A program made the position numbers and the translations under genes. Source: Thiomicrorhabdus sp. 6S3-12 (lineage in GTDB: Bacteria; Pseudomonadota; Gammaproteobacteria; Thiomicrospirales; Thiomicrospiraceae). From it: a DNA stretch of 64,000 nt. The notes beneath the pieces were generated by a model. That model ran no database searches, was not told where the DNA came from, and saw nothing but the letters and a program-made list of their open reading frames with translations. The DNA is taken from contig NZ_JAGETW010000007.1 in the NCBI RefSeq assembly GCF_017571475.1, positions 124,001 to 188,000 on the forward strand, written 5' to 3'. Every line of letters begins with the position of its first letter. Positions within the stretch are counted from its first letter, which is position 1. Shown here one piece after another: positions 1-64,000 of the stretch.

Positions 1-627
1 ATGATTGTCGGTATTATCAGTGTCTTTTCAGCAATACCCTATGCCCACCAAAAGCTGGTTCAGTGGAAAACTGTGGTTCTCTTCGGGGTTCCGGGAATGG
101 CCGGTGCCGTAGCCGGTGCCTGGAGCGCGCATTTTGTCTCGGACGCAATTCAGATGCTGATCTTCACCGTTCTTTTACTGATTGCCGCCTATTTTATGTA
201 CAAGCCGATGAAGCTTCAGGACGGGGAGCATGAACCGCGCGCTTTTTATAAGATTGCCATCGACGGTTTTATCGTCGGCGGTGTGACCGGGCTGGTAGGT
301 GTCGGCGGCGGATTCCTGATTATCCCTGCGCTGGTGCTTCTGGGTGGTTTGTCGATGCGTCTGGCGGTCGGAACCAGTCTGGTAATTATTGCGGTTAAGT
401 CGTTTGCCGGCTTTGCCGAATATCTGTCGGTACTCAAGGCGCTGGATCTGACTCTGGACTGGTCTATTATCGGTATCTTCTCGGCGATCGGTATTGTTGG
501 CGGCTGGCTGGGGCACAAGATCAGCTCCAGAATCGATCAAGATGCGCTCAAGAAAGGCTTCGCGATCTTTATGCTGTTGATGGGGCTGTTTATTCTTTAT
601 AAAAACTTGCCGGCGCTACTTGCCTAA
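1..627 (+). CDS. TauE/SafE family sulfite/anion exporter, C-terminal part
   Basis: Integral membrane permease of the TauE/SafE family, which moves sulfite, sulfoacetate or related anions out of the cell. The visible 208 residues are almost wholly hydrophobic and hold the family's second-half signature GVGGGFLIIPALVLLG near residues 100-115, followed by RLAVGTSLVIIAVKS. The ATG at base 1 aligns with an internal position of the family (the first TSL-type repeat and the loop leading to VLFGVPGMAGAVAGA), so I infer that some tens of residues lie upstream of the window and that the true start is not seen. A strong hairpin terminator follows. The substrate cannot be read from the sequence; sulfite export would suit a sulfur oxidiser. 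Confidence 0.85.
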   Translation: MIVGIISVFSAIPYAHQKLVQWKTVVLFGVPGMAGAVAGAWSAHFVSDAIQMLIFTVLLLIAAYFMYKPMKLQDGEHEPRAFYKIAIDGFIVGGVTGLVGVGGGFLIIPALVLLGGLSMRLAVGTSLVIIAVKSFAGFAEYLSVLKALDLTLDWSIIGIFSAIGIVGGWLGHKISSRIDQDALKKGFAIFMLLMGLFILYKNLPALLA

Positions 628-651
628 GCTGAACAGCTCTCTTTCATATAC

Positions 652-680
652 AAAAACGGCGCTTATTAAGCGCCGTTTTT
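652..680. terminator. Rho-independent terminator, bidirectional
   Basis: A 13-bp perfect stem (652-664 with 668-680) and a 3-base loop, flanked by A and T runs on both sides. It sits between the plus-strand TauE gene and the minus-strand small secreted protein gene, so it can stop transcription from both. Confidence 0.85.
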
Positions 681-711
681 TATTGTCCGCAGTGCAACGC
701 TGACTAACCGC

Positions 712-966
712 CTACTGCTGTCCGTGCCCGAGTTCTTTAGGCGTTTCCTTCAATTCAGGTTTGCGCTGTTCCGCCTGTTTAAGGTCTTGAATATAGGCGC
801 GAATACCTGCTGCGAGCGCCGGGTTTTCTTTGGCATAGTTTTCGAATCCGGCTGTATACGGATCATTATAGGAACCGCTTTCCTGAGAGGCCGAGGCCAG
901 ACTCGGCAGGTTTAAGCCGGTTGTGACTGCCAGAGCGGCAAACATTAAAGGCAAGTTTTTTCGCAT
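712..966 (-). CDS. Small secreted protein (84 aa) with YAKEN module
   Basis: I do not recognise a named family. The start at 966 is chosen over an upstream ATG at 1011 because it gives a clean signal peptide (MRKNLPLMFAALAV then ending near SLASA, about residue 26) and is preceded by a GGTGG-type ribosome site. The mature part, about 58 residues, is polar and probably helical. Its segment from DPY to the QAE pair matches the N-terminal segment of the metallo-beta-lactamase-fold protein at 4396-5496: by hand alignment about 16 of 36 positions are identical, including GF, YAKEN, AL, AY, D and AE. It is therefore likely a free-standing copy of that secreted module. Function unknown. Confidence 0.7.
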   Translation of the reverse strand: MRKNLPLMFAALAVTTGLNLPSLASASQESGSYNDPYTAGFENYAKENPALAAGIRAYIQDLKQAEQRKPELKETPKELGHGQQ

Positions 967-1221
967 ATACACCACCAAATCATTTTTGTGAGTTAATGAG
1001 CTGAAACGCAAGTGTCATTGCGAACAATAATCTAAAGACGGCGTTGGTTTTTTTAAAGGGCGTCGATACTGGAAAGTGTCTAATTTCCCTCTATTCAGCC
1101 GGGCATAGGGCCATTAACAAACTGTCATTTAAGTTTCATATTGGCTTCTGTTACGGCCGCTACCATTCCCCCGATTAAAAATACTTACAGATTAACGGGT
1201 TTATTCTCGGGGGCATGCGAA

Positions 1222-3759
1222 GTGAAAAATTTATCGATTGTGAAACGACTGTGGCTCAATTTGTCGATTGCGGTAGTGATTACTTTTGCGATCGCTTGGG
1301 GCGGTTTAAGCGGTTTGTGGAAAGCGCAGGCTTCTTCCAGCAGCATTCTGCAGCAGGAAACGCAGAAGATCGCGCCGATCGAAAATTTTCATGACGGTTT
1401 CCGTGCGCTGGTGGATGAAATGATGCGCCTTCTGCTGACCCGCTCCGACGAAGGGCAGATAAAATTTGCCCAGGCTTTGGATGCTCAGCAGAGTCTGCTG
1501 CTTGAATTTTTTGCGAGGCTGGGTGTGGAGGTCGAAGATAACGGCAATGGTTATTTGCAAATGGCTGCGGATCAGGTCGGAGTTCAAACACCCGAGGTTG
1601 CAGAGCAGGCTGAAGATTTATTGGCGATCAACCGCGTTCTGATCAATCTGCAGAAAGCGACGCAGAGTTACCTGTTTCTGAAAAAAGATATTGAAAACAC
1701 CTATCAATACGGTATCGAAAGCAGCTCGGAGTCAATTGAAGAGAAGTTGCAGACTCTGCTGAGCAGTGACACTGTGACTGAAGAACCGGCCTTGCAGCAG
1801 AATATCTCAAGTCTGCAGGAGAAGTTGCGGATCTCCAAACGTCTGGCGGCGCAACTGATGGTCTCCGGCGATTTTGCCTTTCTTGACCAGTTCGAAGAGA
1901 AGGGATTGGGTGAAAGTGCGAAACAGGATCTCGCCTCGCTTAACGAGGCGTTGAGCGGTAACTTCCTGGTGCAGGAAACATTCGAAGGCGTGAATGATTC
2001 GCGCGACGGCTTTATCGAAAGCATGCAGGATATCCGCGACGGTCTGCGAACGGCTCGGGAGAATGACCGAACCATCTCAAAACTGGTCTATTCTGCGCAG
2101 GAACATTTTGACCGACTGTTGAATTTCTACAAACAGCAGCGGGTTGATGCCTTGCAGGAAGTTGAAATCCTTTCTGCCGAGCGTATCGAGCAGATGGTCT
2201 GGGTTGCCCTTGGCGGTCTCTTGACTATGGTGCTGGTCAATATGCTGTTTATCCGTTCGATTACCCGACCTTTGAATCGCATGAAGCGACAGGTTAACCA
2301 TATTACCCGTCGAATGGACTTTGACGCCTGGCAGACTGCGCAAGGCCGTAATGAACTGACCGATATGGAGCAGTCGATCGAGGCACTGTTAAAAAGCTTT
2401 TCCGGGGCCATGCAGGAGGTGATTGTCAGCAGCCAGTCGCTTGCACGCGGCGATCTGGATATTTCGCTCGCTGATAACTATCAGGGAGATCTGAAAAAAA
2501 TGGCCGACCATTTCAATGCCAGTATCGGGCAGGTTAAGCAGACCTTGAACGGGCTCGAAGAGGTCAGTCAGTCTCTGGCCAACGGGAACTTAAACCATCA
2601 GATTGCGTTGAAAGATTACAAAGGTCAGTATCAGTCGGTTATGAGCGGCTTGCAGAAAGCGATTTTCGAACAGAAGCAGGCGATTGACGAAGTGCGGCGT
2701 ATTTCCCTGGCGATGGAGCGGGGGGACTTTTCTCTGCGCATCGAACATCAGATGCCGGGCGATCTAGGCTATCTGAAAAGTCATTTGAACGATGCGCTGC
2801 ATAATCTGGAACAGGCGATTTTCAATAAGGTTGCGGCACTGCAGGCGTTCAGTGAGGGGGATTTCTCCTACGAGATTCCGGGACAGTATCAGGGCAAACT
2901 GCGTGAACTTAAAGAGCATATGGTTTCCATGGCGGAAAAAGTCAGCCAGATGCTGGATGAAATTAAAGTGTCGTCGCATCTGGCCGAAGTCGGCGTGCGC
3001 GAAATCAGCGACGGTAATCAGGAATTGAATCAGCGGGTCGAAAGTCAGTCCGATCTGATTCAGAAGACATCCCAGCGTATGGGGGCGATGGTGACCTTTC
3101 TGGAGGGCAGTTTTGTCCAGTCTTCCGAGGTGGCCGAAGCGACAGCGAATGTTAAACAGCAGACCTCTTCCGGAGTTAATACTGTCGAAGAGATGGTCGA
3201 TGCCATGCAGCAGATCGAACTGGCGAGTCAGGAGATTGCCGGCATGACCGATACCATCGACAGCATCTCTTTCCAGACCAATCTGCTCGCGCTGAATGCC
3301 GCCGTCGAAGCCGCCAGAGCCGGAGAAATGGGACGCGGTTTTGCCGTGGTTGCCCAGGAGGTGCGTAGTCTGGCGCAGCGTTCAGCGGAAGCTTCGCAAC
3401 AGATCCGCCAGGTAACCGAACAGACATTGCAACGGGTGGAACGCGGTTTGAAACTGTCCGAGCAGACGCGTTCGGTATTCAGTAATAATGTCGATCATAT
3501 CGAGAAGATCGCCGAGCAAGCCATGCAGATGAAATCATCGATCAAAGATCAGAATCATTCGATTGTCGAAGTTAATGAAGCACTGCAGAAGATTGAAAAT
3601 GTCACTTTTGCCAATGCCGAACTGGTGAAGCAGGTGACCTCGACCTCAACGGAAATCATCGAACAGGTTTCCAGCGTGCAGAATAAGATGCAGAGCTTCT
3701 CATTAAGAGAGGTGACGTTGAAGCGACCACTGCGGCTGGCAGACGGAACTATTCAGTAG
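1222..3759 (+). CDS. Methyl-accepting chemotaxis protein with poly-HAMP array
   Basis: Transmembrane chemoreceptor that would signal to CheA/CheW. I choose the GTG at 1222 because CGGGGG lies about 10 bases upstream and the protein then begins [15 protein letters not shown], usual for these receptors; a TTG at 1141 would add 27 residues. Membrane segments are near residues 13-33 and 323-343, enclosing a helical periplasmic sensor of about 290 residues. A standard HAMP follows, then four HAMP-like units spaced about 45 residues apart (cores [32 protein letters not shown] near 406, 450, 496, 541). The cytoplasmic signalling tip [19 protein letters not shown] is near 682-702. No C-terminal CheR-binding pentapeptide is evident. 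The ligand is unknown. Confidence 0.92.
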
Positions 3760-3776
3760 AATGGGCGAATGAGGGT

Positions 3777-4355
3777 TTAAGCCTTCAAGCTTTTTAAAGT
3801 GGTTTTAAAAATCTGTTCCGCCAGATAATCGGTCTGATGGTGTTTGGACTGAGAGCCGGGAAGGAAATCGCGCATATTGCCGATCTGGAAATGGAACAGC
3901 GTCATGCCGAGAAGGGTGGTGATGGTAAAGTGCAGATCGCTGTCCGGGTTGATTTGCCGGAGAATCTTTTCCAGTTGTTTACAGCTTTCGGCCATCACGG
4001 TTTCCGCAAGAAACTGCAGCTTCTGAGGGTCGTTTTGTAATAGCTCGCGAAGAATTAGCTGGCGGAAAATGGTGTCTTCGGCCATTTTACAGGCGCTCAG
4101 ACGAATCACTTCTTCAAGCTTTTCTTCGGCGCTCTGTTCGCCGACCAATACCGCAATCAGCTGTTCGTTGTGCTGATCGAAAACCGATTTCAAAGTAGCC
4201 TGATAAAGACTCTGTTTATCTTTGAAATGGTTGTATAGCGAAGGGGCTTTAATTCCGCAGGCTTTGGCGATATCCCGCATCGAGACGGCCTCGAACCCTT
4301 TTTCAGAGAAAAGTTCCGCGGAATGCGCCAGTATACGGTCATAAGTCTGCATCAA
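3777..4355 (-). CDS. TetR/AcrR family transcriptional regulator
   Basis: One-component repressor of 192 residues. The N-terminal helix-turn-helix is clear near residues 22-50 (SMRDIAKACGIKAPSLYNHF, typical TetR spacing with the SLYNHFKDK recognition helix), followed by an all-helical ligand and dimer domain. It lies 40 bases downstream of the metallo-beta-lactamase-fold gene on the same strand, so the two probably form one transcript. A near-perfect 18-bp palindrome upstream of that gene (5533-5550) is the likely operator, giving autoregulation of the pair. The inducer is not predictable. Confidence 0.88.
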   Translation of the reverse strand: MMQTYDRILAHSAELFSEKGFEAVSMRDIAKACGIKAPSLYNHFKDKQSLYQATLKSVFDQHNEQLIAVLVGEQSAEEKLEEVIRLSACKMAEDTIFRQLILRELLQNDPQKLQFLAETVMAESCKQLEKILRQINPDSDLHFTITTLLGMTLFHFQIGNMRDFLPGSQSKHHQTDYLAEQIFKTTLKSLKA

Positions 4356-4395
4356 TTAAAGCCCTTTGTTTCGAATTTATTCTTATGGGTAAATC

Positions 4396-5496
4396 TTACT
4401 CGAAACTTTGTCCTAAGTCGCCCCCGGTGAGCTCTTTATAGACGTGAACCGCATTGTGCTGATGCGTTTGCTGGTACACCGGACGGTCTTTATAGGCAGA
4501 CTGGTCGATTGAAGGCATATCTTCTTCCTTGCCACCTGCGGCAATCTTCTGCTTGACGGCATTGCGCAGAAACTCAAGATAGCCCAGAGTGTCTTCGCTG
4601 ATTTTCGCCATATCGGTCGGAGCGCCGTGTCCCGGAACGACAATGACATCTTCCGGCATAGCGGCTTTCATCGCTTTGAAAGTGTCAACCCAGTGTCCGG
4701 TATGGGTGTAGGAGAACAGGGCCAGAGAACGCTTGTTATAGGCAACGTCACCGGTATACAGCAGATTACGGCTTGGGATATAGGCGAGTGTCGATCCCGG
4801 AGTATGTCCTGGTCCGAAATTAAGAAGCTCGACCGTTTCGCCGCCGCCGACATCGATTACCAGCTTGTCGTCAAATTCGGTGAACTTGTCACTGACATTG
4901 CGCGCCGAGTGGGTGATGTCCTCGCCGACGCGTCGCGCCCAGCTGGCTTTGATCTCTTTAAAGCCGTTGTTGAAGTCCTGATTGGCGCGGCTGTGCGAAT
5001 AAAGGTTTTTGACGCCGATGTTCACCCAGTAGCTGGCACCCAGATAGGCGTGGCCCTGAGAGTTTTCTACCGCGATCCATTTCACCGGTTTATCGGTGTG
5101 TTGTTTGATCTGCTGGTGGAAACTGTATGCAACGGCGGGGTTTGGTCCGGCATTGAAAACGAAAACGCCGTCTTCAAACTCGACCCATGACAGGTTGTTG
5201 TTCAAACCGAAGTTTTCCGGTGTGTGCCAGATCAGACTGCCGACCACGGTATAGGCTCCATCGGTCACTTTCTGAGGTGCAGGGAGTGTCAGTTTCTTTC
5301 CGATATAACCGGCTTTGCGTTCCGCACTCTGCACATCTTTCATGTAAGCTTCGAGACTTCCGCTTAAAGCGCCGTTTTCTTTGGCGTAGGCGGCAAATCC
5401 CTGTACAAAAGGATCATCGGAAGAAGCCTGAACCTGAAAGCTGATGCCGCAGGTCAAGGTTGCCAGTATAGCGGTGGTAATAGGGCGAAAAAGCAT
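4396..5496 (-). CDS. Secreted metallo-beta-lactamase-fold protein, first metal motif lost
   Basis: 366-residue exported protein: signal peptide at residues 1-25 (ending QVQASS), then the same DPF..GF..YAKEN module as in the small protein at 712-966, then a metallo-beta-lactamase fold. The later family motifs are present: GPGHTPGS near 229, YTGD near 247 and VPGHG near 288. The usual HxHxDH motif is missing; the matching place near residue 140 reads VENSQGHAYLG. The first zinc site is therefore probably not formed, and hydrolase activity is uncertain. The start is supported by AAGGAGCG upstream. It heads a two-gene operon with a TetR regulator. Substrate unknown. Confidence 0.8.
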   Translation of the reverse strand: MLFRPITTAILATLTCGISFQVQASSDDPFVQGFAAYAKENGALSGSLEAYMKDVQSAERKAGYIGKKLTLPAPQKVTDGAYTVVGSLIWHTPENFGLNNNLSWVEFEDGVFVFNAGPNPAVAYSFHQQIKQHTDKPVKWIAVENSQGHAYLGASYWVNIGVKNLYSHSRANQDFNNGFKEIKASWARRVGEDITHSARNVSDKFTEFDDKLVIDVGGGETVELLNFGPGHTPGSTLAYIPSRNLLYTGDVAYNKRSLALFSYTHTGHWVDTFKAMKAAMPEDVIVVPGHGAPTDMAKISEDTLGYLEFLRNAVKQKIAAGGKEEDMPSIDQSAYKDRPVYQQTHQHNAVHVYKELTGGDLGQSFE

Positions 5497-5532
5497 AAGC
5501 GCTCCTTGGTGGGTTTTGAGTCGAAATTAAAT

Positions 5533-5550
5533 CTAACTAACGTTTGTTAG
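5533..5550. promoter_or_regulatory. Candidate TetR-type operator palindrome
   Basis: The sequence CTAACTAAC followed by GTTTGTTAG forms an inverted repeat with 8 of 9 pairs matching and no spacer. It lies 37-54 bases before the start of the metallo-beta-lactamase-fold gene, where a promoter is expected. TetR-family operators commonly look like this, and a TetR gene is the second gene of the operon. Confidence 0.55.
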
Positions 5551-5640
5551 GTTGATGATTCTAACAACTCTTGTCGCCATTAGCGCTTAAAAAAATTTAT
5601 AGCGAATAAGTTGTTTTTGGGTGTGGACGGCGTCCTGATT

Positions 5641-6636
5641 TTAAAAACGGCACGTCTGTGAATGCAGGTTGCCGCCTTTGACGCCGTCTTCCAGAATCTG
5701 AAATTCAACGCTTCCTTGGTTAAGACGTTTGAACTGAATGCCTTCCGGTTTACCTTGAGGGCTATCGATTTCGCACAACAGACGCAAGCCTTGTGCATTG
5801 CGATCCTTTCCACTCAGTTGATTGCTTTCATCCCAGTAATAGACGGCATAGGAGAGCGCCTGATCGCCAACCGCTCCGGCCAGCAGAAGTTGTCCTTGAT
5901 GAGCGCCATCTGTGCGTTTGATCGGGCTCATGCCTCGCAGGCCGCGACCGTCCAGATTCAGCCATAACCATTTGGATTTTTTAACGGCGAAGTGGTTTCC
6001 GGATCGCAGTTTCAGTCTTAGAACCGGCACCCAGTTGCCGCGTAATACCGGGCCGCGAAAACCGACTAGCAGACGGCCTTTGGCGTCGACGGCCAGCGCT
6101 TCAAGATCGATTCCGTTCTCTTTACTGGGAATCGAGATAAAAGGCGCGACGATTTTCTGCTCGGCAATAATCTGCTGCAACGAAAGACTCTGTATTTTCG
6201 TTATGTCTGCATTTTGGTTTAGCTTAAGTCGGAACAAGCGTTGCCGTTCCATTTCAGGACTGGTTTGTGCCAGCCGTTTCAGGTTTTGTTTCTGGTTTTT
6301 GTCGGTCTTTAATTTCTTGCGCTTGGCGCTGTGCGATCCGAGCGCGTACAGAAATGGCGCTTGATAGGCGAGTGCTTCCAGGTCCAATTCGACCGAACCA
6401 TTGTCCAGAGAAGACGTTTGCTGTAATTGCCAGTTGGCGCCATGCCGTTTCAATATCGCCAGACGACTGCCTTCGTCGGTGACCAGCGCCAGATAGTCGT
6501 CGAATTCGACCATTCCGCTCAGATTGTCGGCGTCGATCGGCAGCGGCGGAAGCGCGGCGGCGCGACTTGTCGCTGCGAACAGGCTGAATAAAAGCACGAT
6601 GCCGGCGTGGATAAAAAGCGATAAGGTCTTTGGCAT
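5641..6636 (-). CDS. DUF3616 family secreted protein
   Basis: 331-residue protein with a signal peptide (hydrophobic residues 8-26, ending SRAAA). The body fits DUF3616, a beta-propeller-like family of unknown function: an opening DNLSGMVEFDDYLALVTDEG, then DLEALAVDAKGRLLVGFRGP near the middle, then EIDSPQGKPEGIQ near the end. The family's repeated DLEALA/EGI phrases are typical of six-bladed propellers. A Lys-rich stretch (HSAKRKKLKTDKNQKQ) around residue 105 is probably a surface loop. It faces away from ttcA, with only about 90 bases between the two starts, so they are likely divergently transcribed. No enzymatic role can be assigned. Confidence 0.78.
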   Translation of the reverse strand: MPKTLSLFIHAGIVLLFSLFAATSRAAALPPLPIDADNLSGMVEFDDYLALVTDEGSRLAILKRHGANWQLQQTSSLDNGSVELDLEALAYQAPFLYALGSHSAKRKKLKTDKNQKQNLKRLAQTSPEMERQRLFRLKLNQNADITKIQSLSLQQIIAEQKIVAPFISIPSKENGIDLEALAVDAKGRLLVGFRGPVLRGNWVPVLRLKLRSGNHFAVKKSKWLWLNLDGRGLRGMSPIKRTDGAHQGQLLLAGAVGDQALSYAVYYWDESNQLSGKDRNAQGLRLLCEIDSPQGKPEGIQFKRLNQGSVEFQILEDGVKGGNLHSQTCRF

Positions 6637-6726
6637 GAAGCATTCCCGGGTAAGAATTTAGATTTGGCGAGTGTCGATTATTGTAAAATAGGCGCTAAAT
6701 TTTTACAGCAAGCAAATTACAGAGCC

Positions 6727-7533
6727 ATGAGCGAAGCGGAATCGACTACTCAACCTAAATTGACCAAGAAAGAGCGAACCAAGGATTGGATTATCCCGCC
6801 GAAATCGATAATGAAACTGGTCGGGCGTGCCATGGCGCAGTACAAGATGCTGCGCGACGGCGACCGAGTGCTTCTGGGTCTCTCCGGAGGAAAGGATTCT
6901 CTGGCTCTGTTGGTTATTCTGAAGCATCTACAGCGGCATGCTCCGGTCAAATTCGAGCTTGCAGCCTGCACCATAGACCCGGAAATTCCCGGCTTCGATC
7001 CTTCGCCACTGAAAGAGTGGGTCGCTAAGCTGGGTGTTCCCTATTTCTACGAGTCGGAAGATCTGGTCGCTCTTGCCGATGCGCACATGAAAGGCGACTC
7101 TTTCTGCAGCTTCTGCGCGCGTCAGAAACGCGGCAAGCTGTATACCGTTTGCCGTCGCGAAGGCTACAACGTATTGGCGTTGGCGCAGCATCTCGACGAT
7201 CTGGCGGAGAGCTTTATCATGTCGGCGTTCAATGCCGGTCAACTGCGTACTATGAAAGCACACTATCTGAACGACGAAGGCGATATCCGCATTATTCGTC
7301 CTCTGGTCAGAGTGCGTGAGAATCAGACGCGCGATTTCGCCGAGTCCGCCAATCTGCCGGTGATTCCGGATAACTGTCCGGCCTGTTATGCCAAGCCGCA
7401 GGCGCGCGCCGAAACCAAAGCGCTTCTGCTGGAGCAGGAAAAGAAGAACAAACATCTGTATGCCAATCTCTGGACCGCTATGCAACCGCTGATCGCCGAC
7501 GACAACCACGAAGGCGCAGCACAGCTGAAATAG
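6727..7533 (+). CDS. ttcA: tRNA 2-thiocytidine(32) synthetase TtcA
   Basis: Adds sulfur to cytidine 32 of some tRNAs, using ATP to activate the base and a [4Fe-4S] cluster to carry sulfur. The PP-loop ATP motif LSGGKDSL is near residues 56-63, and the two Cys pairs of the family follow: CSFC (with ARQKRG after it) and CPAC near the C-terminus. The start at 6727 (MSEAESTTQ) gives 268 residues, close to the family; an in-frame TTG at 6664 would add an unlikely 21 residues and has no ribosome site. The gene is followed after 18 bases by an acyltransferase gene on the same strand. Confidence 0.93.
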   Translation: MSEAESTTQPKLTKKERTKDWIIPPKSIMKLVGRAMAQYKMLRDGDRVLLGLSGGKDSLALLVILKHLQRHAPVKFELAACTIDPEIPGFDPSPLKEWVAKLGVPYFYESEDLVALADAHMKGDSFCSFCARQKRGKLYTVCRREGYNVLALAQHLDDLAESFIMSAFNAGQLRTMKAHYLNDEGDIRIIRPLVRVRENQTRDFAESANLPVIPDNCPACYAKPQARAETKALLLEQEKKNKHLYANLWTAMQPLIADDNHEGAAQLK

Positions 7534-7551
7534 CCGAATATCGAGGCAGTA

Positions 7552-8487
7552 ATGAATTCTAAGCCGAAAAAACGCTCTTTTTTAAAGCGCTCAGTCCACC
7601 GGGTTGCCAGTTGGATCGTGGTCGCGTTGATCCAAATTCTGTCGCTGTTGCCGCTGTCGGCAATCCGCCTGCTGGGGAAAGGAATGGGCACGCTCTTCTA
7701 CTGGCTGCCGAGTCATGCGCGTTTTCTGGCGCAGTGTAATCTGCGCGCCGTCTATCCGCAGTTATCTGAACAGGAACACAAGAAACTTCTCAAAGCGACT
7801 CTGCAGCACAACGCTCAGTCGATACTGGAACTTGGTGCCATGTGGCGCTGGCCGAAAGAGAAAGTTGAAAACTCGGTCAGAGAGGTAAAGGGGCAGGAGC
7901 TTTTGGATGCTGCCTATGCAAAGGGCAAGGGCGTTCTGTTGCTTGGTCCGCACATCGGTAATTGGGAGGTTGCCGGAAGTTATATTTCCATGAACTATCC
8001 TTCTACGATTATGTACCGCCCACCGAATCTGCAAGGGCTGGAAAAAAGTATGCGCGCAGCGAGAACCCGTTTCGGGGCGACGCTGGTGCCAACCGATTTA
8101 CGCGGTATTCGTCAGATTATCAAGGCTTTGAAAGAGAATCAGCTGTCGGCGATCTTGCCGGATCAGGACGCCGGGAAGAACGGCGTGCATGCGCCTTTTA
8201 TGGGGGTGCCGGCACGTACCATGACGCTGGTCAGCAAGTTGCTGCAGAAAAGCGAGGCGGAGTGTCTGTATCTGATCGCGCTGCGTCATCCACAGAGCGG
8301 TTTTGTTTTGCATATCTTGCCGGCGGATCGTCAGGCGTTGGCGGCCGAAGATCCGCTTGCCGCCGCCAGTGCGTTGAATCAGGGGATCGAAACCTGTATC
8401 CGTCTGGCGCCGGAGCAATATCTTTGGACCTACCGCCGCTTTCGCGGCCAGCCGGAAGGCGCGCCGAATATCTATCGCAAGCGGTAA
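7552..8487 (+). CDS. LpxL/HtrB-type lipid A acyltransferase
   Basis: Inner-membrane acyltransferase of the lysophospholipid/lipid A lauroyl (myristoyl) transferase family, acting late in lipid A synthesis. The protein has 311 residues, an N-terminal membrane anchor (about residues 20-42) and the catalytic H-x4-E box in GPHIGNWEVAG near residue 137. Downstream family features are visible, such as ILPDQDAGKNGVHAPFMG near residue 200. A GAGGC ribosome site precedes the ATG. It could be LpxL-like (laurate) or LpxM-like (myristate); the sequence alone does not settle which. Confidence 0.88.
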   Translation: MNSKPKKRSFLKRSVHRVASWIVVALIQILSLLPLSAIRLLGKGMGTLFYWLPSHARFLAQCNLRAVYPQLSEQEHKKLLKATLQHNAQSILELGAMWRWPKEKVENSVREVKGQELLDAAYAKGKGVLLLGPHIGNWEVAGSYISMNYPSTIMYRPPNLQGLEKSMRAARTRFGATLVPTDLRGIRQIIKALKENQLSAILPDQDAGKNGVHAPFMGVPARTMTLVSKLLQKSEAECLYLIALRHPQSGFVLHILPADRQALAAEDPLAAASALNQGIETCIRLAPEQYLWTYRRFRGQPEGAPNIYRKR

Positions 8488-8507
8488 CTCGTCGGATTGC
8501 CGCTCTT

Positions 8508-8975
8508 TTAAGCGTCTTGTTGCTCTGTCGAGCCGATTTTGACGTAATTCCCCTTCACCTCAAGAATAATTACTTCCGAACCGTTCTGCGGGTCCACCGG
8601 AGGTGTTTTCGGGTCAATCAGCCAGTAGGTTCCTCGATAGAAAACCGAATAGTCGCCGTTTTTATCCAGATGTAATCGGCCATAGCCGTGATCGTTTTCT
8701 GGTGCAAAACTGTCCGCCTCATTCGGGTGCTGGCTTTTTTTCAGGTAAGGGTTCAGTAGCCAGGTGAAAAGCGCGCCGAGCGCGGTGATAATTACCAGCT
8801 GCAGTCGCCAGTCGAGCGGTTGATACAGGCTGTAGATACCCATCAGAATAAACGCCAGCGCGATCCAGAAAAGCACGAAAGTCCCGACGATCAGAACTTC
8901 GCCGAGCATCATAAGAATACCGACGATAATCAGTAGCGACGGAGTCAGAGAGGAGTCGGTCATCCATTCGAACAT
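8508..8975 (-). CDS. NfeD family membrane protein
   Basis: About 155 residues: hydrophobic segments at roughly 12-30, 32-52 and 58-75, then a C-terminal OB-fold-like domain (from GYGRLHLDKNGDYSVFYRG to EVIILEVKGNYVKIG), the classic NfeD arrangement. ATG at 8975 is preferred over the adjacent GTG at 8978 because AGGAGAG lies at proper distance from the ATG. NfeD proteins are paired with SPFH-domain proteins, and here the gene follows directly after such a gene (8986-9900), so the two probably act together in membrane organisation or quality control. Confidence 0.88.
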   Translation of the reverse strand: MFEWMTDSSLTPSLLIIVGILMMLGEVLIVGTFVLFWIALAFILMGIYSLYQPLDWRLQLVIITALGALFTWLLNPYLKKSQHPNEADSFAPENDHGYGRLHLDKNGDYSVFYRGTYWLIDPKTPPVDPQNGSEVIILEVKGNYVKIGSTEQQDA

Positions 8976-8985
8976 CACGGCTCTC

Positions 8986-9900
8986 CTATTTATCCTGTTT
9001 GAGCAGGTGTTGGATCAGGCTCATGGAACCAAGCAACTCGCTGGTTTCCACCGGGATGACGATTTTGTTGCTGGAATCGGATTCGGCCAATCCGGAAAAG
9101 GCTTTAACCCGATCCTTGGCCAGCAGATATTCCGCCGCCTGAGGATTTTCCTGCATCGCCTGATTGACGGCTTCGATCGCCAGCTGCTGACCGATACCGA
9201 GTTGTTCCTGCTGGTAACGTTCGGCATCGGCGGTTCTTTCAAGCGCTTCGGCTTCAAGAAACGCCTTCTGCTTCAAGGCTTCTGCTTCGGCAATCACTGC
9301 ATTTTTTTCCGCCTGCGCTTTGGTTTCGATGGCGCGTCTTTCACGCGTCGCCTGCAACTGCAGTTCCATCGCTTTCTGCACCTCTTCCGGTACGGAAATG
9401 TCGCTGACCTCGACCCTTGTGACTTTTAGACCCCATTCGTTGCTGGCATTGTTCAGCGCCTGCATCAGGGAGGCGTTCAGATCGTCGCGCGAACTTAGGG
9501 TTTCGTCCAGTTCCAGCGAACCGATCTCGGAACGCAGGGTGGTCTGGCACAGCTGGCTGATCATATGTTTAACGTCCAGCGCGGAGTAGGTTGCCGCTTG
9601 GGCATCGGTAATGCGGATAAAGACGATACCGTCGATGAAAATGGAAACGTTGTCTTTGGTAATGACCCTTTGCGAAGGGATATCGATGGTCTGTTCCTGC
9701 ATGTTGTATTTGACGCGGACATCATCGATAAAGGGAATAATAAAGTTCAGTCCGCCTTCCAGCGTGCAGTTGTATTTTCCGAGCCGTTCGATAACCCAGT
9801 TTTCCGCCTGCGGAACGACCTTGACTCCGCGCATCAGAATAAACAGTACTGCGACAAAAAGAATAATGACCAATGCGTTGTCGGTCAGTTGAATATCCAT
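8986..9900 (-). CDS. qmcA: SPFH/stomatin-like membrane protein (QmcA type)
   Basis: 304-residue protein anchored by an N-terminal membrane helix (about residues 9-25), followed by an SPFH (Band 7) domain (VVPQAENWVIERLGKY, then the conserved ITKDNVSIFIDGIVFIRI) and an Ala/Glu-rich coiled coil (ERRAIETKAQAEKNAVIAEA). ATG at 9900 is chosen because GGAGG precedes it; an upstream start at 9960 would add 20 residues. It is paired with NfeD, which matches the known stomatin operon partner. Likely role: scaffold of membrane microdomains and protease (FtsH) control, inferred from the family. Confidence 0.88.
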   Translation of the reverse strand: MDIQLTDNALVIILFVAVLFILMRGVKVVPQAENWVIERLGKYNCTLEGGLNFIIPFIDDVRVKYNMQEQTIDIPSQRVITKDNVSIFIDGIVFIRITDAQAATYSALDVKHMISQLCQTTLRSEIGSLELDETLSSRDDLNASLMQALNNASNEWGLKVTRVEVSDISVPEEVQKAMELQLQATRERRAIETKAQAEKNAVIAEAEALKQKAFLEAEALERTADAERYQQEQLGIGQQLAIEAVNQAMQENPQAAEYLLAKDRVKAFSGLAESDSSNKIVIPVETSELLGSMSLIQHLLKQDK

Positions 9901-9932
9901 ATCAATAACGCCTCCATAAGATGGCAAAAGTT

Positions 9933-10520
9933 TTATGAAATCTTTTTGCCGACGAACCAACTATAACGCTGCTTGCAGTTCAGGTCGAGCGAATTTTCCG
10001 ATGCAAGCCAGCCCTCGCCGTAGACTTCGCAGCGCAATCCGGAAAAAAGTTTCGGCAGTTCTCCGCTGTGCAGATAGAAATCGGCATTGCCCGGGCCATT
10101 TTCCTGTTTCGGGCCGAGAAAGCTCTGGTAGAAAAGCAATCCATTGGGTTTAAGGGCCTGCACAATCTGTTTGGCCATTGAGCGCTCGAGGTAGCGACTG
10201 ACGACAATCGCGTCGTATTTTTGATAAGGCAGCAGCATCTGCTCCAGATCGGTAATTAACGGCGTAATCGGCAGGTGATTTAGGCTGGCGTAATTATTGA
10301 GCACTGTCAGGGCGTTATCGGAGATATCCCAAGCGTCGGTTTTCAAGCCGCAGCGCGCCAGAAAACGGGCGTTACCGCCCAGACCGCAGGCCAGTTCAAG
10401 AGCTTTGCCGGAGAAGGGCAGCAGTTTGCTGTGCTGCTGCAGGACATAGCACGGATTGGCCGGAGTCTTAAGGTCGGCGTCGGCATAACGCTGCTCCCAC
10501 TTCTGTTGCACGCTGCTCAT
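9933..10520 (-). CDS. Class I SAM-dependent methyltransferase
   Basis: 195-residue Rossmann-fold methyltransferase. The SAM-binding motif I is LELACGLGGNARFLA near residues 41-55, followed by an acidic strand end (TDAWDIS) and motif post-I. N-terminal W..RY and the compact size recall TehB-like small-molecule or metalloid methyltransferases, but the substrate is not shown. It lies 10 bases after trkH on the same strand and may be the last gene of the def-to-trkH run. Confidence 0.8.
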   Translation of the reverse strand: MSSVQQKWEQRYADADLKTPANPCYVLQQHSKLLPFSGKALELACGLGGNARFLARCGLKTDAWDISDNALTVLNNYASLNHLPITPLITDLEQMLLPYQKYDAIVVSRYLERSMAKQIVQALKPNGLLFYQSFLGPKQENGPGNADFYLHSGELPKLFSGLRCEVYGEGWLASENSLDLNCKQRYSWFVGKKIS

Positions 10521-10530
10521 TGTTTATCCT

Positions 10531-11982
10531 TTATTTACGCCAGAAAGCGGCAGTAAAGAGTACCAGTAGAGTGAAGATTTCCAGACGGCCCAGCAACATG
10601 GCGAACGTCAGCACCCATTTAACCGGATCGCTGAGGTTCTGGTAGTTTGCCGAGACTTCGCCGAGGCCCGGGCCGAGGTTGTTCATCATCGCCGCCACCG
10701 AAGAGAAGGCGGTGACCTGATCGACGCCGAGCGCCATGACCGCCAGCATAATGATGGTGAAGGTAAAGACATAAACCGCAAGGAAGCCCCAGACCGCCAT
10801 CATGACTTTTTCCGGTATGGTTTTATTGCCCAGTTTGACCGGCATAATCGCATTCGGGTGCAGCAACCCCTGAATTTCGCGGATCACCTGTTTGCTCAAC
10901 AGCAGGAAGCGGATGACTTTCATACCTCCGGCGGTCGAGCCGGCACTACCGCCGATAAAGCTGACAAAAATCAGCAGAACCGGCAGAAACCCGGGCCATG
11001 CCGGGAAATCGGCATTGGCGAATCCGGTGGTCGTGGCCAGGGATACGCTCTGGAACAGGCCGAAACGCAAGGCTTCTTCCCAGCTCGGATAGACCTGATG
11101 CAGGTACAGGAACAGGCTGACTACGATGGTAACCAGAATCAGTATGGAGGCGTAGACTTTGAATTCCGGATCGCTGAGATAGACATTGGTATTCAGGTTG
11201 CGGAAAGCGCTGAAATGCAGGGCGAAATTAATTCCCGCCAAGAACATAAAGAAGATCGCGACCAGTTCGATTTCGAAGCTGTCAAAGTAGCCGATACTGG
11301 CGTCGTGGGTCGAAAAACCGCCGATGGCAACGGTGGAGAAACTATGGCTGAAAGCGTCGAACCAGTTCATGCCGGCAATCCAGTAAGCAATCGCACAGGC
11401 CAAGGTCAATCCGAGATAGATGTACCATAATGCTTTGGCAGTTTCGGAAATACGCGGCGCGATTTTTGAATCTTTGACCGGCCCTGGAGTTTCCGCACGA
11501 TACAGCTGCATACCACCGACACCCAGCATCGGCAGAACGGCAACCGCCAGTACGATAATCCCCATGCCGCCCAGCCATTGCAGCTGCTGTCGATACCAGA
11601 GTATCGATTGCGGCATGCTGTCCAAGCCGGTCAGTACGGTGGCACCAGTCGTAGTCAGGCCGGAAAAGGATTCGAAAATCGCGTCAGTGAGACTTAGAGA
11701 GACCTCTTGTTCGATATACAGCGGCAGGGCTCCGACGACCCCTAATACCACCCAGAACATTACCACGACGAAAAAACCGTCGCGGATCTTCAGGTCGTGC
11801 TTGTAGTCGCGTACCGGAAGCCAGAGCAGCAGGCCGAGCAGCAGGACGCCGCCCATGACCGAGGCGAATTCGATCAGCGCGCCGTCATTGTAGATGGCGG
11901 CAATAATCACCGGCGGTACCAGCGTTAAGCTGAAAATCATCAGCAGCAGGCCGATGACCTTGAGAATGATTTTGGAGTGCAT
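10531..11982 (-). CDS. trkH: Trk potassium uptake channel subunit TrkH
   Basis: 483-residue polytopic membrane protein that forms the potassium pore of the Trk system. The four pore-loop repeats are visible, each with a central Gly: SGLTTTGATVLTGLD, TVAIGGFSTHDASIG, SLATTTGFANADF and a last one around AAMMNNLGPGLGEV. Length matches the family. It follows trkA by only 6 bases, so the channel and its regulatory subunit are co-expressed, at the end of the long operon that also carries ntrY and ntrX. Confidence 0.95.
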   Translation of the reverse strand: MHSKIILKVIGLLLMIFSLTLVPPVIIAAIYNDGALIEFASVMGGVLLLGLLLWLPVRDYKHDLKIRDGFFVVVMFWVVLGVVGALPLYIEQEVSLSLTDAIFESFSGLTTTGATVLTGLDSMPQSILWYRQQLQWLGGMGIIVLAVAVLPMLGVGGMQLYRAETPGPVKDSKIAPRISETAKALWYIYLGLTLACAIAYWIAGMNWFDAFSHSFSTVAIGGFSTHDASIGYFDSFEIELVAIFFMFLAGINFALHFSAFRNLNTNVYLSDPEFKVYASILILVTIVVSLFLYLHQVYPSWEEALRFGLFQSVSLATTTGFANADFPAWPGFLPVLLIFVSFIGGSAGSTAGGMKVIRFLLLSKQVIREIQGLLHPNAIMPVKLGNKTIPEKVMMAVWGFLAVYVFTFTIIMLAVMALGVDQVTAFSSVAAMMNNLGPGLGEVSANYQNLSDPVKWVLTFAMLLGRLEIFTLLVLFTAAFWRK

Positions 11983-11988
11983 CTAAGG

Positions 11989-13392
11989 TTAACTCCAGCT
12001 GAACCAGCTTGGTTTGCTGGTTGCGAACAGTTCGGCAACCGCAGAGGTGCTGTTCGGGTCGGTCAGGAAGAGTACAACGTGATCCTCCGCTTCGATCTCG
12101 AGATCGCGGTGGGCGATAATGACCTGATCGTTGCGGATAATGGCGCCGACGGTAATGTCGCTCGGCCAAGGAATTTCGGCAATGGTTTTACCGATGATTT
12201 CCGAGGTATTCTCGCTGCCGTGAGCGACCACTTCCATGGCTTCGGCGGCACCTCGTCGCAGAGTGACAGCCTTGACGGTGTCCCCCTGACGGGTGTGGTG
12301 CAACAGATTACTGGTGGTGATCCGGTCGGCGGAGATGGCGACATCAATCCCGTTCAACTGGATCAGCTCGACATACGACTGATTGTTTACCAGAGCGATT
12401 ACCCGGCGTACACCGAGTTTTTTGGCCAGCATGCCGGAAATGATATTGGCTTCGTCACTGTTGGTGACGGCGACAAACAGATCGATTTCATCAATATTCT
12501 CTTCCAGCAACAGGTCTTTATCGGAGATGTCACCGTGGATAATAACAGTATTGTTGAGTTTTTCCGCGACCTCTCTGGCCTGATTCATATTGTGATCGAC
12601 CAGTTTGACCTGGTGGGTTTTTTCCAGCGCTTGCGCAAGATGGAAACCGACGTTCCCTCCGCCGGCGATCATAATGTTGCGCGAAGGCTTCTCTTTACGC
12701 TGGCGCAGTTCGGTAATGATCGCCGGAACATGCTGCGGTTCGGCAAGGAAGAAGACTTCGTCCCCGGTACGAATCACGGTGTCGCCGGTCGGCATGACGA
12801 TTTCATCCTTGCGGTAGATCGCAACAATACGGGTCTTAATGTGATTCGGCAGGTGGTTTCGCAGAGTATTGATTTTCTTATTGACCAGCAACCCGTCCTC
12901 ATGCGCCGGCATGGCGACCAGACGTAGCTTCCCGTCGTGAAAGTCGATTACCTGCAAAGAGCCGGGGTAGGCGATAAGCTGGAGAATGTAGTTGGTAACC
13001 AGATTTTCCGGACTGATAAGCAGATCTATATCAATCGCTTTTTCGTTTTCAGTGCGGTTGAAGAGTTCCGGGTGCTCCAGATAGGAACGCCCGCGGACGC
13101 GGGCGATTTTAGTCGGAACTCGGAACATGAGCTGGGCCAGATGACAGGCGACGATATTGGTTTCATCGTTCTGGGTGGCGGCGATCAGCATATCGGCGTC
13201 TTCCAGTCCGGCCTGCATCAGAATGTCCGGGTGAGAGGCATGTCCGAATACGGTACGAATATCAAGACGGTCTTGCAGACGTTGCAGGTGAAGTCGATCG
13301 ATATCCACCACAGTCACATCGTTGTTTTCATTTGCCAAGACTTCGGCCAGCGAGGAACCAACCTGGCCGGCGCCTAAAATTACAATATTCAT
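11989..13392 (-). CDS. trkA: Trk potassium uptake regulatory subunit TrkA
   Basis: 467-residue cytoplasmic subunit gating TrkH by binding NAD(H) and adenine nucleotides. Two tandem RCK modules can be seen: MNIVILGAGQVGSSLAEVLA at the start (Rossmann GxGxxG) and IMIAGGGNVGFHLAQALEK near residue 235, each followed by an RCK-C half. It sits between ntrX and trkH. Length is close to the usual 458. No oddities. Confidence 0.95.
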   Translation of the reverse strand: MNIVILGAGQVGSSLAEVLANENNDVTVVDIDRLHLQRLQDRLDIRTVFGHASHPDILMQAGLEDADMLIAATQNDETNIVACHLAQLMFRVPTKIARVRGRSYLEHPELFNRTENEKAIDIDLLISPENLVTNYILQLIAYPGSLQVIDFHDGKLRLVAMPAHEDGLLVNKKINTLRNHLPNHIKTRIVAIYRKDEIVMPTGDTVIRTGDEVFFLAEPQHVPAIITELRQRKEKPSRNIMIAGGGNVGFHLAQALEKTHQVKLVDHNMNQAREVAEKLNNTVIIHGDISDKDLLLEENIDEIDLFVAVTNSDEANIISGMLAKKLGVRRVIALVNNQSYVELIQLNGIDVAISADRITTSNLLHHTRQGDTVKAVTLRRGAAEAMEVVAHGSENTSEIIGKTIAEIPWPSDITVGAIIRNDQVIIAHRDLEIEAEDHVVLFLTDPNSTSAVAELFATSKPSWFSWS

Positions 13393-13426
13393 TTAACTAT
13401 GGTCTCAATATTCACTTCGGACTGCT

Positions 13427-14761
13427 TCAAAGCGGATTTTTCGGGTCGATTCCGAGGTTTTTCAGTTTCCGGTACAGGTTGGTGCGGTCGATACCGGATC
13501 GTTTGGCGGTTTCGGATACATTTCCGCCTGTTTCGCGTAAAAGTTGTGACAGATAAGCGGCTTCAAGGCGGTCTTTAGCCTCTTTCAAATTGACGCTGGT
13601 ATCGATCGCTGCCGTCTGGGCACTTTCGTTATGGGATTCGCTGAGGTACTTACGGACTTCCTCGTCGGAAATTTCGCCGTTGCCGAGAATCAGTATACGC
13701 TGCACCAGATTCTGTAGCTCTTTAAGATTCCCAGGCCAGGCGTACTGACGCAGAATATTTTGCGCCGGAACACTGAAATGGCGGTATTCCAAAGCATCGT
13801 GAGTCACATAATGATTGATGAAAAAATCCAGTAGCTCCGGGATGTCTTCCGTATGCTGGCGCAGCGCAGGAATGGCGATCGGCATGACTTTTAAGCGCTG
13901 ATAAAGGTCATCGCGAAAGTTTTTGTGTTCCACTTCAAGTTCCAAATCCCCGCGGCTCAGGGCAATCACGCGGATATCAAGATCAATGGTTTCATTGCCG
14001 ACCTGAACCTGTTTATGGTTGATCAGGTCGGTGAGAATATTTTGCGCGTCAATGCTCAGTTGTTCGATATTGGCCACCACCAGAGTGCCCTGATCGGCCT
14101 GACGTAACTGCTGGATCAGAGCGGATTCCTGCATCTGCTCCAGATAGCGGTTAAAGTCATAGGCCGAGAGCTCGACAATGGCCGCGTCTTTGCGGTTGCT
14201 GGTTTTGTGCAGGGCGCGCGCCAGATGGTGTTTGCCGCTGCCTGACTCGCCTTCGATCAGAACCGGCATGGTGAATTTGGACAGGCGTTCGATGGTTTCG
14301 CGCAGACTGACCATCGCCTTGCTTTTACCGATCGGCAGAAACTGTTCCGGTAACTTCTGTTTGAGCTGACGGTTTTCCTGATTCAGGCGGATATTTTCCA
14401 TCGCCCGTTCCGCGGTGACGATCAGTTTGGCAAGAGAGAGCGGCTTTTCCAGAAAGTCGTAAGCGCCAAGGCGGGTCGCTTCGATCGCCGTTTCAATGGT
14501 GCCGTGGCCAGACATCATGATCACTTTGGTGTGTTCCAGAAGCGCTTCTTCCTGCATCTCCTTGAGCAACGAAATACCGTCTACATCCGGCATCCAGACA
14601 TCAAGGAACATAATGTCGGGAAGGCTCTGACGCCAAGCCTGTTTCGCTTGGATGCCATTGGCGGCCGTGGCGACTTGATAACCTTCCTCGGCAAAGATTT
14701 CTTGCATTAAATTGCGGATATCTTTTTCATCATCAACGATCAGCAGTTTGCCAGGTTTCAT
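13427..14761 (-). CDS. ntrX: NtrX-like response regulator lacking the GAFTGA loop
   Basis: 444 residues: receiver domain (phospho-acceptor Asp in MFLDVWMPD near residue 54), an AAA+ domain, and a C-terminal Fis-type helix-turn-helix (GGNVSETAKRSGIDRTNLYR). Walker A is kept (GESGSGKHH near 174), and the arginine/sensor region is kept (FRDDLYQRLKVMPIAIPALR). The stretch that normally holds ELFGHEKGAFTGA is replaced by a short LEQMQESALIQQLRQADQG, and Walker B reads GTLVVANIEQL instead of GTLFLDEI. Contact with sigma-54 RNA polymerase and ATP hydrolysis are therefore doubtful. The start overlaps the end of ntrY by 4 bases. Probably acts as a DNA-binding regulator rather than a classical sigma-54 activator (inference). 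Confidence 0.88.
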   Translation of the reverse strand: MKPGKLLIVDDEKDIRNLMQEIFAEEGYQVATAANGIQAKQAWRQSLPDIMFLDVWMPDVDGISLLKEMQEEALLEHTKVIMMSGHGTIETAIEATRLGAYDFLEKPLSLAKLIVTAERAMENIRLNQENRQLKQKLPEQFLPIGKSKAMVSLRETIERLSKFTMPVLIEGESGSGKHHLARALHKTSNRKDAAIVELSAYDFNRYLEQMQESALIQQLRQADQGTLVVANIEQLSIDAQNILTDLINHKQVQVGNETIDLDIRVIALSRGDLELEVEHKNFRDDLYQRLKVMPIAIPALRQHTEDIPELLDFFINHYVTHDALEYRHFSVPAQNILRQYAWPGNLKELQNLVQRILILGNGEISDEEVRKYLSESHNESAQTAAIDTSVNLKEAKDRLEAAYLSQLLRETGGNVSETAKRSGIDRTNLYRKLKNLGIDPKNPL

Positions 14762-16980
14762 GTTCTCTCGCTAGCTAAAACAGGTAGGGTGATTATAAAG
14801 CAGGTTCCCTCGGCGGGTGAAGCCTTAACGCGGATTTGCCCATGATGTTCATCAACTATCTTGCGGACAATCGCCAGCCCCAGCCCGGTTCCTTTCGGTT
14901 TGTCGGTGGCATAGGGTTCGAAAATCCAGTTCTGGGCTTCTTTGGGAATACCGGGACCGTTATCGCAAACCTTGATCTGCAGCGAGTCTTCGTCAATCTG
15001 TTCTGCGGAGATTTCGACGCGCGGCTGCGGCAGGTCTTCGGTTGCTTCCAGAGCATTTTTGATCAGGTTGTGGAACAGCTGGCGCAGGCGGGCTTTATCG
15101 GCCATTACCAGCGGGCAGTTGTTGTTCAGGTGCGAGGTCACTTGCCACTTTGCGTTCGGGTTCTGGTACATCTCGGTGATGCCTTGAATCAGCGAGCACA
15201 GTTCGGTTTTTTGCAGCTCGACTTCCGGCGTGTTCGCATAGTCGCTGAAAGCCTGAACCAAGGTTTGCATGGTGCTGACCTGCTCGATAATGGTTTGCGT
15301 CAGCCGCTCCAGAAGCTCGCGGTCCTCGCCCTGCAGACGACGGCCGAGCTTGAAATTCAGGCGCTCTGCGGAGAGCTGGATCGGTGTCAGAGGGTTTTTA
15401 ATTTCATGCGCCAGACGGCGGGCAACATCGCTCCAGGCGGCATGCAGCTGTGCCTGTACCAGATCGGTGATGTCATCGATAACGATAATATAACCCGCGA
15501 CTTGCTTCTCCAATGAAGGTAACGGCGAGCCGTGTAGCATGAGAATTTTCTGTCCTTCGCTGCTCTGGAATTCGAACTGCAATGCCCAGGTCAGGTTGGG
15601 TTGGTTTTGATGATCGTCAAAGTGTTGCACGATCTTGTCGAACAGCAGTTGCAGGCTCTGCTGATGCATGGCTTCATCGTCCTGCAGCGTTTCCAGATTC
15701 TTTGCCTTAGCCAGAAACGGCAGACTCTGTTCTAGAAGGTGTTCGCTTTTTATGCCGAGTATGCGTTCAGCGGCACTGTTAAGCGTTCGGATCTGTTTCT
15801 GGGTATCGAGCGTGATGACGCCGCTGGAAAGGTTCTGAATGATGGCCTGCAGATAGAGTTTCTGGACTTCGGCCTGCTGGTGACTGAGTTTGATATCGTT
15901 TCGGGCCTGGGCAATGCGCGCGATCATATCGTTGAAAGAGTTGATCAGGTCGCCGAATTCATCCTGTTGTTTGACCGGCATGCGGATGGTGTAATCTCCA
16001 CGCGATACGGCCTTGGTTCCGCGCGCCAGAACCCGGATCGGGCTGGTAAAGTTCTGTACCGCACGGATGGTGAAAAGTACCGCCGTGACCAGTGTTAGCA
16101 GAACCACCATCGACAGGATCAGCGTGAAACTGAAAGTCAAAGGCCCTTTAAGGTAGGAGAGTTCGCGGTACTGCTCGGTCGCCAGTGCAACCGAATCCGA
16201 CAGTTCGGTGATGTTGGTCGGCAGAGGGAAGATTGCCTGCAGGGCGTATTGCGCATTCAGACTGTTGGTGATCGGGATGAATACACGCACGAACTGTTCT
16301 TTTTGCGTAGCTCCCGGTTGGCTTTCGATTGCCGCGTAAGGGGTTTCCTTGCGCACCTGCTGGAAAAGGTTGTCGCCGGGCGTATTCGGCAGAATCTGGG
16401 TGTTGTCCTGCGAGCTGAAAGCGATCAGTTGCTGGTTGGTTTGGTACAGAGCCACTTCCTGAGCGTTGATCAGATTGCGGATGCTGTCCACTGCCGCGAT
16501 CGGATTGAATTCCAGTGCAATCTGTTGCTGCGAGACGACAGACTGCGTCAGCTTGAGGCTGTCTCGGGTTTTATTGTCGAGGGTGATGCTGGCCAGACTG
16601 GAAGCCTTTTCCAAGGCGTCTTCGGTGGTGACGTCAAACCACTGGCTGATCCCCTGTTGGATGAAGTTCAGCGAGAAAGCGAAGATGGTGATGGCCGGAA
16701 TGCCCATTAACAGAGTCGCCAGCAGTGTCAGGCGGATAGTGACTTTGATGCCGGGAATTTTCTGTTTCAGCTGTTTGTAGAGTTTCCATAGAGTGCGGAA
16801 GAAGAGCACCAGCAATACGCCGACACCGAGCCAGGTGATGAACAGCAGAACCGAATAAACCTCGGCGAACTGCGATGCATTTTGCAGAATCTGACTCATT
16901 ACGGCCAGCATAACCATCAGAACGCTGAATAGCAGACTGACCCAGCCGAATTGTTTGATAAACCTTCCTAGAGAGCCCAT
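14758..16980 (-). CDS. ntrY: NtrY-like membrane sensor histidine kinase
   Basis: 740-residue sensor kinase partner of NtrX. Four membrane helices are visible (about residues 13-33, 43-62, 84-108 and 285-308), with a large extracytoplasmic loop between the third and fourth. A HAMP domain follows (RAVQNFTSPIRVLARGTKAV), then PAS (IQNLSSGVITLDTQKQI), the phospho-accepting His in RLAHEIKNPLTPIQLSAERL, and an ATPase domain with DNGPGIPKEA and GTGLGLAIVRKI. The 4-base overlap with ntrX indicates coupled translation. The signal is unknown; the family is linked to nitrogen or redox sensing in other bacteria. Confidence 0.92.
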   Translation of the reverse strand: MGSLGRFIKQFGWVSLLFSVLMVMLAVMSQILQNASQFAEVYSVLLFITWLGVGVLLVLFFRTLWKLYKQLKQKIPGIKVTIRLTLLATLLMGIPAITIFAFSLNFIQQGISQWFDVTTEDALEKASSLASITLDNKTRDSLKLTQSVVSQQQIALEFNPIAAVDSIRNLINAQEVALYQTNQQLIAFSSQDNTQILPNTPGDNLFQQVRKETPYAAIESQPGATQKEQFVRVFIPITNSLNAQYALQAIFPLPTNITELSDSVALATEQYRELSYLKGPLTFSFTLILSMVVLLTLVTAVLFTIRAVQNFTSPIRVLARGTKAVSRGDYTIRMPVKQQDEFGDLINSFNDMIARIAQARNDIKLSHQQAEVQKLYLQAIIQNLSSGVITLDTQKQIRTLNSAAERILGIKSEHLLEQSLPFLAKAKNLETLQDDEAMHQQSLQLLFDKIVQHFDDHQNQPNLTWALQFEFQSSEGQKILMLHGSPLPSLEKQVAGYIIVIDDITDLVQAQLHAAWSDVARRLAHEIKNPLTPIQLSAERLNFKLGRRLQGEDRELLERLTQTIIEQVSTMQTLVQAFSDYANTPEVELQKTELCSLIQGITEMYQNPNAKWQVTSHLNNNCPLVMADKARLRQLFHNLIKNALEATEDLPQPRVEISAEQIDEDSLQIKVCDNGPGIPKEAQNWIFEPYATDKPKGTGLGLAIVRKIVDEHHGQIRVKASPAEGTCFIITLPVLASERT

Positions 16981-16995
16981 GAATCGTCCTTTCGC

Positions 16996-17760
16996 TTATT
17001 GCCAGCTTAGCGGGGTGGTCAGGTTGACCTCGAACCAGCCGCTGTCCAGTCGCCAGCTTGGGTCTAGGAGGGCTTCCAGGAGCAGCGGTGCAGGCAGGGT
17101 CCAGTAATCGAGGAAAATACGCATTCGCAGCCGATATTTCTGTGTCGGGTGCAGTTCTTTAAGATGCGCTATTTCAAAGGCTTCCAATGTTCCCATGGTT
17201 TCCAGTGCGCGGTCGATGGTGGCAAAGCGCTGCAGTTTGTCGTTACGGTTATTGAACAGGACATATTGGCGGTTGATGCCATAACTGGTCAGTTCGGTCA
17301 GATAGCGGACATGTTTGCGGGTACGCTGGTAGGGGAAGCCAAGAAAGGAGCTGCTTTCGGTCAACAGAATTTCGGTTTTGAACTTGATCGGAATGCCGTG
17401 ATTAATCGCCGAGATCTGTTCGGTTCCGATACTGAATCGGCTTTGCGAATCGATTTTCAGCTGGTTGTTTTCGCGGTAATCAACGACTTTCAGAATGGTG
17501 ATGCCGGGGCTGCTGTCGCCGTCGGTGGCGCTTTTTTCGGTCAGGATTTCATCGAGGTCGATGCTCAGAACTTCCTTGTCCCGTTGATCTTCCTCCAGAT
17601 CGGTACTTTCCGCAGTCTGCTCATTGAGCAGCAGGTTGAAGGGTTCAAGGCGCAGTTTCGACGGAAGCTCGGCGTTGCTGAGACTGCTAACCGATAAAAG
17701 TATCCATGCAACGGAAAAAGAGATAAGTCGTGAGAGAGTCGTTTTCCGCATTGGTTTCAT
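16996..17760 (-). CDS. DUF4390 domain exported protein
   Basis: 254-residue protein with an N-terminal signal peptide (SFSVAWILLSVSSLSNAE). The body fits DUF4390, a family found between rsmB and ntrY in many Gammaproteobacteria: GIPIKFKTEI.L, then RKHVRYLTELTSYGINRQYVL, and a C-terminal LRMRIFLDYWTLPAPLLLEA. It is longer than many members because of an acidic insertion before the core (about residues 45-85, with DLEEDQRDKEVLSIDLDEI). Its place in the operon suggests a link with the NtrY sensor, but no activity is known. Confidence 0.85.
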   Translation of the reverse strand: MKPMRKTTLSRLISFSVAWILLSVSSLSNAELPSKLRLEPFNLLLNEQTAESTDLEEDQRDKEVLSIDLDEILTEKSATDGDSSPGITILKVVDYRENNQLKIDSQSRFSIGTEQISAINHGIPIKFKTEILLTESSSFLGFPYQRTRKHVRYLTELTSYGINRQYVLFNNRNDKLQRFATIDRALETMGTLEAFEIAHLKELHPTQKYRLRMRIFLDYWTLPAPLLLEALLDPSWRLDSGWFEVNLTTPLSWQ

Positions 17761-17787
17761 AGCATCCGAGATCGTGAATTGCGCGGT

Positions 17788-19125
17788 TTAAGCACTCTGG
17801 GTCTTTTCCAGCAGGCAGTAGTAAAAACCGTCCATGCCGTGGTTGCCCGGTAGAATCTGTCGGCCGGTTGTACTGCCGCTCCAGCCCCATTCTACTTCTA
17901 AAGGAACAGGTTTTGCATCCGTCGTGCGCTCCAGAAACGCTTCTATCTGCCGGCTGTTTTCCTGCGGTAAAACCGAGCAGGTCGCGTACAGCATGCGACC
18001 GCCCGGTTTTAAAGTCGGCCACAGGGCGTCAAGAATGCGGCTCTGAATCTGAACCAGTTCTTCGATATCTTCCGGCACGCGATGCCATTTTATATCCGGG
18101 TGGCGGCGGATAATACCGGTTGCCGAGCAGGGGGCGTCAAGCAGGATTTTGTCGAAGGTCCGTCCGTCCCACCAGGTTTCGGGTTCGGCGGCATCGCCGA
18201 CGGTATAGTCGCACTGCAGATCCAGTCGGTACAGGTTTTCTGCCAGACGATCCAGTCGTTCGGGTTCTTTTTCCAGTGCGAAAAGATCGATGTCGCCGTC
18301 GCTGTACTCCAGCAGGTGACTGGTTTTACCGCCCGGAGCGGCGCAGGCGTCGAGAATATGCTCTCCGACCTGCGGCTGGAGAAGTTGCGCGGCCTGTTGT
18401 GCAGCCGCATCCTGTACGCTGAATCCGCCTTCGTCATAGGTTGGTAAGCGGGTAATGTCGGTGCTCTGTTGCAGGATCAGTCCCTGTTCGCAGTCGGGAT
18501 GCGGTTCCGTAGCAAAACCGGCATCGGTCAGTAGTTGTTGAAGCTGTGCACGGTTTTGAAATTTACGGTTGTTGCGCAGAGTCAGAGGCGCGATCTGATT
18601 GTTGGCATCGAGAATTTGCTGCCAATTGTCCGGGTAGGCTTTGCGTATCGCTTTAAAAAACCATTGCGGGTGGGCGTATTTCTGTGCCGGTTTAAGATCG
18701 ACTTCGGCGCAGATCGACTCCTGTTCACGCATAAAGTTGCGTAAAACGCCGTTTACTAAGCCTTTTGCCCAAGGTTTCTTGAGTTTTGCCGTAACATTGA
18801 CCGTCTCCGATACCGCTGCATGTTGAGCGGTGTCGGTGTAGAGAATTTGAAACAGGCCGAGAAGAATCAGCTGATTGACGTCTTCATCTTTGGCTTTGAG
18901 CTTTTTTTTCAGGAGCTGCGAGCGAATCGCCATTAGACGGAATTGCCAGCGCAAGGTACCCAATACCAGATTTTGAACAAAAGCACGTTCGCGGCGGTCG
19001 GAAAACTGCGCCAGCCCTTCGGGAAGTACCTGGCTTAGAGAGCGGCCTTGTTCAATCACGCTGAGACACATTTTCAGCGCGACAAAGCGCGTATGGCTGC
19101 CGCTGTTTTCGATCGCCTGATTCAT
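17788..19125 (-). CDS. rsmB: 16S rRNA (cytosine-967-C5)-methyltransferase RsmB
   Basis: 445 residues, methylating C967 of 16S rRNA with SAM. An N-terminal NusB-like RNA-binding domain (residues 1-150, with FVQNLVLGTLRWQFRL) is followed by the methyltransferase core: SAM motif LDACAAPGGKTSHLLE near residue 258, LLDAPCSATGIIRRHPDIKW with the catalytic PC Cys, and YATCSVLPQENSRQIEAFL with the second Cys. Its start overlaps the end of fmt by 4 bases. Confidence 0.95.
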   Translation of the reverse strand: MNQAIENSGSHTRFVALKMCLSVIEQGRSLSQVLPEGLAQFSDRRERAFVQNLVLGTLRWQFRLMAIRSQLLKKKLKAKDEDVNQLILLGLFQILYTDTAQHAAVSETVNVTAKLKKPWAKGLVNGVLRNFMREQESICAEVDLKPAQKYAHPQWFFKAIRKAYPDNWQQILDANNQIAPLTLRNNRKFQNRAQLQQLLTDAGFATEPHPDCEQGLILQQSTDITRLPTYDEGGFSVQDAAAQQAAQLLQPQVGEHILDACAAPGGKTSHLLEYSDGDIDLFALEKEPERLDRLAENLYRLDLQCDYTVGDAAEPETWWDGRTFDKILLDAPCSATGIIRRHPDIKWHRVPEDIEELVQIQSRILDALWPTLKPGGRMLYATCSVLPQENSRQIEAFLERTTDAKPVPLEVEWGWSGSTTGRQILPGNHGMDGFYYCLLEKTQSA

Positions 19126-20084
19126 TGCAGTTTCTGTCCCTGGAGTTGTCTGGATTGTGCGAAATCATAGGCGGGCATGGCTTTTTTTCCAGCGGCCTGA
19201 ATGGTTTGCAGACAGAGAATTCCGTTTCCAGTTTGAATCCAGATACCCTCTTTATTAACCAGTTGCACGGTTCCGGCCGATGCCGACTTGTCGAATGTTT
19301 CATGGCTCAACTCGTGTTCCTGCGCCAGCCTGGCTTGCCAGATACGTAACGGCTTGCCTTCGAAGTCGCAAAAAGCCACCGGCCAGGGATTGAATGCCTG
19401 AATCAGACGCTGCAGAGAAGTCGCATCCTGCGACCAGTCAATCTGTGCTTCGGCTTTGGACAGTTTCTCCGCATAGGTAACGTGCGACTCATCCTGTTTT
19501 TGTGCTTTGTTTTGCAGGTTGTGCAGATCATTCAGCGTGGTGATAAGCGCTTCGGCACCCATGGTCATCAGACGGTCATGCAGACTTTGTGCACTGTCTT
19601 CAGGTTGGATGGCGGTTTCGGTTTTATATAGCATGTCACCGGTATCCAGTCCGACATCCATCTGCATAATCGTTACGCCGGTTTTCTCGTCGCCTGCCTG
19701 AATGGCGCGTTGGATCGGTGCGGCACCGCGCCAGCGCGGCAGAAGCGAGGCGTGAATGTTGAGACAGCCGTATTTCGGCATTTCAAGTACCGCCTGAGGC
19801 AGAATCAGACCATAGGCGACGACAATCATGATATCGGCGTTCAGTGCGGCGACTTCCGCTTGAGCGTCCGGGTCTTTCAGCGTTAACGGCTGATAGACCG
19901 GAATGTCATGTTGTAGAGCGAGTTCTTTGACCGGGCTGGCGGTTAATTTCCGGCCACGTCCGGCGGGACGATCCGGCTGGGTGTAGACGGCAATAACCTG
20001 ATGTTCGGAGTCCAGAAGTGCCAGCAGCGGCGCAACGGAAAAATCCGGCGTACCGGCAAAAATGACTCTTAATGGCTGGCTCAT
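19122..20084 (-). CDS. fmt: Methionyl-tRNA formyltransferase
   Basis: 320 residues; formylates initiator Met-tRNA using 10-formyl-tetrahydrofolate. The N-terminal formyltransferase domain has VIFAGTPDFSV at the start, the catalytic NIHASLLPRWRGAAPIQRAI near residues 109-128 and GVTIMQMDVGLDTGDML. The C-terminal OB-like domain follows from about residue 205. The start is adjacent to the stop of def, and the two genes work in one cycle of adding and removing the N-terminal formyl group. Confidence 0.96.
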   Translation of the reverse strand: MSQPLRVIFAGTPDFSVAPLLALLDSEHQVIAVYTQPDRPAGRGRKLTASPVKELALQHDIPVYQPLTLKDPDAQAEVAALNADIMIVVAYGLILPQAVLEMPKYGCLNIHASLLPRWRGAAPIQRAIQAGDEKTGVTIMQMDVGLDTGDMLYKTETAIQPEDSAQSLHDRLMTMGAEALITTLNDLHNLQNKAQKQDESHVTYAEKLSKAEAQIDWSQDATSLQRLIQAFNPWPVAFCDFEGKPLRIWQARLAQEHELSHETFDKSASAGTVQLVNKEGIWIQTGNGILCLQTIQAAGKKAMPAYDFAQSRQLQGQKLQ

Positions 20085-20624
20085 TTAGCTTCCTTGATGT
20101 TGCAGCTTGCGGTATTTCTGCATAGCGCGGGTGCGCTTAAGATTGGATAGATGGTCGATAAACATGACGCCGTTCAAATGATCGATTTCGTGTTGCAGGC
20201 AGACCGCCAGCAGTTCGTTCGCTTCGATTTCCACTGTCTTGCCGTCGCGGTTCATGCCGCGGACAATGACGTCGCTCGGGCGGGTCACTTTGGCATAGAC
20301 GCCAGGCAGCGACAGACAGCCTTCTTCCCAGGTGATGCTGCCGGCTTCCTGAACGATTTCCGGATTGATCAGAGCGATCGGCTGATCTTTGGTTTCGGAA
20401 ACGTCGACCACAATAATGCGTTCCTGAACCGCGATTTGCGGAGCCGCAAGGCCGATTCCCGGTGCGTCGTACATGGTGTAGAACATTTCATCGATCAGTT
20501 TGTCGATCTGATCGGTCATCTCGCTGACCGGTTTGCATACCTCGCGCAGGCCTTCATCCGGGTAGAGGACAATATCAAGCTTTTCCAATTGCTGTTCCAC
20601 CTGTTCTTCCATAGCGTCGCTCAC
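20085..20624 (-). CDS. def: Peptide deformylase
   Basis: Removes the formyl group from new proteins, using a metal ion. All three family motifs are seen: GIGLAAPQ near residue 57, EEGCLSLPG near 100 with the metal-binding Cys, and QHEIDHLNG near 144 with the two metal-binding His. The GTG at 20624 gives 179 residues; an ATG four codons later (20612) gives 175 and has a weak GAGTGAG upstream, so either start is possible. It is the first gene of the minus-strand run down to trkH, and a promoter-like TATAAT lies about 65 bases upstream. Confidence 0.95.
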   Translation of the reverse strand: MSDAMEEQVEQQLEKLDIVLYPDEGLREVCKPVSEMTDQIDKLIDEMFYTMYDAPGIGLAAPQIAVQERIIVVDVSETKDQPIALINPEIVQEAGSITWEEGCLSLPGVYAKVTRPSDVIVRGMNRDGKTVEIEANELLAVCLQHEIDHLNGVMFIDHLSNLKRTRAMQKYRKLQHQGS

Positions 20625-20645
20625 TCATTAAAGTCATAGTAAGTT

Positions 20646-20663
20646 GTATATAGTGGTATATAC
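20646..20663. promoter_or_regulatory. Palindrome GTATATA-N4-TATATAC between def and dprA
   Basis: A perfect 7-base inverted repeat with a 4-base spacer in the 77-base gap between divergent def and dprA. It lies between the proposed def transcription start and its start codon. It could be an operator, or simply AT-rich promoter DNA. Confidence 0.3.
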
Positions 20664-20688
20664 TTATGGGTTTAAAAATAATCCGTGC

Positions 20689-20717
20689 ATTATAACTGAC
20701 TATGCCCAAGTTGTCTG
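20689..20717 (-). promoter_or_regulatory. Candidate sigma-70 promoter for the def operon
   Basis: On the minus strand a perfect TATAAT (20694-20689) lies 17 bases from CAGACA (20717-20712), which matches the TTGACA box at 4 of 6 positions. The -35 box falls inside the first codons of dprA. Transcription would start near 20682. Confidence 0.45.
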
Positions 20718-21823
20718 AATTACCCGCTCTGCTCCGCTTGCATCAGGCTCAGCCCAAGCTGAGTCAGTTGCAGGCGCTGCTGGATCGCTTCGGCTCCTTT
20801 AGCGAAGCACTGCTGGCGGGCGAAACAAGTTTGCGGGAAACTGCCGGCTTGACGCCCTGGCAACAGCAGCAGATTTCGGCACAGGAAGTCGGCGACAGGG
20901 TGGATGAAGCGCTTAACTGGCAGCAGAGTCCGAATAGCGTTTATCCGCAGCAGTGGCTCAGTTATTGGGACGAAGGTTATCCGCAGCTTCTCAAAGAGAT
21001 CAGCGATGCGCCGCCGATCCTTGCCGTGCGCGGCAATCTCGCTCTGCTGAATGATCCGCAGATTGCGGTGGTCGGCAGTCGTAACGCCTCTAAAACGGGT
21101 ATGGACAATGCCTATGACTTCTCTCGCTTCCTTTCGCAACAAGGTTTGTGTATTACTTCAGGAATGGCTGCCGGGATCGATACGGCCGCGCATAAGGGCG
21201 GTCTTCAGGGACAGGGTAAGACGGTTGCGGTGCTTGGAACCGGGCTGGATCGCGTTTATCCGGCCAGCAATCAGCAGCTGGCCCGCGATATTGCCGCAGA
21301 TGGCGTAATGATTTCGGAGTTTCCGCTCGGAACCAAACCGCTGGCGCAAAATTTTCCGAAAAGAAATCGCATCATCAGTGGTTTGAGTGTTGGAACGCTG
21401 GTGGTTGAAGCGAGTTTGAAAAGCGGCTCTTTGATTACCGCCCGTACCGCATTGGAGCAGGGGCGGGAGGTTTTTGCAATTCCCGGATCGATTCATAATC
21501 CGCAGGCAAAAGGCTGTCACCAGTTAATCAAGCAAGGTGCCAAACTGGTTGAATCGGGCGAGGATGTCTTCGCCGAACTCGGCGCCATTCTGCAACTCGC
21601 TCTGCAACCGGAAATCTTGTCCGAGCAGCCTGAAAACCGGGAAGGCTCAGCGCCTGAATCTTCCAAATTGCTGTCGTTGATTGAATTTGAACCGATTTCG
21701 CTGGACGAGCTGTTGGTTTTGAGCAAAATTCCCCTTTCATCCCTGCAAAGCGAGTTGATGGCTTTGGAGTTGCAAGGGAAAATCGAGAAACTTTCGGCCG
21801 GTCGCTGGCAGAGAATCCGTTGA
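20702..21823 (+). CDS. dprA: DNA-processing protein DprA
   Basis: 373 residues; protects incoming single-stranded DNA and loads RecA during natural transformation. An N-terminal SAM-like helical region is followed by the Rossmann-like DprA core: VVGSRNASKTGMDNAYDFSR near residues 122-141, ITSGMAAGIDTAAHKGGL and GREVFAIPGSIHNPQAKGCH. A C-terminal winged-helix part (ISLDELLVLSKIPLSSLQ) is present. With comM at 28.9 kb it suggests that the cell can be naturally competent. Confidence 0.94.
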   Translation: MPKLSELPALLRLHQAQPKLSQLQALLDRFGSFSEALLAGETSLRETAGLTPWQQQQISAQEVGDRVDEALNWQQSPNSVYPQQWLSYWDEGYPQLLKEISDAPPILAVRGNLALLNDPQIAVVGSRNASKTGMDNAYDFSRFLSQQGLCITSGMAAGIDTAAHKGGLQGQGKTVAVLGTGLDRVYPASNQQLARDIAADGVMISEFPLGTKPLAQNFPKRNRIISGLSVGTLVVEASLKSGSLITARTALEQGREVFAIPGSIHNPQAKGCHQLIKQGAKLVESGEDVFAELGAILQLALQPEILSEQPENREGSAPESSKLLSLIEFEPISLDELLVLSKIPLSSLQSELMALELQGKIEKLSAGRWQRIR

Positions 21824-22006
21824 AGAAACTTTTCTTGCGTTGCCCTTCCTTTTCTTGAGCCGGAACCGAAATCACAGTGACTCAAACTCCTGCCTTGCCG
21901 GAACGGGCAAAATTTTATCTGTTCAGCCATATAAATAAAATGTCGTTTTAAATTCATTGCAAAACGACCTAAAATTTTGCACCCTAGAAAAAAGATTAAA
22001 TTATTG

Positions 22007-22052
22007 AACCCCGTTAATTGTAATAAAGCCGCGTTTTATTGAATACGGGGTT
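22007..22052 (+). promoter_or_regulatory. Long hairpin in the leader of topA
   Basis: AACCCCGT (22007-22014) pairs with ACGGGGTT (22045-22052), and inside it AATAAA (22022-22027) pairs with TTTATT (22035-22040). The outer stem is followed by a T-rich stretch ending 24 bases before the topA start. It may end dprA transcription, or act as a leader structure for topA. Confidence 0.4.
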
Positions 22053-22075
22053 TGTTTTTAGAGAATTGGGAATAT

Positions 22076-24559
22076 ATGACAAATTTGGTGATCGTGGAGT
22101 CGCCTGCTAAGGCTAAGACCATCGAAAAATATCTGGGTAAAGATTTCGTGGTGCGTTCAAGCTACGGGCATATCCGGGATATTCAGAAAAAAGGGATGGG
22201 AATCGATTTGGCGAACGGATTTACGCCGAATTACGAAATTTCCGCCGATAAAAAGAAAAACGTTACCGAGCTGAAAAAACTGGCCAAACAGTCAGATTCA
22301 GTTTGGCTGGCAACGGATGAGGACCGTGAGGGGGAGGCGATTGCCTGGCACCTTGCGGAAGCTCTGAATCTGGATGTTACTACGACTAAGCGTATTGTTT
22401 TTCATGAAATCACCAAGCCGGCGATTGAGCATGCTGTGGCGCACCCGCGTACAGTGGATATGGATCTGGTTGATGCGCAGCAGGCGCGTCGTATTCTGGA
22501 TCGTATCGTTGGTTTCGAACTGTCACCGATTCTTTGGAAGAAAATTCGCACCGGGCTTTCCGCCGGGCGGGTTCAGTCGGTTGCCGTGCGCCTGATTGTC
22601 GAACGCGAGCAGGAAATCGAAGCCTTTGAAGCCAGTTTCAGTTTTAAGGTTCAGGGTGAATTGCAACTGCTGGACGCGAACGGTCAGGTAAGCGGTACCG
22701 TTGAAGTCAAACGCAACGCGGCATTCGAAACCGAAGAGGAAGCTCAGGCGTATCTTCTGGCCGTGGCTCAAGCCAATCTGACGGTGATGTCTCTTGACGA
22801 GAAACCGGCGAAACGCAGTCCGAAAGCACCTTTTACTACGTCAACCCTGCAGCAGGAAGCGTCTTCAAAACTCGGTTTTTCGGTCAAGCAGACCATGATG
22901 ATCGCTCAGCGATTGTACGAGTCCGGGAAAATTACCTATATGCGTACCGACTCGGTGAACCTGTCTGAAACCGCAATTGATCAGGCCAAGCAAACGATTA
23001 CCGCCAATTACGGTTCCGAATACAGTCATAGCCGCCGCTATAAAACCAAACAAGCGGACGCTCAGGAAGCGCACGAGGCGATTCGTCCGACCGATTTTGC
23101 GGTTAGTGAAGTTTCCGGCGAACGCAACGAACAGCGCCTGTATCAATTGATCTGGCGTCGTGCAATCGCTTCGCAGATGGCGGATGCTAAACTGCAGCGC
23201 ACCACGGTCGAGATCGGCATCAGTAATTTGGACGCCGAAAAATTGGTTGCCAAAGGCGAAGTGGTGACTTTCGACGGATTCCTGAAAGTTTATGATTTTG
23301 GCGGCAAAGGCGATGAAGGGCTTTTGCCTCCGATGACGATCGGTCAGACATTGCAGTTAGGCACCCTGGGTGCCCGTCAGAGTTTTGCCCGACCTCCGGC
23401 TCGTTATAACGAAGCCAGTCTGGTTCGAACGCTGGAAGAGATGGGGATTGGCCGTCCTTCGACCTATGCGCCGACGATTGATACCATTCAGCAGCGCGGT
23501 TATGTGGTCAAGGAAGATCGTGAGGGGACGCCGCGCGATTACCGTCAATTGACCTTGACCGCAGAAGGTTTGCAGGCGGAAACTCTGAATGAGATGGCCG
23601 GTTCCGAAAAGAATAAGCTGTTCCCGACCGATATCGCGGGCATCGTAACCAATTTCCTGACCAAGCATTTCGGTGAAATTCTGGATTATCAGTTTACCGC
23701 CAAGGTCGAGGAGAAGTTCGATATCATCGCGCACGGCGAAATGCAGTGGCAGGCGATGTTGGATGATTTCTACAAGCGTTTCCATCCTAAAGTCGAAGCT
23801 GCAGAAGATGTTTCACGTGAAGAGGCGGGTCAGGCCCGTCTGTTGGGTGAACACCCGGAAAGCGGCAAGCCGATGTTTGTCAAAATCGGCCGTTTCGGCC
23901 CTTATGTTCAGGTCGGTGACGGCGAAAACGACGAGAAACCGCAGTTTGCCAGCCTGATGCCGGGCCAGAAGATGGATACCTTGAAACTTGAGGAAGCGCT
24001 GGAACTGTTCAAACTGCCGCGCGAAGTCGGTGAGATGCCGGAAAGCTATAGCGCGACCGCCGTCGACGGTTCGGTTTTCTCGGTGGAAGCCGGTCAGAAA
24101 CTGATTGCCAAGCAAGGGCCTTTCGGACCTTATCTGGAATACGGTAGTAAAATGTATGCTCCGATTAAAGGTTACGATCCTTTAAGTATCACTCTGGATG
24201 AGGCGGTAGTGCTGGTTGAGGCCAAGATACAGGCCGAAGCGGAGAAAATCGTCAAAACCTTTCCGGACAATCCGGACGTTAAGATCCTTAAAGGTCGCTG
24301 GGGACCTTATATTACCGATTTGACGACCAAGAAAAACGCCAAGATTGCCAAAGACGAAGATGCTCTGGCCTTGACGCTTGAAGAGTGCGTGAAACGTCTC
24401 GATGAAGCGCCCGAGCCGAAACGTCGCGGCAGAAAAGCACCGGCCAAAAAGACTGCCGCGAAAAAAGCACCAGCCAAAAAAACGACGGCTAAGAAAACCA
24501 CCGCGAAAAAGGCACCAGCCAAGAAAACCGCGGCCAAAAAGACGACCGTTAAAAAATAG
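22076..24559 (+). CDS. topA: DNA topoisomerase I with Lys/Ala-rich tail
   Basis: 827 residues; type IA topoisomerase that relaxes negative supercoils. The ATG at 22076 (MTNLVIVESPAKAKTIEKYLG) fits the family; a TTG eight codons upstream is less likely. The Toprim domain has LATDEDREGEAIAWHL near residues 81-96, and the catalytic Tyr is in ITYMRTDSVNL near 287. After the core there are TopoI C-terminal repeats (KIGRFGPYVQVGDG, KQGPFGPYLEYGSK, LKGRWGPYITD). I see no Cys4 zinc fingers of the E. coli type. The last 45 residues are almost only Lys, Ala, Pro and Thr in AKK/APAKK repeats, like histone-H1-type DNA-binding tails. Confidence 0.95.
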   Translation: MTNLVIVESPAKAKTIEKYLGKDFVVRSSYGHIRDIQKKGMGIDLANGFTPNYEISADKKKNVTELKKLAKQSDSVWLATDEDREGEAIAWHLAEALNLDVTTTKRIVFHEITKPAIEHAVAHPRTVDMDLVDAQQARRILDRIVGFELSPILWKKIRTGLSAGRVQSVAVRLIVEREQEIEAFEASFSFKVQGELQLLDANGQVSGTVEVKRNAAFETEEEAQAYLLAVAQANLTVMSLDEKPAKRSPKAPFTTSTLQQEASSKLGFSVKQTMMIAQRLYESGKITYMRTDSVNLSETAIDQAKQTITANYGSEYSHSRRYKTKQADAQEAHEAIRPTDFAVSEVSGERNEQRLYQLIWRRAIASQMADAKLQRTTVEIGISNLDAEKLVAKGEVVTFDGFLKVYDFGGKGDEGLLPPMTIGQTLQLGTLGARQSFARPPARYNEASLVRTLEEMGIGRPSTYAPTIDTIQQRGYVVKEDREGTPRDYRQLTLTAEGLQAETLNEMAGSEKNKLFPTDIAGIVTNFLTKHFGEILDYQFTAKVEEKFDIIAHGEMQWQAMLDDFYKRFHPKVEAAEDVSREEAGQARLLGEHPESGKPMFVKIGRFGPYVQVGDGENDEKPQFASLMPGQKMDTLKLEEALELFKLPREVGEMPESYSATAVDGSVFSVEAGQKLIAKQGPFGPYLEYGSKMYAPIKGYDPLSITLDEAVVLVEAKIQAEAEKIVKTFPDNPDVKILKGRWGPYITDLTTKKNAKIAKDEDALALTLEECVKRLDEAPEPKRRGRKAPAKKTAAKKAPAKKTTAKKTTAKKAPAKKTAAKKTTVKK

Positions 24560-24799
24560 ACTGTTGGGGGCGTCTCTTGAGGCGTCTCCGGTCGATCACG
24601 TATCATTCCTTTAAAATGTCGGTGAAGCGATTTGTTTTTGCCGACGCAATTTCCCGTAATTTTATCCTGAAAATCAGTTAATATAACTGGCTTGATTTTT
24701 CACCGGCGTTTTACGCGTTTGACTCGCGGATAAAAGGCTTTTAAGCACGCCGATCCCCCATATTTTTCAGACCAACCCATATTTGAAAGAGAGCAGCAA

Positions 24800-26560
24800 A
24801 TGAAGCAGCAACTTGCGCAAATTTTGACCGATGTGGTGCAACAACTTAAAGATCAAGGTGTGATTCCGAGCGATGCCGCACCGCGAATTCATGTTGAAAA
24901 CACACGCGACAAGACGCATGGCGACTTTGCGACCAATCTGGCGATGATGATGACCAAAATGGCGGGAATGCCGCCGCGTGATCTGGCGCAGAAGATTGTC
25001 GATTTGCTGTCGGATCATCCGGTTATTGAAAAGATCGAGATCGCCGGACCTGGTTTTATCAACTTTTTTGTCCAGGATACGGCCAAGTTTGACGTTCTCG
25101 CGCAGATTTTCGAGCAGGGGGATGCGTTCGGGCGCTGTAATGTCGGTCAGGGCAAATCGGTACTGGTGGAATTTGTTTCCGCCAATCCGACCGGGCCTCT
25201 GCATGTCGGCCACGGCCGTGGTGCCGCTTATGGCGCAAGTGTTGCCAATCTGTTGGATGCGGCCGGGTTCGATGTCTGTCGTGAGTATTATGTAAACGAC
25301 GCCGGACGTCAGATGGATATTCTGGCTACTTCGGTCTGGTTGCGTTATCTGCAGGATCAGGGCGAAGAGCTGACCTTCCCGAGCAACGGTTACAAGGGCA
25401 ATTATATTCTGGATGTCGCCGCCGAAGTTCGCAGCCAGTTTGCCAATCGTCTGCATAAGCCGGCATTTGAGGTTTTCGCTAATGTCACGCCGGATGAAGG
25501 CATGGAAGACGGCGATAAAGAAAAACACATCGATGCGCTTATCGAGCGAGCCAAACACTTGCTGGGCAGTCAGTATTATGACGTTTTTCAGATTGCCGTC
25601 GATGCAATTCTAGGTGATATCCGCGATGACCTGGAAGGTTTCAAGGTTCGCTTCGATAACTGGTTCTCCGAGCGTTCGCTTATGGATACCGGCGTAATTG
25701 ATGCGGCGTTGGAGAAATTGCAGAAAGCCGGAAAAATCTACGAGCAAAGAGGCGCTTTGTGGTTCCGCTCTACTGAATACGGTGACGAGAAAGACCGTGT
25801 TGTCGTGCGTGAAAACGGTTTGAAGACCTATTTTGCTTCCGATATCGCTTACCATTTCAATAAACTCGAACGTGGTTTTGATCTGCTGATCGATATTTGG
25901 GGTTCCGACCATCACGGTTATATTCCGCGCGTACGCGCTGCAATGCAAGCGATGGAAACCAATCCGGATGCGCTGGAAGTGCTTCTGGTGCAATTTGCCG
26001 TTCTGTACAGAAGCGGTGAAAAGGTTGCCATGTCGACCCGTAGCGGACAATTTGTTACCCTGCGCGAACTGCGTGAAGAGGTAGGTTCGGATGCGGCGCG
26101 CTTCTTCTATGTACAGCGAAAATCCGAGCAACATATGGATTTCGATCTGGATCTGGCTAAGTCGCAGTCCAACGATAACCCGGTTTATTATATTCAATAC
26201 GCGCATGCGCGAATTTGTCGTGTGCTTGAACAGGCACGCGAGAAAGGCTATAGCTTTGATCTGCAGCAAGGCATGCAGAATCTTGAGCTACTGACCGAAG
26301 AACATGAAACCTATCTGGCAACGGAACTTGCGAAATATCCGGAAATCATCGCCCGCTCGGCAGTGGTTTACGAACCGCATCAGATTGCTTACTATCTGAA
26401 AGATCTGGCGAACGGTTTGCATACCTACTATAACGCCAGCCAGTTTATCGTTGACGACGATAATTTGCGACATGCCCGCCTGACGTTGATCAGTGCGGTT
26501 CGTCAGGTTCTGCGTAACGGTTTGGCGCTGCTAGATGTCTCTGCTCCCGAATCGATGTAA
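24800..26560 (+). CDS. argS: Arginyl-tRNA synthetase
   Basis: 586 residues, class I enzyme charging tRNA-Arg. The HIGH motif appears as HVGHGRGAAYG near residue 135, after the family phrase VEFVSANPTGPL. A KMSKS-like loop reads KVAMSTRSGQ near residue 411. N-terminal tRNA-binding (Add-1) and C-terminal DALR anticodon domains are present. A purine-rich GAAAGAGAG site precedes the ATG. The 240-base gap upstream of the gene holds no other gene. Confidence 0.96.
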   Translation: MKQQLAQILTDVVQQLKDQGVIPSDAAPRIHVENTRDKTHGDFATNLAMMMTKMAGMPPRDLAQKIVDLLSDHPVIEKIEIAGPGFINFFVQDTAKFDVLAQIFEQGDAFGRCNVGQGKSVLVEFVSANPTGPLHVGHGRGAAYGASVANLLDAAGFDVCREYYVNDAGRQMDILATSVWLRYLQDQGEELTFPSNGYKGNYILDVAAEVRSQFANRLHKPAFEVFANVTPDEGMEDGDKEKHIDALIERAKHLLGSQYYDVFQIAVDAILGDIRDDLEGFKVRFDNWFSERSLMDTGVIDAALEKLQKAGKIYEQRGALWFRSTEYGDEKDRVVVRENGLKTYFASDIAYHFNKLERGFDLLIDIWGSDHHGYIPRVRAAMQAMETNPDALEVLLVQFAVLYRSGEKVAMSTRSGQFVTLRELREEVGSDAARFFYVQRKSEQHMDFDLDLAKSQSNDNPVYYIQYAHARICRVLEQAREKGYSFDLQQGMQNLELLTEEHETYLATELAKYPEIIARSAVVYEPHQIAYYLKDLANGLHTYYNASQFIVDDDNLRHARLTLISAVRQVLRNGLALLDVSAPESM

Positions 26561-26582
26561 TTACCCATAGGGATTTTTCTGA

Positions 26583-27356
26583 ATGGCTCGAGATTATCGC
26601 CCGCGGCGTTCCCCCGAAACTCTGCCGCCACCGATGCTGGAATCAAGTTCGGCCCGACATAAACGTCAGGAAGAACAGCGAACGAGCCGTAATGCCTGGT
26701 TGGTTATGCTGCTGGTGATTGGTGCCATGGTTGGCGGCTACTGGGTCATTAACCATTTCGCCAATTCCGGTTTGAAATCGGGCAGCCAGCAAATGCAACA
26801 ACAGGCGGTTGCCGAAGTTGATTCGACTGGTGAGAGCGAGTCGGTCGTAATTCTGAGTGATCCACAGCCGGAAGCGCTTGAAGAACGAATCGAATTACCT
26901 GAAGCAAACACGCCTTTGCAGGCGCCTGAAGCCGTGGCATTGAGCGAAACAGAAGTAATCCCTGAAGCGCCTAAGGAGATCCGTGCGCAGGCGTTGGAAG
27001 TGCCTTCCGACGAACAGATCTACGGCGAGCCGAAAAAGAACTTCTACAGCGAACTGAAAGATCTGGAGGTGATTCCGGACGATACGACTCCGGAACCGGT
27101 CGCGCTCGAAAAGCCGAAATATATTCTCGCCGGCAGTTTTTTCAGCGAATCCGCCGCTTTAAGAGCGCAGAGCCGACTTGCTCAGCACGAGCAGAAGTTG
27201 AAGATCCGTTCAACGGTGCGTAAAGACGGAAAGCATATCTATGCTCTGTATACCGAGCCTTATTATGATCGTCTTGAGTTGAATAAGCGCAAGAATCAGC
27301 TGCGTAAGCTGGGGGCAAGTGTTATGGAATTGGAATACAAGTCCGAAAGCCGGTAG
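26583..27356 (+). CDS. SPOR-domain membrane protein (FtsN-like)
   Basis: 257 residues: a short basic cytoplasmic N-terminus, one membrane helix near residues 39-57 (NAWLVMLLVIGAMVGGYWVI), an acidic Pro/Glu-rich periplasmic stretch, and a C-terminal SPOR domain of about 75 residues starting at PKYILAGSFFSESAALRAQ. SPOR domains bind denuded septal peptidoglycan. Size, topology and position just after argS match FtsN, the late cell-division protein, but the short N-terminal FtsN essential helix cannot be confirmed by eye. Confidence 0.8.
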   Translation: MARDYRPRRSPETLPPPMLESSSARHKRQEEQRTSRNAWLVMLLVIGAMVGGYWVINHFANSGLKSGSQQMQQQAVAEVDSTGESESVVILSDPQPEALEERIELPEANTPLQAPEAVALSETEVIPEAPKEIRAQALEVPSDEQIYGEPKKNFYSELKDLEVIPDDTTPEPVALEKPKYILAGSFFSESAALRAQSRLAQHEQKLKIRSTVRKDGKHIYALYTEPYYDRLELNKRKNQLRKLGASVMELEYKSESR

Positions 27357-27361
27357 TAAAA

Positions 27362-27383
27362 AAGCCGGCAAGGGAACCGGCTT
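27362..27383 (-). terminator. Rho-independent terminator for the GGDEF gene
   Basis: AAGCCGG and CCGGCTT form a 7-bp stem with an 8-base loop. Read on the minus strand it is followed by six Ts, so it serves the diguanylate cyclase gene; on the plus strand there is no T run. Confidence 0.65.
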
Positions 27384-27402
27384 AGATCGCGAATTTCGAC
27401 TT

Positions 27403-28434
27403 TTATAGACTGATTTCACAGACGACGCGATTACGCCCGTCTTTCTTGGCCTTGTAAAGCGATTTGTCGGCGCGATTGAAGAAGCTTTCCGCATCGTCAA
27501 GATTCGGGCGAAGCTGGGCGACACCGAATGATGCGGTAATCGTATTAATCTCCTGATCGGAGTTTTTCAGTTTCAGATGGGCAGAGGAAATCTGCTTGCG
27601 AATCTCTTGCGCGCGTTTAACCGCTTCATCCAGAGAGAAGTTTCTCAGTAGAATAACAAACTCTTCGCCGCCGTAACGGAAGACGTCTTCATTCTTGCTC
27701 TGGTTGCGTCTAATCAGCTTGGAAAAATAGCGCAGGACACTGTCGCCGATAAGGTGACCGTAGGTGTCGTTAAAGTTTTTAAAGTGATCGATGTCGGCAA
27801 TAATCATGCAGCAGCCTGAACCGAATTCGGCGACATCCTGAAGCATCTGTTCCATGGCCATATTATAGGCTTTACGATTACCGACTTCGGTCAGTTCGTC
27901 CTGAAGAACCTGGCTTTGCACGGCCAGAAGCTGTTGACGCAGTTTTTTGATTTCTTCGCTGCTTTCCAACATATGCTTCTGAAACATCTGGTTGGTTTCC
28001 TGCATGGACGTGGCCGTATTCAGGACGTTGCTGGTAATCTCTTTGACCTGATGAACGTCCAGATTATCCTTCTTTAATTCTTCAGTCGAATATTCCAGTT
28101 GTTTGGTGTGGCTGTCCAGTTTGTCATTCCAGGAATTGATCTTCTGGACCATCAGGTTGACCAGACGGCGGAACGCCTTGTCGAATTCCGAAGTGGTCGA
28201 GTCTACGGCAAAGTAATCATTATAGAGACGGCGACCGATCCGGTCGTTATACCCCATGTCATCCTTGAGTACTTGATCCAATTCCTCGCGGAATTGAGGA
28301 TTATCCCCTTTGTAGTACTGATACCAGAGATAATAGTTCAGCGGAATAGGATTGATGTCCTTCTCTTCGAAGGAGGCCTTTATATATTGAAATAAACGCC
28401 ATGCAACCTCTGGGCTGTCTTGTATGCGATACAT
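27403..28434 (-). CDS. Diguanylate cyclase (GGEEF), no I-site
   Basis: 343-residue cytoplasmic protein making c-di-GMP. The first 130 residues have no recognised sensor motif; residues about 95-175 look like a helical, coiled-coil linker. The GGDEF domain starts near residue 175 (LTEVGNRKAYNMAMEQML) and the active site reads FRYGGEEFVIL near 252. The product-inhibition RxxD motif is absent: the place before the active site reads SKNEDVFRY. The enzyme may therefore lack feedback control. No membrane segment or secretion signal. Confidence 0.9.
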   Translation of the reverse strand: MYRIQDSPEVAWRLFQYIKASFEEKDINPIPLNYYLWYQYYKGDNPQFREELDQVLKDDMGYNDRIGRRLYNDYFAVDSTTSEFDKAFRRLVNLMVQKINSWNDKLDSHTKQLEYSTEELKKDNLDVHQVKEITSNVLNTATSMQETNQMFQKHMLESSEEIKKLRQQLLAVQSQVLQDELTEVGNRKAYNMAMEQMLQDVAEFGSGCCMIIADIDHFKNFNDTYGHLIGDSVLRYFSKLIRRNQSKNEDVFRYGGEEFVILLRNFSLDEAVKRAQEIRKQISSAHLKLKNSDQEINTITASFGVAQLRPNLDDAESFFNRADKSLYKAKKDGRNRVVCEISL

Positions 28435-28660
28435 TGTTATTTCCCTTGTTTTAAAATTGATTTTAGCAAAAAGTTGATCGGCTAAATATCAAATGAGTAT
28501 ATTTTTCATACCGTTTTATTTGGCTTTGTTGTATTGTTTTTTCCACAACGGCTGTAAGTTAATTAACGGCCGCATTATTAATAAACTTAATAGTGTTTGC
28601 TGGCTTAATTTCGGTCGAATCGTTATAGTGACTGATAATTCGCAGTAAGAGGTATAAATT

Positions 28661-28909
28661 ATGTTTAATCCAGTGCAATTAGAGGAGTTTGCCAAAAAAG
28701 TCGCGGAAATTATTCCTCCCGGTTTTGGTGATTTTCCCGAAGAAGGCAAGAAACAGGTGCAGTTAAATCTGCAACGTTTACTGGAGCAGATGGACCTGGT
28801 TTCCAGAGAAGAATTTGATACGCAGAAAGCGGTTTTGGCTAAAACTCGAGCCAAACTGGAAGCGCTGGAAAAGCGTTTCGAGGATCTGGAACAGCTGTAT
28901 AATCGCTGA
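28661..28909 (+). CDS. ubiK: Ubiquinone biosynthesis accessory factor UbiK
   Basis: 82 residues (YqiC/BMFP family), a small trimeric coiled-coil protein that helps the soluble Ubi complex make ubiquinone. The N-terminal amphipathic part (VQLEEFAKKVAEIIPPG) and the C-terminal coiled coil (REEFDTQKAVLAKTRAKLEA) match the family closely. It lies 14 bases before comM, a frequent gammaproteobacterial neighbour. Confidence 0.88.
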   Translation: MFNPVQLEEFAKKVAEIIPPGFGDFPEEGKKQVQLNLQRLLEQMDLVSREEFDTQKAVLAKTRAKLEALEKRFEDLEQLYNR

Positions 28910-28923
28910 TCGGTTGCAATTCC

Positions 28924-30453
28924 GTGGGCCTGGCAAGAGTTTTCAGTCGCGCCATACAGGGGATGGAATCCCCCAGAGTGGTTGTCGAAGTGCACGTCAG
29001 CTCGGGGTTGCCGAGCCTGACGATCGTCGGTTTGCCGGAAGCATCGGTTAAGGAGAGTAAGGAGCGCGTTCGCAGCGCTCTGCTTAATTCCGGATTCGAT
29101 ATGCCCGCCAAGCGGGTTACCGTTAATCTGGCGCCGGCGGATCTGCCGAAAAGCGGCGGATGCTATGATTTGGCGATTGCGATTGGTATTTTGATCGCAA
29201 CCGAGCAGCTGGTTCCGAAATTAACCGGCGAAATCGAACTTTACGGTGAGCTGGCGTTAACCGGCGAGTTACGCGAAATCAGCGGACTGCTGCCAAGCCT
29301 GTTACAGCTTCAAGAAACGGGTCAAGCTTTCATTCCATGGCATAATGCGGTGGACAAACAGTTATGCGCGCAAACCGGCCATAACGGAAAGATCCGACTG
29401 CTCGAAAACCTGCGTCAGGCCTGGGTGTATCTGAACGGTGAAACGCCGGAGACTTTAAGTCAAGAACCGCAATTTACTCCGCTGGTACAACGCTATCCGC
29501 TCTGTTTATCCGATATTCAGGGGCAGGCGCAAGCCAAGAGATTGTTGGAAATCTGTGCAGCGGGCGGTCACTCGCTATTGATGGTCGGCGAGCCGGGCGC
29601 GGGGAAAAGCATGCTCGCGTCCCGACTGGTGACGCTGTTGCCGCCTTTAAGCGAGCAACAGGCTCTGGAGAATGCGACTATCCGTTCCTTGGCGGGACAG
29701 AAGGTTGAGTTGGAAACCTTTTATCACCGTCCCTTTGTCAGTCCTCATCACTCCGCTTCGGCCGCTGCGGTTATCGGTGGCGGTAGAGTGCCCAGGCCCG
29801 GAGCGATTTCCCTGGCTAATCACGGGGTTCTGTTCCTTGATGAGTTGCCCGAGTTCAATCGCGATGTGCTCGAAGCTTTGCGCGAACCTCTGGAAAGCGG
29901 CAAAGTGGATATTGCGCGAGTTCAGCAGCATGTGGCCTATCCGGCACGGGTTCAGTTGGTGGCCGCTTTAAATCCGACGCCGAGCGGTTATTTCCCGGAC
30001 GATCCTCTCGGACGCTGTAAAGATACACCGACGCAGATTTCGCGTTACCTTAAGAAGCTCTCCGGCCCATTGCTGGATCGTATCGACTGTCATCTTGAGG
30101 TGCCGGCGGTTGAGATCGAAGCCTTGCAGAGCACTCGTCCGGATGGAGAAACCAGCGAACAGGTCCGTAAGCGGGTTGAAGGGGTTCAGGAACGGCAGAT
30201 TGCACGTCAGGGTTGTCTCAATTCGGTTTTGAGTAATCGGCAATTGAATAAACTGGTCGCTCTGGATACGCACTCTCAAGAACTGTTGCAACAGGCGATC
30301 AAGCGTTTCGGGTTGTCTGCACGCAGTTATTACCGTATTGTGCGTCTGGCGCTGACGATTGCTGATATACAGGAAGCAGGCTCGGTTGAGAGCGCACATA
30401 TTGCGGAAGCTTTGAGCTACCGCCTTTCACAAAAACTTTCGGAGCTTTTCTAA
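28924..30453 (+). CDS. comM: YifB/ComM family Mg-chelatase-like AAA ATPase
   Basis: 509 residues, starting with GTG (MGLARVFSRAIQGMESPRVV). ComM is a hexameric helicase that promotes branch migration of incoming DNA during transformation. An N-terminal Lon-like domain is followed by Walker A GEPGAGKSMLASRL near residue 223 and Walker B GVLFLDELPEFNRDVLEAL near 300, then a C-terminal Mg-chelatase subdomain with SARSYYRIVRLALTIADI. Together with dprA it points to competence. Confidence 0.93.
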   Translation: MGLARVFSRAIQGMESPRVVVEVHVSSGLPSLTIVGLPEASVKESKERVRSALLNSGFDMPAKRVTVNLAPADLPKSGGCYDLAIAIGILIATEQLVPKLTGEIELYGELALTGELREISGLLPSLLQLQETGQAFIPWHNAVDKQLCAQTGHNGKIRLLENLRQAWVYLNGETPETLSQEPQFTPLVQRYPLCLSDIQGQAQAKRLLEICAAGGHSLLMVGEPGAGKSMLASRLVTLLPPLSEQQALENATIRSLAGQKVELETFYHRPFVSPHHSASAAAVIGGGRVPRPGAISLANHGVLFLDELPEFNRDVLEALREPLESGKVDIARVQQHVAYPARVQLVAALNPTPSGYFPDDPLGRCKDTPTQISRYLKKLSGPLLDRIDCHLEVPAVEIEALQSTRPDGETSEQVRKRVEGVQERQIARQGCLNSVLSNRQLNKLVALDTHSQELLQQAIKRFGLSARSYYRIVRLALTIADIQEAGSVESAHIAEALSYRLSQKLSELF

Positions 30454-30460
30454 AAGATTA

Positions 30461-31156
30461 ATGATGGTTGAAGGGATTTATATTTCGGCATTGCTGACCG
30501 GATTGTTCGGTGGCGTTCACTGCCTGGGTATGTGCGGCGGAGTGGTCGGTGCTTTGACCTTTAGTCTGGAGGTTAAAAACCAAGCCAGCTGGTGGCGGAT
30601 GTTGCCGTTCCAGCTTGCGTATAATGGCGGCCGAATTCTCAGTTATCTTTTGATAGGCGCGCTTTTCGGCTCCTTGGGCATGCTGTTGAACTCTTTGGCG
30701 ACACTGTTGCCGTTTCAGCAGCTGCTACAGATTTTTGCCGGGCTTTTCATGATTGCCCTAGGACTCTATCTGGCCGGTTGGTGGCAAGGGATAGTGGTTG
30801 TTGAACGTTTCGGTCAGGGGCTGTGGCAGAAACTGGCGCCTTATGCGCAACGGATGCGGACGGTTAAGAATATCCGGCAGGCTGGATTGTACGGTCTGGT
30901 ATGGGGATGGCTGCCGTGCGGTCTGGTGTACAGTATGCTGATTCTGGCGTTGAGTTCCGGTGGCGCTTTTGAAGGCGCGATGGTCATGCTGGCGTTCGGC
31001 TTGGGGACTTTACCTAATCTGCTTTTGATCGGCGCTTTTGCCTTCTACTTTACCCGGCTGGCGCGTAAGGCCTGGGTGAAAGCGATTGCCGGTTTATCGG
31101 TTATGGCGATGGGTTTATGGCAGATCTATCTTGCGATGGTAGTCGCGGTAAATTAA
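30461..31156 (+). CDS. TauE/SafE-like (DsbD_2-type) membrane protein
   Basis: 231-residue polytopic protein with about six membrane helices. The signature GGVHCLGMCGG near residues 17-27 and the second-half GLVWGWLPCGLVYSML near 147 mark the sulfite exporter TauE/SafE family in the DsbD_2/CcdA-like sense. Members near cytochrome oxidase genes take part in copper or thiol handling during oxidase assembly. Two Cys-containing motifs in membrane segments (HCLGMC, LPCG) would suit redox or metal transfer. Begins 8 bases after comM. Confidence 0.78.
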   Translation: MMVEGIYISALLTGLFGGVHCLGMCGGVVGALTFSLEVKNQASWWRMLPFQLAYNGGRILSYLLIGALFGSLGMLLNSLATLLPFQQLLQIFAGLFMIALGLYLAGWWQGIVVVERFGQGLWQKLAPYAQRMRTVKNIRQAGLYGLVWGWLPCGLVYSMLILALSSGGAFEGAMVMLAFGLGTLPNLLLIGAFAFYFTRLARKAWVKAIAGLSVMAMGLWQIYLAMVVAVN

Positions 31157-31200
31157 GAGTGAACTTCTCCTGCTGTTTCGTAAGATACGCCGTCGACAAT

Positions 31201-31227
31201 AAAAAGCCCGCTTTTGCGGGCTTTTTT
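31201..31227. terminator. Rho-independent terminator, bidirectional
   Basis: An 11-bp stem (AAAAAGCCCGC with GCGGGCTTTTT) and a TTTT loop. It lies between the ends of the TauE-like gene and the subtilase gene, so it can serve both converging transcripts. Confidence 0.85.
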
Positions 31228-31255
31228 ATGGATGACTATCCTTTGGTTTCATCTT

Positions 31256-33592
31256 TTACTTCAAGCGAACGCTGACGCTATTGCTATAGCCGGATGTTCC
31301 ACTGTCATTAAAGGCCTGTACGCGATATTCATAGGTTCCGCTAGCCAGTGTTTCGCTGTAGGTCACGGTATCGGTGCCGACGGTAGCGACACGGCTATAA
31401 GATGTTTGGCCGCGCACTTTTACGCCGCGTTCAATATAGAACCCGCTTTCATCGGTACTGTTGTCGTTCCATGTCAGTGTGACGGTGTTGCCGTTTAGCG
31501 TGGCGCTCAGATTATCCGGCGCAATCAGTGTGCCCGGTTCAGGAGGAGGTGGAGGGGGTTCAGTCGAGGTGGTTTCAACTTTCACTAAAACCGCATCCGA
31601 ATAAACCTGATTGCTGTCATTGAACGCATAGACACGATACTGATAGGTGCCCAGTTCGGCAACCGAGTCGGTAAAGCTGGTACTGTCGGCTCCCAGTATT
31701 GCGATAGTCTCAAAGGTGTATTTACCGCGGATTTTCATGGCGCGTTCCACAGCAAAACCGTTTTCATTGGCACTGTTGTCCTGCCAGTTTAAAGTGACGT
31801 CCTGTCCAGTGACAGTCGCACTCAACCCGCTTGGCGCAAGCAGTACGCTCGGGTCGATTACTTCAATCTGAATCGATGAAGCATTGCTGGCTCCGGCGTT
31901 ATCGGTGACCGTCAGGGTTGCGTTATAAAGGCCGCCGACCGGATAGCTGTATTGGACCGATTCGCCGCTGGCGGTTTGACCGTTTCCGAAATCCCATTCA
32001 TGGCTGACGACCGCACCGTTTGGATCCGGATCATATGAGTTGTAGCCGTTGAAAGAGACTGTGTCGCCGAGATTGTAGCTGGTCGCCATAGGTTCAATGA
32101 CCGCAATCGGCAGTTGATTGGTGACCTGAATCGACAAGGTGGCGGAATCGGTCAGGTTGTCGTTATCGGTAACGGTCAAGCTGACTTCAAATACCCCGCT
32201 TTGCTGGTAGTTATGACTTGGATCAACAATGTCCGCGGTCGTCCCGTCGCCGAAATCCCAGTGGTAGCTGACGACCGAACCGTCGGCATCATAGGAGTTG
32301 GCTGCGCTGAAAGAAATCAACGTGCCGAACGATACGCTCGTATTATCTGCCCAGATATCGGCGACAGGCGGTTGGTAATTGCCAAGATTCAGCGCGTAAT
32401 TGACTGCGGCCTGCGCATTGATCAACCCGTGTCCGTAGACATTGTCATCGCCTGCGGCTCCCAAGTCGGTCGCGGTCGAGAAGAGGCCGTTTTCGATCTC
32501 ATCGGGGGTAATCGCCGGATTGGCCGCAACCATAAGCGCACCGACGCCCGCCGTCATGGGTGAGGAGAAAGAGGTGCCCGAGTAGTCGATATAGCCTGCA
32601 TTCAGAAAAGTGGTGCGGATGCTGACGCCCGGAGCGACGACATCGACATAGTCGCCGTAGCTGGAAAAGCTGGCTTTAACGTTGTTCTGATCGGTTGCGC
32701 CGACACCTACCAGACTGGTGTAGTCAGGATATTCCGGATGTTCGTTATAGTCGTTCCCGGCTGACATAAACAGCAGTCCACCCTGATTTCTCAGGTTGGT
32801 TGCGGCGTCATTGATTGAAGCGGAGGATATACCGCCGTAACTGATATTGACGATCTTGGCACCGCGTTGACCGGCATACACCATACAGTTGACCATCGAG
32901 CTGATATAGGCGGATGAGTTTGTTTCGCTGATTGCAATTCGCACCGGAAGAATACTGGTATCCCAGTTCACACCGGCGACGCCGGTGATGTTGTTACCGA
33001 CAGCGCCGAGCGTACCGGCGGTTCCGGTTCCGTGGCCGTGGAAATCTTCAACATCGGTCGAAATGACATTGCCGTTGGCATCAAAGCCGACATGAGCATC
33101 GAATCCGGGAAAAGTGAAGTTGTTGACCAAATCCGGGTGATCAGTATCGACACCGGTATCGCACACCGCTACCAGTACGTTATGGCTACCGGTAGTTACA
33201 TCCCATGCTTGTGGACTGTTTATAGTCGGATGATGCCACTGCACGCCGTAATCCGTATCATTCGGTTGCAGTGTCGGAGTAACTAGATAGTCCGGTTCGG
33301 CAAATTTAACATAGCCGCTCGTCTGCAGAATTTTGGCGATCGCTTTTTCCCGTCCGCTGTGTGCGAATTTGGCCATATGGATATTCACATCCGGAATGAC
33401 TCTTTCTTCCTGTAAGCCTTGGCCGTGCAACAGCGCATTGAGACTCTTTAATTCCTTGGCGGAAGCATTTTCGTTGAGTTTATAGAGGACGATTCCGGGT
33501 CTGAGTTCCTCCGCGAAAGAGGGCGAAGAGAGCAGACTGAGTGAAATCAGGACCGAAGAGGCGAGCGCCATAAGAGTGTTGCGAGAGCCCAT
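31256..33592 (-). CDS. Secreted subtilisin-like serine protease with PKD and FN3 domains
   Basis: 778 residues. The start at 33592 is chosen for its AGGAGAAAG site and signal peptide (MALASSVLISLSLLSSPSFA); a longer ORF reaches 33682. Order: signal peptide, I9-type propeptide (about 30-110), S8 peptidase with catalytic Asp in AVCDTGVDTDH (near 144), His in FHGHGTGTAG (near 186) and Ser in SGTSFSSPMTAG (near 339), two PKD domains (WDFGDGTT, WDFGNGQT), two fibronectin-III-like domains with a PPPPPPEPGT linker between them. No sorting signal (LPXTG, PEP-CTERM, T9SS) is evident, so it is probably released or held on the surface by its domains. Likely degrades external protein. Confidence 0.92.
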   Translation of the reverse strand: MGSRNTLMALASSVLISLSLLSSPSFAEELRPGIVLYKLNENASAKELKSLNALLHGQGLQEERVIPDVNIHMAKFAHSGREKAIAKILQTSGYVKFAEPDYLVTPTLQPNDTDYGVQWHHPTINSPQAWDVTTGSHNVLVAVCDTGVDTDHPDLVNNFTFPGFDAHVGFDANGNVISTDVEDFHGHGTGTAGTLGAVGNNITGVAGVNWDTSILPVRIAISETNSSAYISSMVNCMVYAGQRGAKIVNISYGGISSASINDAATNLRNQGGLLFMSAGNDYNEHPEYPDYTSLVGVGATDQNNVKASFSSYGDYVDVVAPGVSIRTTFLNAGYIDYSGTSFSSPMTAGVGALMVAANPAITPDEIENGLFSTATDLGAAGDDNVYGHGLINAQAAVNYALNLGNYQPPVADIWADNTSVSFGTLISFSAANSYDADGSVVSYHWDFGDGTTADIVDPSHNYQQSGVFEVSLTVTDNDNLTDSATLSIQVTNQLPIAVIEPMATSYNLGDTVSFNGYNSYDPDPNGAVVSHEWDFGNGQTASGESVQYSYPVGGLYNATLTVTDNAGASNASSIQIEVIDPSVLLAPSGLSATVTGQDVTLNWQDNSANENGFAVERAMKIRGKYTFETIAILGADSTSFTDSVAELGTYQYRVYAFNDSNQVYSDAVLVKVETTSTEPPPPPPEPGTLIAPDNLSATLNGNTVTLTWNDNSTDESGFYIERGVKVRGQTSYSRVATVGTDTVTYSETLASGTYEYRVQAFNDSGTSGYSNSVSVRLK

Positions 33593-33828
33593 GACTTTCT
33601 CCTTTTTTTGATTATGCTGGAGAGGTTCCTGAATTTGATCATAACCCGTAAATGCTTGTTTTAAAAGGTAATCAGATTTCACTCCGGCTTATTACTCAAT
33701 TGGCGGTATCAAGAGTTGTTTATGATTAATTTTTCAAAAGATTTGCTGAACGTAATCGAAGGGAAATATCTAAAGTGGGGAATCTTGGTTACACTGGCTC
33801 TAAATGAGAATCTGATGAGGATAGCGTT

Positions 33829-34821
33829 ATGAAAGTTGTTTCTTTTAGCTGCAAAATTTACGATCGCCAGCAGTTGTGCCGAATCTTGCCGCCGGAGTGG
33901 GAATCCGAATACGTCGAACCGACACTGGATAAGCATACGGTGGTTTATGCCGACGGGGCGGATGTTATTACCGCATTCGTCAATGATCGTCTGGATCTGG
34001 AAATTTTGCAGATTCTGGCGGAATACGGCGTCAAAATGATCGCCTTGCGTTGCGCCGGTTTCAATAATGTCGATCTGGTTGCTGCCCATGATCTGGGGAT
34101 CAAAGTCGCTCGCGTGCCGGCCTACTCGCCTTATGCGGTGGCCGAACACACCGTCGGTCTGATGTTGGCCCTGAACCGCAAACTTTACCGCGCCTATAAC
34201 CGGGTGCGTGAAGGGAATTTCTCTCTGAACGGTATGCTGGGTTTTGATTTTCATGGCAAGACCATCGGGATTGTCGGCGCCGGAAAAATCGGTCGTCTGG
34301 TCGGTAAGATGCTTAAGGCGTTTGGTTGTGAGGTTCTGGTTTATGATCCTTATCTCTGTAAAGAGTGCCCGGATCTCGGATTGCAACAGGTCTCGCTGGA
34401 AGAGATTTATCAGCGCAGTGATGTCATTAGTCTGCACTGCCCGTTGACCGAAGAAACCAACCATTTGGTCAATGCCGAGTCGATCGCCAAAATGAAAAAG
34501 GGCGTGATGCTGATTAATACCGGTCGCGGGGCTCTGATGGATACCGAAGCGCTGATTGAAGGTCTGAAATCCGGCCGGATCGGTTATTTGGGAATGGATG
34601 TATATGAAAAGGAAGGGGCGCTGTTTTTTGAAGACCACTCGTGCGAGATTATTCAGGATGACGCCTTTGAGCGCCTTTTGACTTTCCACAATGTGCTGAT
34701 TACCGGTCATCAGGCGTATTTTACTGAGGAGGCCTTGCGCCATATTGCCGAAACTACCCGGGATAATATTCAGGCGTTGATAGAAGGCGCGCCTCTGGAA
34801 AACGAAATTGAGGTCTGTTAG
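33829..34821 (+). CDS. ldhA: D-lactate dehydrogenase, fermentative type
   Basis: 330-residue NAD-dependent 2-hydroxyacid dehydrogenase converting pyruvate to D-lactate. Fits LdhA throughout: RCAGFNNVDLVAAHDLGIKV, the NAD site GKTIGIVGAGKIG near residue 147, catalytic Arg in INTGRGALMD near 232, Glu in MDVYEKEGALFFEDHS, and His in ITGHQAYFTEEA near 296. GAGGAT precedes the ATG. In an autotroph it would serve to dispose of reductant or use stored carbon when oxygen is low (inference). Confidence 0.92.
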   Translation: MKVVSFSCKIYDRQQLCRILPPEWESEYVEPTLDKHTVVYADGADVITAFVNDRLDLEILQILAEYGVKMIALRCAGFNNVDLVAAHDLGIKVARVPAYSPYAVAEHTVGLMLALNRKLYRAYNRVREGNFSLNGMLGFDFHGKTIGIVGAGKIGRLVGKMLKAFGCEVLVYDPYLCKECPDLGLQQVSLEEIYQRSDVISLHCPLTEETNHLVNAESIAKMKKGVMLINTGRGALMDTEALIEGLKSGRIGYLGMDVYEKEGALFFEDHSCEIIQDDAFERLLTFHNVLITGHQAYFTEEALRHIAETTRDNIQALIEGAPLENEIEVC

Positions 34822-34833
34822 CAGCGTTTGTAC

Positions 34834-35871
34834 TTACTCAGGGCGACGACACCGTTCGCTTTTCTCCTGGGCATTTTTGAACATCGCCTGACGTATTTGC
34901 CGTTTATAAGCGTTGCTTTGAAATTCTTTCGGCTGTCGGGTAACCAGATACAGGTAATCGCCGAGTTGTAACTCTTCTTTCGTCCAGCTCGGGTTCTGCG
35001 GATTTTCTACGCCAAGCGGCGTTATCACGGTAATCTTTAGTTCCGGCCGACGTTGTTTGAGCAGTGCTACGGTTCCGAGAAAAGCTTCGCTGTGGAAACT
35101 GCCGTTGAGGTGAATCACCTGATATTGCGGAAAGTCTTGCAGTGCTTTAAGGATCGATTCGGCCATAGTGTTATCCCGAGCAAGTTGAGCGGAATAACTT
35201 TGCGCCTTACGCGCTTGCGGCATAGGTCGCATGGAATCCATAAAGTCGTAAAACTTCTGTCGATAATCGGCATTATCCATAAATGCCTTCTGGGCAACCC
35301 ATTCGCGCTCCTCTTTGTGCAGCAGATTGACATAAGTCTGGCCATGCTCTCCGATACAGCGCACAATATCTGCCGCCGCATTGGCTGCGATTACCGGGAT
35401 GAAGTGCTGTTTGGCAAATTCGATCATCGGCCGGTAGGAGCCGACATAGTTGGGCCAGGCAGGCGCTTCGTTGATCAGATATTTTTCGCCGACCTCATTG
35501 TCCAGATAACGGTTGAGGATCGTCTGCTGGTCGCGATTGAACATCTCCATGCTCAGCACTTGCTGTGAGCGCAGTGTGTACAGTGCCGTCTGTAACTGCA
35601 TTTCCAGAAGATGGGAGGCGTGATTACCGTGAAACTCGCCGATAAAGACGACATCGCTTTTTTGGACCGCCTGTGCCAGATCGGGGATAGTGAGAATTTT
35701 TTGGGTTTTGCTGTCGATTATCGAAAAACTGTAGGCGTTGCTTAATGGCGGCGATACCGTTTTGGCCGTCTCTGCGTATTGTGGCTGTTCAAGTGTTATT
35801 TGGCAGCCTGTCAGGCTTAAAGAGCTTAATATGAGTATGGAAAACCTCTTGGTAAAAGCGCGTATTTTCAT
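34834..35871 (-). CDS. ChaN-family lipoprotein (haem-binding-uptake/Tiki-like)
   Basis: 345 residues with a lipoprotein signal: hydrophobic residues 10-20 and lipobox LTGC, so Cys22 or nearby is lipidated. The body matches ChaN (DUF399): DVVFIGEFHGNHASHLLEMQL near residue 74, then QVLSMEMFNRDQQ, and YQVIHLNGSFHSEAFLG near 250. Two conserved His-Glu/His motifs recall metal-dependent Tiki-type proteases, and in Campylobacter ChaR/ChaN binds haem with iron uptake. No haem or iron gene lies beside it, so the role stays open. Confidence 0.82.
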   Translation of the reverse strand: MKIRAFTKRFSILILSSLSLTGCQITLEQPQYAETAKTVSPPLSNAYSFSIIDSKTQKILTIPDLAQAVQKSDVVFIGEFHGNHASHLLEMQLQTALYTLRSQQVLSMEMFNRDQQTILNRYLDNEVGEKYLINEAPAWPNYVGSYRPMIEFAKQHFIPVIAANAAADIVRCIGEHGQTYVNLLHKEEREWVAQKAFMDNADYRQKFYDFMDSMRPMPQARKAQSYSAQLARDNTMAESILKALQDFPQYQVIHLNGSFHSEAFLGTVALLKQRRPELKITVITPLGVENPQNPSWTKEELQLGDYLYLVTRQPKEFQSNAYKRQIRQAMFKNAQEKSERCRRPE

Positions 35872-36382
35872 GAAATTCCCATGATTTTACTTAGAGTTAA
35901 GTCAAAATCTATTGAATGGATTGAGAGGTTTTATTAGCAATCTTGAGCAATTGGCTATATTATTCTCTGCGATTGAATTGTTCTAATTTTAGAAACTAGG
36001 ATAGTCCATTCGAAACTGATTGCTAAAATTTTTTAGCGACCCGGTCTAGAAGGATGATCCGTTAATCAATCTTCGCTTAAACTTAAAGCAGTATTTCGGG
36101 ACGGCGGTCGGCGCACTGCCGTTCCGGATTATTGTTTTAAACCTTTTTCGGTTTTCTCTGTTCTATTCTCTGTTTCGTTATCGCGATGGGATCTTTACCT
36201 CGCCTGCTTATTTTCGCTCGTCTGCATATTTCCACTCTTTTTCAGGTAGTTCATTTGAGTGATTCGCTTGAGATCAAATTTTTGTCAGAAATTGGTCTTA
36301 AAAGTTAAATCTTTGATTTGTTTACTAAAGATACGTGGTATAAATTTACAGAATCTGATTATTTTTATAGGGTTTTTAGTTT
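35872..36382 (+). other. 511-bp intergenic region with candidate promoter
   Basis: No open reading frame or RNA gene seen. AT-rich. A TGG followed by TATAAA at 36336-36344 looks like an extended -10 element about 40 bases before the GGDEF-EAL gene, and is the likely promoter for it. No repeats recognised. Confidence 0.35.
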
Positions 36383-38965
36383 ATGCCCATTCATGCCTGC
36401 ATTAAAGAGTTTCATGGGAGTCAGGAAGTCTTCTGTCAAATACTCGAAAGAATTCAGGATGCAGCCTATTTAACCGACGATCAAGGTCGGATTCTGTATG
36501 CAAACCCGGCGGCCGGCAAGGTTTTTGGCTATGAGCGCGAATCCTTGCTCGGTAAAAAGGTCATGGATTTTGAGCCCGATATGACGCCTGCAAAATGGCA
36601 GGCGTTTTTCTTTCGCCTGCAGGAGTTGAAAGAGGTTACCGTTAACAGTCGTTATCTGCGACCGGATGGTGTGGAAACTCCGGTTGAGATAAATACCAAT
36701 TACCTGACTCTTGAAGGATCTGAATTCTGTATAGCGATTGCGCGCGACGTCAGCCGGGATTACCTGCAATCCGAACTCCGCCTTCTGCAAAGCCGACTGT
36801 CCGACATGGTTCATGACAGCGATGAAACTGAGCTGTTGCAGTACGGCCTTGATCAGGCTGAAAAATTAACGCAAAGTGAAATCGCCTTTCTCTATTTTGT
36901 GCAAAGCGACGAGCAGGATGAAGCTTTGCAGGTCTGTTCCAGCCGCACCAAACAACTTATGGATGGCGACTTTCCGCATTACTTATCTGAACAAGTCGGT
37001 ATGTGGGTGCAGAGTTACATTACCCATGAGGCGGTGTTGTGTAATGATTTTTCGCAATACCCGAATAAAAAAGGACTGCCGGAGTGGCATTCGGAAATAC
37101 GCCGTTTTCTGACCGTTCCTCTGGTGCAGAAAGACGCAGTCGTTGCCGTCGTCGGCGTTGCAAACAAAGTCAGTGACTATAATCAGAACGATATCGATTT
37201 ACTGTCTTGCGTGACCGAAATGATCGATGCCTACCGTCGGCGACAAAAGTCCGAGCAGCGGGTTGGTTTCGATTATTACCACGATGGACTGACCGGTGTG
37301 GCCAACCGCCAGTTAATGATGGACCGGGTTGAACAGAGCATTGCGGAAGCGACGCGGCACGGACAGAGTTTCGCGGTCTGTTATATGGATATTACCGGTT
37401 TCAGACGGGTGAATAATCTGTATGGTCACGATTTCGGCGACAGCGTTTTACAGGCGCTTGCCAAGCGTTTGCAGGACGCGCTGAGAGTGGATGATAGTAT
37501 TGCCCGACTCGGCGGAGACGAATTTGCCTTCATTCTGCATCAGGTGGATTCCCCCTATCATTGCGAGCAAGCCTTAAGAAGATTGCTGCAGAGCATAATC
37601 ATGCCGTTTGATGTTATGGGGGAGCGGGTTCACCTGACGGCAAATATCGGAGCCACGCTCTATCCTCTGGATGCCTGCGATGCCAGTACCCTGTTGCATC
37701 ATGCTTATCAGAGTATGTATGAAGCCAAATCTCAGGAATACCTCAACTTCTATATTTATAATCCGCAAGAATCGGCGCTGATCAAAAGTCGTCAGGCACT
37801 GATTCAGGAGTTCCCTTTTGCATTACGCGAAGAGCAGTTCTGTTTATTTCTGCAGCCCAAGATTGATCTGCAAAATCTGCAAGTCATCGGTTTTGAAGGT
37901 CTGATTCGCTGGCGACACCCGCAAAAAGGCCTTTTAACGCCGGATAAGTTCCTCCCCGAGCTCAACGGAACAGTTGAAGAGATTGTTCTCGGCGAGTGGG
38001 TGGTCGAAAGAGCCTTGAAGAAACTGCAGGTCTGGCACAGGGAAGGGTTGAAGTTATCCTTGAGCATCAATATCAGTCCTCGGCAGATTCAGGAGAGTAC
38101 CTTCAGCGATTTTGTGCTGTGCACCTTGAAAAAATTTCCCGAGGGGCTGGCGCAATGGCTGGAGATAGAGCTGCTTGAAGACAGCGATTTTGATGATAGC
38201 GACGCTGTGCTAGAAAACATGCGGATTCTGAAAGAGCAGGGGATTCGTTTTCTGCTGGACGATTTCGGAACCGGCTATGCCTCGCTGGCGCATTTTTATA
38301 ATTTGCCGTTTGATTTGCTTAAGATCGACCAGAATTTTGTCAAACGTATGCTTGATCGCAGCGATAATCTGGATATTGTGGAAGGGGTCTTGCGCCTCTC
38401 AGAGGCGATTCAGCGGCCTGTGATCACCGAAGGTGTCGAATCGATCGAGATCGGCTATATGCTGATGAAACTCGGCAGTCAGTTTGCCCAGGGGTATGGA
38501 ATCGCCCGTCCTATGCCGATGGATCGGGTTAAAAGCTGGCTGGAGGAGTGGGAACATGCGAATCCTTGGCAGGATCTTCGAGCAGAAATCGAGGATGATC
38601 ATCTACGCTATGACCTGGGGGTGGCGGTTTTCAGTCAGCGCTGGTGGGTCAATGCGATCGAGCGGCATCTCAAAATCTGCTGCATGGGAGAGAAGGTTCC
38701 CGCGACTTATCATTCGGGGATGCCTGAACTGGATGAGAGCAAGTGCCAGTTTTACTGCTGGTATCGAGGTATCGGCAAAACCCGTTACGGCAAAATGCCC
38801 GGTTACGGTTCTCTGTATGAACAGCATCATGAAATGCATGAACTGGCCAAACAAATCTATAAATGCACCGAAATCGGCGATTATGAACAGGCCTGGTCGC
38901 TGTTCGCTCAGCTCAAGCAGGTGAGCCTCAAAATCATCGACCAGATTGAAGGGTTTGACGCCTAA
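36383..38965 (+). CDS. PAS-GAF-GGDEF-EAL protein with C-terminal CZB domain
   Basis: 860-residue soluble c-di-GMP protein. Order: PAS (about 15-130, AAYLTDDQGRILYANPAAG), GAF (about 150-290), GGDEF with RxxD inhibition site and intact active site (RVDDSIARLGGDEFAFI near 376), EAL domain with the slightly altered EGL motif (GFEGLIRWRHP near 503), DDFGTGYASL and QGYGIARPM. After it comes a CZB-like zinc domain (about 745-860): His in AIERHLKICC, Cys in KCQFYCWYRGIGKTRYG, and EQHHEMHELA. Both synthesis and breakdown sites look usable. In E. coli DgcZ a CZB domain lets zinc inhibit the cyclase; zinc control here is inferred. Confidence 0.88.
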   Translation: MPIHACIKEFHGSQEVFCQILERIQDAAYLTDDQGRILYANPAAGKVFGYERESLLGKKVMDFEPDMTPAKWQAFFFRLQELKEVTVNSRYLRPDGVETPVEINTNYLTLEGSEFCIAIARDVSRDYLQSELRLLQSRLSDMVHDSDETELLQYGLDQAEKLTQSEIAFLYFVQSDEQDEALQVCSSRTKQLMDGDFPHYLSEQVGMWVQSYITHEAVLCNDFSQYPNKKGLPEWHSEIRRFLTVPLVQKDAVVAVVGVANKVSDYNQNDIDLLSCVTEMIDAYRRRQKSEQRVGFDYYHDGLTGVANRQLMMDRVEQSIAEATRHGQSFAVCYMDITGFRRVNNLYGHDFGDSVLQALAKRLQDALRVDDSIARLGGDEFAFILHQVDSPYHCEQALRRLLQSIIMPFDVMGERVHLTANIGATLYPLDACDASTLLHHAYQSMYEAKSQEYLNFYIYNPQESALIKSRQALIQEFPFALREEQFCLFLQPKIDLQNLQVIGFEGLIRWRHPQKGLLTPDKFLPELNGTVEEIVLGEWVVERALKKLQVWHREGLKLSLSINISPRQIQESTFSDFVLCTLKKFPEGLAQWLEIELLEDSDFDDSDAVLENMRILKEQGIRFLLDDFGTGYASLAHFYNLPFDLLKIDQNFVKRMLDRSDNLDIVEGVLRLSEAIQRPVITEGVESIEIGYMLMKLGSQFAQGYGIARPMPMDRVKSWLEEWEHANPWQDLRAEIEDDHLRYDLGVAVFSQRWWVNAIERHLKICCMGEKVPATYHSGMPELDESKCQFYCWYRGIGKTRYGKMPGYGSLYEQHHEMHELAKQIYKCTEIGDYEQAWSLFAQLKQVSLKIIDQIEGFDA

Positions 38966-38984
38966 GCAACCTAACCCCTTGCCT

Positions 38985-39695
38985 TTATCTCGGCAGTGAA
39001 CCGTTATTGATGTCGATACAGACGCCGTTTATATATTCCGGACTTTCGGTTGCCAGCCAGAACATGGTGTCCGCCACTTCTTGTGCCGTAGCGAAGCGAC
39101 CGCTGATGGTATTCTGCAAAAAAGCTTTCTGACGGTGTTCGGGAATACTGTCGAGCATATCGGTTTCCACCGGACTCGGCGCGACGGCATTGACGATAAT
39201 GTCGCCTTGAAAAGCTTTGGAGAACGCCTTGGTGGCATTGATCAGACCGGCTTTGGCGATCCCGTACCAGATGTCGGGGTGTCCGATCTGGCCGGCAATG
39301 GACGCGTTGTTCACCACTCGCGCCTTATAGTCGCTTGGCGCTTTGAGTTTCTTTTCCAGCAATGTGGTTAACTGCACCGGAGCGATAATGTTCAGATTCA
39401 GGGCGTAGTCGCGTTGATCGGCAGGGTAATCGTCATAGGTGATCGGCTGTAAAAGCCCTGCATTATTGACCAGTACGTCGATGTCATCTATCTGTCCGGC
39501 CAGAACGGGTAGCTGTTCGATCTGCGTCAGGTCGAATGCAATGCAGCGCACTTGCGGGTGGTTCTGGTAGTCAAAACTTTCGCGATTGGAAAAATCACGC
39601 GCGATAATGGTAACGAAATCGCCCTGTGTGACGAACTTTTCAGTCAACGCCAGTCCGATTCCTTTATTGCCGCCGGTAATCACGACCTTTCTCAT
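38985..39695 (-). CDS. Short-chain dehydrogenase/reductase (SDR)
   Basis: 236 residues, classical SDR fold. NAD(P) site TGGNKGIGLALTEKF near residues 7-21, NNAG near 92, catalytic Ser in NNASIAG and YxxxK in WYGIAKAG near 148. Closest in form to 3-oxoacyl-ACP reductase-like (FabG-type) proteins, but not in a fatty acid gene cluster, so the substrate is unknown. Convergent with the GGDEF-EAL gene 19 bases away. Confidence 0.85.
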   Translation of the reverse strand: MRKVVITGGNKGIGLALTEKFVTQGDFVTIIARDFSNRESFDYQNHPQVRCIAFDLTQIEQLPVLAGQIDDIDVLVNNAGLLQPITYDDYPADQRDYALNLNIIAPVQLTTLLEKKLKAPSDYKARVVNNASIAGQIGHPDIWYGIAKAGLINATKAFSKAFQGDIIVNAVAPSPVETDMLDSIPEHRQKAFLQNTISGRFATAQEVADTMFWLATESPEYINGVCIDINNGSLPR

Positions 39696-39776
39696 AAAAT
39701 AGTCCTTTCTTTTTGCGCCTTTCTGCGCAGAGATTTTAAGAAAGTATACCGGTACTGTACAGCGGGCGGGAGTTTT

Positions 39777-40451
39777 CTAAGCGCTGGATCGCCCGTCCCC
39801 GAGTTTTTGCAGAAACCATTTTCTGGCGGCATCTGCGGCTAGGTCGAGCGTACCCGGTTCTTCGAATAGATGGGTCGCTCCGGGAATCACGGTTAACTCG
39901 CATTCGGCGTGCATTTGCGACTGAGCCAGTTTGTTCAGTTGCAGAACTTCGTAATCCAAACCTCCGACGATCAGCAGTGTCGGCGCTTGCACCTTGGCCA
40001 ATACCGGTTGTGCCAGATCGGGCCTGCCTCCGCGCGAAACCACGGTCTTAATCTTATCGGCAAGCGATTCGGCGGCAAACAGTGCAGCGGCGGCTCCGGT
40101 GCTGGCTCCGAACAGGCCGATCGGTAAATCAGCCAGTTTCGGCTGTCGGGCGACATACTTTATGGCGTAGCGGCTTCTGTCACTTAACAGCGGAATATCG
40201 AAACGGAATTCGCGCGTCAGCATATCTATTTGGTTCTCTTCAGCAGTCAGCAAGTCAAACAGCAAAGTCGCCAAGCCAGCCTGATTAAGCAGTTGAGCGA
40301 CATGGCGGTTACGGGAACTGAAACGACTGCTGCCACTGCCGTGAATAAAAAGAACCAGGCCTCGAGCATCGTCGGGCAGGCGCAGATTTCCCTCCAGTGT
40401 GACGTCACCGGCAGGAATCTGCATGCTACTTTCTGGAATTTCAGGGTTCAT
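39777..40451 (-). CDS. Alpha/beta hydrolase (dienelactone hydrolase-like)
   Basis: 224 residues. FIHGSGSSRFSSRN supplies the oxyanion loop, the nucleophile Ser is in FGASTGAAAAL, Asp in VGGLDYEVL and His in GATHLFEEPG: a complete catalytic triad. It begins 3 bases after a phosphoribosyltransferase gene on the same strand. The two are fused in one polypeptide in many bacteria, so they probably work together, but the substrate is not known. Confidence 0.85.
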   Translation of the reverse strand: MNPEIPESSMQIPAGDVTLEGNLRLPDDARGLVLFIHGSGSSRFSSRNRHVAQLLNQAGLATLLFDLLTAEENQIDMLTREFRFDIPLLSDRSRYAIKYVARQPKLADLPIGLFGASTGAAAALFAAESLADKIKTVVSRGGRPDLAQPVLAKVQAPTLLIVGGLDYEVLQLNKLAQSQMHAECELTVIPGATHLFEEPGTLDLAADAARKWFLQKLGDGRSSA

Positions 40452-40454
40452 AAG

Positions 40455-41102
40455 CTACGCCTGCCATGCCTCTTGGAGCTGCTGTTTGACCTCGGCGTCG
40501 CTTACCTGGTCAAACTGTAGATACCACTGCCCGATCGCGGAAAAATCGTACGGCTGGAAAGGGCAGACAACCTGATCGACTTTGGATTCGATCAGTTCGA
40601 CGCTTTGCGGCGGAGCGACTGGCACGGCGACTGTGACGGATGCGGGCTTCTGCAAGCGAACCGCGTCAATTGCCGCCAGCATTGTAGAGCCGGTTGCCAG
40701 TCCGTCATCGACCAGTACGACATCGCGATTCTGCAGTGTCAGATGCGGGCGTTCGCCTCTATAGGCTTTTTCGCGCCTTTCCAGTTCTTGGCGTTCTTTG
40801 GCTTCGATGACGGCAATCTCTTTGTCGTCGATGTTATAGGCGCGAATAACGGATTGGTTGAGCACTTTGATATTGCCGCTCGCGATGGCGCCCATTGCCA
40901 GTTCCGGAAAATGCGGTGCACCGAGTTTGCGTACCAGCAGCAGATCCAATGGAGCCTTAAAGGCCTTGGCGATCTCGAAAGCGACAGGGACACCGCCTCG
41001 GGGAAGAGCCAGTATGACCGGGTTGCGGAGAGTTGTCTGTTGCTGTAAACACTCTGCCAGCCAGCGGCCGGCAGTATCTCGATCAGGTATCGGTAATTTC
41101 AT
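40455..41102 (-). CDS. Type I phosphoribosyltransferase-like protein
   Basis: 215 residues. The PRPP-binding motif is VVLVDDGLATGSTMLA near residue 120, and the N-terminal PRGGVPVAFEIA fits the phosphoribosyltransferase family (ComF/Rv0571c-like). No purine or pyrimidine genes are nearby. It precedes the alpha/beta hydrolase gene with a 3-base gap; the pair corresponds to the common phosphoribosyltransferase-hydrolase fusion. Physiological role unknown. Confidence 0.85.
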   Translation of the reverse strand: MKLPIPDRDTAGRWLAECLQQQTTLRNPVILALPRGGVPVAFEIAKAFKAPLDLLLVRKLGAPHFPELAMGAIASGNIKVLNQSVIRAYNIDDKEIAVIEAKERQELERREKAYRGERPHLTLQNRDVVLVDDGLATGSTMLAAIDAVRLQKPASVTVAVPVAPPQSVELIESKVDQVVCPFQPYDFSAIGQWYLQFDQVSDAEVKQQLQEAWQA

Positions 41103-41350
41103 GAGTCGCTTTCCTGTTGATTTTAAAGGGAAAGGGGGCGTGTGCTTTTTAGTCTAGCGATTTAGCGAAAGCGCCGTGTCGTTTTAAGATCGAAAATTGA
41201 TCCGAATAGATTACCGGGTTAAGAAATGGAAGGTGTTGTCGAGTCGTGCTTCTTGAGTGCGGTCTGGATAAATTAAACTGATTTGCTTTCAATATTTATG
41301 TTTATTAGTGTTGTAAACGTAGGTTTTTTTAACTCTTTTAGGAATGATGT

Positions 41351-41860
41351 ATGAAATTTTCCCGGTTTGCATTTTTGAAGTTGTGCTTTGCGTTATTTGT
41401 AGTGACTTTTTCGGTTCCCGGCTCTGCGACGGAATTAAACAATAGGGAAGCGATGCAAGGTCTTAAAAGCATGCATGTGATCTACGATATCCGTAAATCC
41501 ACTCCGAATGCGATGTTGGTTTATTTAAAAGGGATTGAATCCAACCGAAGCAATTTGATTAAAGAAGGGGTTGAACCGCATCAGAGAATTGTCTTTATTG
41601 CCCGTTCGGTAAAGTTCATTACCACACAACCTTCGGAAGAGGTGGAAATGCAGTATGGGCCGGTTCTCGAGAAAGTAGCGGCTCAGATCGCGCGACTGGT
41701 TGAACTGGGCGTTAAAATGGAAGTTTGTTCCGCCGCGACAGCGGCTTTTAATGTCGATAATGATACCTTGCTTCCGGGCATTAAGCCGGTCCGTTCAGGC
41801 TTTTTATCGGTGATGGGCTGGCAGGCTCAGGGATATCAGTTAGTGCCGGTTTACGATTGA
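41351..41860 (+). CDS. Exported DsrE/DsrF-like protein
   Basis: 169 residues: signal peptide (FAFLKLCFALFVVTFSVPGSA), then a DsrE-type fold of about 140 residues. One conserved Cys appears in MEVCSAATAAFNV near residue 136, at the position of the family's active Cys. DsrE-like proteins carry sulfur atoms or bind sulfur compounds; a periplasmic form fits sulfur oxidation, but no Sox or Dsr genes are beside it. A strong terminator follows. Confidence 0.72.
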   Translation: MKFSRFAFLKLCFALFVVTFSVPGSATELNNREAMQGLKSMHVIYDIRKSTPNAMLVYLKGIESNRSNLIKEGVEPHQRIVFIARSVKFITTQPSEEVEMQYGPVLEKVAAQIARLVELGVKMEVCSAATAAFNVDNDTLLPGIKPVRSGFLSVMGWQAQGYQLVPVYD

Positions 41861-41896
41861 ACCGCTCCAGGCTTATCCGTCGTAGGGTTAAATAGC

Positions 41897-41926
41897 AAGC
41901 CCGCCGTATGTTCGGCGGGTTTTTTA
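41897..41926 (+). terminator. Rho-independent terminator after the DsrE gene
   Basis: CCCGCCG (41900-41906) pairs with CGGCGGG (41913-41919), followed by seven Ts. It lies 40 bases after the DsrE stop. Confidence 0.8.
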
Positions 41927-41960
41927 TTGGTTGACGCCTTATAAGTCGGCGGTTCGGCAA

Positions 41961-42632
41961 TCATTCGAAATAGCGGGTAAAGGCTTCCACCGGTTCCCGC
42001 TCGGTGCGGTACTGGTTGACCGGATGATCGGTGTTTTCGTAGCCAAGTGCCATTCCTCCGAGCAAGAGTTTATCGTCACCGTAGCCGAGTTGTTCGCGGA
42101 TAATATCGGGATATTCTCCCAAAGCGCCTTGCGGACAGGTGCCCAGCCCTTCTTCCAGTGCCAGCAGCATAATATTCTGGACAAACATGCCATAGTCGAA
42201 AAACGAACCGGTCTGCAGATTTTTATCCATAAAGAAATACAGTGCGACCGGAGCGTCGAAACTGCGGTAGTTTGCCGCCCATTGTGCCATCTGTCCGGCC
42301 TTGTCATGGCGTTCGATCTTTAAGGCGCCATATAACTGCTTTCCGGTTTGTACCCGGCGCAGTTTATAAGCGCCTTTCCATTCGTCCGGGTAGTAAGCGT
42401 AGTCCATTTTGCCGCGTTCACCGGCAGAAAATTTATCCAGCATGGCGTTCTGTAAGCGCAGTTTTGTCTCGCCACTGACAACCGCTACCTGCCAAGGCTG
42501 AGTGTTGACTCCGGAGGGCGCATAACGCGCGGCATCCAGAATCCTCTGAACAATTGCATTGTCCACCGGCTGGTCTAAAAAAGCGCGTACGGAATGACGC
42601 TGGGTTATCGCTTGAGATACAGACAGGCTCAT
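41961..42632 (-). CDS. Nitroreductase family protein
   Basis: 223 residues, FMN-dependent NAD(P)H oxidoreductase. The ATG at 42632 follows AGGAAG and gives MSLSVSQAITQRHSVRAFL, the usual FMN-binding RHSVRAF start; a longer ORF begins at 42686. Other family marks: ARYAPSGVNTQPWQVAVVS, and GTCPQGALGEYPDIIRE near residue 160. The substrate (nitro-compounds, quinones or others) is unknown. Confidence 0.88.
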   Translation of the reverse strand: MSLSVSQAITQRHSVRAFLDQPVDNAIVQRILDAARYAPSGVNTQPWQVAVVSGETKLRLQNAMLDKFSAGERGKMDYAYYPDEWKGAYKLRRVQTGKQLYGALKIERHDKAGQMAQWAANYRSFDAPVALYFFMDKNLQTGSFFDYGMFVQNIMLLALEEGLGTCPQGALGEYPDIIREQLGYGDDKLLLGGMALGYENTDHPVNQYRTEREPVEAFTRYFE

Positions 42633-42676
42633 ATTCTTCCTTGATATTCCGATTGAAAATACTGGTTGAAAGGGGA

Positions 42677-43309
42677 TTATACCCACAGGCTCAGAGGAGG
42701 ATCCATCATCAGCGCTTTGAGCAAATCGGTTTTGCTGATGATTCCGACCAGATTATCCTGCTCGTTAACGACTGGCAGAGCGCTGAGCTGGTATTCGTAC
42801 AGTACTTGCGCCACACGGCGGACATCTGAAACGGGATCTACGGTAATGACTTCCGGATTCATAAACTCCGTAATCGGGGTGTTGGGCGGAAGCCGGTCGT
42901 GCAGACTGACTTTAAACAGCTGCTGGTAGGTCAGCAATCCGACCAGCGATTGTTGCACGTTTATCACCGGCATCTGCTGGAAGCTGCCCTTTTCAAAAAT
43001 ATCCAGAGCCTGTTTTAGCGTCGTACCGCTGTCCAGAGTGGCGACAGGCTGAGACATGATCTGGTAGGCATGCACTAGAACGCTGCGGTCGTTCAGCTGC
43101 AGCATTTTACGATAGGCTTCCCGGTGACGGGCATTGGCCGCCGTTTCAGGAGTATCCTCGGAGCCGCTTCCTTGAATGGAAAAGGTTTGCTCTCGGGCGA
43201 CATCTTCGTGCAAATCAGGGGCTTGTCCGGCGTTCGGTTGATGCACTTTGTGCAGTTGTTCCAGGCTGCTGCGGAAGCGTCTTCCTTGAATATTATAAAT
43301 AGCGAACAT
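42677..43309 (-). CDS. CBS-domain pair protein
   Basis: 210 residues. About 75 N-terminal residues of low conservation are followed by two CBS motifs: IMSQPVATLDSGTTLKQALD with MPVINVQQSLVGLLTYQQL, and FMNPEVITVDPVSDVRRVAQ with LPVVNEQDNLVGIISKTDLL. CBS pairs bind adenine nucleotides and act as energy sensors. There is no attached enzyme or channel domain, so the protein probably acts in trans. Lies upstream of the nitroreductase gene on the same strand. Confidence 0.85.
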   Translation of the reverse strand: MFAIYNIQGRRFRSSLEQLHKVHQPNAGQAPDLHEDVAREQTFSIQGSGSEDTPETAANARHREAYRKMLQLNDRSVLVHAYQIMSQPVATLDSGTTLKQALDIFEKGSFQQMPVINVQQSLVGLLTYQQLFKVSLHDRLPPNTPITEFMNPEVITVDPVSDVRRVAQVLYEYQLSALPVVNEQDNLVGIISKTDLLKALMMDPPLSLWV

Positions 43310-43665
43310 GATTCACCTCGCGGATAGCAAGGTTCTATCTTAGGCGTAATTCATTTCAATTTCACGCTGTAAGCATGACGGATTGATTGAAAATATATCT
43401 GGTATTTAAGGGTATATGATATATACTTGTTTGACTGTGCTAAGAGTTTTCGTTTAAGCAAGTAGTGGAAATATCGTGTTTTTACATGTCCTTACTGGTT
43501 TTATGAGTTTAGCGCAGGATTTGTCGTATTCATTTTGCGGTTTTCGTTAACCGTAAGAACTTTTCCTCCAATGGGCATTGTTTTTCAACAGAGCCCATTA
43601 TCTTTCCTGGAGTTCTTCATTCACTCCAGGAGCTTTTTTTCACGACTTTGTTCCATCCTTTGGCC
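43310..43665. other. 356-bp gap with two hairpins and a terminator
   Basis: No reading frame is convincing here. It holds an AT-rich stretch (around 43390-43430), the candidate small RNA described separately, and a terminator on the plus strand with no plus-strand gene before it. Flanked by the start of the CBS gene and the end of the RDD gene, both on the minus strand. Confidence 0.4.
43430..43640 (+). ncRNA. Candidate small RNA with two hairpins and a terminator
   Basis: On the plus strand, AATGGGC (43570-43576) pairs with GCCCATT (43593-43599), and TCCTGGAGT (43605-43613) pairs with ACTCCAGGA (43623-43631), followed by GCTTTTTTT. The terminator has no plus-strand protein gene upstream for more than a kilobase (the nearest, the DsrE gene, has its own). 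An independent transcript from the AT-rich region before it would explain it. The 5' end is a guess; no family recognised. Confidence 0.3.
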
Positions 43666-44118
43666 TTAACGGTTTTCTTCGAATGTCACCTTATCCGGAT
43701 TATTGTCCCGGATCACCACTGTTCCGGCGATTTTGTCGTGCCACCCCTGTTTTTTCGGGTCAAAGCCGATCCAAATGAACCCGAGTCCCAATGGCACGGC
43801 GGAGATAATATAAGCGAAGTAGCGGATCACAGCTTGAAAGACGGAAAGCTTGTAACCGGTTCTGGCATCAACGATTTTCAGTTTAGTGGCCATTTTTCCG
43901 GGCGTGCCATAAAAACGCACCCAAAGCCAGATAATGACGATAAACGGCAGTATCCAATTGATCAGCAAGTCCCAAAAGCCGTGGATAATCGCACCGTTGC
44001 TCATCTCCTCGGAGCCGTAAATCATCATGGTGGGAATAGTGAAAACAATGACCATCAGGATGGCGTCGATAAAAGTCGCCCCGACTCTGATCCAGAAACC
44101 CGCATACGTTGGTTGCAT
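43666..44118 (-). CDS. RDD family membrane protein
   Basis: 150 residues with three or four membrane helices. The RDD-like motif is at the N-terminus (YAGFWIRVGATFIDAILM; here R..A..ID), and the family's later GQTPGK block reads FYGTPGKMATKLKIVDARTG near residue 85. Function of the family is broad, including cation antiport and membrane stress. Stands alone between two unrelated genes. Confidence 0.85.
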   Translation of the reverse strand: MQPTYAGFWIRVGATFIDAILMVIVFTIPTMMIYGSEEMSNGAIIHGFWDLLINWILPFIVIIWLWVRFYGTPGKMATKLKIVDARTGYKLSVFQAVIRYFAYIISAVPLGLGFIWIGFDPKKQGWHDKIAGTVVIRDNNPDKVTFEENR

Positions 44119-44240
44119 TCTATTCTCCTCGATCGATTAAATAGCGCTTTATTTATCAAAAGCATATACAAAATACCATCTTAACCGAGTTTAATTGCGT
44201 ATTACAGATGGTAGAGATCGAAAGATTTTTTGGCAAGGGG

Positions 44241-44870
44241 TCAGCTCATTTTCACCAGGATATCTTCCAGCGAATTCGCACAGATTTGAAAACGTTTACC
44301 GATCTCTTTCAACTGCAAAAGCAGTTCGCGGTGAATGAACATCTCTTGAAGGTTATTGCTTTTTGAAAGCAGGGCCATCTTTTCGACATAAATATCCACC
44401 AGATAATCATAGCTGTCGCGAACGTTTTGCGCTTCAACCGCGACGGCAAGATGATCTTTCTCGATCAGTTTTTCAAACCCTTTGGCAAGGTGTTCCGCAC
44501 TCAGGCAGATTTGCGAAAAAATGGTGTTGTAGCCATTGTGCAATTCACGGATTTCATAGGCTTTGGCTTCGATAATGAAGTGACGGATACTGACAGCCAG
44601 CCAATCTAACTGGCTGATGATGCGAAAAATGGATTCGCGATCGATGGGGGTGATAAAGCTGTTGAGCAATTCATTCATATTGCTCTCTTTGATGCTTTTC
44701 GCCTGATGTTCGTCTTCGGTTACCGCCTGACAGCAGATCTCGTCGCCCTCGATAAAGCACGACTGCAGATCGTGCGTGATACGCTTGATAGCCTGCGCAT
44801 GCTGGTTCAAGGCACCGAGGAAATCGACCTCTCTCGGTAAGACGTATTTTTGGAGAAGGGATCTAAACAT
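44241..44870 (-). CDS. DUF47 (PhoU-like) phosphate transport regulator
   Basis: 209 helical residues of the DUF47/PhoU-like family, which accompany Pit phosphate transporters. The ATG at 44870 is chosen for GGAGG upstream; a longer ORF from 44939 lies within the pit gene. It overlaps the end of pit by 8 bases, so translation is coupled. Likely regulates phosphate uptake through Pit. Confidence 0.85.
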   Translation of the reverse strand: MFRSLLQKYVLPREVDFLGALNQHAQAIKRITHDLQSCFIEGDEICCQAVTEDEHQAKSIKESNMNELLNSFITPIDRESIFRIISQLDWLAVSIRHFIIEAKAYEIRELHNGYNTIFSQICLSAEHLAKGFEKLIEKDHLAVAVEAQNVRDSYDYLVDIYVEKMALLSKSNNLQEMFIHRELLLQLKEIGKRFQICANSLEDILVKMS

Positions 44871-45909
44871 GAGAACCTCCGAACAGGTGGAAAATAAACG
44901 TGGCGTATAAGGCGCCAAGGAGCATTGAAATCGGAACATTCAAAAACCAGCCGGTGACAATTCCTTTTGCTTTGAGCCAGTTCACGTGTCGGGGTTTTTC
45001 AGCGGCGCCATTGCCTATCAAAGTCGCTGTCACCACCTGAGTGGTTGAAGTCGGGGCGCCTATCAAGGTAGCCATGGTATTGACCAGTGAAGCGCTGAGT
45101 TGATTAGCCACTGAATGCACGACGCGGACACGATAAATTTCAAATCCCAGGGTCTTGATAATACTCCATCCGCCGAAGAAGGTCCCCAGGGTAATTGCCG
45201 TAGTGCACAGTAAAATTGTCCATAAAGGGATTTCGAAACTTTGCGTCTGGCCGGTGGCTAAAAGCATCATGCCGATAATCGCCATCCCTTTCTGGGCGTC
45301 GTTTGCGCCGTGCGAAAAGCCGAGCCAGGCGACACTGAAATACTGCGACGCAATAAACAGATTACGTATCCGGTAGGTGAAGTTTTTGAACAGGTTTAGA
45401 ATCAGTTTCATTAAAAGAAAACCGATCAGAAGTCCCAGAAACGGAGAGGCAAAAAGTCCGGCAATGACTTTCATCACGCCATCAAGCTGCCCGTTAAGCA
45501 AGGCTTCGATTCCCCAGTTCACCTGTTGATTGCCAAGTAAAGCCAGCCCCGCTCCGACCAACCCGCCGGCCAAAGAATTGGACGATGACGACGGGTAGCC
45601 GAGTTTCCAGGTAACCAGATTATAAGAGATGGCTGCCAGCAGTGCGCCTATCACCAGGCTTTGTGCGCTCTGAACCTGTGCGTCACTGATATCGACAAAA
45701 GTGCCGATGGTATCGGCGACGGCCAAGCCCATAACCAGAGGGCCTAGAAAGGTGAAGATGCCGGCAATAATAATGGCCACCGACGCTTTCATTGCACCGG
45801 AAGCAATTGCAGTTGCGACCATGTCAGCCGAATCGTGGAAGCCGTTGGTGAAGTCGTACAGCGCAACGACAACAATCACCATGATTAAAAGAAAGAAGCT
45901 CAATTCCAT
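44863..45909 (-). CDS. pit: Pit family inorganic phosphate transporter
   Basis: 348 residues with about ten membrane helices. The PiT signatures are seen in both halves: DFTNGFHDSADMVATAIASG near residue 15 and GFSHGANDAQKGMAIIGM near 205. It takes up phosphate, probably as metal-phosphate, driven by protons or sodium. Followed by the DUF47 partner gene. Confidence 0.93.
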   Translation of the reverse strand: MELSFFLLIMVIVVVALYDFTNGFHDSADMVATAIASGAMKASVAIIIAGIFTFLGPLVMGLAVADTIGTFVDISDAQVQSAQSLVIGALLAAISYNLVTWKLGYPSSSSNSLAGGLVGAGLALLGNQQVNWGIEALLNGQLDGVMKVIAGLFASPFLGLLIGFLLMKLILNLFKNFTYRIRNLFIASQYFSVAWLGFSHGANDAQKGMAIIGMMLLATGQTQSFEIPLWTILLCTTAITLGTFFGGWSIIKTLGFEIYRVRVVHSVANQLSASLVNTMATLIGAPTSTTQVVTATLIGNGAAEKPRHVNWLKAKGIVTGWFLNVPISMLLGALYATFIFHLFGGSHV

Positions 45910-45933
45910 GGAAAGGTTATCCGCTTGCAGAGA

Positions 45934-47055
45934 TTAGGCATTCTGCGGACTTTGCAGGTAGTCAACGATCTCCTGTATAGAGCCGCTGAATTCGACTTTA
46001 TGCTGCCGCTTCTGCATCTGATAGTCGTACATAGGGTCGTAATACTCGACCAGCAGGGTCTCGATCCATGTTTGGTGCTCGTCGATTGATCCGCTGCTTA
46101 ACTGCGTCTGCAGCGCCTGACTGAATTGCTGCAGCACTCTTTGATAGCGTTCGCCGCCGAGTCGTTTCTGGATACGGTTAAATGCCGCGAGCATAAAAGC
46201 CTGCCAGTCATCGATGGACGGATATTCTTTTTGCGCCTGCACGACATACTCGTCGAGCGTAATGGAAATGCGCTCTTCAAGCGGAGTTTCCAGAACGATC
46301 CGGGAGCCGCTTTTGAAAAACTCAAACAGCTCTTTGGACATGTAAACGGTGCCGATATTGCGCCCTTCATCTTCAATCACCAGCCGTCTGTGCGGCGTTT
46401 CCCGAAAACGGATCAGCTCCATCGCCAGAGCGTTTTCGAAATTGATTTGCGTCGGCTGCGGCGTGGCATGCCGGCCGAAAGCGGAACCGCGGTGATGTGC
46501 CAACCCCTCCAGATCAACGGTATTCTGCAGTTGTTGCAGCAGCAGCGTTTTACCGGAGCCGGTGCGCCCGGCCAGAACGACAGGTTGAATAGAGGATTGC
46601 GCAAAGGTTGTAGGTACGGATTCTAGAAAGTCGATCAGGTAGCGACGAAAAGCCTTATAACCGCCTTTTAAGCGTACGATTTCGCGCCCCGCATCCTTAA
46701 GCCATTGTTGGGATATTTTCGAGCGCATGCCGCCACGGAAGCAGTACAGAAGCGCATCCGGGTGGGCGTCCATAAAGGCCTTCCAGGATTGTACTCGTGG
46801 TTCGCGAACTTGTTCATTAACCAGTTTATGACCGAGTTTAACCGCCGCCTCGTTGCCGTAGTGTTTGTAACAGATACCGACTTTCTGCCGTTCCTCATCA
46901 TTCATCAGTGGCAGATTGACCGTATTGGGGAAAGCGCCCTGGGTAAACTCCACCGGAGCGCGCACGTCGATCAGAGGCGTATTGTTCAATACGATCGATT
47001 TGAAATCATCGGTCTGCGGCAGGTCTTGCTCAAATTGCGTAATGGAGACGGCCAT
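45934..47055 (-). CDS. mnmH: tRNA 2-selenouridine synthase MnmH (SelU)
   Basis: 373 residues; replaces sulfur with selenium (and may geranylate) in the wobble thiouridine of some tRNAs, using selenophosphate. An N-terminal rhodanese domain carries the active Cys in LYCFRGGMRSK near residue 104, and a P-loop domain follows with LAGRTGSGKTLLLQQL near 166. The start overlaps the stop of selD (TAATG), so both are one operon, which supplies the selenium donor and its user. Confidence 0.94.
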   Translation of the reverse strand: MAVSITQFEQDLPQTDDFKSIVLNNTPLIDVRAPVEFTQGAFPNTVNLPLMNDEERQKVGICYKHYGNEAAVKLGHKLVNEQVREPRVQSWKAFMDAHPDALLYCFRGGMRSKISQQWLKDAGREIVRLKGGYKAFRRYLIDFLESVPTTFAQSSIQPVVLAGRTGSGKTLLLQQLQNTVDLEGLAHHRGSAFGRHATPQPTQINFENALAMELIRFRETPHRRLVIEDEGRNIGTVYMSKELFEFFKSGSRIVLETPLEERISITLDEYVVQAQKEYPSIDDWQAFMLAAFNRIQKRLGGERYQRVLQQFSQALQTQLSSGSIDEHQTWIETLLVEYYDPMYDYQMQKRQHKVEFSGSIQEIVDYLQSPQNA

Positions 47056-48131
47056 TAAATTACCTGTATGCAGTGTGACTGTGTTTCGAGCGCAACGGTA
47101 CGGCCGATCGGTTCGAGTTGCAGTCCGTGCTGCGCGGCAACAGCTTTGAATTCCTCTACGGCTTCGTTCTTAACCGCCGCCAGCAGTCCTCCGGAGGTCT
47201 GCGGGTCGCACAGCACCATTTTCTGTGTTTCGCTCAGGGCTGCGCCGTTCGCGCCGCTGACCTTATGCCCGTAACTGTCAAAGTTGCGTCCGGTTCCGCC
47301 CGGCGTGCAGCCTTGTTCAAGATAATCCAGAACATGAGGCAGAACCGGAACCTTGGCAAACTCGATTTGCGCGGCAATATGACTGCCTTCGCAGATTTCG
47401 ATTAGGTGTCCTAGTACGCCGAAGCCGGTTACGTCGGTCAGAGCGGTAACGCCTTCGAGCTTGGCAAATTCGCTACCAGCCTTGTTCAGGGTGGTCATGG
47501 CGTCAACCGCCATTTGCATATGTTCCGGCTGAATTTTTTTCTGTTTCTGGGCCGTCGTCAGGATTCCGATACCGATCGGCTTACTCAGAAACAGTTGGCA
47601 GTCGGCTTCGGCACTGGCGTTGCGTTTCAGATGGCGGTTGTCTACCAGGCCGGTTACCGCCAGACCGAAGATCGGCTCCGGTGCATCGATCGAGTGGCCT
47701 CCTGCGAGTGGAATGCCCGCGGCCTGACAAGTCGCACGACCGCCTTCGATAACCTGTTGACCGACATCAGGTGGCAACTTATCGATCGGCCAGCCGAAGA
47801 TCGCAATCGCCATTAACGGATTTCCGCCCATGGCGTAGATGTCGCTGATAGCATTGGTCGCGGCAATCTGACCGAAAGTAAATGGGTCATCGACGATCGG
47901 CATAAAAAAGTCGGTGGTACTCAGAACGGATGTGCCGTTACCAAGATCGTAGGCTGCGGCGTCGTCTTTGGTACTGTTGCCGACCAAAAGCGCCGGGTGC
48001 GGAGCGATATCCATTGAGGTCTGCAGAATGCTGTCGAGAATTTTTGGAGAAATTTTGCAACCGCAGCCAGCGCCGTGACTGTATTCGGTCAGTTTAATCG
48101 AATTTTGCGTCCCGCTTTGTTCAGCACTCAT
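47055..48131 (-). CDS. selD: Selenophosphate synthase
   Basis: 358 residues; makes selenophosphate from selenide and ATP. The N-terminal active-site loop reads [15 protein letters not shown], with Cys (not selenocysteine) at the catalytic place, followed by Lys. Also [15 protein letters not shown] and [13 protein letters not shown]. The partner mnmH follows directly; no selA, selB or selC is seen here, so the selenium is at least used for tRNA modification. Confidence 0.96.
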
Positions 48132-48238
48132 AGATAACCTCTTAGCCGTTATTCGGTATTGATTTTTAAGAGCACTATTTTAGAGATTTATCTCAGGTTC
48201 GGGGGAGGATTAATACAAAAATACTTGAGATAGCGTGA

Positions 48239-50311
48239 TTACAGAAGAGTTCTTGTCAGTTTGCGGATCACCGTTCGGGATTCGCTAGCGTCGTTAAGCG
48301 TTTCGGTTTCAATTGTGAAGCGACAGCGCTCGCCGTTTGGCGTGATAACTGTAAGATCGTCCTGCCGGGAAGGGGAAGCCATCGTATGCCGGATATATTT
48401 TGGTCCGTACTGTCTTGGCGGCAGAACGTCCTGAATCAGAACTCGGATATTCTCGACGCCGCGAATGTCACCGTAGGGTGAAGCAGTCGACCAAATCGCA
48501 TACGGATGAAAAAGCTCGCCTGCGGCCTCAGCATCCCGTCGGTCAACGCAATCGAGAAAGCGCATTAACAGCAGGCGTTTGGAATTTCGTGCTGCGTAGG
48601 CGGTGTGCAGAAGTTCATGGGCGCGCTCGGAATTCGGTTTTTCCAGCTCGGTCGCATAAAGTTTCTGAATGTCCCGGTTTTCATAAGAGCGTCTGCGCGG
48701 TGCCTGACTATCGATCTGATAAATGGCCTGCATGCGTTTGTGCAGAATATCCGGATCCATCGATTTCGGTTCCCCGCCGCCGCCAAGACATCCGCCCACG
48801 CAGGCCATCACTTCAATGGCGACATACTCCTCGCGCCATTGCTCCGATTGCAGCATTTTCTGTAATGCGGCAATGCCGTTACAGATGGCCACTTTGCCGA
48901 TACCGGGAATCTGTGCCTCCTTTATACCCTGACGAACACCACGCAGCTGCTGCCATTCCAGCGGCAAGCTGTCTTCCTGACCGATAAAATGGCTGGCCGT
49001 CCGAACCACCGCTTCCATGACGCCACCCGAGGCACCGAAAATCTGCGCGGCTCCGGTACTTTCTCCTAAAGGGTTGTCGAATTCGCCATCTTCGGGCAGG
49101 GCGCTGAAGGGAATGCCTCGCGCTTTGATCATTCGGGCCAGTTCGCGGGTTGTCAGGACGTGATCGACGTCGCCGGAAACACCGGGCCGGACGGATTCAT
49201 CCTTTTTGGCGGTGCACGGCATGACACTCACTACATAGGGTTCGTTTTTCCCGTCGGCAAAGTCGGCACCGAGCGATTGTGTGAAAGCGCCGCGTTTGGT
49301 CAGAGCTCCATGCATCTGCTGCGGCGATTTTGCGGTGCTCAGGTGCGGTAACAGATCCGGACGATTAAGCTCAACCCAGTTGACCCAGCCGGGGCAGCAG
49401 GAGGTAAACAGGGGGAGATTCTTTTGGCTTTTCAGGCGACCCAGAAATTCGCTTCCTTCTTCCATAATGGTCAGATCGGCAGCAAAATTCGTGTCAAAGA
49501 CGTAATCGAAACCGAGTGCTCTTAAGGCGTTGATCATACGACCGGTACTGACGGTACCAGGTTTCATGCCGAATTCTTCGCTGATGGCAACACGGGTTGC
49601 CGGAGCGACCTGTACGGCCGAAATTCTTCTATGGGCATCAAGCGTATGCAGAACTTCATGCCAGTGTGGCGTTTCGATCAGGGCGCCGACCGGGCACACC
49701 AGCGTGCATTGACCGCAGGAGATGCACTTGGTTTCGGATAATGGCTTGTCGAAAACCGTTACCGGCATGCGTCCCTCGCCGTGTTCGGCGAAACCGATAA
49801 TATTCTGCTGCTGACCCGGTTCACCGCAGGCTTCGGCACAGAGTCCGCATTCAATGCATTTTGAAAGATCGCGCCAGATACTGGGGGAGGTATGGTCGGT
49901 CAGGCGGTGTTCGGGGTGCTCAGCCGATCCTCGCGGAAGTTTCGGCCATTTGTCTTCCAGCTGATATTCGCTGACCAGATTCTGAAACTGGCAAGAGCCG
50001 TTGACTTCGCAGCGGATGCAGTCGTTCGGATGTCGGGCCAGAAGCCACTGTGCATCCGCTTTACGGAAAGCGATTAATTCATCGCTGTCGGTTTCGATAA
50101 TGTCGCCGTGCTGGGCTAGAGTTTTACAGGCAGGTTGTGGTTTTTGAGCGCCCCGAACTTTCACCAGACACATTCGACATACTGCATGGGAGGGCAGACG
50201 GGGATAGTAGCAGAGGGTCGGGATATGAACTTCCGCTTTTCTGGCGGCATCCAGCAAAGTTGCTCCGCTGTCGACTTCAACAACACGCCCATTAACCGTG
50301 ACCTGAATCAT
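48239..50311 (-). CDS. [FeFe] hydrogenase with C-terminal NTF2-like domain
   Basis: 690 residues, single-subunit iron-only hydrogenase, catalysing reversible H2 formation. Order: [2Fe-2S] domain with Cys34, 45, 48 and 62; His-ligated [4Fe-4S] motif (His94, Cys98, 101, 107); two [4Fe-4S] motifs CIECGLCAEAC and CISCGQCTLVC; H-cluster domain with all three signatures, TSCCPGW near 301, MPCTAKKDE near 364 and EVMACVGGCLGGGGEP near 498; then the small-subunit-like helix region. The last 115 residues or so (from about 575) are extra and look NTF2/SnoaL-like (LMRFLDCVDRRDAEAAGELF). No maturation genes (hydE, F, G) in the window. It follows selD after 107 bases; the electron partner is unknown. Confidence 0.93.
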   Translation of the reverse strand: MIQVTVNGRVVEVDSGATLLDAARKAEVHIPTLCYYPRLPSHAVCRMCLVKVRGAQKPQPACKTLAQHGDIIETDSDELIAFRKADAQWLLARHPNDCIRCEVNGSCQFQNLVSEYQLEDKWPKLPRGSAEHPEHRLTDHTSPSIWRDLSKCIECGLCAEACGEPGQQQNIIGFAEHGEGRMPVTVFDKPLSETKCISCGQCTLVCPVGALIETPHWHEVLHTLDAHRRISAVQVAPATRVAISEEFGMKPGTVSTGRMINALRALGFDYVFDTNFAADLTIMEEGSEFLGRLKSQKNLPLFTSCCPGWVNWVELNRPDLLPHLSTAKSPQQMHGALTKRGAFTQSLGADFADGKNEPYVVSVMPCTAKKDESVRPGVSGDVDHVLTTRELARMIKARGIPFSALPEDGEFDNPLGESTGAAQIFGASGGVMEAVVRTASHFIGQEDSLPLEWQQLRGVRQGIKEAQIPGIGKVAICNGIAALQKMLQSEQWREEYVAIEVMACVGGCLGGGGEPKSMDPDILHKRMQAIYQIDSQAPRRRSYENRDIQKLYATELEKPNSERAHELLHTAYAARNSKRLLLMRFLDCVDRRDAEAAGELFHPYAIWSTASPYGDIRGVENIRVLIQDVLPPRQYGPKYIRHTMASPSRQDDLTVITPNGERCRFTIETETLNDASESRTVIRKLTRTLL

Positions 50312-50437
50312 GCGACATAATCCATTAATGAAGATGAGGTTAATCTAACACTCGGTCCCCCGAGAATCAATCCGCTTAATTCTTTTCGGTAAGACGGATA
50401 GCGTTATCAATACAGAAACGCAGGCATTGCGGCAGGT

Positions 50438-50812
50438 TTAATTTATTTCGCCGTTAATCCAGGCCAGGGCTTCAGTAACTTTGGCGAATTCGACCATATT
50501 ATCGAGCCCCTCGGCATAAGCGCTGACCAGTATGAAAGGGTGTGGGTTGTGATGTTTCTTTACAATCGCCGTCTTATTGCGCCGGAAGTAATGTGCATTT
50601 CTGGCAAGGCGTTTTCCGTATTCCAGTTGCTCCTCATCAGACATATGGGTTTCAGCTTCGGAAACATTGATCAGTACGTTCATATGCGGCTGGATTTTCA
50701 GAATCTCGATTAACTGATCCAGCAGATCAATTCTGTCCTGGTGGGAGGTTTCTTTATCGTAAAAAGCGTGAAGCAGATTGTTTTCAATATCCTTATGGAG
50801 TGTAAATCCCAT
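50438..50812 (-). CDS. STAS/SpoIIAA-like small protein
   Basis: 124 residues if started at ATG 50812 (MGFTLHKDIENNLLHAFY). A longer frame runs to 51001, but its first part overlaps a structured intergenic element seen also around 51002-51480 and reads like non-coding DNA, so I reject it. The protein has an alternating strand-helix pattern with MNVLINVSEAETHMSDEEQ and NKTAIVKKHHNPHPFILVSAYAEG, in keeping with the STAS_2/SpoIIAA-like families. Function unknown; family assignment is by eye. Confidence 0.55.
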   Translation of the reverse strand: MGFTLHKDIENNLLHAFYDKETSHQDRIDLLDQLIEILKIQPHMNVLINVSEAETHMSDEEQLEYGKRLARNAHYFRRNKTAIVKKHHNPHPFILVSAYAEGLDNMVEFAKVTEALAWINGEIN

Positions 50813-51513
50813 TGAAGCGCCCTTTTTGAGAGTAACTTCCACCGGTTCGGGTAAATCAGGTAAGTGGTTCAGGAAGTTGAATTTTCGTATGAGAGTAAAA
50901 AATACCAGAATTTTCCCGTTAAGGGTAAATTCATCGCGAATAAATGCAAAAAGCCCAGTCGGGTTTTTGTTCATTTCTTGCTTGCCCAAGAAACGAACCA
51001 AAGAAAGGCTCCCTCCGTTCCATTCGCGGGAGCCTTCTAGCGCTTGAGTTTGGCGCGTCGTAACTCCCTCGCGGATACGCTCGGTCTAACAATCTCCGCG
51101 CTGATCAAACTCATCGCTAAGAATGCTCACCACTTATTCCAAGAGGGAATCCTCTTTATTTGGCGTTGTGAGAGTCCAAAACTCCAAACAAAATTTATCG
51201 CCTTAAAAAAAGTCTAAAAGAAGAATGTCGATGTAGAGCCTAAAAACACAAATCCTCTTTGGAGTGCGCTTAGGCTGAGTCAGCGAAAATTTTGCAATAG
51301 CGGCGGTGGCTGTCTGAGCCCGCTTGCGGGCGAGTTAAAGCCGCGCAAAATTAAGCGCTATTCAGTCTTGGTAAACGGAACAGGGTGTCTTTTTTTGCCT
51401 ACTTTCTCGGCTCTTCGCCGAGTTCGTTGTTTGTTGGACAAGCAACAAAGTAAGGGGAGAGATTGTATTCCATAGGATAAAGTAATTTTCTTAAAAGATT
51501 TCGATATTGGTGT
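50813..51513 (-). repeat. Structured intergenic element, no gene
   Basis: About 700 bases without a convincing gene. Read on the minus strand it runs from CTTACTTTGTTGCTTGTCC (near 51454) to TTTCTTTGGTTCGTTTCTT (near 51004), sequence types I associate with a widespread intergenic repeat of Proteobacteria (recalled, not searched). Hairpins: GGCTCCC/GGGAGCC (51008-51035), GCCCGC-TT-GCGGGC (51318-51331), CTCGGC/GCCGAG (51406-51422). Whether other copies exist in this genome cannot be seen here. Confidence 0.45.
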
Positions 51514-52686
51514 TTAGATAGAACTGAATAATTCTTCAATTTTGATAATTTGTTTTGCAGAATTATTTAGTTGATTTAATAGGTCTTCTAGTACGGCTAC
51601 AGCGCGTCTTTTCGATCTGGTAAATTCACTTGTTAGACTAGGCATGTTCTTGATCACATTCTGGAATGTAATCAGTTGTTCTAATGTTGTTAAAACTGAT
51701 TTTTTATAATTTATTAATTCCCTTAAATAATCGGGAATTTCGCTTTTATTGAGGTATGGAGCCAATATTATAGCGATTTTTGTAAAGGCTTCTGCGAACG
51801 TCAAATTTTGTGTATGTAAATTTGGAATTTCTTTGGAAAGATTTGTTGTAAAAAACTCTATGTCTTTAGCGGATTTAGATGTAATTTCGAGAATTTCTAA
51901 AAAATTAGATTTTTCAGTTGCTTGATAAATTTCTTGTGTTCTCAGTTCAAACTTTGATTTTAATTCCAAAGTGAAGTCGGTTAGTCTGTGAACGATAACA
52001 CTAACTTCATTCATTGCTAGATTGCTTTTTGTTACCAGGGCTTCGATATTTTCTTCTAAATCAGCATCAAGTTCATCAAGAGAATTTAGGTTTAAAAGTG
52101 GATCTGATGAATCGTATTTATTTTTGTCTGAGTTTAATGATATTGAATTATTGCCCTGAAGCCATTTTTTCAAAATATCAGTTAAGTGGATTCTGATATT
52201 GGTTTCAAAATCATCAGTGGTTTCAAATTGTTGATATAAGGCACCGTGAGTATTTGATAACTCATTCTTGAAATCCTGAATTTTTGCCACTTGTTCTGTA
52301 TCGAGTTTACTAGGAGCAATTCCTGCGTCTTTGAAGTAGAACATGATTTCTATGTTCTCCCCTTTTTTGTATCTGTCTAACGCTCTTGTAAATTCTTCTT
52401 CAGTGCCTGAATTTGCTTTCGGCGTGGGAGTTCCATATCTGCCCCATAGTACACCTACAAAAATATCAAAATCATCGCCTATTTGGCTGTTGATTACTTC
52501 CTGAGGATATTTACCAATAGCAGGTCTTGTATGTGTTTCCCATTTGATTAACTCAAGCATTACATTATGATGAGTTGACCACGTCCTATTTATCTCATTG
52601 ATTGCGTTTAAAACAACTTCTCTTTCTGGTTGAACATCGCTTGGAGAAGCGATGAATACCTTAAGAATGGTGCAGGTTCTAGCCAT
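51514..52686 (-). CDS. DUF4062 domain protein, AT-rich, possible defence gene
   Basis: 390 residues. The N-terminus matches DUF4062, a TIR/STIR-like Rossmann family: LKVFIASPSDVQPEREVVLN (residues 8-27), then IGDDFDIFVGVLWGRYGTP near 77 and GTEEEFTRALDRY near 103. The rest, about 200 residues, is helical and coil-like with no domain I recognise. DUF4062 is common at the N-terminus of STAND ATPases and of suspected anti-phage proteins; an NTPase is absent here. The gene is strongly AT-rich: in one hand-counted line (51541-51600) 17 of 60 bases are G or C, against 32 of 60 in gltD (53041-53100). Probably acquired by transfer. Confidence 0.72.
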   Translation of the reverse strand: MARTCTILKVFIASPSDVQPEREVVLNAINEINRTWSTHHNVMLELIKWETHTRPAIGKYPQEVINSQIGDDFDIFVGVLWGRYGTPTPKANSGTEEEFTRALDRYKKGENIEIMFYFKDAGIAPSKLDTEQVAKIQDFKNELSNTHGALYQQFETTDDFETNIRIHLTDILKKWLQGNNSISLNSDKNKYDSSDPLLNLNSLDELDADLEENIEALVTKSNLAMNEVSVIVHRLTDFTLELKSKFELRTQEIYQATEKSNFLEILEITSKSAKDIEFFTTNLSKEIPNLHTQNLTFAEAFTKIAIILAPYLNKSEIPDYLRELINYKKSVLTTLEQLITFQNVIKNMPSLTSEFTRSKRRAVAVLEDLLNQLNNSAKQIIKIEELFSSI

Positions 52687-52711
52687 TTTATTTCCATTGA
52701 TGTTCTAATTT

Positions 52712-52723
52712 TTAGAATTCTAA
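52712..52723. promoter_or_regulatory. Perfect palindrome upstream of the DUF4062 gene
   Basis: TTAGAATTCTAA, 26-37 bases before the start codon, with another TTCTAA at 52703-52708. A possible operator; the short AT-rich gap (55 bases between terminator and start) must also hold the promoter. Confidence 0.3.
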
Positions 52724-52741
52724 TATTCATTATTTTATAAC

Positions 52742-52780
52742 AAAAAAGCCCAAGTGCATTTCTGCGACTTGGGCTTTTTA
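52742..52780. terminator. Rho-independent terminator of gltB-gltD, bidirectional
   Basis: A 13-bp perfect stem (52743-52755 with 52767-52779) with A and T runs on the two sides, 28 bases after the gltD stop. It separates the glutamate synthase operon from the DUF4062 gene. Confidence 0.88.
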
Positions 52781-52807
52781 GTATGGCTTGTGAAAGCTGC
52801 GAGAGAA

Positions 52808-58729
<5,922 letters not shown>

Positions 58730-58842
58730 AATCAGTTTCCTGTTTGTCATCAAGCCTACAAATTAGCTTAGTGAGTCGCTAATAAGTTGATTTGTAAGCA
58801 GTTTATTATCTAGACGCGTTTAAAAGTAAAATTGGGCGCGAG

Positions 58843-58872
58843 ATTATACTTTAGATAGGTGATAAATGGCAA
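58843..58872 (-). promoter_or_regulatory. Candidate sigma-70 promoter of gltB-gltD
   Basis: On the minus strand TTGCCA (58872-58867, 5 of 6 match to TTGACA) and a perfect TATAAT (58848-58843) are 18 bases apart. Transcription would begin near 58836, giving a leader of about 107 bases. Confidence 0.6.
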
Positions 58873-58928
58873 TTCCAATCAAAACCGGCAGGAATTGATC
58901 CGAGCCAAAACTAAAGCTGTAAAAGCGC

Positions 58929-58970
58929 AAAAAGACCAGTGTGAAATTGTCTTTCACAAAGGTCTTTTTT
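58929..58970. terminator. Rho-independent terminator after gpmI
   Basis: AAAAAGACC (58929-58937) pairs with GGTCTTTTT (58961-58969), and TGTGAAA pairs with TTTCACA inside. It lies just after the gpmI stop (minus strand), with T runs on both strands. Confidence 0.8.
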
Positions 58971-58988
58971 ACCCAAAAAAATTGTATG

Positions 58989-60569
58989 TTATTTGACGAT
59001 AATGCTGACGCCGTCCATCTCTTCCGGTTGCGGAATGTCCATAATGTCCAGCATAGTCGGCATAACGTCCGGAAGACGAGCGCCGGAGCGCAGTTTCACA
59101 TCTTTTTTCGGGCCGAAGTAGACCAGAGGTACCGGGAAGGTTGTATGCGAAGTGAACGGTTCGCCGGTTTCCGGATCCTGCAGCATTTCCATGTTTCCGT
59201 GGTCGGCCGTGACAATACATTGGCCGCCGGCTTTTTCGATGGCGTCAAGGATTTTACCTAGCGCTTCATCAACTGCTTCAACGGCTTTAATGCAGGCCGG
59301 GAAGTTTCCGGTGTGACCTACCATGTCCGGGTTGGCGATATTGCAGATGAACGTGTCGTATTTATCCGATTCAATCGCTTCGACCAGTTTTTCGGTCAGT
59401 TCGCCAACGCTCATTTCCGGCTGCAGGTCGTAGGTACGCACTTTAGGTGAAGGGACCAGAATACGATCTTCGCCAAGGTAAGGCGCTTCGACACCACCGT
59501 TCAGGAAGAAGGTTACGTGAGCATATTTTTCCGTTTCGGCAATACGTAACTGACGAAGTTTTAATTTGGAGATAACCTCGCCGAAAGTGTTTTTCAGGTT
59601 GCTTGGACGATAAGCAATGGTTGCGCCGAAGTTCTCGAAGTTCTTATGGTATTCGGTCAGGGTTACGAAAGCCGCCAGCAGCGGTGTGTTGCAACGGTGG
59701 AATTCAGCAAAGTCGCTCAGAATGAAGGCGCGTGTCAGCTGGCGCGCGCGGTCGGAACGGAAGTTCATGAAAATGACCGAATCGCCGTCTTTGATTTTGC
59801 TCTTCTTACCTTTCTTGTTAAGAATTACGGTTGGCTGAATGAATTCGTCGGTTTCACCGCGTTCATAGGCCGCTTCAACCGCTTCTCTGGCCGAATCGGC
59901 TTTGAACTCGGATTTACCACAGCAGATAACGCTGTACGCTTCTTCGGTACGTTCCCAGCGGTTATCACGATCCAGCGCATAGAAACGGCCTGTAATCGAA
60001 CCGATGCTGATATCGCCTTTCAGTTCGCTGATGGCGTTTTCGATGTCGTCGATGTATTTCAACGCGCTCTGCGGAGCTGTGTCGCGACCGTCGGAGAAAA
60101 TGTGCAGAACCGTTTTCGCACCACGATCGTCAGCCAGTTTCAGGGCTGCCTTGATGTGGTTGATGTGCGAGTGAACGCCACCGTCGGATAAAAGACCCAT
60201 GATATGAACAACGTGGTCTCGCTCGACCGCTTTGTCGATCGCATTGTTCAGCGCATTGTTGCTGAAAAAGCGGCCGTCATCGATGTCTTTCTGGATGCGG
60301 GTCAGTTCCTGATACACCACTCGGCCTGCGCCGAGGTTCATATGGCCGACTTCCGAGTTCCCCATCTGACCGTGAGGCAAGCCAACATCCATTCCGGATG
60401 TGCTGATAAGGGTGTTAGGGTTTTCCGCCATTAACTTATCGAAGTTAGGCGTATTGGCTTGTGCAATAGCGTTGAATTCTGTCTCTTCGCGATGTCCCCA
60501 ACCATCCAGGATAATCAGCCCGGTTGGACGGTATTTAACTTTTATCTTTGGCTTTAACTCTTGGCCCAT
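58989..60569 (-). CDS. gpmI: 2,3-bisphosphoglycerate-independent phosphoglycerate mutase
   Basis: 526 residues; interconverts 3- and 2-phosphoglycerate in glycolysis and gluconeogenesis with two manganese ions. The active Ser is in GQMGNSEVGHMN near residue 71, and metal ligands are in ILDGWGH near 21, DMVGHTGNF and TADHGNMEM near 467. It is somewhat longer than usual at the N-terminus (MGQELKPKIKVKYRP). Transcribed divergently from the rhodanese gene. Confidence 0.95.
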   Translation of the reverse strand: MGQELKPKIKVKYRPTGLIILDGWGHREETEFNAIAQANTPNFDKLMAENPNTLISTSGMDVGLPHGQMGNSEVGHMNLGAGRVVYQELTRIQKDIDDGRFFSNNALNNAIDKAVERDHVVHIMGLLSDGGVHSHINHIKAALKLADDRGAKTVLHIFSDGRDTAPQSALKYIDDIENAISELKGDISIGSITGRFYALDRDNRWERTEEAYSVICCGKSEFKADSAREAVEAAYERGETDEFIQPTVILNKKGKKSKIKDGDSVIFMNFRSDRARQLTRAFILSDFAEFHRCNTPLLAAFVTLTEYHKNFENFGATIAYRPSNLKNTFGEVISKLKLRQLRIAETEKYAHVTFFLNGGVEAPYLGEDRILVPSPKVRTYDLQPEMSVGELTEKLVEAIESDKYDTFICNIANPDMVGHTGNFPACIKAVEAVDEALGKILDAIEKAGGQCIVTADHGNMEMLQDPETGEPFTSHTTFPVPLVYFGPKKDVKLRSGARLPDVMPTMLDIMDIPQPEEMDGVSIIVK

Positions 60570-60672
60570 AATTTCTCTTTACCGTTTGAAAATTTACTAA
60601 AATTGCGTTTATTGTAGCGATTTACGCTGTTAAAATCATCAGGTTTGATTAGAGTCTAACAAGGGAATATGA

Positions 60673-61122
60673 ATGTTTATTGAATTTATGCAAGAACAGA
60701 TGCTGCTGTTTATTGCACTTTTTGTCGTTGTGATAATGCTGGCGTACAGCTATGCGGGTGATAAATTGGCCGGTTTTAAAACCGTCGGTACGGATGAAGC
60801 GACGCGACTGTATAACGATGACGCCTTTGTTTTGGATGTTCGTACGGCGGGCGAATACCGCGACGGGTACATCGGTAATGCGCTTAATATCTCCAGTAAC
60901 GAGATTGCCGGTAAGCTGAACCAGCTGCCGTCCGACAAGGATGCTCCGATTCTGGTTTATTGTTTGAGCGGTGCGCGTTCTTCGCGTGTGGCGATGACGT
61001 TGGCTAAAAACGGTTATACCTCGGTGAATAATCTGCGCGGCGGTATCACCGCGTGGAAAGCAGCCGGGCTTCCGGTTGGCCGCGAACGTTCAAAAAAAAA
61101 CAAAAAAAAGCAAAATCAGTAA
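60673..61122 (+). CDS. Membrane-anchored rhodanese-like protein
   Basis: 149 residues: one N-terminal membrane helix (about residues 9-25) and a rhodanese domain with active Cys in LVYCLSGARSSRVAM near residue 97. Basic C-terminal tail (RSKKNKKKQNQ). Homologues of the YibN type lie just before grxC and secB in many Gammaproteobacteria, as here. Likely involved in sulfur or sulfide transfer near the membrane. Confidence 0.9.
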   Translation: MFIEFMQEQMLLFIALFVVVIMLAYSYAGDKLAGFKTVGTDEATRLYNDDAFVLDVRTAGEYRDGYIGNALNISSNEIAGKLNQLPSDKDAPILVYCLSGARSSRVAMTLAKNGYTSVNNLRGGITAWKAAGLPVGRERSKKNKKKQNQ

Positions 61123-61151
61123 AGTCGCAGCAGTCGAAAAAGGAGCACGTT

Positions 61152-61406
61152 ATGCCTGAGGTAGTGATTTATTTAACTCGTACCTGCCCGTTCTGTAATA
61201 TGGCCAAGCGCCTGCTGGATGGAAAAGGGGTCAGTTACGAAAGTATTGATATTGGCAATGATCGAGACGCGTGGGCCGCTCTGGAAGAGAAGACCGGCCG
61301 TAACACTGTGCCGCAAATCTATGTTGGTGAGCATCATGTTGGCGGTTTTGACGACCTTTCCGCGGCGGATAAGTCCGGTGAGCTGGACCGATTGTTGAAG
61401 GGATAA
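61152..61406 (+). CDS. grxC: Glutaredoxin 3
   Basis: 84 residues; glutathione-dependent thiol-disulfide exchange. Active site CPFC near residues 12-15, cis-Pro region TVPQIYVGEHHVGG. The start at 61152 is set by AAAAAGGAGC upstream; a longer frame reaches back into the rhodanese gene. Followed by a hairpin terminator. Confidence 0.95.
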   Translation: MPEVVIYLTRTCPFCNMAKRLLDGKGVSYESIDIGNDRDAWAALEEKTGRNTVPQIYVGEHHVGGFDDLSAADKSGELDRLLKG

Positions 61407-61417
61407 CGAATCCCCTA

Positions 61418-61442
61418 AAAGGCAGGCTTGAGACCTGCCTTT
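61418..61442 (+). terminator. Candidate terminator between grxC and secB
   Basis: AAAGGCAGG and CCTGCCTTT form a 9-bp stem with a 7-base loop, 12 bases after the grxC stop. The T run is short. Confidence 0.6.
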
Positions 61443-61496
61443 CTGCTATCTATCCCTAATATTTTTATTCAAAAAATTAACTAAAAAGGATTTTTC

Positions 61497-61940
61497 ATGT
61501 CTGAACAAGAACAGGTTTTTTCTATTCAGAAAATCTACACTAAAGACATTTCTTTCGAATCACCGAATACACCAGAGCTGTTCACGACACAATTTCAGCC
61601 GAAACTGTCGGTGGATCTGAATGTCGAGAGCCAGAACATTGCCGAAAATGTTCATCACGTTATTTTGCGTGTAACAGCGACTACAAAAGTGGATGACAAA
61701 ACCGCATTCCTGTGTGAAGTTGAGCAGGCCGGTATCTTCACTCTGCAAGGTTTTAACGAGTCGGAAACCAGTTATCTTTTGGGTGTTCAATGTCCTGTGG
61801 CCCTATTCCCTTATGCGCGTGAAACCGTTTCTGATCTGGTGACGCGAGGCGGCTTCCCGCAGCTTCTGCTTGAGCCGGTGAACTTCGAAGCGATGTATCA
61901 CGAGCATATGCAAGCCCAGCAGCAACAGGCGCAGCAGTAA
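61497..61940 (+). CDS. secB: Protein-export chaperone SecB
   Basis: 147 residues, tetrameric chaperone that holds precursor proteins for SecA. Conserved blocks: FSIQKIYTKDISFESPNTPE near residues 7-26, VEQAGIFTL near 77, and CPVALFPYARETVSDLVTRG near 100. The Gln-rich tail is unremarkable. Gene order with gpsA is the standard gammaproteobacterial one. Confidence 0.96.
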   Translation: MSEQEQVFSIQKIYTKDISFESPNTPELFTTQFQPKLSVDLNVESQNIAENVHHVILRVTATTKVDDKTAFLCEVEQAGIFTLQGFNESETSYLLGVQCPVALFPYARETVSDLVTRGGFPQLLLEPVNFEAMYHEHMQAQQQQAQQ

Positions 61941-61964
61941 TTTACCGCGAGTGGAGATTTGCTG

Positions 61965-62993
61965 GTGAGCCAGCCGGTTAACAATATGTCCAAGAAAATA
62001 GCCGTGCTCGGTGCCGGTGCCTGGGGGACTGCACTGGCAATTCATTTGTCCAGAGTCGGGCATGAAGTTGTCTTGTGGACGCATAATGCCAAAGCCGCCA
62101 AAGAGATGCGTACGGAGCGTCAGAACCGCCGTTATCTGAAAGACAGTCGTTTTCCGGACGGTTTGATGGTCTCTGATGATCTGAAAGCATCCGTTTCCGG
62201 GGTTGACGGAATTCTGGTGGTTGTGCCAAGTCATGTCTTTCGTGATGTTCTTAGGCAGTTGGCCGGAATTTTAGACGGCGCAAGACCGCATATTGCCTGG
62301 GCAACGAAAGGGTTTGAGCCGGATTCTCTGCTGTTGCTCCATAAGGTGGCTCAGCAGGTGCTCGGAGCCGAGTTGGATATGACCGTGCTTTCGGGGCCTA
62401 CCTTTGCTGCCGAGGTGGCTAAGGGGCTGCCGACGGCTATGGTCAGCGCATCGCAAAATTCCGATGAAGCCGATTTCTGGGCACAAGCTTTTCATCACGC
62501 TAACTTCCGCATCTATACCCAGAACGATATCGTCGGTGTTGAAGTCGGCGGCGCCTATAAGAATATTATGGCGATCGCTACCGGAGTCTCCGATGGTTTG
62601 GGGCTTGGCGCGAATGCCCGTGCCGCACTTATCTCGCGAGGTATGGCGGAAATGATGCGTTTGAGTCTGGCGCTCGGCGGAAGCGGCGAGACCATGATGG
62701 GGCTTGCGGGTTTGGGAGATTTGGTTTTGACTTGTACCGATGACTTGTCGCGTAACCGTCGTTTCGGTTATCAGTTGGCGAAGCCCGGCGCGAAAGTGGA
62801 TGAGGTGATTGAGAAAATCGGTCAGGTTGTGGAAGGTGTCAAGGCTGTCAGGGCCGTTCACCAGCTTGCTGAGAAACTGGATCTGGACTTGCCGATTATG
62901 CAAGAGGTTTTTGCGCTGGTAGAAGGCAAAGAGACTCCGGAACAGGCGGCCAGGGCTCTGCTGGCTCGCGACGGCAAAGCCGAAATCGAATAG
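61965..62993 (+). CDS. gpsA: Glycerol-3-phosphate dehydrogenase [NAD(P)+]
   Basis: 342 residues; makes sn-glycerol-3-phosphate for phospholipid synthesis. NAD(P) site IAVLGAGAWGTALAIHL near the start; GPTFAAEVAKGLPTAM; catalytic Lys in VGGAYKNIMAIATG near 196. I choose GTG at 61965, with GGAG 8 bases before it; TTG 61959 or ATG 61986 are other options. Lies 24 bases after secB. Confidence 0.94.
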   Translation: MSQPVNNMSKKIAVLGAGAWGTALAIHLSRVGHEVVLWTHNAKAAKEMRTERQNRRYLKDSRFPDGLMVSDDLKASVSGVDGILVVVPSHVFRDVLRQLAGILDGARPHIAWATKGFEPDSLLLLHKVAQQVLGAELDMTVLSGPTFAAEVAKGLPTAMVSASQNSDEADFWAQAFHHANFRIYTQNDIVGVEVGGAYKNIMAIATGVSDGLGLGANARAALISRGMAEMMRLSLALGGSGETMMGLAGLGDLVLTCTDDLSRNRRFGYQLAKPGAKVDEVIEKIGQVVEGVKAVRAVHQLAEKLDLDLPIMQEVFALVEGKETPEQAARALLARDGKAEIE

Positions 62994-63022
62994 GCTTTGC
63001 GTTCTCGAGTTTGTGGGCTGGG

Positions 63023-63490
63023 CTAGCCGAGTTCCATATTGAAATTGAGCTGTCGCCAGGCTTCGTAAGCGACCACGGAAACGGCGTTGGCCAGATTTAG
63101 ACTGCGCCCGCCCGGAATCATCGGAATTGTCAGGCGTTGCTCTTCTGGCAGGCTTTGGATCACTTCCATTGGCAGTCCACGGCTTTCCGGGCCGAACAGA
63201 AACGCGTCTCCGTTTTCGAATTTTGCTTCGGTATAATAGCGCGTGGTTTTGGTGGTCAGCGCATAGACACGATTGGGCTGGATACTATCCAGGCAGGCTT
63301 GCAGATTGGCGTGCTCATGAACTTCAGCTAACTCGGCATAGTCAAGACCGGCGCGGCGAACCCTTTTTTCGCTTAGATCGAACATGATCGGGTGGATCAG
63401 GTGCAGGTGAGCACCCATATTTGCGCTGAGTCGAATCAGTGCTCCGGTATTTTGCGGAATTTCCGGTTCATACAGAATAATGTGCAACAT
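63023..63490 (-). CDS. trmL: tRNA (cytidine(34)-2'-O)-methyltransferase TrmL
   Basis: 155 residues, SPOUT-class enzyme that methylates the wobble ribose of some leucine tRNAs. Marks: LYEPEIPQNTGALIRLSAN near the start, LFGPESRGLPMEV near residue 96, and the knot IPMIPGGRSLNLANAVSVVAYE near 120 with Asn. Transcribed divergently from pyrD, 15 bases apart. Confidence 0.94.
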   Translation of the reverse strand: MLHIILYEPEIPQNTGALIRLSANMGAHLHLIHPIMFDLSEKRVRRAGLDYAELAEVHEHANLQACLDSIQPNRVYALTTKTTRYYTEAKFENGDAFLFGPESRGLPMEVIQSLPEEQRLTIPMIPGGRSLNLANAVSVVAYEAWRQLNFNMELG

Positions 63491-63505
63491 AGTTAGGAAG
63501 TCTTT

Positions 63506-64000
63506 ATGGATTTGTCAGTCAATATTTGTGGCATTCAATGCCAATCCCCCGTAGCGATGGCCTCTGGCAATGCTGGGTACGGCATAGAATACCAATCTGT
63601 CTGTGGCTTTTCCAATAAAGACGTCGGCGCGGTTTTCCTTAAGGGAACGACGCTGGAACCTAAGCTTGGCAATAAACCGGAGCGGGTGATGGAGTCGCCA
63701 AGCGGGTTACTGAACTCCGTGGGTCTGCAGAATCCTGGCGCCAAGGCAGTTATTGAAAGCTATCTGCCGAAACTGGATCTGTCCGAGACGCGTTATATCA
63801 TTAACGTTTCCGGTTCTTCAATTGAAGAGTATGCCGAGGTGGTGCGCTTGTTCGATCAGACCGGTTTGCCGGCAATGGAAATTAATATTTCCTGTCCGAA
63901 TGTCAAAAAAGGTGGTGCGGCGTTTGGTAATGACCCTGATATGGCGGCCAGAGTGGTCGAGGCATGCCGTGCGAATACTTCCAAACCATTGATTGTTAAG
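63506..64000 (+). CDS. pyrD: Dihydroorotate dehydrogenase, class 1B, N-terminal part
   Basis: First 165 residues, open to the window edge with no stop. Starts MDLSVNICGIQCQSPVAMA after an AGGAAG site. FMN-binding LKGTTLEPKLGNKPERVME and NSVGLQNPGAKAVIE, then INVSGSSIEEYAEVV, and INISCPNVKKGGAAFG near residue 133, with the Cys that marks class 1 enzymes (class 2 have Ser). The GG-xxFG ending is that of class 1B catalytic subunits, which pair with PyrK and reduce NAD. Most Gammaproteobacteria use class 2 linked to quinones. Confidence 0.88.
   Translation, partial: MDLSVNICGIQCQSPVAMASGNAGYGIEYQSVCGFSNKDVGAVFLKGTTLEPKLGNKPERVMESPSGLLNSVGLQNPGAKAVIESYLPKLDLSETRYIINVSGSSIEEYAEVVRLFDQTGLPAMEINISCPNVKKGGAAFGNDPDMAARVVEACRANTSKPLIVK

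Follow-up and report, generated by a model that had tools for sequence, protein, structure and literature searches.

An [FeFe]-hydrogenase homologue with a fused NTF2-like domain, conserved in scattered Proteobacteria whose tested genomes have no HydE, HydF or HydG above cut-off

The window analysed here is a stretch of 64,000 nucleotides from Thiomicrorhabdus sp. 6S3-12 (contig NZ_JAGETW010000007.1), an organism that had been assigned to the sulfur oxidisers and whose nearest named relatives are indeed sulfur-oxidising Thiomicrorhabdus. On the minus strand it carries an intact open reading frame (50311..48239, stop codon included) that starts with ATG and encodes 690 residues. The gene is composed of the following parts.

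48239..50311, minus strand: whole gene, M3-type [FeFe]-hydrogenase homologue with a SnoaL/NTF2 domain, 690 amino acids
49892..50311, minus strand: NuoG-like N-terminus, residues 1-140 (Pfam Fer2_4 and NADH-G_4Fe-4S_3)
49646..49891, minus strand: ferredoxin-like domain for two [4Fe-4S] clusters, residues 141-222 (Pfam Fer4 repeats)
48764..49645, minus strand: H-domain, the active-site domain, residues 223-516 (Fe_hyd_lg_C, E 4.8e-83, residues 232-512)
49385..49405, minus strand: H-cluster motif L1, TSCCPGW, residues 303-309 (alignment to CpI, 4xdd)
49205..49222, minus strand: H-cluster motif L2, MPCTAK, residues 364-369 (alignment to CpI, 4xdd)
48788..48814, minus strand: H-cluster motif L3, EVMACVGGC, residues 500-508 (alignment to CpI, 4xdd)
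48584..48763, minus strand: small-subunit-like C-terminus of the standard enzyme, residues 517-576 (Fe_hyd_SSU, E 2.3e-19, residues 521-575)
48242..48583, minus strand: tail with a SnoaL/NTF2 fold, residues 577-690 (Pfam, fold prediction and structure comparison)

The cluster motifs, including the three H-cluster signatures, had been described as intact in the original prediction, and TSCCPGW, MPCTAK and EVMACVGGC are all present. The ligands of a [2Fe-2S] cluster (C34, C45, C48, C62) and of a His/Cys3 [4Fe-4S] cluster (H94, C98, C101, C107) lie within residues 1-140 and are kept in all covering distinct rows of the family alignment (73 or 74 of 77), and those of the ferredoxin-like domain (C152, C155, C158, C162 and C196, C199, C202, C206) are found in all 74 covering rows. 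Judged by sequence, the ligands for a full N-terminal Fe-S relay and all four ligands of the [4Fe-4S]H cubane are present. The L1, L2 and L3 cysteines, the pocket residues and a TIGR02512 score of 440 bits against a cut-off of 405.95 classify the predicted protein as a group A [FeFe] hydrogenase, whereas its score for the NADH-linked group A6 (NF040763, 658 bits) lies below the cut-off of 765. The closest solved structures are HydA of Thermoanaerobacter kivui, HydA of Acetobacterium woodii (A6/HydABC) and CpI of Clostridium pasteurianum, with which the fusion shares the order of Fe-S, H- and small-subunit domains and an identity of 36-40% in structural alignments. The H-cluster ligands are the same as in CpI and the A6 HydA proteins, and the pocket is nearly the same, but the fusion differs from them in its NTF2 tail, in its score under the A6 cut-off, in the family-specific residues R317 and E514, in the absence of HydEFG from the genomes tested and in the lack of a widely shared NuoE/NuoF-type neighbour. 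Modelling of the whole protein gave a poor prediction for the N-terminal Fe-S region, with a pLDDT below 50 at residues 123-191.

Because the Fe_hyd_SSU match spans residues 521-575, the standard enzyme ends near residue 575. An added C-terminal domain with the look of SnoaL/NTF2 had been proposed for the remainder, and Pfam family matches, a confident model and structural matches to ketosteroid isomerases (KSI) and NTF2 proteins bear this out. In the window protein, the tail matches SnoaL_2 (E 2.5e-4, 24.5 bits against a gathering threshold of 27) and SnoaL_4 (E 3.3e-3, 21.4 bits against 24), both below the curated cut-offs. Across 27 tails of the family, SnoaL_2 matched 27 and SnoaL_4 matched 25 at E ≤ 0.01, the best value being 1.8e-10 for SnoaL_4 in a relative. 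Folded alone, the tail is modelled with a pLDDT of 91.3 and with the order of strands and helices of an NTF2 domain. A Foldseek search with this model placed ketosteroid isomerases on top (E 1.1e-4, probability 1.00), and VIA-align gave a best Z of 13.1 with an rmsd of 2.3 across 101 residues; among the 50 matches listed, SnoaL, NTF2 and ketosteroid isomerase structures scored Z values of 11.6-13.1 over 96-111 residues. The model therefore assigns the tail an NTF2/KSI fold. The tail is neither disordered nor an ordinary small-subunit region, the two readings that had been named as grounds for doubt, since it is predicted to be folded and NTF2-like and the Fe_hyd_SSU region is separate from it. 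Although the fold resembles that of the SnoaL/NTF2/ketosteroid isomerase superfamily, identity to the structures listed is just 9-21%, and any catalytic role of the tail would be putative. A sequence search of the Protein Data Bank with the tail returned no match. The residues that are invariant in the 27-row alignment of the tail include W607, R641, H642, F665 and R687.

Collecting homologues yielded 85 rows, of which 77 are full-length with an identical domain order and the other 8 are pieces from contig ends or breaks; because this order is shared by 77 of the 85 rows, the fusion is far beyond chance. At a threshold of 99.5%, the rows represent 77 distinct sequences (71 of them full-length) that are 64-95% identical to the window protein and are carried by alpha-, beta-, gamma- and zetaproteobacteria. 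Within the host's family, the fusion was found in 17 of 62 genomes, the carriers belonging to three genera; two of these 17 copies are fragmentary, one of them in genome G058, where some of the pieces contain internal stop codons. A scan of one genome per species across 84,980 species, which detects close relatives only, returned 68 loci, 60 of which run from residue 1 to residue 687-690 as a single reading. The remainder comprise six pieces (L078, L083, L085, L087, L090 and L095), a broken second copy (L100) and an unfused actinobacterial enzyme from a Propionibacteriaceae MAG (L099), the sole non-proteobacterial record by title. The proteobacterial loci are 64-81% identical to the window protein in their best segments and come from Thiomicrorhabdus, Hydrogenovibrio, Hyphomonas, Thioclava, Jannaschia, Alloyangia, Janthinobacterium, Pseudoduganella, Rhodoferax, Mariprofundus and other genera. 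Aerobic growth is known for most carrier genera. An even sample of the phylum, searched at E 1e-60, contained the fusion in 2 of 397 other genomes and an unfused hydrogenase in one. The fusion is rare, scattered and conserved, as follows from the 17 of 62 host-family genomes, the 68 scan loci and the 2 of 397 genomes in the phylum sample. The search of other genomes that had been proposed thus recovered it in scattered Proteobacteria. The original prediction had considered the fusion unfamiliar, which holds insofar as we found none described in the literature searched, but it is a conserved family of 77 distinct sequences and not a one-off.

The broken copy L100 (positions 8001-9362) belongs to Aquabacterium sp. 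CECT 9606 and lies approximately 17 kb from the intact copy L074 on the same contig; it is shortened, with residues ~157-277 and ~399-511 missing. Collections of plasmids (15 records) and phages (24 records) contained no close fusion, with all matches below 60% identity; among the matches listed (15 of 15 plasmid rows and the best 20 of 24 phage rows), none extends beyond residue 581. The human-faecal phage records MT835590, MT835800 and MT837374 match canonical hydrogenases over their full length and have no tail; they are possibly mis-binned bacterial DNA. A quick tree of the family left many forks unresolved, and its outgroup branch was very long.

To describe the pocket, we aligned the 85 rows (77 distinct sequences), excluding the broken copy L100 and the unfused L099 and L108 from the counts; two rows end at a contig end, L085 at residue 550 and L078 at residue 598. 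The register of 21 pocket and proton-path positions was verified on the CpI alignment, and the CpI residue numbers and the roles assigned to these positions are those that we take to apply. In motif L1, C305 and C306 correspond to CpI C299 and C300, and both cysteines occur in 76 of 76 covering rows. The L2 residues C366 and K369 correspond to CpI C355 and K358 (all 77 rows have M, C and K), and C504 and C508 of L3 to CpI C499 and C503 (all 77 rows have E, M and both C). Altogether, 16 of the 21 positions are identical to CpI across all covering rows, namely C299, C300, C355, C499, C503, K358, M353, M497, P324, F417, A230, P231, E279, E282, R286 and the motif L3 glutamate. Three further positions are near-invariant (Q325 in 74 of 76 rows, S319 in 75 of 76 and T356 in 76 of 77), and CpI S232 and S357 are replaced by alanine in every covering row, as they are in some canonical enzymes. 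The di-iron pocket and the proton path, as read from the alignment, are nearly unchanged.

Beyond the pocket, five canonical sequences agree at 72 H-domain positions, and at 62 of these at least 98% of fusions have the same residue. Conversely, at 20 positions in the H-domain and the first part of the small-subunit region, at least 98% of the family share a residue that differs from all five canonical sequences; among these residues are R317, which replaces a tyrosine, and E514, which replaces glutamine or asparagine. Between the window gene and a relative of 95% identity, dN/dS amounts to 0.012/0.348 (~0.03) in the H-domain and to 0.089/0.476 in the tail, values that indicate strong purifying selection on the fusion gene.

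In the absence of HydE, HydF and HydG, [FeFe] hydrogenases are generally regarded as non-functional. The requirement of the [FeFe] enzyme for three maturases is also stated in the part of PMC4967309 available to us. We searched for hydE, hydF and hydG elsewhere in the genome, as had been proposed, and the outcome was negative both in the window genome and in the relatives tested. HydG was above cut-off in none of 75 distinct carrier genomes: neither in the window genome (0 of 1), nor in the main carrier set (0 of 37, or 32 distinct genomes after removal of five duplicates with identical coordinates or identical proteins), nor in two further carriers (0 of 2, one with the same protein as a genome in the next set and counted once), nor in 42 carriers reached via named loci (0 of 42, with a best match of 19.8 bits and E 3.2e-4 in one genome). 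This count includes L085, the gene of which is known only to residue 550, and leaves the L062 and L090 genomes outside. HydF was likewise above cut-off in none of 37 carriers (32 distinct), the matches listed covering the N-terminal GTPase part only, and HydE in none of the same 37 (32 distinct), with one match at 21.6 bits. The genomic requirement for a HydEFG-matured H-cluster, HydE plus HydF plus HydG, is therefore lacking, and the description of the protein as a complete catalytic hydrogenase loses its support as it stood.

Each of the three maturase searches recovered one of 14 named control genomes above cut-off, by inference that of Thermotoga maritima. In a control of the same class with an unfused hydA (G374), HydG scores 536 bits and is encoded approximately 1.2 kb from hydA on one contig. 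The genome of the unfused L099, a MAG that may be incomplete, showed no HydG, so the expectation that HydG accompanies a canonical hydrogenase is weakened; only a small number of controls tie unfused hydrogenases to HydG. The assemblies of relatives include drafts, and the completeness of genomes reached via named loci is not stated, but the 15 host-family carriers that are 99-100% complete were all negative for HydE, HydF and HydG.

In the window genome, listed as 100% complete in 19 contigs, the search for radical-SAM proteins detected 11, assigned as MoaA, RimO, HemW, HemN, MiaB, BioB, LipA, RlmN, EpmB, QueE and an AmmeMemoRadiSam enzyme; as all 11 are otherwise named, there is no orphan HydE or HydG among them. 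HypF takes part in the synthesis of cyanide for [NiFe] enzymes; it was absent above cut-off from this genome and present above cut-off in 6 of 34 carriers, with an additional partial match below cut-off in genome G078. Because the radical-SAM proteins are otherwise named and HypF is absent, we found no known route to CN and CO ligands in this genome. The AmmeMemoRadiSam enzyme was considered as an alternative maturase. Within the host's family, it occurs in 11 of 17 carriers vs. 9 of 45 non-carriers, numbers that are uncorrected for kinship and in which the nine include one fragment below cut-off; because six carriers are without it, it was ruled out as a general answer. In the window genome, the gene of this enzyme (G000:C19:24034-25083, L118) adjoins a Memo-like ORF that was named by eye.

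Homologues of [FeFe] hydrogenase without maturases are already known, one by one. Those of Rhodospirillum rubrum and of Entamoeba and Mastigamoeba were likewise reported to occur without (all) maturases in the available part of PMC4967309, in which earlier authors judged the Rhodospirillum rubrum proteins to be probably inactive or differently employed; the reference list of PMC7460606, also available in part, contains a paper whose title claims activity of a recombinant Entamoeba enzyme. No Rhodospirillum record is among our 68 scan loci. According to the part of PMC4744846 available to us, group A1 as defined by Greening et al. (2015) includes proteins of T. chilensis, T. kuenenii, T. pelophila and H. 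marinus whose functionality is uncertain, and T. chilensis, T. kuenenii and T. pelophila did not consume H2 under the conditions used, the tests covering consumption only, under the conditions provided. Because T. chilensis carries the fusion (L096, 79% identity), the group A1 proteins of Thiomicrospira/Hydrogenovibrio very likely are the fusion family; the same part of that source is silent on the tail and on the missing maturases. CbA5H and the Clostridium perfringens hydrogenase-rubrerythrin chimera, as far as the partial sources go, also combine an [FeFe] core with an accessory part. In the chimera this part is, by title, rubrerythrin, unlike the NTF2 tail. The accessory domain of CbA5H also differs from the NTF2 tail. 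Proteobacteria, maturases and HydEFG are mentioned nowhere in the available part of PMC8924675. In the open-licence literature searched, we found no description of a fusion of SnoaL/NTF2 with an [FeFe] hydrogenase, nor of the combination of an NTF2 fusion, family-wide absence of HydEFG and near-complete conservation of the pocket.

A pocket that is kept almost letter for letter without HydG implies either a second way of building the cofactor or a different chemistry in the same pocket. Non-H2 chemistry or a substitute ligand is ranked first because HydEFG are absent and published tests showed no H2 consumption. Our preferred reading, held tentatively and with slightly less than even confidence, is that the fusion acts as an active low-potential soluble redox enzyme in which the site beside the cubane is filled by a product that does not stem from HydEFG and a small molecule is reduced. 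Electrons from ferredoxin or NAD(P)H partners would enter via the N-terminal clusters and pass to the cubane of the H-domain; the open site beside the cubane would be occupied by something that HydEFG do not make and would carry out the proton-coupled reduction of a small molecule, probably in a reaction other than classical H2 turnover and probably under oxygen limitation. The NTF2 tail would most likely dimerise the protein or cover the H-domain and tune access to it, and its faster evolution suits such a peripheral role. Against this reading, residues that serve H2 chemistry (CpI C299, K358, E279, E282, R286 and S319) are near-invariant, as if di-iron chemistry had been kept, and most of the canonical invariant H-domain positions are retained.

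Because the kept residues are exactly those of H2 chemistry, a true H2-active [FeFe] hydrogenase is a serious second, although less probable than the preferred reading: its di-iron subcluster would be built by an undiscovered route independent of HydEFG, and the tail would serve cofactor delivery or oxygen protection. The 16 positions shared with CpI, the near-invariance of Q325, S319 and T356, the occurrence of the two alanines in some canonical enzymes and the strong purifying selection all speak for it, but the window genome has neither HydE, HydF or HydG, nor an unassigned radical-SAM enzyme, nor HypF above cut-off, no widely shared neighbour offers itself as a new maturase, and the three species reported on in the available part of PMC4744846 consumed no H2 despite having been assigned such genes. 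A broader reading, a working H-cluster or close di-iron analogue built by a new route without HydEFG and, in most carriers tested, without the Hyp pathway, in presumably mostly aerobic cells and with the tail taking part in its assembly or protecting it from oxygen, appears a shade less probable still. A non-catalytic relic or scaffold, that is, an apo-hydrogenase with Fe-S clusters only that serves as an electron-transfer or sensory module via its NTF2 tail, is improbable. It would account for the absent maturases, the tail fold is common to ligand-binding, enzymatic and oligomerising proteins, local decay is seen in the broken L100 copy and in the fragmentary G058 copy with its stops, and a similar judgement on the Rhodospirillum rubrum homologues is found in the part of PMC4967309 cited above; however, the proton-relay cysteine, the L2 lysine and the Glu/Arg/Ser path are kept in all or nearly all rows at 64-95% identity, which is unexpected for a scaffold.

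That maturases are present but were missed, being too divergent for the models, located on a replicon missing from the assembly or provided by a second organism, is very unlikely: draft assemblies among the relatives leave some room for it, but the 15 nearly complete host-family carriers are all negative, the few radical-SAM proteins of the window genome are all named otherwise, and the same search detected HydG at high score in the same-class control. Least probable of all is an ordinary HydEFG-matured catalytic hydrogenase with an extra domain, the view taken in the original prediction; intact motifs and a TIGR02512 score above cut-off agree with it, but HydG in none of the 75 distinct carriers and HydE and HydF in none of 32 argue strongly against it. 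Surveys that score such genes as hydrogenases may overstate H2 metabolism in Proteobacteria.

Together, the genes around the fusion and the motifs upstream of it hint only weakly at a role under low oxygen. Neighbours were clustered across 69 loci, comprising the 68 scan loci (L099 and L100 included) and the window; the fusion gene itself was placed in 64 of these and missed in five, in which a longer ORF on the opposite strand had been selected. No neighbour was widely shared in the 69 loci, the commonest cluster besides the fusion gene being a short-chain dehydrogenase in 8 loci. HydB/HydC (NuoF/NuoE-like) genes were not conserved beside the gene in the 69 loci, in which not every single neighbour is annotated, so the A6 context was not recovered. 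At least one of ten neighbour clusters occurred in 28 of 69 loci (24 of 64), with flanks of varying length and close relatives unmerged. The ten clusters include short-chain dehydrogenase, AMP-binding acyl-CoA synthetase, 2-oxoacid dehydrogenase E1/E2, cation ATPase, Hsp20, CBS, phosphoribosyltransferase, nitroreductase and Zn-alcohol dehydrogenase, and genes of these kinds occur in low-oxygen regulons. Of 67 sequences, among which a few genomes are represented twice, 18 have an FNR-type box with at least 8 of 10 consensus positions within 250 nt upstream, vs. 8.3 expected from first-order resampling, and the best box of the window itself has 7 of 10 positions; we did not consider this excess persuasive.

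Directly upstream of the fusion gene, the window contains an ORF of 187 residues (50438-51001, minus strand) with no Pfam match at E 0.001, and further upstream an ORF of 390 residues (51514-52686, minus strand) with no NCBIfam match at E 1e-5, the N-terminus of which presumably resembles DUF4062-type proteins. At 39777-43309, genes for an alpha/beta hydrolase, a phosphoribosyltransferase, a DsrE-like protein, a nitroreductase and a CBS protein lie in one stretch, and single members of this set reappear near the fusion in other loci. The betaproteobacterial bins L046, L047 and L050 have upstream stretches in common, with a pair of small ORFs that, by eye, is PIN/Phd-type toxin-antitoxin-like.
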